Shown: piece by piece, positions 1 to 38,412 of the stretch
Numbering within the stretch: position 1 is the first letter of the stretch
Layout of the letters: the number at the start of each line of letters is the position of its first letter
Virus record (IMG/VR): IMGVR_UViG_3300032282_005896
Coordinates: 1 to 38,412 of that record
Origin: a virus
Strand: one strand, 5' to 3'
DNA: 38,412 nucleotides
The notes under the pieces: model-generated
Told to the model about the DNA's origin: nothing
What the model saw: the letters and a program-made list of their open reading frames with translations, nothing else
Databases searched by the model: none
Translations under genes and position numbers: made by a program

Positions 1-893
1 ACACTAGACGTGGAGCTAGGAGTTGCACTTACACTGATGCTTGGTGTCACACTTGGCGTCACACTAGGTGTAACACTAGGTGTACGAGTTACTGAAGGTG
101 TTGGAGTTGGTGTAGGCGTTGCCGTGATGCTTATACTTGGAGTGCTAGATGGTGTTGAGCTAGGAGTACGAGATACAGAATTACTTGGAGTGGAAGTTGG
201 TGTCACACTTGGCGTCACACTAGATGTGCTAGTTACTGAAGGTGTGGCTGTAGGTGTTTTTGTAGGTGTTTTTGTTGGGCTCAGAGTCACACCAGGTGTT
301 TCAGTTGGTGTACGACTTGGAGTAGGAGTCTTTGTTAAGCTGGGCGTTACACTAGACGTTGGCGTAACAGTAGGAGTAGGAGTAATAGTTCTTGTTACAC
401 TAGGAGTCGCAGTTACGCTTGGTGTAGCACTTGTAGACGGAGTAGGAGTTCTTGTTGTACTCGGCGTCTTAGTTACACTTGGAGTAGTAGTTATGCTTGG
501 CGTTACGCTTGGTGTGACACTTGGAGTAGCCGTAATAGTGTGAGAAGGAGTAACACTAGGCAAAGGACCAGGATCACAAGCACACTGAACAGTTTTGATT
601 ACGCCTACAAATTTTTCTCTGTTGTATGTGTAAGAATACAATTCCAAATTAAATCCACATGGAGAGTTGATATCTTTTATAGTAACCAGCTTGAACTGAT
701 ATTTTACAAAAAGTGTGTTGTAATACCCCCAACTTTGTATTATCCTATTGCCGCTTATAACAGGCACAATTTCTTTTGCAGATTTTCTTACAAAAGGATC
801 TGGATCAGTATCAGCAATACTCCACAACCAATTTTCTAAATTGATTGGATCCAAAAGATCTGTGTAATTTACATTATTTGTCATATTACTCAT
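1..893 (-). CDS. Thr/Pro/Ser-repeat virion protein (3' end outside window)
   Basis: The gene runs off the left edge, so its C-terminus is missing. The ATG at 891-893 overlaps the stop of the upstream gene as ATGA, which indicates translational coupling. The visible product begins [20 protein letters not shown]. It has a non-repetitive head of about 117 residues with Trp, Tyr and two close Cys (QCACDPG). A repeat region of TPSVTPS, SITATPT and TKTPTKTP units then runs to the window edge. Such Thr/Pro/Ser stretches are known as extended linkers in large marine phage virion proteins. The function is inferred only from the repeats and the structural neighbourhood. It may form a pair with the next gene, which shares the repeat type. 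Confidence 0.75.
26..540 (-). repeat. Short tandem coding repeats (TPS units)
   Basis: About 500 bp of degenerate 9- to 18-bp units. On the plus strand they read as variants of CTTGGNGTNACACTAGG. They encode Thr-Pro-Ser linkers in the minus-strand gene. Near-identical units recur at 1428-1870 in the next gene: compare 26-70 with 1588-1640. Confidence 0.85.
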
Positions 894-2578
894 ACACAAG
901 GTCTAGATTCGGCCCCTCCAAGGAATACTCTGTATGGATCTATTTGTGTTCCCGATCCACATGCAGGAGTAGAAATCTGGCTTATCAACGAGCCGAACGT
1001 CAATGACACCACAGCGTTTGTTGGGTTTATTTCGCAACAACTATCCACTATGCGTGATCGTATTTGAGTGCTTACCAAAGTATTGGCTCCACCATCATCG
1101 GCTGAGAATCCAGAACTCATATAACCAAATGCCAAAACACTACCATCAGCAACGTAGTTGTCCGTGGTCAATGGGTGTGTCATTGAATCGTTTATATTCA
1201 CACTACCGTTCACGCTTGTGTAGGTTAGAATTCCATTGACACTGTTTTGACCATATCCAACGTTTTGCAAAACAATCAAACCGTTATTGCAGTATTCAAC
1301 GGTAGGTGGTGGCGTAGATTGACACTCACATCCAGAAGGTATTGGATCTGGACAAGCTTCTTTAGTTGCAGCAGATGTTGGTTGAGGATATACTGCGAAA
1401 TAAACTGCTCCAACAGGCGCAGGACTATTGCTTGGTGTAGGTGTAGGTGTTGCTGACGGAGACGCCGCTGGAGAAGCTGCTGGTGAGGCTGCTGGCGATC
1501 CAGATGGTGTTGTACTTGGCGAAGCTGCTGGTGACGTTGATGGCGATGCTGCTGGCGAAGCTGCTGGAGATGTTGATGGTGTCGTGCTTGGTGTTGCACT
1601 TACACTGATGCTTGGAGTGACACTTGGCGTTACACTAGGAGTTGCGCCTGGAGTAGAGCTTGGTGTCAAACTTGGAGTAGAGCTTGGTGTCAAACTTGGA
1701 GTAGAGCTTGCTGTTACACTTGGCGTAGGAGTAGGTGTTGGTGTAGGCGTTGGCGTAGAGTTTGGTGTACCACTAACGCTTGGTGTAATAGTGATGCTTG
1801 GTGTAATACTTACACTTGGAGTAGGTGTAGGTGTTGGTGTAGGAGTAAGAGATGGTGTTGGAGCAGGAGTGCAACAGCGGTCAGCATCGTTTGGATAAAG
1901 TAAATACGCACCCAAACCGCAAATATCAATTGGGTACGTCAGATCGTCTGAGTTTGAAACCAATTCATATTTGTTTGTAAAATATGATCCAGAAAGTCGA
2001 AGATTGTAATTACCATCATCATAAATGTCAGCAACTATGTCGCCGCTTTGATTGTTGATAACTACACTGTTGGGTCTGATTTTATCACCTGTTTGACTGA
2101 TTGTTAATTGCAACAAAGAAAATTCATCGGTCAAATGCAAAGATGCTTTGCTGGTGTCGTACTCATCAAAACCAAAAATATTGTAGGCGTTGTTGTAATT
2201 GTTGTAGTACATACGCCACACTGTGTTGTATACTTGACGTTGGTATGTACCATCTACATTGATTGGATTGGTTTCTTGACTCCACTTTGCACTGCCGCTT
2301 GGATAAAATACTGAGCTGGATGGTATGTATTTTCCAATTTCAAAGTCTATTGAATCATCAAACTGACTCGCAGCCAAATAACCGTTTACTGAAACCAAAC
2401 TATTCTGACAACTACCGGATAAATTATCGTTGCATTGTACAATAGGCACATCCAAAGGAAAAACGTCATCTCCCTCATTTGCAAGAATCAAATCATTCAA
2501 CACATTGTTTACGGTTTGCTGTTTAGCAATCGTAAACGGTGTTATAATAATATCTTGATTTTTGAAAAATTTGATCAT
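890..2578 (-). CDS. Virion protein with central Thr/Pro/Ser and Ala-Ala-Ser-Pro repeats (562 aa)
   Basis: Product begins MIKFFKNQDIIITPFTIAKQ. Three parts can be seen. An N-terminal globular region of about 235 residues ends at CCTPAP. A linker of about 150 residues follows, made of [13 protein letters not shown] and then SPAASPS units. The C-terminal region is Cys-rich (CECQ, SCCEIN, final RPCV). No catalytic motif is visible. It is the first gene after a terminator. The motif CTATTTATA ends 5 nt before the ATG and there is no Shine-Dalgarno sequence. Its stop overlaps the start of the next repeat gene by 4 nt. A tail or fibre-type structural role is inferred from context; the family is not recognised. 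Confidence 0.8.
   Translation of the reverse strand: MIKFFKNQDIIITPFTIAKQQTVNNVLNDLILANEGDDVFPLDVPIVQCNDNLSGSCQNSLVSVNGYLAASQFDDSIDFEIGKYIPSSSVFYPSGSAKWSQETNPINVDGTYQRQVYNTVWRMYYNNYNNAYNIFGFDEYDTSKASLHLTDEFSLLQLTISQTGDKIRPNSVVINNQSGDIVADIYDDGNYNLRLSGSYFTNKYELVSNSDDLTYPIDICGLGAYLLYPNDADRCCTPAPTPSLTPTPTPTPTPSVSITPSITITPSVSGTPNSTPTPTPTPTPTPSVTASSTPSLTPSSTPSLTPSSTPGATPSVTPSVTPSISVSATPSTTPSTSPAASPAASPSTSPAASPSTTPSGSPAASPAASPAASPSATPTPTPSNSPAPVGAVYFAVYPQPTSAATKEACPDPIPSGCECQSTPPPTVEYCNNGLIVLQNVGYGQNSVNGILTYTSVNGSVNINDSMTHPLTTDNYVADGSVLAFGYMSSGFSADDGGANTLVSTQIRSRIVDSCCEINPTNAVVSLTFGSLISQISTPACGSGTQIDPYRVFLGGAESRPCV
1428..1870 (-). repeat. Short tandem coding repeats (TPS and AASP units)
   Basis: Degenerate tandem units inside the 562-aa gene. 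Two sub-blocks are visible: Ala-Ala-Ser-Pro units at about 1450-1580 and Thr-Pro-Ser units at about 1580-1850, including a 24-bp unit repeated near 1656-1705. The TPS units closely resemble those in the neighbouring gene at 26-540. Confidence 0.8.
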
Positions 2579-2583
2579 CCCAG

Positions 2584-2592
2584 TATAAATAG
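2584..2592 (-). promoter_or_regulatory. CTATTTATA start-proximal motif (candidate late promoter)
   Basis: On the minus strand CTATTTATA is followed by CTGGG and then the ATG at 2578. The same motif precedes five other genes at 3-5 nt. If it works as a -10 element for the phage late sigma factor, transcription would start at or next to the ATG. It lies 26 nt downstream of a terminator. The promoter role is inferred. Confidence 0.5.
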
Positions 2593-2617
2593 ATACTCAA
2601 TACAAATGCGATAAACA

Positions 2618-2658
2618 AAAAATGTTGCTTGCGTCCTAGAAGCACAAGCAACATTTTT
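2618..2658 (-). terminator. Intrinsic terminator
   Basis: A perfect 14-bp stem pairs 2618-2631 with 2645-2658 around a 13-nt loop, with a T-run on the minus strand. It follows the stop of the 372-aa gene at 2681 and precedes the start at 2578. Confidence 0.85.
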
Positions 2659-2680
2659 CACATGCTCCAATACTGAACTG

Positions 2681-3799
2681 TTAGAAGTCGATGCGCACCT
2701 TGATCAGCAATTCGCTATCAAAACTCTTTTGAACTGGGCGACTGATCTTGCCAATTGCCAACAATTCATTGTTTGAGTCATACAATCCAACGCTAGTGAT
2801 GTAAGTACGAGGATTGTTGATCAAATCTTGATAAATAATGGTGCCTTTGGTAAGACCATCAGTACCATCCGACACAAACGTTGGGTTGTTGCTGTAGTTG
2901 AACTCTTTATTCTTTACACGAACAAAGTAGTTGGTGCTAGGCACAAACTCGCTACGACGCACTGCCATAGGCTTTGTGCTGCGTTGCAATCGATAATAGA
3001 AATCATGTGTCCAAACACGCCAGTTTGTTTGAAATGCTGGAGTATATGGGTTTTGGCAGTTTGAATATGTACCACGGGCCAACAAAACGTTGCCTGTTGT
3101 AATACCGACACGTTTTTCTAGGTTAATGGCGTTGAAAATTACCACACCATTTGATGGATAAAACAATCCAATACCTTCGTAAACTGGACTTCCATTTTTC
3201 AGATATGGAGTTGGTACACCACTCACCACTGATCCAGAAATAATGTTGTAAACGTTTTGTTGTTTGTTGATGATAGTGGAGTCGTCAATGTAAGAATATT
3301 GACCATTTGTACCTTGGAAATTGATCTGAATTTGACCAGGATCGATTTGATCCTTCATCTTATCAGCAGAAAAATTTACAACAAAAATTGCTTCGCTGTC
3401 TTGTGGTGTTGATACACTACCAGATGCAAACGAGAACAATTGATCGCCTGGTTGCAACAACACGTTTTTGTATTGTGAATAAATGACCTTGGTTTCGTTG
3501 GTCAAAACTTGGCTTGCTGGATTGATTGTGGTACAGTCGTAGTGAGAGCTACCGCTGTTGGCATAATCACCATACGCAACTGCAAAATATTCATCGCCAC
3601 CACCATAAATATTGACGTAATATTGACCATTACGAACATCCAATGGATTTGCACCACCAATCATTGTGTTGGCTTGTGCAGAAGATGTAGTAAATAGTGA
3701 TTGGCTGTAATACAAGCTGCCGGTGCCGAACAAACCAGCCGATACTTGGTTTATTCTTCCGACTACAATGTCGTCTGCTGTAAATTGGCTAAAAATCAT
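2681..3799 (-). CDS. T4-like tail/baseplate structural protein (372 aa)
   Basis: Product begins MIFSQFTADDIVVGRINQVS. The C-terminus reads TYITSVGLYDSNNELLAIGK and then a basic, hydrophobic end (LLIKVRIDF). I recognise this ending from structural proteins of marine T4-like phages, but their exact place in the virion is not established by sequence. There is no signal peptide or membrane segment. The gene starts 9 nt after the stop of the 214-aa gene, without a clear Shine-Dalgarno site, and is the last gene before the terminator at 2618-2658. The role in the tail or baseplate is inferred from this family resemblance and the operon. Confidence 0.75.
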   Translation of the reverse strand: MIFSQFTADDIVVGRINQVSAGLFGTGSLYYSQSLFTTSSAQANTMIGGANPLDVRNGQYYVNIYGGGDEYFAVAYGDYANSGSSHYDCTTINPASQVLTNETKVIYSQYKNVLLQPGDQLFSFASGSVSTPQDSEAIFVVNFSADKMKDQIDPGQIQINFQGTNGQYSYIDDSTIINKQQNVYNIISGSVVSGVPTPYLKNGSPVYEGIGLFYPSNGVVIFNAINLEKRVGITTGNVLLARGTYSNCQNPYTPAFQTNWRVWTHDFYYRLQRSTKPMAVRRSEFVPSTNYFVRVKNKEFNYSNNPTFVSDGTDGLTKGTIIYQDLINNPRTYITSVGLYDSNNELLAIGKISRPVQKSFDSELLIKVRIDF

Positions 3800-3808
3800 A
3801 GATTATCT

Positions 3809-4450
3809 TTAGGTTGCTGTAGGAACTTTTACTGTAACTGTGATTGACGTATTACCACCACTTTCATTGCCGATGATCGTGATGTTGGTCGTTGTAGTCT
3901 TTGCCAACGAAGAATTTGGTACAAATCTAAACTTGTTACCAACCACAACTTGTGACGTTTGTGAGGTCAAATCACCAGCAAATGTTGGCACAGTTGCCGT
4001 GGTAGAATTCAAACTGTTGGTCTCAGTAACAATCAGAGTACCCACATTTTTGTTTGAAAGAATTGCGGTGTAACCCAAAGTAACGTTGTAGGTTGGATTG
4101 GTGCTTGGGCTGATCAAAATGTCGCCGGTATAGTCACGGTCAACCGTAATAACACTTTGCGCCACACTGATTGTAGGCACCATGGTCACACCTTGATTCA
4201 AAGTAACCAACTTGTATTTCATCAGTTGGGACTCGTCGGTGATTGGTTCCATAACTGGCGTGTTTCTTATCGCAATGTCGTAATATGCACTGCCAAGAGG
4301 GTGTGTTGGATTGAATTGGGTGTAATCAATTTCGTCATCCGCCAAAGCAAACGCAGTGATATTCAGCCCACCAGTTTTGGCCAAAATTTCACGACCCTTT
4401 TTTGTCAACACAGCGTTGATCGTAATTACGTTATTGTCTAAATATGCCAT
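3809..4450 (-). CDS. Virion structural protein with Ig-like C-terminus (214 aa, inferred)
   Basis: The ATG at 4450 gives MAYLDNNVITINAVLTKKGR; an in-frame TTG two codons upstream is less likely. The head has the pattern TKKGREILAK...ITAFALADDEIDY, seen in marine T4-like phage structural proteins. From about residue 105 the sequence becomes Thr/Val-rich with alternating beta-strand character (TVDRDYTGDILIS, NITIIGNESGGNTSITVTVK), which suggests an immunoglobulin-like domain. Such domains on phage capsids and tails often decorate the surface. It lies in a tight run with the 1490-aa gene upstream (46 nt) and the 372-aa gene downstream. Confidence 0.72.
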   Translation of the reverse strand: MAYLDNNVITINAVLTKKGREILAKTGGLNITAFALADDEIDYTQFNPTHPLGSAYYDIAIRNTPVMEPITDESQLMKYKLVTLNQGVTMVPTISVAQSVITVDRDYTGDILISPSTNPTYNVTLGYTAILSNKNVGTLIVTETNSLNSTTATVPTFAGDLTSQTSQVVVGNKFRFVPNSSLAKTTTTNITIIGNESGGNTSITVTVKVPTAT

Positions 4451-4496
4451 ATACAAATAATTATCAAGCTAATTCGGTTTTCAATCAAAGAATGTA

Positions 4497-7400
4497 TTAT
4501 AAATTCATGATGTACATATTCAAGCTGGCACTGTTTGCCATAGAAGCAGTCAGTGGTATAGCTTGAAACAAGCTGTTTGGACTATCAATGCTACCAGTGG
4601 TTGTACCATATACTGGGAATGTGCTACTCGACACATTCAAGCTCAAAAAGCCAGGAATTGTGATAACTGGTTGAGATCCATTTGGCAAACCATTACGATT
4701 GATTGTAGTTGTATAGTCGTTTTTACCCTTGGTATAGGCGTAAAAAGTCACCTTGGATGGGCTAAACGTTTTGACACCGCTATTTATCACAAAATTAGAA
4801 CCACTCACTGCTTGATACGAATATCGTGCACCTGGTAGCGTCAATTTGCTCAAATGGCGTTGCGAGTAACCACTGTTTTGAACACCATAGTATCTATTGG
4901 TCAGCAAAGTAGATCCAGTGATTGAACCAGATCCCACTGAATTGATGCGATTAAAGCTGGATGTGAATCCAACCACCTTGCCATTGTTGTTCACAACTTG
5001 GTAGTATTCAGCATCAGAAACTTGATATGTGTTTTGATGATTGAATCCATAAGCATTTACAAAAATGTTGGTGCCATACTTTGCAAAAATAAAGTCACGG
5101 TCATCAACTCTGTCTGGAATTTCAAACCTTGAGAAGTTGTAGGTATTATGATCAGTGTCCATGTCAGTTGTGCTGCTGACATAAACCTGCATCAAGTTTC
5201 CTGTGGTATAAGATGACGACAAATGTGCGGCGTTATCAAATCCAAAGCTTGCAGTATACATTCCGTTAACATCATAATTAATGTCTTTGTAGTTGAACTT
5301 CTTTCTTTCCAACACAGAAGGTTCAATCAATAATCCACGCTTCACAGATGCACGATTTGGCGCAACTTTTGAAATGTAATCAAATACACTAAAGTCAATG
5401 TAGAACTTGTAGGTGCTGTAGTATTCTTGAGGATAGATGTATTTTTGGTTTGTAGATGCAAATGCCGCCAATCGTTCTTGCAATGCTGGATAGTTTTGGC
5501 TGGTCAAATACTTTGGATCTCCAATCACATCAGTAATACCTTCTTTACCAATGAAGTTTTCAATCGCATTCTCCAAATATGTGAATGGACTTATGTAGTA
5601 ACCAACAACGTTACTATCGCTACCAACAATGTCATTTGTTTTTGTAGAATAGTCGTATGGAACAAGGTTTGAAGTTGCATATTCATCAATCTTGTTGATC
5701 TTGACGTTGTTCTTGTAATTTGGTCCAAAGTTATCAGCGTTGATTGCTTGTTTGATCGTAAACTTATCAAATTGGTATGGGAAGTTTGACACCATAGCAG
5801 GCGTACATGCTGGATATGGTTGTGTAATCAACTCACCAGTGAAGTTATATGCTTTGAATGCGTTAGCATGTGGGCTACCACTGACTTGATAGTACACATT
5901 TTGATTTGGAACCCATACAAAATCTACAGACGAAGTGTGCGACCACAAATCAACTGGAGTGTCAAAACTCCACAAGTACAAAAGGTTTTCGTACACCAAA
6001 TCTTTGTCTGGTATTGAAATGCTGTCAACATTGTAGCTGTGTTCATCAAAATCTGAAAGTGATAGTGGATTCACAAACACTTTGATCTTGTCAATGTGTC
6101 CATTCATTGAAACATCGGATTGGTAGTTACCGATGTAAAAACTACCAGATGAAAAATATTGGTTGAACGTAAAATTCAAAGTCTGAGATTTTACGCTGTT
6201 GAAGTTTCTCAACGAACCATCATATTGATTGACCGCCAGAGTGTATGTTTTTGGTACATACTTTTCTGTGCTAGATGCGGTGAACGATTGGGTCACATTA
6301 TATTTTCCAGAATACGGACCATATACAGCAGACGTATTTTCAACAGCAGCCAGATTATCATACTCCACGTTACCAGCAATATCTCTGCTAACCATGAACG
6401 TATACAAATCTCCGTTAAAGTATGGTATTTCATCAGACGCTACACTTGCAGTGCGCTGTGCTTCAAACGGATGAAAATCAAAAATCAAAACACCAGACTC
6501 AGTTTGTCTAGATTTTTTGATATAAACTCTCCAATCAGTACGATTATTTCTTATCTTTGAAACGATAGGAACCTCATCGTTTTCAAAATAGTTTGTACTC
6601 GACAATTTGAATGCTCCTTCAAACGTATTGAAGCCACTAAACTGTTCAATAATAGTACGTGATGATGTGAATTGAGTTCCCGCAGACGATGTGATTACGT
6701 ATGTAGGTTGCTCAACGTACTTGTACTCGCTACCAGTGTGCTTAAACTCAACGTATTTGTTACTGTCGTACTTTGTAAGATACACAAAGTCTTCAAAATC
6801 AAAATAGTTTGTACGATTTACGTTAACATCAGTGCTACCGTATTCACGGATTTGAATTAGTCCAGATGGAATACCAAACAACGAAGTGATAAGATCCAGC
6901 GACGTTGCTGTGCCTTTGGTTTTGTAAATATATGGAAGATTGTTGGCAAATCTGTTTAGGATCTTTTTACCGTAATTAAAATATGAACTAGACAACGAAC
7001 CCGTTGCTTCGGACTGATCAAACAAATATTGGGATATGTCGCTATTCTGAAACTTAAAGTTACCAGTGTCCCAGCTAAAAGAGTTCAACAACTCATCCAA
7101 GAAATTTTTAGGGTAGTCAGTGTTTTCAGAGAATCCAAGAGGATATGTCTTTGGAAACTTTTTGATATACACCATGATGTTATCAAAGAAGTGACCCACC
7201 ATCGCAGTGAACTTTAGATAATCACCATAGTCTCCGTTTTCTTTGATGTAAGCTGGAAGCTGATTGATTAAAGCATCTGGATTATTTTTATCAAAATCTA
7301 TACCATCGGCAATCTTATCGTCAATGCTTGATGTGTTGAAGAACAAATAAGATTCGTATTCGTCAAAAGAGTCCAGCAATGCGATTTGACTTTGAATCAA

Positions 7401-8969
7401 ATCTTTCTTTTCACTTGCGTATGATGCACTGATGATATTTTGAGTATTTGCTGCCTTGAGAGTAATTGCATTCTTTTGTGTCTCTTTTTTGTTGTACTCA
7501 CCAATTTTGTTTTTTGCAATCTTGGTTCTCAACTCAGCAGAACTGTAAATGATGAAGTTGTCAAAGCTATCATAGTCAATCAACAAATCGTTGTATTTGA
7601 CTTTTAGATTTGCTTTTGCTGATGCTAGAGTATCAACAGAGTGTACCCCATATTTGTCGTTGGTAGGATAAGCTGTATTGACCGCAACATCAAAATTAAC
7701 TCCGTTCAAGTAAACCTTGCGAGAAACTTGATCAAAGAACAAATTGACTTTGAAATATACTGGAGAAATAGAGATATTACTTACCCAACAAGTTGTGCGC
7801 ACATCATATTCCAAAGGCAATGGAGCATCCAACTTGATTTGTACGTTTACTCGACCATCTGCTGGATTCAAGTAATTTGTGTGAGTCAAAATCTTTACCA
7901 AATTACCATCGCCAAAATTCAAAGCGTTTTTGTACAACCCAAAAAATCTGTTGTAATAATCATCCAACAATTGAGTCATCTTAGGTTCCAGCCAATCTGT
8001 ATAAATCAACTGTACAAATACATCCAAAGTGGTTTGTAGTTGTGCCGTATTGATGCTGGTCTTTTGCAAGATTCTATCTTGTGATACCTTTGTGACAATA
8101 GTTTTGAATGCCAACAAAATTTCGTCTTTGCTAAACTCAGTGCTATTGTATGTGTACGTGAAGTTTTTTAGTTGATCGTCAATACCAATAAACTTGGACA
8201 TTTGTTGGATCGATTGATCGTCTGTGTTTGACAACGTGATAATTTTGTCAAATCCAGTGTATGTATCAACTATAAACTGTTGTAGTTGAGCATCGGATTT
8301 CAATCCAAGGTTTTGAGCAATAGCAACGTAATTGTAGTTGGTAGAGTTTGCAACAAACGTTTGTGATATTGGATTTGTGTCAATGATGTTGTTGACCAAC
8401 GAAGATATTTGCAAAAACAAATATTTCTTGTCAGCAAATGCACTTGTCTTGGTTGCATCCAATCCAGCTTTTACTGACAGTGTAGGGTTAAACGCAAACG
8501 ACAAACGCAACTCGGTTCTACTAGGACTGATTTCCTTGATTACCAAACGGTTTTGATTATTACCAGCAATGTCTCGGACAAAGTTATACAAAACATAGTA
8601 CAAGCCTGGTGCAACTTGAGTCTTGCTGAGTATGTCTTGGGTATTCAGCAACAACTCATTGTTAAACTTTGTGAAGTTGGTGAATGGTTTGGCAAAAGTG
8701 TAGCTAGACAACGTATTATTAATATCATAATATGTGCCTTGTACAACTGAGTAAGAAATTGTTGGAACTACACGGTTAAAGGCAATAGCCTCTTGCGAAC
8801 TGTTGTAAAGAGTATACTCAATCAGATCGTTATCTGAAGTACCAAAATACTTTTCAGTATCAACAAACTTTTGTTCATACAATTCTTGTAGGTTTGGAGG
8901 AAAGTACGAACCACTAGCTATGCCAGTGTTAAGAGTTGTCTCGTCAAATGATAAGTAACTGTATGGCAT
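4497..8969 (-). CDS. Giant tail/fibre structural protein with LamG-like domain (1490 aa)
   Basis: This is the largest gene in the window. Product begins MPYSYLSFDETTLNTGIASG. Residues of about 770-985 have the beta-sandwich pattern of a LamG/concanavalin-like domain: FEGAFKLSS, then SGSFYIGNYQSDVSMNGHID followed by KIKVFVNPLSLSDF. Such domains bind carbohydrate. Residues of about 480-560 are Lys-rich and probably helical. Tyr, Asn and Ser are abundant and there are no membrane segments. It starts 4 nt after the stop of the 157-aa gene. A role in the adhesion apparatus or baseplate rim is inferred; the full-length family is not one I can name. Confidence 0.8.
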   Translation of the reverse strand: MPYSYLSFDETTLNTGIASGSYFPPNLQELYEQKFVDTEKYFGTSDNDLIEYTLYNSSQEAIAFNRVVPTISYSVVQGTYYDINNTLSSYTFAKPFTNFTKFNNELLLNTQDILSKTQVAPGLYYVLYNFVRDIAGNNQNRLVIKEISPSRTELRLSFAFNPTLSVKAGLDATKTSAFADKKYLFLQISSLVNNIIDTNPISQTFVANSTNYNYVAIAQNLGLKSDAQLQQFIVDTYTGFDKIITLSNTDDQSIQQMSKFIGIDDQLKNFTYTYNSTEFSKDEILLAFKTIVTKVSQDRILQKTSINTAQLQTTLDVFVQLIYTDWLEPKMTQLLDDYYNRFFGLYKNALNFGDGNLVKILTHTNYLNPADGRVNVQIKLDAPLPLEYDVRTTCWVSNISISPVYFKVNLFFDQVSRKVYLNGVNFDVAVNTAYPTNDKYGVHSVDTLASAKANLKVKYNDLLIDYDSFDNFIIYSSAELRTKIAKNKIGEYNKKETQKNAITLKAANTQNIISASYASEKKDLIQSQIALLDSFDEYESYLFFNTSSIDDKIADGIDFDKNNPDALINQLPAYIKENGDYGDYLKFTAMVGHFFDNIMVYIKKFPKTYPLGFSENTDYPKNFLDELLNSFSWDTGNFKFQNSDISQYLFDQSEATGSLSSSYFNYGKKILNRFANNLPYIYKTKGTATSLDLITSLFGIPSGLIQIREYGSTDVNVNRTNYFDFEDFVYLTKYDSNKYVEFKHTGSEYKYVEQPTYVITSSAGTQFTSSRTIIEQFSGFNTFEGAFKLSSTNYFENDEVPIVSKIRNNRTDWRVYIKKSRQTESGVLIFDFHPFEAQRTASVASDEIPYFNGDLYTFMVSRDIAGNVEYDNLAAVENTSAVYGPYSGKYNVTQSFTASSTEKYVPKTYTLAVNQYDGSLRNFNSVKSQTLNFTFNQYFSSGSFYIGNYQSDVSMNGHIDKIKVFVNPLSLSDFDEHSYNVDSISIPDKDLVYENLLYLWSFDTPVDLWSHTSSVDFVWVPNQNVYYQVSGSPHANAFKAYNFTGELITQPYPACTPAMVSNFPYQFDKFTIKQAINADNFGPNYKNNVKINKIDEYATSNLVPYDYSTKTNDIVGSDSNVVGYYISPFTYLENAIENFIGKEGITDVIGDPKYLTSQNYPALQERLAAFASTNQKYIYPQEYYSTYKFYIDFSVFDYISKVAPNRASVKRGLLIEPSVLERKKFNYKDINYDVNGMYTASFGFDNAAHLSSSYTTGNLMQVYVSSTTDMDTDHNTYNFSRFEIPDRVDDRDFIFAKYGTNIFVNAYGFNHQNTYQVSDAEYYQVVNNNGKVVGFTSSFNRINSVGSGSITGSTLLTNRYYGVQNSGYSQRHLSKLTLPGARYSYQAVSGSNFVINSGVKTFSPSKVTFYAYTKGKNDYTTTINRNGLPNGSQPVITIPGFLSLNVSSSTFPVYGTTTGSIDSPNSLFQAIPLTASMANSASLNMYIMNL

Positions 8970-8973
8970 ATTG

Positions 8974-9447
8974 TTATGTCAATGGTGGAAATGGAAACGC
9001 ATCACTGAAATCCGAAGGAACGTTGCCTTGACCCAGTTTGATGCGCAGATTGATGATTTCGTTTTTCATTGCAGCAATCACTTGTTTATCATCGTTGTTT
9101 TCGTATTTATCAACCAATGCATTCACAGTTTCATTCAAAATACGATTCTCAGCCAATTGCTCGTTGTATTTTTGCAATATTACATTGATATCTTGAGTTT
9201 GTTGCTGTTGTGTGCTTTGAAGTTCAGAAAATTCTGTACTGTTTGTATCCAATATTTTATCTGAATTGTATTCAAGTGTCTTCAACAACGTATTGCTGTA
9301 GTAGTATTGACCTTTGGATGGGTCGGTATTGTTGAAAGTAAGTTGAAAGTTTCCGAACGAATCAATATTGTTCGAAAAGACGCCAGTGTCTCTGAAAGTT
9401 TGTAAGTCTTTGAGACCAACTTTATACTCAACTACTATGTCAGCCAT
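8974..9447 (-). CDS. Small virion-cluster protein with C-terminal coiled coil (157 aa)
   Basis: Product begins MADIVVEYKVGLKDLQTFRD. The first 60 residues are mixed in character. Residues of about 72-142 are a Gln/Glu/Asn-rich coiled coil (TQQQQTQDINVILQKYNEQL continuing through NALVDKYENNDDKQ), followed by a Pro/Phe-rich tail ending PFPPLT. It lies between two large structural genes with gaps of 5 and 4 nt, so it is probably co-translated with them. It may be a linker or assembly chaperone for its neighbours. This is inferred from position and shape only. Confidence 0.65.
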   Translation of the reverse strand: MADIVVEYKVGLKDLQTFRDTGVFSNNIDSFGNFQLTFNNTDPSKGQYYYSNTLLKTLEYNSDKILDTNSTEFSELQSTQQQQTQDINVILQKYNEQLAENRILNETVNALVDKYENNDDKQVIAAMKNEIINLRIKLGQGNVPSDFSDAFPFPPLT

Positions 9448-9452
9448 ATAAA

Positions 9453-11318
9453 TTATCTTATAATTTTGAATACCTTGGCGGTGTCCACAATGTCCACCGT
9501 TCCATCTGGATACTCTGCCTTTATAAATATCTTGAAATATCGTTCTTGAGGCAATCCAGTGGTATCAAACTTAAAATAATTTCCTTGATTTGGGTCGCAA
9601 CTTAGTTTAGAGTATTGGTCAAAATCAATCAAAACCTCCTCAGACTCCGCATCTTTGATCATAAAATACGAAGAAGTTGGAAGATATTTTGGTGTCACCA
9701 TTACTGGTTGTTGATATGCTTTTTGGAAGTTTTTAAGAGGATATTGATCTCTTGCAAACACAAATACCTTTGGCATACTACCAGCTTTGTAGGTTTGTTT
9801 GAGTTGTTGCAGAGTAATCAAGTTCTCAATAGAGCCTGTTACTGGAGCCAAACTACCTGTGTTGAACACAGAGTCATCCCACGCCACATCCAAATATGGT
9901 GAGTAAATAGTGTTTGTTTCTTGGCTAAAGAATTGCAACAATCCGTTGGTTTGACCAACTGGCGGCACGGTGATTTCCAATGAAGTTGCCAGAATAATGC
10001 CATTGTTTGGAACACATCCACACAACCATGAACGAACTATTTGAGTAATATCCATAGCGATGTCACCTTGCTTACCAAGAGTAAATGATTGGCTACAAAT
10101 CAAGCTTGATCCGCTCAATGGTGAGTATGCAGACGAGCTACAAATCCAGTGCGCTTTGTTTTGATATGTTGCTGGGGCATTGTAATACCAAGTACCACCA
10201 CCGTTTTTGAAGCTTGCGGATGCGTATGATGCGGTCAACAAATAATCTACTTGTTGATAGCTATTGGTGATTGGAGCATACCACGGATTTTTTCCATCCC
10301 AATCTCTATAATCCCAACTTGCTCCCATTTTTGAGCCATCATCTGCCCAGCGACCATCACCATTATCCCAACTTTGGCTAATAGGATATGCATAAATTGT
10401 GTAGTTCAGAGGAAGATTGCGTTGTCCACAAGCAGTCAAATTCAGAGTAAACTTGATGTTGGAACTAGACAAATGGTTTCTTGCAATAGATTCACTGATG
10501 TTGGTCAGATCAAATTGCAACATTGTGCGAGAAAACTCTGGTCGCAATATGTAGAGAGATGTTTGTGGCGGATTGATTGACCCACTGTATTTTCCTTGAA
10601 AATATCCAGAAAAATTGGTCACGTCCAAATAGTACAAATCTGTAGACTCTGGTGTTTCAAGATAACCATTGAACGGGCCAGCCGACACCGTTCCCACAAA
10701 AGATCCATTTGTCAAGCACAACGGACCAGTGCCAGTGCATGATTTACCAATGATTTGACCGTTGAACTGAGCAAAACTACCGCTACCTTGCAAAGATTGT
10801 GTCAGCGGAGATGTTGTATATGTTTTACCATTTACCTTCAAACTAGTAAATGAAGATCCCGCCACAACTTGTCCATTGAAACTACCAGTTGTTATTGTGC
10901 CATCAACATTCGCATTTGAAATAAAGTTGTAGCTACCACTAAATGATCCAGATGCTATATCTGCCGAACCAGACACCATCAAATTGATCAATGGCGATGT
11001 GGTTTGATTTGAAAATCTACCTGTAAATCTACCAATAGCTATGCCAGTAGTTGCCACTGATGATGCCACTGGATATTCTCGCCATTGACTACCAGAATAT
11101 GTGTAAAAAAAGTTATGGTCATATGACAACCAACCTTGATTGCCATATGAATCACTGTTTTGTGGTGGTGCGTACCAATTTGGGTTGGTATACACCAGAG
11201 CATTGCCATAGTTCAAGGCATAAATTTCCAAAATTTCATCAATACCAAAATTCTTGTTGCGATAAGCTTTGGAATTGTTGATGAAAGTATCTTTTACTGG
11301 ATAGATAAATGTGTGCAT
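9453..11318 (-). CDS. DNRLRE-domain virion protein (621 aa)
   Basis: The N-terminus MHTFIYPVKDTFINNSKAYR, followed by NKNFGIDEILEIYA, is characteristic of the DNRLRE (disaggregatase-related) beta-sandwich. The expected later elements are also present: RTMLQFDLTNIS near residue 265, ISQSWDNGDGRW near 315, and MDITQIVRSWLCG followed by NNGIILA near 430. A Gly/Ser-rich insert (about 100-230) with SGSFSGSYN and NGSFVGT units sits inside the domain. The DNRLRE family is found in extracellular and surface carbohydrate-associated proteins. In this baseplate cluster it is probably a structural or receptor-contacting protein. The gene abuts gp6 (1-nt gap). Confidence 0.78.
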   Translation of the reverse strand: MHTFIYPVKDTFINNSKAYRNKNFGIDEILEIYALNYGNALVYTNPNWYAPPQNSDSYGNQGWLSYDHNFFYTYSGSQWREYPVASSVATTGIAIGRFTGRFSNQTTSPLINLMVSGSADIASGSFSGSYNFISNANVDGTITTGSFNGQVVAGSSFTSLKVNGKTYTTSPLTQSLQGSGSFAQFNGQIIGKSCTGTGPLCLTNGSFVGTVSAGPFNGYLETPESTDLYYLDVTNFSGYFQGKYSGSINPPQTSLYILRPEFSRTMLQFDLTNISESIARNHLSSSNIKFTLNLTACGQRNLPLNYTIYAYPISQSWDNGDGRWADDGSKMGASWDYRDWDGKNPWYAPITNSYQQVDYLLTASYASASFKNGGGTWYYNAPATYQNKAHWICSSSAYSPLSGSSLICSQSFTLGKQGDIAMDITQIVRSWLCGCVPNNGIILATSLEITVPPVGQTNGLLQFFSQETNTIYSPYLDVAWDDSVFNTGSLAPVTGSIENLITLQQLKQTYKAGSMPKVFVFARDQYPLKNFQKAYQQPVMVTPKYLPTSSYFMIKDAESEEVLIDFDQYSKLSCDPNQGNYFKFDTTGLPQERYFKIFIKAEYPDGTVDIVDTAKVFKIIR

Positions 11319-11319
11319 A

Positions 11320-13311
11320 TTATACCACTAGTCCTTTGATGTCGGTATTTGGAAATTTTACTTCAAAAATAGATGGATCTTTTGAAGGATAAACAATGTT
11401 GTTCTGAGTTGCTATGTCAATGTTGTAAGCAATAGCAGAATAATCACCATCATCAATAGTCAAGTTTTTGATCTTGACGTTTATAACCGATTGTACACCC
11501 TCGTTTCGCATAATCTCAAACATCAACTGACTGATGTTGATTGGTTGGTTAAAACTCCACTGATCGATTGCAAAAAATGCTTGCACAGATGCGATACAGT
11601 TGTTGAGAACGTCACGTTTGTTGAATCCTGCAAACACACTGATTTGGAATTCAACGCCGATATTGATGATGTATCCGTCAATGATGTTAAACTTGTCGGT
11701 CAAAATCTTGTATTGACTCAAATAGTTTTTTAGATTTAGCAGTGTGGCTTCATTGATTTGAGTCAAATGTTTGTTTTTGTCATATCCCAACAAATACAAA
11801 TTGTTGGTAAATGGATTGTTGCTTTCCAAAAACTTTCTACGATCCAATGGATTCAAAGGAGACAAATTAAGTGCCTCATTCATTGCTGCTGACCCGCTGA
11901 TAACACCACTGATCAGTCCAGTGTATGATACTTGGCGTGTTGCGTTTGACTGTACAAATGCTTTGGCAACACTACCAAATTGTGGACTCATAGAATACAC
12001 ACGCAGCAGTATATCCTCTTCAGTTACTATACGATTCTGAGAAGAAAAGTTGGCGATAGCATTTTGGCGAATTTCTTCATCTGTTTCTGGACCAGCACCA
12101 CCAGTTGCCGCAAGTTGATTGTTGACTCTCAAACTGTTTTGAATGTTGGCAAACAATGAGATTTGAGCATCAGTCAAACCACTGGTATCATTTAGCAAGC
12201 CAATTGCTCCAATGCTATTGATTTCTCCAGAGTTGACATTGCTTTCCAAGCCACCACCTACAATATACGTGATTGTTAAGTTAGTGTTTGATGGTGATAC
12301 ACCATAACTGTTGCTTTTCAATACGTTTGTACCATCAAGGCTAATGTTCAAATTGCCAAGATTTGACAATCCCACACCAACGTTTGATGGGTTTGGAATA
12401 ACAACGGTATTGTCAAAGTTTTCAGTGTTGGCACCAAACTGAACGTATGTGTTGTTGTTTTCATCAATATATGTGATGAAGCGTTTTTCGGTGCGCAAAT
12501 ACTTCAACAACTTTGGAGTCTCACCACGATATTTGGACAAAGTTTGATTTGTCAATGGAACGTTATCCACAGCCAGTGGCACAGTTTCTTGTGCCAAATA
12601 TTGTGTTTCGTAGTAATTGTTGTTGTTGCTGTCAATAATACTTACAACTTTTACGATGTTTGAACCTTCCAGTTTGATGTTAACAAATGGTTGAGGAGCC
12701 CCAACAGTCACTTGTTTTGTGACAAGCTTGCCAGAGTATGCTCTGACAGTTTTCTTGATCAAATAAAACTGTGGTGCGCCAGTTTCATCACGACTGTATA
12801 CACTAATTTCTCTTGGAGAAAATACTGTATCTTGGCTAAAGTCAACACTGTCGTCGATGATGAAAGGTACACCAGACACACTGTTGAATTGTGAGTATGG
12901 TTGTAGAATCAAGCAATATTGTTCATCTGGAACATACTCACCTTCCAAAGTTCCCACACGCTTTGCTGGCAACAACTGAAGCAAATCCAGCGTAGTTGAT
13001 GCTGTGGAAGTGACCTTGGGTTTGTATCCCAAATATGCAGCTTGATTGATCAAGTTTCTACGATCCGTAGCAAATTGAATGAAGCTTTCCTTGAACTGTT
13101 GATCTGTGTAGTATGACAACACATCACCAACATAAGCAGCTTGTTCAATGAAAATTTGACCAGGCGAGCTTTCACTAAAGTCTTTGTAGCTTTGAGGATA
13201 GTATTGTTTAGTGAAATCAATCAGTTGTTGTTTCAACGACGCAAAATCACGGTTGACGTAGCTAACGTCTTTCGTGTTTGTGCGAAAAGTTTTGTTAATA
13301 ATCTGTGCCAT
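11320..13311 (-). CDS. gp6: Baseplate wedge protein gp6 (J-like)
   Basis: Product begins MAQIINKTFRTNTKDVSYVN. The pattern DFASLKQQLIDFTKQYYPQS, then DFSESSPGQIFIEQAAYVGD and SYYTDQQFKESFIQFATDR, is the hallmark N-terminus of T4-type gp6 as found in marine T4-like phages. gp6 forms the ring of the baseplate that binds gp25 and gp53 and drives the switch from hexagon to star before sheath contraction. The length (663 aa) matches T4 gp6 closely. The start codon overlaps the stop of gp25 by one base (TAATG), so translation is coupled. gp25 lies immediately upstream, a classic partner arrangement. Confidence 0.92.
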   Translation of the reverse strand: MAQIINKTFRTNTKDVSYVNRDFASLKQQLIDFTKQYYPQSYKDFSESSPGQIFIEQAAYVGDVLSYYTDQQFKESFIQFATDRRNLINQAAYLGYKPKVTSTASTTLDLLQLLPAKRVGTLEGEYVPDEQYCLILQPYSQFNSVSGVPFIIDDSVDFSQDTVFSPREISVYSRDETGAPQFYLIKKTVRAYSGKLVTKQVTVGAPQPFVNIKLEGSNIVKVVSIIDSNNNNYYETQYLAQETVPLAVDNVPLTNQTLSKYRGETPKLLKYLRTEKRFITYIDENNNTYVQFGANTENFDNTVVIPNPSNVGVGLSNLGNLNISLDGTNVLKSNSYGVSPSNTNLTITYIVGGGLESNVNSGEINSIGAIGLLNDTSGLTDAQISLFANIQNSLRVNNQLAATGGAGPETDEEIRQNAIANFSSQNRIVTEEDILLRVYSMSPQFGSVAKAFVQSNATRQVSYTGLISGVISGSAAMNEALNLSPLNPLDRRKFLESNNPFTNNLYLLGYDKNKHLTQINEATLLNLKNYLSQYKILTDKFNIIDGYIINIGVEFQISVFAGFNKRDVLNNCIASVQAFFAIDQWSFNQPINISQLMFEIMRNEGVQSVINVKIKNLTIDDGDYSAIAYNIDIATQNNIVYPSKDPSIFEVKFPNTDIKGLVV

Positions 13312-13712
13312 TAGATTTTATTGTTCGTGATGGTTACATCGGCAGTAGCCGTCATTTTATTGTATGTAAATACCACACTTATAAATATGGTATTTTTGTC
13401 AGTATTCTCTGGTTGATTTGTAGCCAATGTCACTTTTACGTCGTTTACAATCACACCATTCAACCAACGATCAATATCTCGCTGTACTACATCAACAATA
13501 ATACTTTTGTTCACTTCCAAATCAGATTGTTGAAACAACAGTTTATACAATCCAGAACCAAAATCATTATTGAATCTGCGTTCACCAGGCATTGTAAGCA
13601 GCAAGTTTCTGATATTGTCCGCAACTTGATTTGCGGTGGCAATATTTGTAGCAAAATACCCGCTCTTACCCAAAGTAATTGGTAATGATAATCCTAGTGC
13701 TTGTGTAGCCAT
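13311..13712 (-). CDS. gp25: Baseplate wedge protein gp25 (GPW/gp25 family)
   Basis: 133 aa, the usual size for this family. The sequence LLLTMPGERRFNNDFGSGLY near residues 37-56 is the family signature (pGeR...fGsgl). It is followed by a helix and a C-terminal beta segment with VTLATNQ and IFISVVFTYN. gp25 seeds the first sheath ring on the baseplate and binds gp6. The ATG at 13712 is preceded by an AT-rich region without Shine-Dalgarno. gp6 follows with a one-base stop/start overlap. Confidence 0.93.
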   Translation of the reverse strand: MATQALGLSLPITLGKSGYFATNIATANQVADNIRNLLLTMPGERRFNNDFGSGLYKLLFQQSDLEVNKSIIVDVVQRDIDRWLNGVIVNDVKVTLATNQPENTDKNTIFISVVFTYNKMTATADVTITNNKI

Positions 13713-13723
13713 ATGGTTTTAGC

Positions 13724-14215
13724 TTATACTACACCTTTTTTTGCTGACACTTTTTTGTCAACTGCTTTCATCAATGCACGAAAGTCTCGGTTAAACACAG
13801 CCGCAGTCTTTTTGACCTCAACTGGAGCCGTTGCGGGCACTTCCGGTGCAACAGACTCATTAATAACGTCTGTTCCACCACCACCAAAGCCACCCATCAT
13901 ACTAACCATACTTCCTTCTTGTGGAATTGGCTTAAATCCTTGAGCAGTTTCATTCAGAACTTGATTCAGTATTGAATTTTTTGTGTATTGAACTGCCTTT
14001 TTCTTTTCGTTGGATTGTTGAACTGGTTCGTCTTGTGATTCCATCAAAGATTTGTAGGATACCGACACATCTTCATTGGCTACAACCTTTTGTTGTGGAG
14101 CGGATACACCGGAAAATGCTTCATTTATGCATTTTCGCACTTCTTCTCGGATCACATTACGAACTTCAGTCCTAACTACTTTACTAATATATTCTTTGAG
14201 TTGTTCAGCTTTCAT
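13724..14215 (-). CDS. Helical protein of baseplate cluster, unknown function (163 aa)
   Basis: Product begins MKAEQLKEYISKVVRTEVRN. Residues 1-35 form a strongly charged amphipathic helix. A polar linker (SLMESQDEPVQQSNEKKK), a Gly-rich patch (MMGGFGGGGTD) near residues 107-116 and a short basic C-terminus (KAVDKKVSAKKGVV) follow. No enzymatic motif is seen. It lies 11 nt before gp25 and 23 nt after the 636-aa gene. A flexible, helical protein here may act as an assembly factor. This is inference. Confidence 0.6.
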   Translation of the reverse strand: MKAEQLKEYISKVVRTEVRNVIREEVRKCINEAFSGVSAPQQKVVANEDVSVSYKSLMESQDEPVQQSNEKKKAVQYTKNSILNQVLNETAQGFKPIPQEGSMVSMMGGFGGGGTDVINESVAPEVPATAPVEVKKTAAVFNRDFRALMKAVDKKVSAKKGVV

Positions 14216-14238
14216 ATATTGTCTATTAACTATAATTA

Positions 14239-16149
14239 TTAACCTGACGTTGATTTGTTCAAATTTAATAGCTGCTGGGCACCTTTTATATTGTCAGGTG
14301 CCTTTATTTTTACCTTCTTTATACGTGGCGCATTCGGTGGTTTTGGTATTTTTGGCTTGGGCATATCTTTCTTGATAGCCGCCAATTTTGCAGCAGCAGC
14401 ACCCAAAACGCCGCCAGATGCAGCACCAATAGCTGCGCCTTTGCCCCCGCCCAGTGCTGCGCCAATACCACCACCAAGACCAGCACCAGCCAACAAACCT
14501 CCACCAACGCCGCCAGCAGCTAATCCGCCACCCACAGCCACACCAGACACGCCACCTATCAAAGCTCCCTTGCCCCCGCCAGCCAATGCGCCTATACCGG
14601 CTCCAAGACCTCCACCAAGCAATCCACCACCAGCAATGCTACCCAAAGATGGGCTCACACTACTTTTAGCACTGCTTACCAGTTCACTTGGAGATGCTAT
14701 GTTGGTGTTTGGATTTAGAGATCCAAGATTGCTGGTATCCGACAGTTTGGACAACGCAGCATCAGCACCAGAAATGTTGGTAGGAGGTGGAATGTCGGGT
14801 AATGTTGGTATATTTGGTTTTGGTATATCTGGCAAAGAATTCTTTAGTTTGTCAGAAGCCGCAGTAATTTCTGTAGATCCTACGGTGCCAGTTACGGGAT
14901 CAACAAACTTTGTGTTGCCTGCAACTGTGGATGGTTGAAACTTATCAGGACTCCACTTATCACCCAAGCCATCTTTGACAAATTTTGGAGCTTCAACCTT
15001 TGGAACTGCTGGAGTCGCAACTTTAATGTCTGTTTTGGATTGTAATTTTGCAACCACGTCTGTACCAGATGCGTTGGTAACAGAACTTACCGAAGAATTT
15101 ACAGATTGTAATGTAGTGGTAGTTTCATTTTTACCAGGTATCTTGAACTCGGTTTGACCAGCACCATTTGGAAGAGCATCCAATTGGGCTTGTGTCATAC
15201 TTGCTCTAGGATCGTTTGCTGAGAAGCTTGTACGAACTGTTGCTCCACCACCAGTTACAGTTTCTTGTGTTTTTGTGGTGATTGTCTCTGTAACCTTTGT
15301 TTTTGACTCTGTTACTTTGTCCAATCCTTCTGATGGAGTCAAAGCTTTTACAGTATCGTCTGGTAATGTGATGTTGGGATCATCAACCGCAGGCGGCTTG
15401 TTTAGTGTGCCGTATATCGTTTGCGACGGAGGCCCAACCAATGCGGGATCTGGATCTGGAAGAAAACACGCAGGCACCTTATTTTTATCCCAAGTTCCAT
15501 CTTTTGTGTTGTCTTGAACTTCTTCCTTTAACGATGTCATCTCGTCGGTGAAGATTTTTTCACTGCGATTTGCTTGATCAACCTTTCCTTGCAACAAACT
15601 TCTTTCGTAACTTGTAACGTGATCCGAAACTGTTGCCAAATATGTCAAAAGCTTTGAAGATTCCAAATCTTTCAAACATGGCCATTTTGAATAATATACT
15701 TTTTGAAAAATTGGACGTTGATTGATGTTGACGATGATGTTTTGTTTATTGGTGTATGGACCAGCATATCCAACAATTACTGGTGGTAGATTGTTTTTGT
15801 CAGGAACATCAGGCAACAGCTTACGATCATTCAGATACTTGTATAGTTCAGCATATGTTTTTGGACCTGTGTTATCAACTTTAACACTGGCATCTGCTTG
15901 ATCTTTTGCAGCACGAACTTTCTTTGCCGACTCACGAATGGTTTGAAAGTTTGTGGTGTCTAGTTTTACATTTTTTGTTGGGTCTGACGTTGCGGTTGAA
16001 ACATAAAACGAAAAATCTTGTATAGGATATGTAGCATCCTCAAAAGCATACATGATTTTTGCGTTGCCATCTAGGTAAATACCAGAACTCCAGTTGTTGC
16101 CAGAATCGGGTTGCAAAAATCCCAGAATATCTACAAGTTTGTCTGCCAT
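14239..16149 (-). CDS. Baseplate-cluster protein with glycine-zipper C-terminus (636 aa)
   Basis: Product begins MADKLVDILGFLQPDSGNNW. The N-terminal half (1-240) is globular. Residues of about 250-500 are low-complexity Thr/Pro/Lys/Asp-rich. Residues 503-592 are almost entirely Gly, Ala, Leu, Ile and Val, in two similar halves with the core GLGAGIGALAGGGKG and GLGGGIGAALGGGKG. These are GxxxG glycine-zipper patterns that normally insert in or cross membranes. The last 44 residues are basic and Pro-rich (KPKIPKPPNAPRIKKVK). It lies between the gp5-like gene and the 163-aa gene. A hub or ejected protein that contacts the cell membrane is a reasonable inference; no family is recognised. Confidence 0.65.
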   Translation of the reverse strand: MADKLVDILGFLQPDSGNNWSSGIYLDGNAKIMYAFEDATYPIQDFSFYVSTATSDPTKNVKLDTTNFQTIRESAKKVRAAKDQADASVKVDNTGPKTYAELYKYLNDRKLLPDVPDKNNLPPVIVGYAGPYTNKQNIIVNINQRPIFQKVYYSKWPCLKDLESSKLLTYLATVSDHVTSYERSLLQGKVDQANRSEKIFTDEMTSLKEEVQDNTKDGTWDKNKVPACFLPDPDPALVGPPSQTIYGTLNKPPAVDDPNITLPDDTVKALTPSEGLDKVTESKTKVTETITTKTQETVTGGGATVRTSFSANDPRASMTQAQLDALPNGAGQTEFKIPGKNETTTTLQSVNSSVSSVTNASGTDVVAKLQSKTDIKVATPAVPKVEAPKFVKDGLGDKWSPDKFQPSTVAGNTKFVDPVTGTVGSTEITAASDKLKNSLPDIPKPNIPTLPDIPPPTNISGADAALSKLSDTSNLGSLNPNTNIASPSELVSSAKSSVSPSLGSIAGGGLLGGGLGAGIGALAGGGKGALIGGVSGVAVGGGLAAGGVGGGLLAGAGLGGGIGAALGGGKGAAIGAASGGVLGAAAAKLAAIKKDMPKPKIPKPPNAPRIKKVKIKAPDNIKGAQQLLNLNKSTSG

Positions 16150-16157
16150 AATAGTAA

Positions 16158-17873
16158 TTAAGATTCAAATTCAAATTCAGTTTGTACTGGACCTTCACGA
16201 CGATTGCGTCCTTTGAAGTCACCAATCGTACCTTCACCTGTAACCGTGTTGATAATAACTGGATCTGCACACTCTGGTCCACTGCCTGGAGGCTTGACAC
16301 CATTAGCACCTGGGGCATATCCACCACCAGTCAAATAAACACGACGGCTCAAAGTTTTGTGTAGATTGTCACGCAACAGTCTGAGCTTGATTTGCTGCAC
16401 TGGTATTTGTGTTTGATCTGGATTTGCATCGCCAGTATTTAGTTCGCTGATTTGACCCGCATCTTCATGCCCATGAGGATGTGGATGAACGTGATGATGC
16501 CAGTGAACGTGATCAAGAAGCCAATTGCAAAGATCATAAAGCCAATCAACAGTAGTTTGTCCGAGCAATGCTGGTTCGTTTGTTTCTCCATATTGTCCTA
16601 AAAATATTTGAGGAGCATTGATACATGCTGCTCTGTTTGTGGTCAACACAACTTGATCGTTTGCATCAACTGTATACTCAGCGTCAGTAACAATTCCATA
16701 TCTGCGTTTACTAAAATGAAACGTCTCGGCAAATCTGCTGCTCAAAACAATACGGTCGGTGTTGATGACGACTTGATCACCATTCAAAATTGGAAACTGA
16801 AATGTTGTTGATCCCACCGGATTAAACAGTGATTGCTCCTCTGTTGGTTTTTGTTGCTTAGTAACACCAAACATTTGTTTGTAAACCGTAGTTACCCAAT
16901 TACTCACAACTGGACCACTGTTTATCTCAATTGTGGTGCCATCATTGTTAACATCTTCTTCAATTTGTCCACCGTAGTTTTTTTCACGATCTGTGATAAC
17001 TGGAATAGGTGGCAACTTTGGATGTAGTTGTTGTGGTCTATCCAACGCAATATTCCTCTGGCGGTTACGAAGAATAAATCTAGGATTTCCATATCCACCA
17101 TTTACAGACTCTCTAAATAAGTTTGCATTCAACGCATACGATGGATTGGTCGATTTATCTAGCTGACGATTGTTGTTATATCCAGTGAATCGAATGCTTT
17201 GACCAAACCTACTTTCAATTACAGTATCACCTTCATATTTACGAACACTGCGAATGAATGGGTTTAGAATAAAATAGTCCCCCAAGTATCCTACCTTCGT
17301 AATTGCTTTGAAAAATGGATGCGACAAATACGATTTACGAAGAGGGTCTGGATTGTCTGGTAATGGACTTGAGTAGTTGCTACTTTTGGCAAGCTCTGTA
17401 ACAAAATCCGCATTTACTCCAAGAAAGTTGTATTGGTTAAAAGGCTTGGTATAAAAGTAGTTGCCAAACACTTTCAAAACCAGCACTTGTTCGTTCAACA
17501 AAGGATATTGAGTAATCGTGTTATCCAATGGAATTGCCCAAGGAAGTTTTTCCAATGGAGCTTTTGATTCCAAATCCAGAATACGAACCTTTGCTCTACC
17601 GATGTAGCTGTAATCCGTGTCTTTTGGATTGGGCACATCGTTCTTGTAATTGACAGGAATCTGTTGAGGATTGATTTTAATTGGTGGTTGAGAAGACTGT
17701 GAATCTGGAACTTTACTGAAGAACGGATGTTGATCGTTCAAAATAATGTCCACTACAACCGCAAGTTGAAAACTTGGATTGTCACCAATATTATTACCAG
17801 CTTGCTGATTACCAACAGATCCAGGGTTTTTCACCTGGACATATCTAGAGATATTTGTTGAGGAGTCGCTCAT
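16158..17873 (-). CDS. gp5-like baseplate hub/spike protein with His-rich cluster (571 aa)
   Basis: Product begins MSDSSTNISRYVQVKNPGSV. The N-terminal third has the pattern YIGRAKVRILD...YPLLNEQVLVLKVFGNYFYT, typical of the OB-fold of baseplate hub proteins. GDTVIESRFGQSIRFTGYNN near residue 225 resembles the gp5/Mu gp45-type structural core of marine T4-like phages. Residues 455-469 contain nine His in HVHWHHHVHPHPHGH, just after LCNWLLD. Metal-binding HxH motifs occur at the tips of phage spikes. No T4 gp5 lysozyme domain is seen. Its stop is 8 nt before the 636-aa gene, and its start overlaps the stop of the 115-aa gene by 4 nt. Confidence 0.7.
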   Translation of the reverse strand: MSDSSTNISRYVQVKNPGSVGNQQAGNNIGDNPSFQLAVVVDIILNDQHPFFSKVPDSQSSQPPIKINPQQIPVNYKNDVPNPKDTDYSYIGRAKVRILDLESKAPLEKLPWAIPLDNTITQYPLLNEQVLVLKVFGNYFYTKPFNQYNFLGVNADFVTELAKSSNYSSPLPDNPDPLRKSYLSHPFFKAITKVGYLGDYFILNPFIRSVRKYEGDTVIESRFGQSIRFTGYNNNRQLDKSTNPSYALNANLFRESVNGGYGNPRFILRNRQRNIALDRPQQLHPKLPPIPVITDREKNYGGQIEEDVNNDGTTIEINSGPVVSNWVTTVYKQMFGVTKQQKPTEEQSLFNPVGSTTFQFPILNGDQVVINTDRIVLSSRFAETFHFSKRRYGIVTDAEYTVDANDQVVLTTNRAACINAPQIFLGQYGETNEPALLGQTTVDWLYDLCNWLLDHVHWHHHVHPHPHGHEDAGQISELNTGDANPDQTQIPVQQIKLRLLRDNLHKTLSRRVYLTGGGYAPGANGVKPPGSGPECADPVIINTVTGEGTIGDFKGRNRREGPVQTEFEFES

Positions 17874-18217
17874 TTTTTTAGAGTTTTGCTAATGGTTACA
17901 ACGTCATCCATAAGTTGTTTACGCTCATCTTCACTGAGTATCATGGCTCCACCTTCGCCGCTCGCATCACCTTTAGCAACCAACTTCTGTACAATTGCAG
18001 CCAGTTTCACAAGCTGTTCATCGTTCTTTACACCAACGTCGTAATAATCTTTGATCAATGGAACAATAATAACAGCGTCATTGACTGTCTTGATCAAAGT
18101 GCGCAACTCAGAAATAAGAATATCAATTTGATCCTTTTTACTCTCCGAGTTTTTCACAATGTCTTTGCATAACGAGGCAAAGTTCTTGCCCTTGTATATC
18201 TCAAAATTTGTATCCAT
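17870..18217 (-). CDS. Small helical protein, unknown (115 aa)
   Basis: The ATG at 18217 gives MDTNFEIYKGKNFASLCKDI. An in-frame start 11 codons upstream would lie in the terminator hairpin and is rejected. The protein is mostly helical (KKDQIDILISELRTLIKTVN) with a Gly-rich turn near GDASGEGG. The final 4 nt overlap the gp5-like start (ATGA), so the two are coupled. CTATTTATT sits 4 nt before the ATG, directly after a terminator T-run. This makes it the first gene of the large baseplate transcription unit. A structural or assembly role is inferred. Confidence 0.7.
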   Translation of the reverse strand: MDTNFEIYKGKNFASLCKDIVKNSESKKDQIDILISELRTLIKTVNDAVIIVPLIKDYYDVGVKNDEQLVKLAAIVQKLVAKGDASGEGGAMILSEDERKQLMDDVVTISKTLKK

Positions 18218-18221
18218 ATCC

Positions 18222-18230
18222 AATAAATAG
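18222..18230 (-). promoter_or_regulatory. CTATTTATT start-proximal motif (candidate late promoter)
   Basis: CTATTTATT followed by GGAT and the ATG at 18217. It abuts the T-run of the terminator at 18234-18259, so there is almost no room for another promoter between terminator and gene. This strengthens the case that the motif itself directs initiation. Confidence 0.55.
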
Positions 18231-18233
18231 AAA

Positions 18234-18259
18234 AAACCAACCGTTTTCACAGTTGGTTT
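18234..18259 (-). terminator. Intrinsic terminator after late sigma gene
   Basis: An 8-bp stem pairs 18234-18241 (aaaccaac) with 18252-18259 (gttggttt). On the minus strand a six-base T-run follows. It lies 28 nt after the sigma factor stop. The plus strand also has a T-run after the stem, so it could act in both directions. Confidence 0.8.
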
Positions 18260-18286
18260 CTTTTTTATACAAAATATGTGACTGAT

Positions 18287-19273
18287 TCAAATTACACCAC
18301 GATTCATGTAATTTTTGCTTATCTGTGTTTGATAGGTTTTCATTTTGTTCAAAACCTTAGTGATCTGTTGGGTCTTACAATTACTGATTTCTCGGATGTA
18401 CAAATACAATGTCTTTTTGTTGAAGTTCTCAATACGTTCGCAACTACGAAACAACTCAAGAACTGCATAAGCGATGTTGAGATCCTTGACCTTGGTAAAT
18501 ACTTTGGTGACATTTTTTTCCCAGAAGTCTACAACCAACTTCATAAACTCTTGGGTTTGAACGATACGATAATGTGCATCTTCGGTTTGCAAACACACAC
18601 TGTCTTCGCTTGGAGTTTCGCTGATATCAACGTGTTGATTGAAACGCTTGTAATTGTTGTTGTTGTGGAAAATCAAATAGTTCTTGGCAACAATGCTGAA
18701 ATAACTGAATGCTTTTCCTTTACCAGCTTGAAACTTGTGAATGTTGGCAACTAAATGAGCCACAGTTTCACGTTGAATTTCTAAAGGACCATTATCAAAA
18801 TAAGTAAACTTGAAAGTGTTGTAGATGTTTTCCACCAACTTTTCAAAGCTAAACTTGATACGCTCGTTATAGATTGTATTGCGCTTGTCAAAGTCGGTTT
18901 CTGCGTTGTATGCAATAATGGCTTCTTCTGTGGCTTTGCTAAAGTAGATCTTTTCTTTTTTGTTGCGACCACGCCGACGAACTGGCTTTTCACCATCGGT
19001 GACAACATCGTAATCAGCGGCATCTGTGTTAGCAGTTTGCTCCGAAGATTTTACGTCACTGTCTCTGCGTACAACAAGATCTGGCACTTCGATCTTTTTT
19101 ACAACCTTTGCCACAGAGGTCTTCTTCTTGGGCACTGTCACTTTGTAAACGACAGTCGTCTTCTGCTTTTTGTCTTTCTTGCCAGAAGCAGACAAAAGTT
19201 TTGTAGTTTTCTTCTTTGAAAACTTCTTACTTTTATCCTTGCTTCTCATCAGTGGTGTTGTTTCGGTCATCAT
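18287..19273 (-). CDS. gp55: Late-transcription sigma factor (gp55 family)
   Basis: The 328-aa product has a long Lys-rich N-terminal extension (1-105; KKKTTKLLSASGKKDKKQK). A sigma-70 region 2-like core follows: YFSKATEEAIIAYNAETDFD, then FEKLVENIYNTFKFTYF, TVAHLVANIHKFQAGKGKAF and SYFSIVAKNYLIF. This series matches T4 gp55, which replaces host sigma on RNA polymerase to read late promoters. T4 gp55 is about 185 aa, so the basic extension is unusual. The start at 19273 overlaps the upstream gene by 41 nt; Met9 is an alternative. A terminator follows. Its likely targets are the CTATTTATW motifs described here. Confidence 0.85.
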   Translation of the reverse strand: MMTETTPLMRSKDKSKKFSKKKTTKLLSASGKKDKKQKTTVVYKVTVPKKKTSVAKVVKKIEVPDLVVRRDSDVKSSEQTANTDAADYDVVTDGEKPVRRRGRNKKEKIYFSKATEEAIIAYNAETDFDKRNTIYNERIKFSFEKLVENIYNTFKFTYFDNGPLEIQRETVAHLVANIHKFQAGKGKAFSYFSIVAKNYLIFHNNNNYKRFNQHVDISETPSEDSVCLQTEDAHYRIVQTQEFMKLVVDFWEKNVTKVFTKVKDLNIAYAVLELFRSCERIENFNKKTLYLYIREISNCKTQQITKVLNKMKTYQTQISKNYMNRGVI

Positions 19274-19712
19274 TCTGTATATTGTTGATTCTATTGTTAT
19301 ATTCAGTGATGATAGTTACCATATCTTGGAAAAGAAAGCCAACTTCATCATCTTTCTCGAATATACCACGCTCATCTATAGATTTCAACTGTTTATATAC
19401 GTTTCCTGTAAGTTTTCCAAAGTCTGTGACCCATTGAGCCAATTCAGTATTCAATTTTTCTGTTTCATCAAGCTGCTTTTGTATGTCTTCCAATTGAGCG
19501 AGTGATTTTTTAAGAGAAATGTGAAGAAATGCAGCAATACCAGTGGTCAAAACCTTTTCCAAATCTTGTTGAGCATTCTCAACTTTTTGAAGTTGTTGCA
19601 GTTTTTGCTCAAGCTCCTTGGCTTTGTTTTTGGCGGTACGTGAAGTAACATATAAAAAAATAGAGATACTCAGCAGTAACCCTATTGCAGTAACAAATAT
19701 TTGGGTGTTCAT
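19233..19712 (-). CDS. Membrane-anchored coiled-coil protein, unknown (159 aa)
   Basis: Product begins MNTQIFVTAIGLLLSISIFL. One N-terminal transmembrane helix (residues 4-23) is followed by coiled coils (KNKAKELEQKLQQLQKVENA; LAQLEDIQKQLDETEKLNTE), ending in a polar Asn/Asp-rich tail. The layout resembles anchored spanin- or septation-type proteins, but there is no lipobox or other diagnostic motif. The gene overlaps the sigma factor start by 41 nt. A motif related to CTATTTATA (CTATTGATA) lies 2 nt before the ATG. Confidence 0.65.
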   Translation of the reverse strand: MNTQIFVTAIGLLLSISIFLYVTSRTAKNKAKELEQKLQQLQKVENAQQDLEKVLTTGIAAFLHISLKKSLAQLEDIQKQLDETEKLNTELAQWVTDFGKLTGNVYKQLKSIDERGIFEKDDEVGFLFQDMVTIITEYNNRINNIQNDDRNNTTDEKQG

Positions 19713-19729
19713 AATATCAATAGTAGCAA

Positions 19730-19867
19730 TTACAGTTCATCAGATTCATCATCAAATTCGATGAACTCATCAAGAAATGATATAGCGTCATCAATTGCGG
19801 ACCAATCGTTGTTTTCTGTAGCGTCTGTAAGCATACGACGTAGTTCTAAAAGTTCGTCATTATTCAT
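19730..19867 (-). CDS. Small acidic protein (45 aa)
   Basis: Reads MNNDELLELRRMLTDATENN and ends DEFIEFDDESDEL. The net charge is strongly negative (many Asp and Glu), with two predicted helices. It fills the gap between the 159-aa gene (17 nt) and the membrane-protein gene, on the same strand. Codon use and tight spacing support it as a real gene. No Shine-Dalgarno sequence is visible. Small acidic phage proteins often bind host enzymes or mimic DNA, but nothing here shows which. Confidence 0.6.
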   Translation of the reverse strand: MNNDELLELRRMLTDATENNDWSAIDDAISFLDEFIEFDDESDEL

Positions 19868-19922
19868 GGGCGTCTAATACAGTAATATATAGTGCCTACG
19901 TTTCTAAACGACATTTTTCTTT

Positions 19923-21044
19923 TCAAAAACTGAACAAACCACGTACTCCACCAGCTTTTGACTTGATCTTTTTGATGATGGTGCGATCCACTGGCTTTTC
20001 AACTTCCTTGATGGTTTCAAATGGTTTTTCAACTTCTCTCACCACTTCTCTGATTGTCTCAACTGGCTTTTCAACTTCTTTAATTACTTCTTTGATAGTT
20101 TCGACAGGCTTTTCAACTTCCTTAATTACTTCTCTGATTGTCTCAACTGGCTTTTCAACTTCTTTGATTGTTTCCACGGGCTTTTCCACCTCGACAATTT
20201 TTTCCACAATCTTTGTTTCGGTAGAACCTTTTTTGTCACCGTAAATTTTGAACTCTTGTTCTGCATCGGTACGTGTGTTTGAACTCATATTGTAAGCCAA
20301 CAACAACACTACAGCTAGTGGATCAAAAACAGTGATCAACACAATAATAAACCACTTTACAACATGGCGAATGTCTGTGTTGAATTCATCAGCAACGAAT
20401 TTGAAAGTGGTAATATCTTTCTTTTGGCTGTTGTCAATTTTGAGTTTGAAAATTTCATCGTCTATTTTGCCTGATTTGTCGCTGGCATCTTTCAATTTTG
20501 TATTTTCCGTTTCAATTTGCTTGTTCAAATCAGAAATTTGGTCGTTGATCTGATTTTGAATGTTTTGCAGTTGAATTGGGTTTCGAGCGATCAATGCATT
20601 GGTCATAGTTTCACTCAAGCGACCTTCTTGAGAAGCACGTAGTGCCAACAACTTGTCGATGTTGGATCTTACAGAGTCCAGTTTTTTGACTTCGCTGATC
20701 TTTTGAACTTCCAACGTAGCAATCTTTGTGTTGGACAATTCAGACTCTAGTGAGCTTTTTTGAAATGCTGCTGTCAAATAACCAAAAATACCCAACGATG
20801 TAATACACATCAATACTACAACAGCAGTAACCATATAAATCTTCATTAACTTATTGGCGATGCCCCAATATCTAAACAGCCACGATGTTGTGACAAGTTT
20901 GCCCAACTCAAGGGAACTTGCCATGATCATAGCTGCCACAATAGCACCGGAGAAAAGAAGACCAATACCATATACGCTAAAGAATGCTGCACAGCCAGCA
21001 ATCAACATAGAGGTAAACATTACTAAGTTTTTGAATTTGAACAT
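19923..21044 (-). CDS. Four-helix membrane protein with charged VEKPVETI repeats (373 aa)
   Basis: The ATG at 21044 gives MFKFKNLVMFTSMLIAGCAA; a start 8 codons upstream is less likely because it lies over the promoter motif. Hydrophobic helices occur at about residues 4-27, 29-49 and 66-90, and a fourth near 235-260 (VVKWFIIVLITVFDPLAVVL). A coiled-coil region lies between the third and fourth. The C-terminal 90 residues are repeats of VEKPVETIKEV and VEKPVETIREV, ending in a short basic tail. Helices followed by a long charged stalk suggest an inner-membrane protein with a cytoplasmic arm. The function is unknown. CTATTTATA precedes the start. Confidence 0.72.
   Translation of the reverse strand: MFKFKNLVMFTSMLIAGCAAFFSVYGIGLLFSGAIVAAMIMASSLELGKLVTTSWLFRYWGIANKLMKIYMVTAVVVLMCITSLGIFGYLTAAFQKSSLESELSNTKIATLEVQKISEVKKLDSVRSNIDKLLALRASQEGRLSETMTNALIARNPIQLQNIQNQINDQISDLNKQIETENTKLKDASDKSGKIDDEIFKLKIDNSQKKDITTFKFVADEFNTDIRHVVKWFIIVLITVFDPLAVVLLLAYNMSSNTRTDAEQEFKIYGDKKGSTETKIVEKIVEVEKPVETIKEVEKPVETIREVIKEVEKPVETIKEVIKEVEKPVETIREVVREVEKPFETIKEVEKPVDRTIIKKIKSKAGGVRGLFSF
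19975..20215 (-). repeat. Coding tandem repeats (VEKPVETI(K/R)EV)
   Basis: Imperfect repeats of about 33-48 bp with the plus-strand core ACTTCTTTGATNGTTTC and GGCTTTTCAAC. They encode the charged C-terminal stalk of the membrane protein. Unit number is probably variable between relatives. Confidence 0.8.
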
Positions 21045-21049
21045 ACTAA

Positions 21050-21058
21050 TATAAATAG
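21050..21058 (-). promoter_or_regulatory. CTATTTATA start-proximal motif (candidate late promoter)
   Basis: CTATTTATA followed by TTAGT and the ATG at 21044. It lies 15 nt downstream of the terminator hairpin at 21073-21100. Confidence 0.5.
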
Positions 21059-21072
21059 AAACTAACACGAAA

Positions 21073-21100
21073 AAACCCCTTGCATTTCTACAAGGGGTTT
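21073..21100 (-). terminator. Intrinsic terminator after hsp20
   Basis: A 10-bp stem pairs 21073-21082 (aaaccccttg) with 21091-21100 (caaggggttt) around an 8-nt loop. T residues follow on the minus strand. It begins 18 nt after the Hsp20 stop. Confidence 0.9.
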
Positions 21101-21118
21101 CATATAACCAATAACGTA

Positions 21119-21598
21119 TTAAGTTATTTTTACCTTTTTGCTGGTTGGCGGTGTAGGCTTCACCTTTTTGACTTTAACGGTCAATAGACCATTTTCAAAC
21201 TTTGCTTCTGGCGTGTCCTTATCAAACAAATCACTCAATGCAAATGTGCGCTTGAAGCTACTATGCTTGAGTTCTTTGCGAATATAGGTGCGTTTATCAT
21301 TGGAATCAACAGTCTTGGTCTTTTGACCACTGATGATCAACAAGTTATCTTCAATTTCAACAGAAACTTCGTCTTTGCTAAGACCTGGAATTTCTGCAAT
21401 AATTTCGATGCTATCCACATTATCAATAACATCAACTCTTGGATAACTTTGTTTTTCGAAGAAACCCACTCCAAATTCTTTGGTGAAATCTGGAAAAGCT
21501 TGTGAGAACACGTCGTCAAACAGCTTATCGAATGGGGTCAAAAATTCGTCACGATTGATGCCTCGCAACGCAGGCGTAGTATACTTTACAACTGACAT
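21119..21598 (-). CDS. hsp20: Small heat shock protein Hsp20 (alpha-crystallin)
   Basis: 159 aa, the typical length. The alpha-crystallin domain spans about residues 50-145: YPRVDVIDNVDSIEIIAEIP, then LSKDEVSVEIEDNLLIISGQ, with the conserved strand FKRTFALSD and the A-x-x-x-n-G-L motif as AKFENGLLTV. A Pro/Lys tail follows. It is an ATP-independent holdase that keeps unfolded proteins soluble. Hsp20 genes are common in marine T4-like phages, probably helping virion protein folding. Unlike most genes here it has a good Shine-Dalgarno (AAAGGA, 10 nt before the ATG) and a TTGACA-type promoter, so it is probably expressed early by host polymerase. Confidence 0.93.
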   Translation of the reverse strand: MSVVKYTTPALRGINRDEFLTPFDKLFDDVFSQAFPDFTKEFGVGFFEKQSYPRVDVIDNVDSIEIIAEIPGLSKDEVSVEIEDNLLIISGQKTKTVDSNDKRTYIRKELKHSSFKRTFALSDLFDKDTPEAKFENGLLTVKVKKVKPTPPTSKKVKIT

Positions 21599-21680
21599 AT
21601 CTATATTTCCTTTCTTTGTTATAATAATTCGTTTTGAACTTATTATCTTGGCAACCTCCCGAGAGCATTGCCGTGACGGT

Positions 21681-21710
21681 AATCTACCATCACCAATATA
21701 TAGTTGTCAA
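21681..21710 (-). promoter_or_regulatory. Host-type promoter for hsp20
   Basis: On the minus strand a perfect -35 TTGACA (21705-21710) is followed by an 18-nt spacer and TAGATT (21681-21686) as -10. This leaves a leader of about 75 nt before the Shine-Dalgarno site and ATG. The -10 matches the consensus at 4 of 6 positions. Confidence 0.45.
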
Positions 21711-21723
21711 GAAACAAAAACTA

Positions 21724-23604
21724 TCAATCTTTTAATTGTCTGAGTTCGGTATCACCAACCGCATTGTGACCTATAATTTTTCCTCGCATCAAGAATCGTT
21801 TGTTGACACAGTTTAAGTGCATGAACTTACCAACAGGCATATACAATTCGTTGCTGTCTACAACATAAACATCTCCCAACTCTCCTTCAAGCTTGTCACC
21901 TGCTTGTAGAGATTTGACGGATTTCCACAATCCATTGCCCACATACCACAAATGGCTGTCATCTACATCATATGTTTCACCATTGATGATAGTGCGCCAA
22001 ATTGGAGCTTCTGCTTCATATGCCACAGTAACTTCGTTCCATTCACCATCTGGACCACGCAAATGCATACCTACTTTGATTTCACCAGCAGGTATAAATC
22101 CGTGTTCTTTTGTTTCCATTGGGTGCCAAATTGCTGGACATCCACCGCTGTCACCTCCACCTGTCGATGATGGTACGCAGACTGCTTTGTTCCAATTTGC
22201 AGTAATATATCCAGTTTTGGTATCTGTTGGAGAAGTGAACGCCATGGTAAACGTTCCTTTTGCTGAAAAACTTGAACTTTGAACAGACTGTCCCCAATAT
22301 ACAGATCCAAAGCTTATACCAATTTTTTTGGTTTGGTTTGCAGTCAACACAAATGCTGATGATGGAAATGTTGGAATCAATTGTCCATTTGGAACAAATA
22401 GTGGTCTGTTGTTGTCGGTGTTGATCCAATCATTATTCAAAGTAATAGTGACCGATTCGTTGTTTGGATTTGTAATCCAAAAGCTACCAGTGTAATGAAC
22501 TTGAGAAATACTGGTGATATTACAAGTAGTTTGAGCGTTGCAAAAGCAGTCTTGAGTTGCTGCTGTATTTGAAACTGCTCTTGCTGGAGGTGCTCCACAA
22601 GAACCAGCAATCTGTGAATTTGCCAACGCAAACACTCTAATTACAGATTGGTTTGTAGTAGTGACAACTTCGTCTATACCATAACTGTATGTTCCCGCAT
22701 TTGGTGGACCCCCAGTGCAAGTCACTAGACCAGCGTAGTAATTACCATTTGGTAAAAGTCGTGTAATTGACCCTTGCAATGCAAACGTGCGAGTTCCACC
22801 TGGAGTATATGCTTTGGTGAATGTGCGAGTATATCCATTGAGTGTATAATTTCTAGGGTTCTCAACAAAGTTTGGAAGTTCATTCACTAACAACGTTAAA
22901 TCATTTTTTTGAAATGTGTTTAGAGTGCCATTGGTGTTGATTTTTGGTATAATGTTTTGAACAGCGAGAGAAATAGTGGAAGATACTTGTGATTGTAGAG
23001 ATACACTAGATCCCACAGTTGATGTAGCTGCGCATGAACCTGTAAAAAAGCTGGATGTAAATGCGTTTGATACAACATCTTTCAACACAACCTTGTAAAT
23101 GCGATTTGTTGTTAGATTCGACAAGTATTCTTCACAATCGTTTGCCAAAACATAAGAAGACTGCTTGGAAAATGCTGCCGACCCAGGTGGATTTGGTTTT
23201 GAATACACACTGTAGCGATACACACGACTAGACGTTTCTTCCGTCAAGTAATTTGCGTTATACACAGTGCTGTCAGGGTAAAATTCAGCATACCAAACAC
23301 CATTTCCTTGTGATTTTATAGATGCGCTCAAATAGTTGGCACCATAAAATTCGCTCATTCTAGCATCATTGATGTTATCAAAACTTACCAAACCAACACC
23401 AACTCCTTGATTAACTTTTGTATTTTCTACTGGATCTCCAGCAAACGATTTTAGTCGTGCCAGTGACGCCGACAAAGAAATATTCTGCGTAGGAACCACA
23501 GCATCAACATTAGCCAACAAATTGTTGATAGCCGAATATGGTGAGCCAGTTGCCAATTGTGAAAATGACAACGACCCACCTCGGTTTAGTCGATTGATTG
23601 ACAT
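21724..23604 (-). CDS. Virion protein with C-terminal Hint (intein-like) domain (626 aa)
   Basis: Product begins MSINRLNRGGSLSFSQLATG, with a Ser/Thr-rich structural body. Residues from Cys489 form a Hint domain: CPAIWHPMETKEHG, then the loop IPAGEIKVGMHL, a block-B-like DVDDSHLWYV with His551, KSLQAGDKL, and the end motif GKIIGHN with His613-Asn614. In inteins the first Cys starts the acyl shift and the terminal His-Asn releases the C-side. The residue after Asn is Ala, not Cys, Ser or Thr, and only 12 residues remain. Protein splicing is therefore not expected; self-cleavage at Cys489 is possible. Related Hint tails occur in marine phage fibre proteins. Confidence 0.75.
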   Translation of the reverse strand: MSINRLNRGGSLSFSQLATGSPYSAINNLLANVDAVVPTQNISLSASLARLKSFAGDPVENTKVNQGVGVGLVSFDNINDARMSEFYGANYLSASIKSQGNGVWYAEFYPDSTVYNANYLTEETSSRVYRYSVYSKPNPPGSAAFSKQSSYVLANDCEEYLSNLTTNRIYKVVLKDVVSNAFTSSFFTGSCAATSTVGSSVSLQSQVSSTISLAVQNIIPKINTNGTLNTFQKNDLTLLVNELPNFVENPRNYTLNGYTRTFTKAYTPGGTRTFALQGSITRLLPNGNYYAGLVTCTGGPPNAGTYSYGIDEVVTTTNQSVIRVFALANSQIAGSCGAPPARAVSNTAATQDCFCNAQTTCNITSISQVHYTGSFWITNPNNESVTITLNNDWINTDNNRPLFVPNGQLIPTFPSSAFVLTANQTKKIGISFGSVYWGQSVQSSSFSAKGTFTMAFTSPTDTKTGYITANWNKAVCVPSSTGGGDSGGCPAIWHPMETKEHGFIPAGEIKVGMHLRGPDGEWNEVTVAYEAEAPIWRTIINGETYDVDDSHLWYVGNGLWKSVKSLQAGDKLEGELGDVYVVDSNELYMPVGKFMHLNCVNKRFLMRGKIIGHNAVGDTELRQLKD

Positions 23605-23606
23605 AT

Positions 23607-24956
23607 TTATCTAGCTTCCAAATCTGCAATTTTTTGTGCCAGCAATTGAATCTGTTGTTGTTGTTCTTGAACAGTTTTGATCAACAACGGAATAAAAGAG
23701 TTGTACTTAACTGCTTTGTAGCCGTTTATATCTTCTCTTACAAATTCTGGATACACTGCTTCAACTTCTTGTGCAATCAAACCGAAGTCTGCAACACCGT
23801 TAGAATTCCAAACAAACGAAACTGGATTGAGACCTTCGATCTTATCATATCCATTTTCAAGTGGTTCAATTTCACTCTTTAGACGTTCATCAGATGATGC
23901 AAATGTTGAGAATGACACTACGTCACCGGCAACATCAAGTTGTCCGCTTCCACTAACTCTCAACAGCTTTGTGTAAGCACTACCCGATGTTACCAAAAAT
24001 ACGTTTTGAGTTGGCGTGTAAGGATTGACTAGACTGCTATGATCGGCATAAGTCGATGGCCATCCATAAGAACTGCTCAAATGAACATGGCATTGTGCTT
24101 GAATATTGTTGCTTTGTGGGAAATGACCAATACCAATCAAACGTCCACGCACACCAAAAGAGGTCCATCCAGCTTTTCCAGAGTTGGTTGCGTGTGGCTT
24201 CCACGCACAATCTTTTTCAGATGGCGGAATCAAACAAGTGTTATCTGTAAATGATCCCGAGTAATAAATCGCAAAATTTGCACCAGTACGAATGTAGTTG
24301 TTGCCACATTGCAAACCCAGATCATACAAATAATTGAAACCATACGCAGACGCAGAAAACTGAATCAAATGTTGACCATAATAGTTATTTACTGCCAGTG
24401 GACGTGACAAAACTGTACGACCAATAGTAGATCCCCAAGCTCCACCTAGATTTGGCCATCCAGTACCTTTGTTAACTGTAGTGGTGTCAACTTGAACAAA
24501 AGGAACATTTGCTGTGGTATTTGCACCTGTCCAATAAGTAAAATTGTTTGCAACACCAGTACCAGTTACACTACCGATCACGGTATCGGCAGTCAATGCA
24601 TGGTTTGCATTTTTTGCCCAACTTGCAGTGCCATAAAATGCAGCTTTATTTGAAAACGCAGCAGATGCGCTAACATAGCCTCTGAAACTGCCAGTAAAGC
24701 TTCCAGTGAAATGACCTTTTGCACTACCAGTGAAGCTGCCACTATACGAGCCAGTTGGATTTGATCCGATGAAATCACTCAACTCTTGAAACGTTACTTG
24801 GCGGGAATATTTTTCGGTTGATGAAGAGCTATCACCATTTTGAATCAACAAAAATGAGTCGTATGGTTTAATTACGTTTGGTGAACGACCAGAAATACCT
24901 GCCAAAGAACTAACTTTGATGGTCTGTACGTTTAGAGTATTACAAGGGCTTGCCAT
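23607..24956 (-). CDS. Tail fibre protein with C-terminal Peptidase_S74 chaperone (449 aa)
   Basis: Product begins MASPCNTLNVQTIKVSSLAG. SGSFTGSAKGHFTGSFTGSF repeats near residues 72-92 are typical of fibre shafts. The C-terminal 95 residues are an intramolecular chaperone of the S74 family: SSDERLKSEIEPL with the catalytic Ser355-Asp356 and Lys360, then YDKIEGLNPVSFVW, FGLIAQEVEAVYPEFV, KAVKYNSFIPLLIK and a trimerising coiled coil (TVQEQQQQIQLLAQK). S74 domains fold the fibre trimer and then cut themselves off at this Ser. The gene starts after an ATATTTATT motif. The Hint-domain gene follows 2 nt downstream. Confidence 0.9.
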   Translation of the reverse strand: MASPCNTLNVQTIKVSSLAGISGRSPNVIKPYDSFLLIQNGDSSSSTEKYSRQVTFQELSDFIGSNPTGSYSGSFTGSAKGHFTGSFTGSFRGYVSASAAFSNKAAFYGTASWAKNANHALTADTVIGSVTGTGVANNFTYWTGANTTANVPFVQVDTTTVNKGTGWPNLGGAWGSTIGRTVLSRPLAVNNYYGQHLIQFSASAYGFNYLYDLGLQCGNNYIRTGANFAIYYSGSFTDNTCLIPPSEKDCAWKPHATNSGKAGWTSFGVRGRLIGIGHFPQSNNIQAQCHVHLSSSYGWPSTYADHSSLVNPYTPTQNVFLVTSGSAYTKLLRVSGSGQLDVAGDVVSFSTFASSDERLKSEIEPLENGYDKIEGLNPVSFVWNSNGVADFGLIAQEVEAVYPEFVREDINGYKAVKYNSFIPLLIKTVQEQQQQIQLLAQKIADLEAR

Positions 24957-24961
24957 ATGTT

Positions 24962-24970
24962 AATAAATAT
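24962..24970 (-). promoter_or_regulatory. ATATTTATT start-proximal motif (candidate late promoter)
   Basis: ATATTTATT followed by AACAT and the ATG at 24956. This is the only one of the six copies without a clear terminator hairpin just upstream, and it differs from CTATTTATW at the first base. Confidence 0.4.
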
Positions 24971-24994
24971 ACGGTTTATTGGTTTTGGTTTATA

Positions 24995-26398
24995 TTATCC
25001 CAATACGTAGCATTTTAATCTCCACGAGGTGGTAGTAATTGTTTTATCAACGTTGGTTCCATCTGGCGATGGCAAATATAAATTTGCAAATGTGTTTCTT
25101 GCAGCATACGTAAAATATAAATCGGCGTAAACTACAAATGCAGGAACAGTGTCGTCATCAGAAAATCCATTTCCGTTAAAAAATGAGCACAAATCTACTT
25201 CGTCACCAACATCATACAAAGCATTCACAGGATCAGCGACATTCAATACAGCAACCCATCGATAAAACTTTGGCACAGTTCCAAGTAGATGTTGATATTG
25301 TGTAACAACACCACCGGCAGCAGGAAATATAAATGTTGAACTTGTCTTTGTGGCTACTTGTGCTTGAGAAGCATAGCTTGCTGTGCGAGCATAACTTGCA
25401 CTGCGAGCATAGCTGGAACTGCGAGCACTGCGAGCATAACTTGAACTGCGAGCATAGCTTCCACTCCTTGAATAGCTGCTGCTGCGAACATAGCTTGCGC
25501 TAAAAGCATAGCTTGAACTCAAAATATAGCTTGAGCTAATTGCATAACTTGCGCTGCCGTTGTATGTTCCAGTATATGTCAAGAATGTGGTGGATGTTGC
25601 AGTATTTGCTGTGGTCGCATAATCCGATGCATTGGATTTTATTGCGTATGATGCCGTTCCATTTTTTGGATTCAATATTGGATGATATCGCAAATACGAA
25701 GACGAACGTGATTGTGATGCATAGCTTGAGCTAAGACCATACGTTGCAAAATCAGCATCAGTTGCGTGAGTCACACAAGTCAATGTAACTTCTGCAACTT
25801 TGGCATAGCTTGCCACAGATGCCGTTTTAGCATAGCTTGCAGTTCCATAAAACAATGCATTCTTTGCCAAGTTTGCGCTGTTCTCCAAAACTTTGTTGCC
25901 TGCGTCTGAATATACATCACCAGTCAAATTGCCATGAACACTACCCTCTAACGCACCATATACAACTCCACCGACAACCACGTCACTGTTAGCAGTGATT
26001 ATGTTTGCTTCAATATCTTGATCAGTAAAAATAGTCGATAAAAATTCGATTGGCGCACCAGTGGTGCCAAATTTCATGTTTGTGAATGACAAAGCTTGAA
26101 AATTGTTTTTATCAATAAAAGCTTTGCCACCAATCAATCGAAGCGACGTTGCAAAATCCGCACTGCTACCAGTAAACGTCCCACCTTTGAAACTTCCCGT
26201 GAATTTATTATTTTCACTGGTGAAATCTACCGTCACGTCTTGAATGACGGTGGCAAGTTTCTGAGACAGTTGAGTAAGCGTGATGTTCTTGGTTTGATTG
26301 TTTTTAACATCCTGGATGACCAATAAGTCTCCAGAGCTTGGGGATGCATAGTTAGCCAAGCTCTCAATCACTCTTCCTTTATTTGACAATATCGCCAT
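24995..26398 (-). CDS. Fibre-like virion protein with Ser-Ala-Tyr repeats (467 aa)
   Basis: Product begins MAILSNKGRVIESLANYASP. The N-terminal part (1-160) has GSFKGGTFTGSSADFATS-type fibre sequence. Residues of about 180-345 carry many ASYAK, SSYAR and SASYART units, dense at about 280-345, which suit a repetitive trimeric shaft. The last 120 residues form a globular tip (GGVVTQYQHLLGTVPKFYRW). Its C-terminus is 39 nt before the S74 fibre gene, so the two may be subunits of one fibre. There is no S74 or Hint domain. The receptor-binding role is inferred. Confidence 0.75.
   Translation of the reverse strand: MAILSNKGRVIESLANYASPSSGDLLVIQDVKNNQTKNITLTQLSQKLATVIQDVTVDFTSENNKFTGSFKGGTFTGSSADFATSLRLIGGKAFIDKNNFQALSFTNMKFGTTGAPIEFLSTIFTDQDIEANIITANSDVVVGGVVYGALEGSVHGNLTGDVYSDAGNKVLENSANLAKNALFYGTASYAKTASVASYAKVAEVTLTCVTHATDADFATYGLSSSYASQSRSSSYLRYHPILNPKNGTASYAIKSNASDYATTANTATSTTFLTYTGTYNGSASYAISSSYILSSSYAFSASYVRSSSYSRSGSYARSSSYARSARSSSYARSASYARTASYASQAQVATKTSSTFIFPAAGGVVTQYQHLLGTVPKFYRWVAVLNVADPVNALYDVGDEVDLCSFFNGNGFSDDDTVPAFVVYADLYFTYAARNTFANLYLPSPDGTNVDKTITTTSWRLKCYVLG
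25367..25560 (-). repeat. Coding repeats (SSYAR / SASYA)
   Basis: Tandem imperfect repeats of about 15-21 bp. The plus-strand core is GCATAGCTTGAACTG or GCGAGCATAACTTG. They encode the Ser-Ala-Tyr shaft of the fibre-like protein. Confidence 0.8.
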
Positions 26399-26423
26399 AC
26401 TATTCTTTAGATATAATTATCAA

Positions 26424-27143
26424 TCAGGATAGCTTTTTGAGTTTTTTTAAGATAAATTTTACCAAACCACTACGAACCACGTCTTCTTCGTCGAACTTAA
26501 AAGTGAAAATGCCGTTCTCTCTACTTTCATCGTCGTCAAAGTGGTTCATAATTGATACAAATCCACTTTTTCCGTTGATGTCTGATTGTTCAGGATCACC
26601 ACAAACAAACAGTTTACTGAATTCACCAACACGGGTAATCAACGTGATCAACTCTTTTTTGGTCATGTTTTGGGCTTCGTCTGCAACAATGCAACGTGCA
26701 TTCCAGTTTAGACCACGCAAAAAGTTGGCGGGAATACCTTCTATACGTTCTTCTTTTTGCAACTTTTCAACATCGGATCTGGATAGGATTTCTTCAAGCT
26801 TGTCTACCAAAGGTTGGATGTATGGACTCATTTTGTCATCCATCTCACCAGGCAAAAATCCCAACTTACTGTCGCTACTTTCTACAGCAGTTCTGATGTA
26901 TGTTAGTTCGCTTACTCGTTTATCATTGATCAAGTGAAGTCCCGCCAAAATTGCAGTGTAGGTTTTTGAAGTACCCGCTGGACCCGACACAAACACCAAT
27001 TTGGTGTTTTTGTCACGCATGATTTCAAGAAGTTGTTTTTGTTTCTCAGTTAACTCAACACTTTTAATTTGCACCGTGTCCTTTAGTTTTGGGTTTTGTG
27101 GAATTTTTGGACTGTTGTCTTTTGTTGGTTTTCTTTTGCTCAT
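26424..27143 (-). CDS. phoH: PhoH-like ATPase
   Basis: 239 aa. The Walker A motif GPAGTSKT is at residues 54-61 and a Walker B region reads CIVADEAQNM. KLFVCGDPEQSDINGKSG follows with the conserved GDxxQ. This is the PhoH family, found in many phages and bacteria; its substrate is not settled, though RNA-related helicase or nuclease coupling is suggested for relatives. The N-terminal 25 residues are Lys/Pro-rich. The start overlaps the end of the upstream gene by 80 nt, more than elsewhere in the window. Codons downstream of this Met are required for the P-loop fold, so the true start lies at or near 27143. Confidence 0.9.
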   Translation of the reverse strand: MSKRKPTKDNSPKIPQNPKLKDTVQIKSVELTEKQKQLLEIMRDKNTKLVFVSGPAGTSKTYTAILAGLHLINDKRVSELTYIRTAVESSDSKLGFLPGEMDDKMSPYIQPLVDKLEEILSRSDVEKLQKEERIEGIPANFLRGLNWNARCIVADEAQNMTKKELITLITRVGEFSKLFVCGDPEQSDINGKSGFVSIMNHFDDDESRENGIFTFKFDEEDVVRSGLVKFILKKLKKLS

Positions 27144-27450
27144 GCGGCTTTAGATGGTTGATGAGTTTTTGTTGTACGTCCACAACACGATTACAAAATT
27201 CATATTGCTCACTGGCAACGTAATAGTTGTAAATATTATCTAGATTGTCTTTGAATGTTTCAATGCTCAAAATTACAATATAGTCTGTGTCATGAAACTT
27301 AAAAACTTCTACGTTTGACAAATTTTTAGCAAGTGCATATTCAATCGAAGATACTACTTGCTCTGTTAACACAGTTTTATTGTCGCCCACGAACTTTTCC
27401 ATTGTCTGGAAGTCCGACGGCAACTCTTTTACACAAAACTTTTTTGTCAT
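27064..27450 (-). CDS. Unknown protein upstream of phoH (128 aa)
   Basis: Product begins MTKKFCVKELPSDFQTMEKF. Residues 1-95 look like a compact alpha/beta domain. The last 30 residues are very basic (EQKKTNKRQQSKNSTKPKTK), a typical nucleic-acid-binding tail, and are encoded in the 80-nt overlap with phoH. The ATG is preceded by CTATTTATT at 5 nt, after a terminator. The overlap and shared promoter suggest it works with PhoH. The family is not recognised. Confidence 0.7.
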   Translation of the reverse strand: MTKKFCVKELPSDFQTMEKFVGDNKTVLTEQVVSSIEYALAKNLSNVEVFKFHDTDYIVILSIETFKDNLDNIYNYYVASEQYEFCNRVVDVQQKLINHLKPHEQKKTNKRQQSKNSTKPKTKGHGAN

Positions 27451-27455
27451 ACGTT

Positions 27456-27464
27456 AATAAATAG
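27456..27464 (-). promoter_or_regulatory. CTATTTATT start-proximal motif (candidate late promoter)
   Basis: CTATTTATT followed by AACGT and the ATG at 27450, 15 nt after the terminator stem at 27480-27508. Confidence 0.5.
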
Positions 27465-27479
27465 ACAATACCAAAACAA

Positions 27480-27508
27480 GAAAGGCACCATTATTTTTGG
27501 TGCCTTTC
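27480..27508 (-). terminator. Intrinsic terminator
   Basis: An 11-bp perfect stem pairs 27480-27490 with 27498-27508 around a 7-nt loop. A T-rich tract (TTGTTTTGG) follows on the minus strand. It lies 32 nt after the stop of the 72-aa gene at 27540. Confidence 0.8.
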
Positions 27509-27539
27509 CATATATTTTACTTTATTGTGAGTGTATCAA

Positions 27540-27758
27540 CTATTTAGTTTTTTTCTTTGGTTGCTTTTTGTTGGTCATAGGTTTCTCTGGTGTTTTAGCA
27601 GCAACCGGATTGCTAATTTCTGCTAGTCTGAACCTAGCAGTTGATTTCCAAGAGCTTTGGGTTCGTTCAGATGCCCACTCAAACTTTTTTCCTTTGGTCA
27701 ACAGTTCAGTAATTTCCGCCTCTGAACTTGCGGTTTTGATTTGTTCTCGTAATCCCAT
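27540..27758 (-). CDS. Small basic protein, unknown (72 aa)
   Basis: Product begins MGLREQIKTASSEAEITELL. The first 50 residues are a helical domain with an aromatic stretch (FEWASERTQSSWKST). The C-terminus is a Lys tail (NKKQPKKKTK), suggesting nucleic-acid binding. The start is 2 nt after the stop of the next gene upstream, so the two form a small operon ending at the terminator. The family is not recognised. Confidence 0.6.
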   Translation of the reverse strand: MGLREQIKTASSEAEITELLTKGKKFEWASERTQSSWKSTARFRLAEISNPVAAKTPEKPMTNKKQPKKKTK

Positions 27759-27760
27759 AA

Positions 27761-27979
27761 TTATCTATTGTTACGTTTGTTGTTTAGGTTGACGATCTCC
27801 AGCTTGCTACCATCTGGCCACCGAGTTACGATACGATTCCAATGATCATATTCTGGTTGAGCATTTTCTTTATTGGAATACTCTTCATCAGACACTCTAG
27901 CACCATTTCTCAATACTACAAAACGTTCATTGCTTGGTTCATACTCTGAATCGTTTCTTTTACTGTTTTTGGTTTGCAT
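27761..27979 (-). CDS. Small protein, unknown (72 aa)
   Basis: Product begins MQTKNSKRNDSEYEPSNERF. Charged, with a short beta-rich centre (FVVLRNGARVSDEEYSN) and RIVTRWPDGSKLEIVNL. It has one of the few clear Shine-Dalgarno sites of the window (AGAGGTG, 4 nt before the ATG). This suggests ordinary initiation and perhaps early expression. The 106 nt upstream (27980-28085) hold no further gene. Function unknown. Confidence 0.6.
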   Translation of the reverse strand: MQTKNSKRNDSEYEPSNERFVVLRNGARVSDEEYSNKENAQPEYDHWNRIVTRWPDGSKLEIVNLNNKRNNR

Positions 27980-28085
27980 TATACACCTCTTGGTTTTTGT
28001 TTATGTTAGTTGATACACTAGTTTTACCATGCAGGATTATCAGTCCAAACATGCTTCGTTACATTAAGACACAAAATACGTATTG

Positions 28086-28496
28086 TCAATCACAATCTGC
28101 AATAACTCTGTTGTAATATTCTACATCTTTGTGTTTAACCACAGCGTCGGGATAAACTTGCCGAGTTTCTCCCAATGTCTTATTGTAAATTTTAATTCCC
28201 CCAAACGGATATGATTGCATACCGGGTTTGTAATATCCCATCAAATATATTTCGTGACTGTCTGGATACATAGCAACCATTACTTTACGACCATGCTCAG
28301 TTGTTTCGTCGATGGCCAGTTCTCGGGGAATGTCTTTGTATATTTTGTATGACGATCCGTTGGCGGTGTAGATTTTTGACACAACCTCCAACGATTTTGA
28401 CAGTTTGGAAATTTCCTTGTCAACCACGATCTCTTTTGGTTTACGAGACTTGCGTGGTTTGGCAGTGCTTTTAGGTTGTTTCTTTTTGGATGCCAT
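28086..28496 (-). CDS. Unknown protein with basic N-terminus (136 aa)
   Basis: Product begins MASKKKQPKSTAKPRKSRKP. About 22 residues of Lys/Arg/Pro are followed by a globular part with TANGSSYKIYKDIPRELAI and HEIYLMGYYKPGMQSYPFGG. The basic N-terminus suggests DNA or RNA binding. The ATG at 28496 is used; an out-of-frame alternative is a shadow. Family not recognised. Confidence 0.6.
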   Translation of the reverse strand: MASKKKQPKSTAKPRKSRKPKEIVVDKEISKLSKSLEVVSKIYTANGSSYKIYKDIPRELAIDETTEHGRKVMVAMYPDSHEIYLMGYYKPGMQSYPFGGIKIYNKTLGETRQVYPDAVVKHKDVEYYNRVIADCD

Positions 28497-28548
28497 GCTG
28501 CTCTATCATATGGCAAAAGTTACAAATGTCAATTTAGAAAAATGTATT

Positions 28549-28743
28549 TCAAGGTGCTGGTGTAGCATCTTCTACAACCGCTTTGATCTCGCTTTCAATT
28601 TCTTTGATGCGTTCCTTGTATCCTGCGGCCACATCCTTGAAATCTTTTTTGACAAAAATAAGCTTCTCGGTCAATTCATAGACCTTCTTTTGCGCATCAG
28701 CTTTGTTTAGTTTGGTTGTTACCAATGTATTGTTTGTACTCAT
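28549..28743 (-). CDS. Small coiled-coil protein, unknown (64 aa)
   Basis: The ATG at 28743 gives MSTNNTLVTTKLNKADAQKK; 12 upstream in-frame codons are rejected as a start because they do not fit the neighbouring starts. Residues 10-55 form a charged coiled coil (VYELTEKLIFVKKDFKDVAA, KERIKEIESEIKAV). CCTATTTAC lies 9-10 nt upstream, a weak relative of the CTATTTATW motif. It is divergent from the plus-strand glycosyltransferase gene. Confidence 0.6.
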   Translation of the reverse strand: MSTNNTLVTTKLNKADAQKKVYELTEKLIFVKKDFKDVAAGYKERIKEIESEIKAVVEDATPAP

Positions 28744-28835
28744 AACTTTTGTAAATAGGGTTATTGCTTGTATCGACATATAAGTAGTTGTAAAACTTCT
28801 TCGATCAACATATTTTAGGGTTGTTTGGTTATTTT

Positions 28836-29615
28836 ATGATGTTTGAACAATATGTATGGATACCGACTATTAATATGATTGACTATGTAATGACCATTCA
28901 CAAAAACTATGATCTGTTATACCTTCAAATTGAAAATTTCAAAAAGCGAATGGCATCATCAGATTATCGTCTCATCCTTGTTGACAACACACCCGATTCG
29001 CTACGACAAACTATAAAAATTGATGATTCGTCCGTCAATCATTTGATTCTGACAGTAGAAGCTCCAGATCCGTTTGATGGAGCTTCTCATGGATATGCTA
29101 TAAACTGCGGAATGAAATATTGTGAATCGCCAATCGTTTGTGTGATAGACTCCGATTTCTTTATTCTCAACAACAACATGCACAAATATGTTAACGGTAT
29201 TTTTGATCAAGGGTACAGAGCCGTTGGTTGTGAAATGGATGATGGTGATGGTTCCAAAATATTTCTGAAAGCTTGGCCACATTTATTTGAGAACATACCT
29301 TACTTGTTTTGTGCATACTATGACATCAACATAGCAACAGCAGCATCATGGGGAATCACCGATGAAGAAGCCAAAGAAGGTACACACACAGGCTTTTTGG
29401 ACACAGGCTGGAGAATCAGAAAGCATATTCTTGACAACAAAATCAAAACATGCAACTGGAAAACCGATGCTACTAGCTATGGTAACTGCTATTTCAGAAA
29501 CGCCAAACAAGAAATGATGGGATTTCACTACGGTGCTGGATCACATCGTAGATGGACAGAAAATGCCAAATCCGAGATCCACTCGGTTATTCAAAAAGAC
29601 TTTGGACAGGTCTGA
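28836..29615 (+). CDS. GT-A type glycosyltransferase (259 aa)
   Basis: The only convincing plus-strand protein gene. Two adjacent ATGs (28836 and 28839) can serve as start; a TTG at 28821 is less likely. The sequence VMTIHKNYDLLYLQIENFKK, then YRLILVDNTP, is the N-terminal nucleotide-binding half of a family 2-like fold. SPIVCVIDSDFFIL has the DxD metal motif (DSD). Later, HTGFLDTGWRIRKHIL is typical of the acceptor side. It probably transfers a sugar to the host envelope, or to phage DNA or protein. Its end overlaps the converging minus-strand glycosyltransferase by 25 nt. Confidence 0.75.
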   Translation: MMFEQYVWIPTINMIDYVMTIHKNYDLLYLQIENFKKRMASSDYRLILVDNTPDSLRQTIKIDDSSVNHLILTVEAPDPFDGASHGYAINCGMKYCESPIVCVIDSDFFILNNNMHKYVNGIFDQGYRAVGCEMDDGDGSKIFLKAWPHLFENIPYLFCAYYDINIATAASWGITDEEAKEGTHTGFLDTGWRIRKHILDNKIKTCNWKTDATSYGNCYFRNAKQEMMGFHYGAGSHRRWTENAKSEIHSVIQKDFGQV

Positions 29616-30397
29616 ATTACGGTATTGAATCCAGAGTTTGTCAATAGATCATAACAACCACTGGTTTGTTTATCTACAAAACGTTTATCTAAGGTTTCAA
29701 GGCTTGGTATATAATGACCAGAGGAGTCGTTTGGATCTTTACGATTATCCATCGGATGTAGCTTTGTCTGAATTTGCATTTTTCGATTTCTCAATGCATC
29801 GCAGTACGGCGACCAACCATACCACATACAATAAAATACATCTTTTGGATAAACTCGCTCCAAACGACTGTTGTGTCGCCCTGTAGTATATTGTCCATCT
29901 GGCATTTTGTGTAAGATTCTACATCTATTGTTACCGTTTTCTATAGACCCATACTGTCTTTGTGCATACAAAGGAACATTAGGATCAGTGGGTTTATCAA
30001 CATGTTCTGGTGAATCTACCATTAACACTCCCGTTGATGAAATACATGTGGCATCTGGGCTTTGATCCACAATTCCAGCAATAAACTTTTTGAGGTTCAG
30101 TTCTGGCATCAATATAAACTCGGTGGTATTGAGGCACATCTTCCAATACCCATCAAACTCTCGTTCAATATCCATAACTTCCTCATCAATAGGCCAAGGA
30201 TCAAAATATTCGTTTCGTGTTGTTCTGATTTGCCAGTGTGGAGCGAGTTGTTTGATGATATCAACAGATGAGTCTGTAGAGTTATAGTCAATCATCACCA
30301 CATCATCAAACATGCCAATGTGTTGCTTGATCCAAAACGGAAGCAAAAATTCTTCGTTGTAAAAATGTGATATTAGAAGGGTCTTTAGCTGTGACAT
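29591..30397 (-). CDS. Glycosyltransferase family 2/92-like (268 aa)
   Basis: The ATG at 30397 gives MSQLKTLLISHFYNEEFLLP. The order NEEFLLPFWIKQHIGMFDDV, then VMIDYNSTDSSVDIIKQLAP, is the start of a GT2/GT92 catalytic domain, in which the Asp of a DxD-like motif normally follows the second strand. A clear DxD is not seen; MPELN near residue 98 sits where it is expected. Later RLERVYPKDVFYCMWYGW is conserved-looking. It overlaps the converging plus-strand glycosyltransferase gene by 25 nt and is 27 nt downstream of the HAD-nucleotidyltransferase gene. Confidence 0.72.
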   Translation of the reverse strand: MSQLKTLLISHFYNEEFLLPFWIKQHIGMFDDVVMIDYNSTDSSVDIIKQLAPHWQIRTTRNEYFDPWPIDEEVMDIEREFDGYWKMCLNTTEFILMPELNLKKFIAGIVDQSPDATCISSTGVLMVDSPEHVDKPTDPNVPLYAQRQYGSIENGNNRCRILHKMPDGQYTTGRHNSRLERVYPKDVFYCMWYGWSPYCDALRNRKMQIQTKLHPMDNRKDPNDSSGHYIPSLETLDKRFVDKQTSGCYDLLTNSGFNTVIQTCPKSF

Positions 30398-30424
30398 ATA
30401 CACAAATATGTAGTACCAAATCAG

Positions 30425-31135
30425 CTATTCAAGAGATTTTTTAATCAAGTTTTTGAACTTGGTTGTAGACCAGCCATGTGATCTATCCAAAAAATGTATT
30501 TTTACGTCGTCCCTACATCCCGTGATGACTTTATTTTTGTAATCGTCACCCAAAAATCTGATGTGTGGTTTTACTTGATCAACGAGATTGACCAATTCAT
30601 TCTCTGTATGATATACAATCACTTCATCAACATATTTCAACGCCAACAAAGTGTTTCTACGATCATCCACCGACAGTATTGGTTTGATTTTATTTGGGTT
30701 TTCCAAAGTTGAATCTGCGTGTAACCCTACAATCAGTTTGTCACAATGGTTTTTTGCTTGTTGAAACATCGCAACATAGCCTGGATGTACAACATCAAAA
30801 GAACCCGCCAAAAAACCCACAATTTTTTTAGAGATTCTGCGTTTCCACTCGTCTGCACTGATGGCTTTGTCGTCTATAAACAAATCGTAGCTGGGTTTGT
30901 GTTTATCGATGAGAGTGTGGTATTTAACATTCCAATCAGATAATTGTTTGACTGTCAAATCATGCCAATCTATTTTGCTGGATGCGCCTCTTGCAGTAAA
31001 TAATGTGATGTGGTGTCCTTGTTCATACAACGAATTGACACTATCAATAATTTCTACCAATGGTTTAGCCAGAGCATAATCGTGTGACGCATCTGTGGTG
31101 CAAAGTGTGCCGTCGATGTCAAAACAATACTTCAT
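30425..31135 (-). CDS. HAD phosphatase-nucleotidyltransferase fusion (236 aa)
   Basis: The ATG at 31135 gives MKYCFDIDGTLCTTDASHDY and overlaps the kinase stop as ATGA. Residues 1-100 are a HAD domain with the catalytic FDIDGTLC and a Lys/Asp end (SYDLFIDDKA). Residues 105-236 are a cytidylyltransferase-like Rossmann domain: VGFLAGSFDVVHPGY, CDKLIVGLHADSTLE, then LSVDDRRNTLLALKYVDEVI. The usual HxGH is HPGY here (His117-Tyr120), so the second His is replaced. The two activities fit successive steps of activated-sugar synthesis: dephosphorylation, then nucleotide transfer. It acts with the GHMP kinase immediately upstream. Confidence 0.82.
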   Translation of the reverse strand: MKYCFDIDGTLCTTDASHDYALAKPLVEIIDSVNSLYEQGHHITLFTARGASSKIDWHDLTVKQLSDWNVKYHTLIDKHKPSYDLFIDDKAISADEWKRRISKKIVGFLAGSFDVVHPGYVAMFQQAKNHCDKLIVGLHADSTLENPNKIKPILSVDDRRNTLLALKYVDEVIVYHTENELVNLVDQVKPHIRFLGDDYKNKVITGCRDDVKIHFLDRSHGWSTTKFKNLIKKSLE

Positions 31136-32088
31136 AATTTTGTCAAGTTGTGAAACTGCAAACCTATATCCGAGCAATGTATTGGCAAGATAGCATAGTC
31201 GTGTATCAACGACCTATACGAATTTTTGTTGGCGAAAATTAGAAAATATCCTCCGTTGCCAGCACCGCATAACTTGTGGGATAAAATTCTGTTGTCTTGT
31301 GTCAGCTTGTTATCCAACGATTTCAATACCTCATGACCACAAATTTGCGGAGACGTTTGCTTTTTGTTGGTCCAAGTTCTGTTGATAACATTGTTGAATT
31401 TGTCTATGTCAACTGACTCTATTGCGGTTTGTAAATCACACACATCTCGCAACAACACCACAGACTTGGCAATATCAAGATTTTGTAACACAGTTGTAGA
31501 GTTTCTGATGATGTCGGTCCTCAGCAAATACAAATCCATTTTGTCAAATATACTCGCATTCAACAATGTGCATTGAGGATCTTTGTTTTTGATAAAATCA
31601 ATACGTTTAAGTCCGCCAAGACTTCCATAAAAATCTTGTTGTCCCACCAGTGGGTTTATTGTTTTTTCAATCTGCTCGGCAATTTTGCATACATCAAAGT
31701 CTGATAAGTTTTTGTTTTTATAAACACTTACACATTTGATCAACGCCAACAAATATGCAGACGATGCTGCCAATCCAGACCCAGCAGAGTATATATCGGA
31801 TGTCAACGAACAATGAATATGTTCAAGGTCAAAATATTCAAACACCTTTTTGACCAATTCATTTTTGATATCTGTTATATCACTAACTTCTTCTCTGATA
31901 GAATAGTTGATGATGTATTTTTTGTTTATTGAATTGATTCCCCATTTATCACGATTGATGACGACATAGGTTCTCAAGTTAGATGGAAAGCTTATGACCG
32001 ATCCACGTTCATAAGTGTCAATAAACTTAGGATGATCTGTGGACCCACCAACAAGTGAAATTCTTAATGGACACGATGCTACAATCAT
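31132..32088 (-). CDS. GHMP-family sugar kinase (heptose kinase HddA-like)
   Basis: 318 aa. CPLRISLVGGSTDHPKF is the N-terminal motif of the family. DIYSAGSGLAASSAYLLALI near residues 99-118 is motif 2 (ATP phosphate binding). HKLCGAGNGGYFLIFANKNS near residue 285 is motif 3. The closest type I recognise is D-glycero-D-manno-heptose 7-phosphate kinase (HddA); galactokinase-like and fucose kinases share the fold. Its product would be a substrate for the HAD-nucleotidyltransferase that follows with a 4-nt overlap. It overlaps the methyltransferase gene upstream by 4 nt. Such genes modify surface sugars. Confidence 0.82.
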   Translation of the reverse strand: MIVASCPLRISLVGGSTDHPKFIDTYERGSVISFPSNLRTYVVINRDKWGINSINKKYIINYSIREEVSDITDIKNELVKKVFEYFDLEHIHCSLTSDIYSAGSGLAASSAYLLALIKCVSVYKNKNLSDFDVCKIAEQIEKTINPLVGQQDFYGSLGGLKRIDFIKNKDPQCTLLNASIFDKMDLYLLRTDIIRNSTTVLQNLDIAKSVVLLRDVCDLQTAIESVDIDKFNNVINRTWTNKKQTSPQICGHEVLKSLDNKLTQDNRILSHKLCGAGNGGYFLIFANKNSYRSLIHDYAILPIHCSDIGLQFHNLTKL

Positions 32089-32786
32089 GGTAGTTTTCCA
32101 ACATAAACTAAATACCTATCATCACCACTTGGATTAATATAGCTGCGATTACAACACACAAACGGATACTGTATAGACTGTAGTTGAGATGATAACTGAT
32201 TCATCCACCACTCTTTTGGAAACAAAGATTTGTGATAGTCCAATCCGTCTGGAGTGTTTTTTGACGTAGGATGTCTACCAGAAGAAAACAACGCTATGGT
32301 GGCAACATATACACCGTTTGGTTTCAAGTGATTCTTTACTAACTCAATAAACTTTGGTACATCCTTGGGATCAAAATGCTCCATTACGTCCCAGCAAGTA
32401 ATTAAATCAAACTTCATGGGTTGACCATCACTGTAAATTTGATAATCTTTTGTGATATCACATGTAAACAGTATTTGATTACCATACGCTTGCCAATTTC
32501 TATGTCCAAGTGGCAACATTCCTACTTCATCAACAGATTGTTGTTGAACGTTCATACAATGATCCGAGCCCTCCAAACCAACCGCAACGTGGCCTTTTTG
32601 GTGCATGTCGCATATCAATTGTCCACCAGCACAACCCAAGTCCAGAATTGAGATTGGTCCACCAAAATGCCGTTCTACATCTGCGATGAACGTTTCGTTT
32701 GAGTTGTTGTCATAGTATATTCCCTCTGGATATTTATGGTCATCAGAGTCTACTGCAATTGGATGGTTTGTAGCTACTTGTATCAT
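32085..32786 (-). CDS. SAM-dependent methyltransferase (class I, 233 aa)
   Basis: The ATG at 32786 gives MIQVATNHPIAVDSDDHKYP. A TTG at 32798 would form TTGA with the upstream stop and remains possible. ISILDLGCAGGQLICDMHQK is motif I of class I methyltransferases, VAVGLEGSDHCM is motif II and FDLITCWDVMEHFDPKDVPK is the post-motif. The end of the gene overlaps the kinase start by 4 nt. It probably methylates a sugar, in line with its neighbours. The acceptor atom cannot be read from the sequence. Confidence 0.8.
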   Translation of the reverse strand: MIQVATNHPIAVDSDDHKYPEGIYYDNNSNETFIADVERHFGGPISILDLGCAGGQLICDMHQKGHVAVGLEGSDHCMNVQQQSVDEVGMLPLGHRNWQAYGNQILFTCDITKDYQIYSDGQPMKFDLITCWDVMEHFDPKDVPKFIELVKNHLKPNGVYVATIALFSSGRHPTSKNTPDGLDYHKSLFPKEWWMNQLSSQLQSIQYPFVCCNRSYINPSGDDRYLVYVGKLP

Positions 32787-32794
32787 AACAATGT

Positions 32795-34003
32795 TCAATT
32801 TTTTTCTTCGGTGTATTGAGGGAAGTATTTGATGTAGATATCGTTTGGTGAATTTCTCACTTGTTGGATTCGGCTTTTAATTTCTGAATAAAAATTCCAA
32901 GCCAATGGAACAAAACAAACTTTACTATAGTTGTTTTTCAAAATATCAATTGAACAAATAGGTATATTCATACCTGGAGTCAAATATCCACACTTCATTG
33001 GGTTGTCATCAATGATGTGGTCCAATTTATAGTTGATATAGTTCAGCAAAGTGTTGCCTTTGGCTGCGGCACCATATCCAATCAACACATATCCATCATT
33101 CTTTAGACGAGTTAAATTTTCGATCAATTGTTGTTTGATCTGTGCAGCATTATTTCTAAAACTGGTGTATTTATCGATGTTGTAGATACCATGTTGCGTC
33201 TCAAACTTGATCAACTCATTCAATTGAGCTTCATCACAAACTTGTTTTTGTAAAGAAAACAAAAACGATTTGCTATGAATATCAGTCTTTACAATGCTAG
33301 ACACGTACAAACCATGATTTCTTGCTAATGTCTGAATTGACTTGCCAGTAAAATATGACGAGTGTTCATGATAAATTACATCAAACTCATTATTCAGCAA
33401 CATATCACATTGAGATGTTTGAATAAAAATCTGTCCGGTATCAGACAACACACTTTTACATGCTGCTACAAAATCGTTAGGGTTTTGAACATGTGGCAAA
33501 ACATGAAATGCAAGTACCAAGTCAAACAAACCCTTTTCGGATTTGAGCTTGTTGGCAAAATTTTGATCCCAATAATCTACATACACATCCAAGTTTCTGG
33601 TTTGAGACATAGATCTCAGATTTTTTGCGGGATCTACACCACAACACGTAAACCCCTTTTTCTGAAACATATCCAACAGCAGCCCTGAGTTACATGCAAT
33701 TTCAAACACCTTTTTTGGTTTAGTCTTGTCAAGAATATATTGCACTACCCACTCAAAATATTGTGTAAGTGTCTTGGAGGTATCAGACACATACAGATAA
33801 TGTTCAAACATTTCTTTTGGATCTACTGACACAGATAGCTGTGAGTGCCAACAACTGTCACACAGCTTCATGGTCAATGGATATTGTTTTAGAGTTTCCC
33901 CTTTATGGTATGAATTGGCCAATGGTTGATTTCCCAGATCCAAAAACTCTATTGAAACTGGCCTGGCACATACCAAGCAATTATTGTTGTGTTTGTAACT
34001 CAT
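32795..34003 (-). CDS. Sugar C-methyltransferase (Methyltransf_13/14 type, 402 aa)
   Basis: Residues 1-60 hold a zinc-type cluster with C9-C12 and C48-C51 (CLVCARP, CDSCWHSQ). The middle is a SAM domain: VFEIACNSGLLLDMFQKKGF, TCCGVDPAKNL and FDLVLAFHVLPHVQNP. The end is typical of NDP-hexose C-methyltransferases: VLIGYGAAAKGNTLLNYINY, then DHIIDDNPMKCGYLTPGMNI. This family methylates carbon of nucleotide sugars. The start overlaps the epimerase gene end by 23 nt. Length 402 matches the family. Confidence 0.88.
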   Translation of the reverse strand: MSYKHNNNCLVCARPVSIEFLDLGNQPLANSYHKGETLKQYPLTMKLCDSCWHSQLSVSVDPKEMFEHYLYVSDTSKTLTQYFEWVVQYILDKTKPKKVFEIACNSGLLLDMFQKKGFTCCGVDPAKNLRSMSQTRNLDVYVDYWDQNFANKLKSEKGLFDLVLAFHVLPHVQNPNDFVAACKSVLSDTGQIFIQTSQCDMLLNNEFDVIYHEHSSYFTGKSIQTLARNHGLYVSSIVKTDIHSKSFLFSLQKQVCDEAQLNELIKFETQHGIYNIDKYTSFRNNAAQIKQQLIENLTRLKNDGYVLIGYGAAAKGNTLLNYINYKLDHIIDDNPMKCGYLTPGMNIPICSIDILKNNYSKVCFVPLAWNFYSEIKSRIQQVRNSPNDIYIKYFPQYTEEKN

Positions 34004-34874
34004 ATTTTTCTCGTTTTGACCACTTGTCGTTGTATGGACGTGCTATAATATCGGTGACAATTGATTGCACCGTATCAGTGAATTGAAAATTGTATGTGTT
34101 GCTAAACTTGTCGGTCAAAATGGAAAAATTATAGGTGAAATCTTTGCCTTTGTCGATAAGAGTGGAGTTTGTAACCTTGGCAACTTCATGACCAATATTG
34201 GATATAGTATTATTGAATGATTTCATGTTGTACACACCACGGTGGTCGTGCTTTGATTCAATAATTTTTTCAATACCGCTTACCAAATCATTAATTCCTA
34301 AAATAGGACGATAGCATTCACCATTGAAAACATTCAATATGCCATTTTTTTGTGCGGATAATGTCATGGAATTGATCATCAAATCAAGTCTCATGTTTGG
34401 GCTCCATCCGTTGACACTACCAAATCTCAGTGCATAATATTCAACGTTGGTCAATGGCATGAAATTGTCAATCGTAGTCTTGGAAAACGTCAAGCCGTCG
34501 ATTGGTGAACACAGATCAGTTTCTACTTTTGCAGAATTTCCAGACTCCACATATACACAAGAGCTTGATGCATATATGAACTTTTGTTTATTCAATTTTT
34601 TGACCAAATTGATAAACTTTCCTACGTTGTTATCAAATGTGTCAAATGGATCGCTACATAGCTTAACAGAAGAGTTGCCAGCAAGAAAAATGATGGCATC
34701 GAAACGATCCAGATACTCTTTCTTTAGCTCATCAAAACCAAGCTTGATATTATTTGGGTTGACAAAATTACCAAAATATTCCAAATCAACCGTGTCTACT
34801 TCGTATTTTTTGTGAAAACGAGTATACAGTGCAGATCCAATATAACCACATCCTCCAATAATCAATAACTTCAT
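33981..34874 (-). CDS. NAD-dependent sugar epimerase/dehydratase-like (297 aa)
   Basis: MKLLIIGGCGYIGSALYTRF has the GxxGxxG NAD motif (residues 7-13). AIIFLAGNSSVKLC and FIYASSSCVYVESG are typical of the extended SDR family. The catalytic YxxxK would fall at 128-132, where the sequence is LTFSK. Lys132 is kept but the Tyr is Leu. YYALRFGSVNGWSPNMRLDL is the usual substrate-side motif. The protein may be a binding or structural paralogue, or may use another acid/base. It is the first gene of the sugar operon. Confidence 0.8.
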   Translation of the reverse strand: MKLLIIGGCGYIGSALYTRFHKKYEVDTVDLEYFGNFVNPNNIKLGFDELKKEYLDRFDAIIFLAGNSSVKLCSDPFDTFDNNVGKFINLVKKLNKQKFIYASSSCVYVESGNSAKVETDLCSPIDGLTFSKTTIDNFMPLTNVEYYALRFGSVNGWSPNMRLDLMINSMTLSAQKNGILNVFNGECYRPILGINDLVSGIEKIIESKHDHRGVYNMKSFNNTISNIGHEVAKVTNSTLIDKGKDFTYNFSILTDKFSNTYNFQFTDTVQSIVTDIIARPYNDKWSKREKYELQTQQ

Positions 34875-34896
34875 ATTACCATATACATATCAAAAA

Positions 34897-34912
34897 AAGT
34901 CGAAATCGACTT
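34897..34912 (-). terminator. Short terminator overlapping a stop codon
   Basis: A 6-bp stem pairs AAGTCG (34897-34902) with CGACTT (34907-34912) around AAAT. Seven T follow on the minus strand. The stop of the 154-aa gene (34911-34913) lies in the stem, so it may be weak while ribosomes reach the stop codon. Confidence 0.55.
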
Positions 34913-35375
34913 ATTTCAAAAACAAAGATTCTGCCAACTCTTTGTAGCTAAAACCTTCATGCTTTGGTTTCCAAGAAACTGTGCTTGGTCCCTTTTTCTT
35001 GCTCGTACCAGTTTTATTGCATTGTGATGGTGTAGGACGACATGCTGGATACTTACTTCTCTTTTCACCAGCTTGTCTACCACAAGCTTTACATTTCTTT
35101 TGTCCAGTCTTGGGATCTTTGCGGCAAGTATTGCAATCTACCCAACCTTTGCCACCTTTGCCACCACGGCGAGCAAACCAACCATGCAATCCTTGCGATT
35201 TTTCTTTGTCAAAACCAGCTTCTTCAATTGATTGTTCTTCGCTTACACCCTTCCAAATCTTGCCTTGGCGGCACTTGACCACTGCACCACTAGCGTATGC
35301 ACTGGGCCATTTTTTGTATTTGCGTTTGGCTATGCGAACGCAGCGATCAACTTTTTCAGTGGTAATACTGTCCAT
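34911..35375 (-). CDS. DUF5872-like Cys/Arg/Lys-rich protein (154 aa)
   Basis: The ATG at 35375 gives MDSITTEKVDRCVRIAKRKY. KKWPSAYASGAVVKCRQGKI, then GWFARRGGKGGKGWVDCNTC and KKCKACGRQAGEKRSKYPAC followed by RPTPSQC, make a Cys-rich, basic protein of the type named DUF5872. The pairs C-x2-C (CNTC, CKAC) suggest zinc binding. The function of the family is unknown to me. CTATTTATT precedes the ATG by 3 nt. It is the only protein gene between the sugar operon and the tmRNA. Confidence 0.78.
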   Translation of the reverse strand: MDSITTEKVDRCVRIAKRKYKKWPSAYASGAVVKCRQGKIWKGVSEEQSIEEAGFDKEKSQGLHGWFARRGGKGGKGWVDCNTCRKDPKTGQKKCKACGRQAGEKRSKYPACRPTPSQCNKTGTSKKKGPSTVSWKPKHEGFSYKELAESLFLK

Positions 35376-35378
35376 GAT

Positions 35379-35387
35379 AATAAATAG
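35379..35387 (-). promoter_or_regulatory. CTATTTATT start-proximal motif (candidate late promoter)
   Basis: CTATTTATT followed by ATC and the ATG at 35375. The terminator that ends tmRNA transcription is 15 nt upstream. Confidence 0.5.
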
Positions 35388-35402
35388 CAATTTGGGCACA
35401 AA

Positions 35403-35433
35403 AAAAGGTCAGCACTTTTGATGCTGACCTTTT
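35403..35433 (-). terminator. Terminator of tmRNA transcript
   Basis: A 12-bp perfect stem pairs 35403-35414 with 35422-35433 around a 7-nt loop, and eight T follow on the minus strand. It begins 5 nt after the tmRNA 3' CCA. Confidence 0.92.
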
Positions 35434-35437
35434 GAAA

Positions 35438-35826
35438 TGGTGGACGTGGGGGAAGTCGAATCCCCGTCTTTGAATAAAAATCCATGATCATCTACACGCT
35501 TATGTGATTTTGAATTTGTTAGGAGCAGCAATATAATATCACCAAAAAGATGCTGTCTTAGGACCTGCTATAATTCGACTGAAACTACAAGTCAACTTTT
35601 TCAATCATAGTTCGTAGAATGACATTTGTTTTGATTACCGAACTCTCATCAAACAAACGGGCAACCAGTATTAGGCTGCAACAGCACCGACGTTCTCGTA
35701 AGAGAAGTCATAGCTCACTACATTTTCCTTAGCGGTTAATGTTTCGATAGACGTTTAGAGAGGCCAACTATCATCCTCTACGTGCTTACCATGAACGCAT
35801 ACTCAAATCGATACCAGTACACGCCC
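35438..35826 (-). ncRNA. ssrA: tmRNA (one-piece, 389 nt)
   Basis: The 5' end GGGCGTG (35820-35826) pairs with CACGTCC (35442-35448) before ACCA; one pair is G-U. The 5' side continues TACTGGTATCGATTTGAG, the tmRNA D-region. The 3' side has a tRNA-like T-arm (GGGGATTCGACTTCCCC) and the preceding helix TAAGCGTGTAGATGATCATGG, as in bacterial ssrA. The tag frame begins at GCT (35731-35733) and ends at TAA (35671-35673), encoding AKENVVSYDF-SYENVGAVAA. tmRNA frees stalled ribosomes and tags the product for proteolysis. It is followed directly by a strong terminator. The length and permutation are ordinary; a phage copy is not. Confidence 0.9.
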
Positions 35827-35847
35827 AAAATTCTCAATGAACAAAAA

Positions 35848-35919
35848 TGGTAGCTGGTATGGGTGCTGCCCCCACTTAACAAACCTTATGAGGATTCGTC
35901 GTTTGCTGAAACCCCAGCC
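35848..35919 (-). tRNA. tRNA-Met/Ile (CAT), atypical D- and T-arms
   Basis: Acceptor GGCTGGG/ACCAGCT (G1-U72, G7-A66 mismatch), A73, CCA encoded. Anticodon loop CTCATAA gives CAT, as in elongator Met and the Ile2 type. T-arm GTGGG/CCCAT with loop GGCAGCA in place of TTCGAAN. The D-arm is short (GTTT-CAGC-AAAC) and has no GG. The frame GCAAACGACGAATCC inside it looks like a tmRNA tag by chance. Confidence 0.7.
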
Positions 35920-35929
35920 ATTCTAAATC

Positions 35930-36003
35930 TGGAGCGGGTAGCGGGAATCGAACCCGCATAATCAGTTTGGAAGACTGACACTCTACCATTGAGCTATACC
36001 CGC
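35930..36003 (-). tRNA. tRNA-Gly (TCC)
   Basis: Acceptor GCGGGTA/TACCCGC, discriminator T, CCA encoded. D-loop AATGGTA with GG, anticodon loop CTTCCAA, T-arm CGGGTTCGATTCCCG. Fully canonical. Confidence 0.93.
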
Positions 36004-36016
36004 ATTCTAATAAGTA

Positions 36017-36244
36017 TTATTCGGTCAACGCAAGAGCTTCATAATCATAATTGTGATTTTCCTTAAACGCATCACAATACTTCTTGGCTGACTTCTCTGT
36101 CAAAAAAATTTTATGAATTGACCTATCGGAATCTCCGTTACGGACTACATACACCGTAATCGGTAAAACCTTTTCTTCCTTGATAATTTCACTTGCAACC
36201 AAAATGTTGCCGATCAAAATCAACAATACCAATAGTTTCTTCAT
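36017..36244 (-). CDS. Small secreted protein, unknown (75 aa)
   Basis: The ATG at 36244 gives MKKLLVLLILIGNILVASEI, a clear signal peptide with likely cleavage after about residue 18. The mature part (57 residues) is charged, with KIFLTEKSAKKYCDAFKENH and one Cys. It lies in the tRNA array, 14 nt from the tRNA-Gly gene. A TTGACA box (36274-36279) with TAGACT (36252-36257) at 16 nt may be its promoter; transcription would begin next to the ATG. No family recognised. Confidence 0.65.
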   Translation of the reverse strand: MKKLLVLLILIGNILVASEIIKEEKVLPITVYVVRNGDSDRSIHKIFLTEKSAKKYCDAFKENHNYDYEALALTE

Positions 36245-36903
36245 ACCAACAAGTCTATCACAACTTCTTGCTTTGTCAACACCTATTAAAGAAAAATGAC
36301 AAACCGTGCTATTATACTCTAAAAAGACTTGCGGCACATGCGCCCAAACCCTTACGGAATCCTCCTATCGGGTGTTTGTCAAAATGGATGACCGTGACTT
36401 GCGAATATACGAGGATTTCACTGGGCGTTCCATATTTCGATCAAGTCCAACGGCACTGTGCGCACAGAAACCATAAACTTAAATCGAATGTCTATCTCGT
36501 CAACTTCAGTCTCATCTACCTCCCAATGGCAGAGTGCTATAATTCTATACACCAACGATCAAAAATGTTTGACACAGCCGTAGCCGATGTTCTGTTCTAT
36601 TCCTACATTTATCTCAGTATTGCTACTGGTTGTTCGTTAAAAACAACTGCTCCAACCTATCCCTTCAAACGTGCAGCACTACACTCGGGTTATTTAGGAT
36701 TACTGCTAATATGTGGTGTTATTGAATTAAAGTTAACCGGACTGCTCCTTGCTTCCACGGAATCGCAATCTTTTAATCATTGTGGGCAATATGAAGTTAA
36801 CTTACATTCTCCCAATCATCTGCTGTGCAGCATCGAACTTCCTCTAAGATATTATCTCAGCGTAGGATCGCTTATGTCAAAATTTCAGTCAGTGTTTGAT
36901 AAA
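36245..36903. other. 660-nt region without a recognised gene
   Basis: No minus-strand frame over 60 codons. On the plus strand, one frame is open across the whole stretch and beyond (36193-37110). It begins at TTG, overlaps both flanking minus-strand genes, is Cys/Leu/Ser-rich and shows no known motif, so I do not call it. A 12-bp palindrome CTGTGCGCACAG is at 36456-36467. A TATAAT is on the minus strand at 36311-36316 and another on the plus strand at 36540-36545. A structured RNA is possible. Confidence 0.4.
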
Positions 36904-37122
36904 CTATTGCTTTGCAAACAAATGCAGATTCTCTGCTTTCAACGTATCCATTTGTTTTTCTATGACTTTGCGTTTTGTAGCGTCATTTGTTTTCTCCCAT
37001 TTTACCACAAGCGAACTGTATTGCTTGCGATACTTTTCAATGGTGAGTTTTTTGGTTACGTTGTCTGCGCCAAATGCATTCAATGCAAGTGTCAATACGA
37101 TTGTTGCTAGAATTGTTTTCAT
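36904..37122 (-). CDS. Small secreted protein, unknown (72 aa)
   Basis: The ATG at 37122 gives MKTILATIVLTLALNAFGAD, a signal peptide with likely cleavage after AFGA. The mature part is a Lys-rich helical domain (KKLTIEKYRKQYSSLVVKWE) ending AENLHLFAKQ. An upstream in-frame extension runs into the tRNA-Pro gene and is rejected. It lies 27 nt from the tRNA-Pro gene. It resembles the 75-aa neighbour in layout, not in sequence. Possibly a periplasmic effector, by inference. Confidence 0.65.
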   Translation of the reverse strand: MKTILATIVLTLALNAFGADNVTKKLTIEKYRKQYSSLVVKWEKTNDATKRKVIEKQMDTLKAENLHLFAKQ

Positions 37123-37149
37123 ATGTTCAACAATACATATTGATGAAAG

Positions 37150-37225
37150 TGGTCGGAGTGGAGAATTTCGCAATCTCAACCTCCTGTCTCCAAAACAGGC
37201 CGTCTACTTTTGACATTACACTCCG
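37150..37225 (-). tRNA. tRNA-Pro (TGG), atypical T-loop
   Basis: Acceptor CGGAGTG/CACTCCG, A73, CCA encoded. Anticodon arm CCTGT-TTTGGAG-ACAGG, perfect. T-loop TGCGAAA (G55), with a T-T pair closing the stem instead of G53-C61. D-loop AAAAGTA has no GG. A canonical tRNA-Pro with the same anticodon lies at 38316-38386. Confidence 0.7.
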
Positions 37226-37233
37226 ATAAAAAT

Positions 37234-37307
37234 TGGCAGGGGATAAGGGAATCGAACCCCTACAAGGAGATTCAAAGTCTCCCGCACTACCATTATGCAA
37301 ATCCCCA
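37234..37307 (-). tRNA. tRNA-Gln (TTG)
   Basis: Acceptor TGGGGAT/ATCCCCT, with position 1 a T-T mismatch next to G73, as expected for weak 1-72 pairing in Gln. CCA encoded. Anticodon loop CTTTGAA, T-loop TTCGATT, D-loop with GG. Confidence 0.9.
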
Positions 37308-37317
37308 GTTCTGAAAT

Positions 37318-37391
37318 TGGAGCGGGTAGAGGGAATCGAACCCTCACATCGACCTTGGCAAGGTCATAGGCTACCACTACATCATACCCGC
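37318..37391 (-). tRNA. tRNA-Gly (GCC)
   Basis: Acceptor GCGGGTA/TACCCGC, T73, CCA encoded. Anticodon loop TTGCCAA, T-loop TTCGATT, D-loop with GG. Same acceptor stem as tRNA-Gly (TCC). Confidence 0.93.
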
Positions 37392-37397
37392 ATAAAT

Positions 37398-37473
<76 letters not shown>

Positions 37474-37479
37474 GTAAAA

Positions 37480-37572
37480 TGGCGGAAGGTGAGGGTGCTG
37501 CCCCCTCAGTGGTTTTTAGGCCACGGCAGTTTAGCAAACTGCTACGACTAACTAACTATTCGTCTACCTTCC
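37480..37572 (-). tRNA. tRNA-Ser (GCT), atypical T-loop
   Basis: Acceptor GGAAGGT/ACCTTCC, G73, CCA encoded. Anticodon arm GCAGT-TTGCTAA-ACTGC. Long variable arm GTGG-CCTAAAAA-CCAC, as Ser requires. T-arm GAGGG/CCCTC with loop GGCAGCA instead of TTCGAAN. D-loop ATAGTTAGTTAG has no GG. Confidence 0.8.
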
Positions 37573-37638
37573 ATGAACTACAAATACATAGTTTTCAAAA
37601 AACTGACAATCTCCGATTTCTTCAAGAGACGATAACCT

Positions 37639-37667
37639 ACTGTATCAGTCTTCGGTTCCATTGTCAA
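37639..37667 (-). promoter_or_regulatory. Host-type promoter inside tRNA array
   Basis: Minus-strand TTGACA (37662-37667), a 17-nt spacer and TACAGT (37639-37644). It would drive tRNA-Ser (GCT) and the tRNAs to its left. The 113 nt between the two tRNA-Ser genes hold nothing else. Confidence 0.5.
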
Positions 37668-37685
37668 GTGGAGTTTGTATTAAAG

Positions 37686-37777
37686 TGGCGGATGCTGTCC
37701 GTACTGCCCGGACCTTCGTTTTTAGGCGAACCTAGTTTTCAAGACTAGTGAGGCCAGCTTATATCCCCCTAGCATCC
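37686..37777 (-). tRNA. tRNA-Ser (TGA), atypical T-loop
   Basis: Acceptor GGATGCT/AGCATCC, G73, CCA encoded. Anticodon arm CTAGT-CTTGAAA-ACTAG. Long variable arm TTCG-CCTAAAAA-CGAA, sharing its loop with tRNA-Ser (GCT). T-loop GGCAGTA on GTCCG/CGGAC. D-loop ATATAAGCTGG has a GG only next to the stem, not in the usual place. Confidence 0.8.
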
Positions 37778-37783
37778 ATAAAT

Positions 37784-37861
37784 TGGTAGGCGTGGTAGGA
37801 TTCGAACCTACAACATTCAAATTTTAAGTATGACGACTCTTTCCAGTTGGTCTACACGCCC
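37784..37861 (-). tRNA. tRNA with Leu anticodon TAA, class I (short variable loop)
   Basis: Acceptor GGGCGTG/CACGCCT (G1-U72), A73, CCA encoded. Anticodon arm TCATA-CTTAAAA-TTTGA with one T-T mismatch. Variable loop only ATGTT. T-loop TTCGAAT, D-loop with GG. The short loop is unusual for tRNA-Leu. Confidence 0.8.
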
Positions 37862-37871
37862 GTTAATAAAT

Positions 37872-37949
37872 TGGTAGCATCGACTGGATTCGAACCAGCA
37901 CTACTCTATTTTTGAGATAGATGACTCCTTCCATTTGGTCTACGATGCC
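37872..37949 (-). tRNA. tRNA with Leu anticodon CAA, class I
   Basis: Acceptor GGCATCG/CGATGCT (G1-U72), A73, CCA encoded. Anticodon arm TCTAT-CTCAAAA-ATAGA, variable loop GTAGT, T-loop TTCGAAT. D-arm almost the same as in the TAA, CAG and GAG tRNAs. Confidence 0.85.
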
Positions 37950-37956
37950 ATTAAAT

Positions 37957-38033
37957 TGGTGGACCAGGTGAGAATCGAACTCACAACAGATTGATTGCAA
38001 ATCAGTCTCGCTGCCCTTAGAACATGCCAGCCC
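37957..38033 (-). tRNA. tRNA-Ala (TGC)-like, degenerate acceptor
   Basis: Acceptor GGGCTGG/CTGGTCC with several G-U pairs including G3-U70, A73, CCA encoded. The 3' strand equals that of tRNA-Ala at 37398. Anticodon arm ACTGA-TTTGCAA-TCAAT with one C-A mismatch. T-loop TTCGATT. The D-arm is weak (TGTT/AGCG). A Cys (GCA) reading is possible but the stem then fails. Confidence 0.6.
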
Positions 38034-38046
38034 ATTTAATTGAAAT

Positions 38047-38124
38047 TGGTAGCTACGATAGGATTCGAACCTACACTATCTACTTTCTGAGAGTAGCGTC
38101 TCCTTCCATTTGGACTACGTAGCC
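38047..38124 (-). tRNA. tRNA with Leu anticodon CAG, class I
   Basis: Acceptor GGCTACG/CGTAGCT (G1-U72), A73, CCA encoded. Anticodon arm CTACT-CTCAGAA-AGTAG, variable loop ATAGT, T-loop TTCGAAT. Confidence 0.87.
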
Positions 38125-38135
38125 ATTACAAAAAT

Positions 38136-38219
38136 TGGTCGGCATGATAGGACTTGCACCTACACCCCTTTCGGGACGAGCTTCTAAGACTCGCATGGCT
38201 TCTATTACATCACATGCCG
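38136..38219 (-). tRNA. tRNA-Leu (TAG), class II, atypical T-loop
   Basis: Acceptor CGGCATG/CATGCCG, A73, CCA encoded. Anticodon arm CGAGT-CTTAGAA-GCTCG. Long variable arm CCC-GAAA-GGG. T-loop TGCAAGT (G55) in place of TTCAAGT. D-loop TAATAGAAGC has no GG. Confidence 0.8.
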
Positions 38220-38224
38220 AAAAT

Positions 38225-38302
38225 TGGTGGTGACGACAGGATTTGAACCTGCACTATTTACTATCTCAAAGTAACGACTCCTTCCAGTTGGTCTACGTCA
38301 CC
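38225..38302 (-). tRNA. tRNA with Leu anticodon GAG, class I
   Basis: Acceptor GGTGACG/CGTCACC, A73, CCA encoded. Anticodon arm TTACT-TTGAGAT-AGTAA, variable loop ATAGT, T-loop TTCAAAT. Confidence 0.87.
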
Positions 38303-38315
38303 GTTTGAAAATCCC

Positions 38316-38386
38316 TCGGCCCACAGAGAATCGAACTCTGTCCCCATGCTCCCAAAGCACGTATGCTACCGTAACACCTTGGACCG
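38316..38386 (-). tRNA. tRNA-Pro (TGG), canonical, CCA not encoded
   Basis: Acceptor CGGTCCA/TGGGCCG, A73, then GGG: the only tRNA of the array without an encoded CCA. Anticodon arm CGTGC-TTTGGGA-GCATG with G37 as usual for Pro. T-loop TTCGATT, D-loop TACGGTA with GG. Confidence 0.85.
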
Positions 38387-38412
38387 AGAATGACAAGATA
38401 ACTTGTCGAAAT

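Follow-up and report, generated by a model that had tools for sequence, protein, structure and literature searches.

Four of the five leucine tRNAs encoded at the right end of a viral contig lack the long variable arm, and are very likely genuine armless leucine tRNAs that are charged by the host leucyl-tRNA synthetase (LeuRS) and decode normally. According to a 2023 review, the long arm of tRNA-Leu is found everywhere except in animal mitochondria (PMC9976931). The phage and bacterial genes considered here, which number in the hundreds, break this rule yet keep the identity set that in vitro work established for E. coli LeuRS. Searches of the accessible literature, which covers a minority of subscription journals, turned up no earlier account of bacterial or phage class I tRNA-Leu, and within that scope the breadth of the family is new.

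The window (the whole stretch of DNA analysed) is a linear viral contig of 38,412 bases with a PhoH gene and with genes for T4-like proteins of the baseplate and the tail fibres; at its right end, the minus strand carries a tmRNA and an array of tRNAs. Five minus-strand leucine tRNAs were called by both ARAGORN and Rfam. Those for UAA (37784..37861; variable loop ATGTT, CCA encoded), CAA (37872..37949; GTAGT), CAG (38047..38124; ATAGT) and GAG (38225..38302; ATAGT) are class I and 78 nt long, and that for UAG (38136..38219) is class II and 84 nt long, with the variable arm UCCCGAAAGGGGU (12-13 nt) and an altered elbow (D-loop AG for GG, T-loop UGCAAGU). All five exceed the RF00005 cut-off of 29 bits (TAA 54.5, CAA 49.8, CAG 55.8, TAG 42.2, GAG 54.4). 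The preliminary description, which had reported five leucine anticodons with the long arm in TAG only, is borne out by both programs and by the 5-nt variable loops. The array is also as it described, except that a tRNA-Ala(UGC) (37957..38033, minus strand, ARAGORN) sits inside it; the next array member is a tRNA-Pro(UGG) (38315..38387, minus strand, ARAGORN).

The class I copies share the D-arm GTAGWCCAAMTGGAARGAGWC, found at four places in the window and in none of 100 shuffles. The near-identity of the D-arm that had been noted earlier thus holds; between the bodies, however, identity is just 67-79% once the anticodon is masked. The consensus of the wider family is U8 A9 G10 N11 C12 C13 A14 A15 Y16 U17 G18 G19 N20 A20a G20b G21 A22 G23 N24 C25, with U48, the T-loop GGTTCRA and A73; the window copies deviate from it at position 16 (A in CAA and CAG) and at 20b (A in UAA). 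All four, the UAA copy included, carry A73, A14, the Levitt pair A15-U48, G18G19 and A20a. Their 5-nt variable loop places them outside class II tRNA-Leu, yet they appear to work as tRNA-Leu. A U-U mismatch interrupts the anticodon stem of the UAA copy, which may therefore be weaker or decaying.

Bacterial class II tRNA-Leu shares with the class I copies the leucine anticodons, A73, A14, A15-U48, G18G19 and A20a. By comparison with it, the class I copies lack the long arm, have A9 instead of G9, C12-G23 instead of G12-C23 and C13 instead of G13, and carry one additional nucleotide in the D-loop. Animal mitochondrial tRNA-Leu is also class I in shape, and is charged without the arm by its LeuRS through A73 and A14 (PMC9976931), but it is mitochondrial and has a degenerate anticodon branch, whereas the phage and bacterial copies have a canonical elbow and the T-loop GGTTCRA. 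Armless E. coli tRNA-Leu variants made in the laboratory likewise remain active with LeuRS (PMC9976931); the phage and bacterial copies differ from them in that they are natural genes whose core has been rebuilt as class I, and form a natural counterpart of those experiments.

Identity elements and distribution of the class I family

In E. coli tRNA-Leu the crucial elements are A73, A15-U48, G18G19 and A20a, while the anticodon and the long arm are not crucial and armless variants stay active with E. coli LeuRS (PMC9976931). A14 matters in related systems, and human mitochondrial tRNA-Leu(UUR) accepts leucine although it has no long arm (PMC9976931). The acceptance by LeuRS through A73 and the core that had been put forward as one option is well supported by the exclusively leucine anticodons and by this identity set. 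Among the 212 distinct bodies in the matches listed, A73 and U48 are invariant (212/212), both positions having been left free in the search pattern; in the 117 distinct viral bodies listed, stems are 95-100% paired and CCA is encoded in 59%. Circularity was checked with 95 class I leucine tRNAs from outside the discovery pattern: A14 is present in 94 and A15-U48 in 91. The combination of A15-U48 and A73 is found in 83 of these 95, compared with 138 of the 1002 tRNAs for other amino acids in these arrays (Fisher p ~8e-51), and most of the 12 misses are an ARAGORN artefact in which one extra acceptor base is paired.

A search with the D-arm pattern returned 19 viral contigs. A wider pattern, in which D-arm, spacing and T-loop were fixed and 26 nt including the anticodon and the variable loop were free, occurs in at least 119 stretches of the viral collection (at least 147 matches) and at least 119 of the bacterial collection (at least 123 matches). 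All 270 matches listed (147/147 viral, 123/123 bacterial) have a leucine anticodon, namely TAG, TAA, CAA, GAG, CAG or AAG. The bacterial matches listed include Nocardiopsis, Micromonospora, Planctomycetota, Acidobacteria, Cyanobacteria and Bacteroidota. Class I leucine tRNAs were identified by structure in Mycobacterium phage Bonray, Pseudomonas phage vB_PseuGesM_254 and Escherichia phage JLBYU32, and by similarity only in Streptomyces, Erwinia and Synechococcus phages among others; where annotated in named phages, they are labelled plainly as 'tRNA-Leu'. A nucleotide search with the window CAA tRNA gave only weak matches in named phages. Several class I leucine isoacceptors are often kept together in one phage. 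In the Felixounavirus JLBYU32 these are UAG and CAA, accompanied by a tRNA-Leu(UAA) with a 7-nt variable loop, and as the recorded host is E. coli K-12, their charging would fall to the LeuRS that has been studied best. A search of E. coli genomes with the Felixounavirus tRNA gave no match.

Some relatives of the window carry a class II TAG tRNA and others a class I TAG tRNA in its place. The existence of the former agrees with what was expected of a lineage oddity, but the trait is far wider: the well over 100 viral contigs with matches, together with the bacterial genomes and the named isolates, rule that reading out. Dense clusters of many isotypes are familiar from other phage and bacterial tRNA arrays, in which the class I state of the leucine members goes unremarked in the papers searched. 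Sorting phage tRNAs by the variable arm would mislead.

In bacteria, class I tRNA-Leu also appears among housekeeping genes. The draft genome of Micromonospora wenchangensis has 53 tRNAs by RF00005, and its leucine set comprises class II CAA, CAG, UAA and GAG and a class I UAG only; a class II tRNA-Leu(UAG) was sought there with an independent pattern and not found. For Streptomonospora nanhaiensis, whose genome is complete, the search likewise turned up no tRNA-Leu(UAG) other than a class I copy, a statement that covers UAG alone, the class II Leu(CAA/UAA) pattern being too noisy for actinobacteria. Since the sole tRNA-Leu(UAG) found is class I, the CUA codons of these genomes must, judging from their gene content, depend on class I tRNA-Leu.

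Loss of the variable arm and origin of the copies

The surveyed phage arrays contain 217 distinct class I and 44 class II leucine tRNAs, a class I count that is inflated because the arrays were picked for at least one such tRNA; without the pattern matches there are still 95 class I versus 44 class II. In the same arrays the long arm is kept by 98 of 99 tRNAs for serine and 22 of 25 for tyrosine, and arm loss is thus leucine-specific in these arrays. The window itself encodes two class II serine tRNAs on the minus strand, tRNA-Ser(GCU) (37480..37572; T-loop GGCAGCA) and tRNA-Ser(UGA) (37686..37777; T-loop GGCAGUA), neither called by ARAGORN or Rfam, the former showing that the long arm is kept for serine in an array that holds class I leucine tRNAs. 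SerRS requires the long variable arm, and TyrRS, it seems, also depends on it, which would explain why the serine and tyrosine tRNAs of these arrays keep theirs. For leucine, the arm was probably lost repeatedly through relaxed constraint. It is predicted that LeuRS charges class I tRNA-Leu and that serine tRNAs are barred from the same path.

A CCAA-type D-arm is found in 195 of the 217 class I leucine tRNAs, compared with 2 of 47 with longer loops, both of which have 7-nt loops. The class II tRNA-Leu of the same arrays have mostly G9, G12, G13 and an AGAC-type D-arm. This split argues that the arm was not simply dropped and that the core was rebuilt. Eleven class I copies have a class II-like AGAC D-arm, which suggests that the arm was lost more than once.

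The four window copies had been attributed to duplication with anticodon change. Given the divergence of their bodies, any duplication must be old. For the CAA and GAG copies the nearest relatives carry the same anticodon and come from other phages (identity 90% for CAA and 93% for GAG), so that these two were distinct before those phages split; the UAA and CAG copies have no close same-anticodon relative. Elsewhere in the family, bodies that are 96-97% identical carry different leucine anticodons. Part of the earlier proposal is therefore retained, in that switches within the leucine box do occur in the family, while the window CAA and GAG copies predate the phage split. Taken together, these comparisons indicate that anticodon switching within the leucine box is real but not recent in the window, and a recent duplication within the window phage is ruled out by the divergence of the bodies and by the CAA and GAG orthologues.

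Charging, codon meaning and rival explanations

From the features above, host LeuRS would be the enzyme that charges the window copies. In the mechanism proposed, the long variable arm would have been lost and a class I core rebuilt, and host LeuRS would charge the copies with leucine without reading the anticodon. The enzyme would use A73 together with A15-U48, G18G19 and A20a, which is the E. coli set and may not be that of the host, with no need for the arm; A14, used in related systems, would be available as well. The copies would then add to the host tRNA-Leu pool, or stand in for it, at UUA, UUG, CUG and CUC/CUU codons during infection. In 24 open reading frames of the window (G+C 39%), UUG makes up 421 of 753 leucine codons and UUA 65; this excess of UUG over UUA is unusual, and UUG is the codon that the class I tRNA-Leu(CAA) reads.

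The preliminary description had also raised the possibility that the class I tRNAs are substrates of a different synthetase and that some leucine codons are read differently late in infection, an idea for which the class I shape itself speaks and which now seems extremely improbable. Such recoding is difficult to reconcile with the leucine anticodons (270/270) and leucine identity bases found throughout the family matches listed. A G3:U70 pair, which would attract AlaRS, was found in none of the 212 distinct bodies listed, and the discriminator is A73 and not the G73 of serine tRNAs. Codon meaning was compared by aligning the window PhoH, nucleotidyltransferase and epimerase with solved structures. 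Leucine codons aligned with leucine in 15 of 54 cases for UUG, 4/11 for UUA, 5/11 for CUU, 5/9 for CUA, 5/18 for CUG and 1/3 for CUC, a small sample (two positions for CUC, six for UUA) in which leucine is nonetheless the commonest aligned residue for each of the six codons, with a tie for CUC. The other residues are mostly Ile, Val, Met and Phe. Codons read by class I tRNAs align with leucine just as CUA does, which is read by the class II tRNA. PF00133, the class I synthetase family to which LeuRS belongs, was searched for in 25 records (22 viral contigs and three named phages) and was absent from 24; G007 has a weak partial match, the one further point in favour of recoding. As no convincing match was obtained in the 25 records, a phage-borne LeuRS was rejected, and the near-absence of the family makes a host enzyme the likely charger. 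A similar class I tRNA serves as a housekeeping gene in bacteria, which also argues against a change of meaning. Recoding was discarded on the codon alignments and the identity elements, and every sign points to charging by host LeuRS and an unchanged genetic code.

The copies might instead be decaying or decoy tRNAs that are unused in translation, as the stem mismatch of the UAA copy could be taken to imply. This is very improbable, considering the well-paired stems, frequently encoded CCA and invariant identity bases of the viral bodies, the conservation of CAA and GAG as orthologues in other phages, and the bacteria in which no other tRNA-Leu(UAG) was found. A somewhat less remote, though still doubtful, explanation is evasion of defence: the arm would have been lost because class II tRNA-Leu is a target that nucleases or toxins of the host recognise, and a compact tRNA-Leu, still charged by LeuRS, would survive while the host tRNA-Leu is cleaved. 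Phage tRNAs are reported to escape tRNA-targeting defences through anticodon-loop changes (PMC10264068), and the frequent co-occurrence of several class I leucine isoacceptors in phages fits such a role. However, no nuclease dependent on the leucine variable arm was found, arm loss is also seen in bacterial housekeeping genes, and relaxed constraint alone explains the contrast between leucine and serine. A broader version has a similarly low probability: class I tRNA-Leu would be a widespread, horizontally shared natural family with its arm lost and its core rebuilt, favoured in phages for going unrecognised by some host factor that binds to the class II arm, and fixed in some actinobacteria as the sole tRNA-Leu(UAG). 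That factor may be a nuclease of a defence system, an enzyme of tRNA modification or a regulator. Under the preferred reading of armless tRNAs charged by host LeuRS, compact leucine tRNAs are on offer for engineering.

Altered elbows and other features of the array

Several tRNAs of the arrays have an altered elbow, in which the D-loop G18G19 is replaced by AG and the T-loop by an xGC type (GGCAGNA, UGCAAGU, AGCGUUA). Such elbows occur on the minus strand of the window at 35848-35919, 37150-37225, 37480-37572, 37686-37777 and 38136-38219, and also in relatives (L003-L131). Across 1357 phage tRNAs, G55 coincides with loss of GG in 69 of 84 cases and U55 with GG in 1211 of 1231 (Fisher p ~3e-81), which looks like a compensatory swap from G18:U55 to A18:G55 across many isotypes. 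U55 is the usual pseudouridine site of tRNA, and the swap would remove it. Some altered-elbow tRNAs are not called by ARAGORN and Rfam. Two probable tRNAs that ARAGORN did not call lie on the minus strand, one at 35848-35919 with the anticodon CAU, the T-loop GGCAGCA and one acceptor mismatch, and the other at 37150-37225 with the anticodon UGG and the T-loop UGCGAAA.

The array adjoins a tmRNA (35438-35826, minus strand; 117.7 bits) with the tag AKENVVSYDFSYENVGAVAA, and tmRNAs with similar tags are also present in the relatives L003, L005, L015, L017 and L018. At lower window coordinates, a run of surface-sugar genes (29591-34874, minus strand) includes a glycosyltransferase-like gene, a cytidylyltransferase fused to a HAD-like domain, a GHMP kinase, two methyltransferases and a nucleotide-sugar epimerase.
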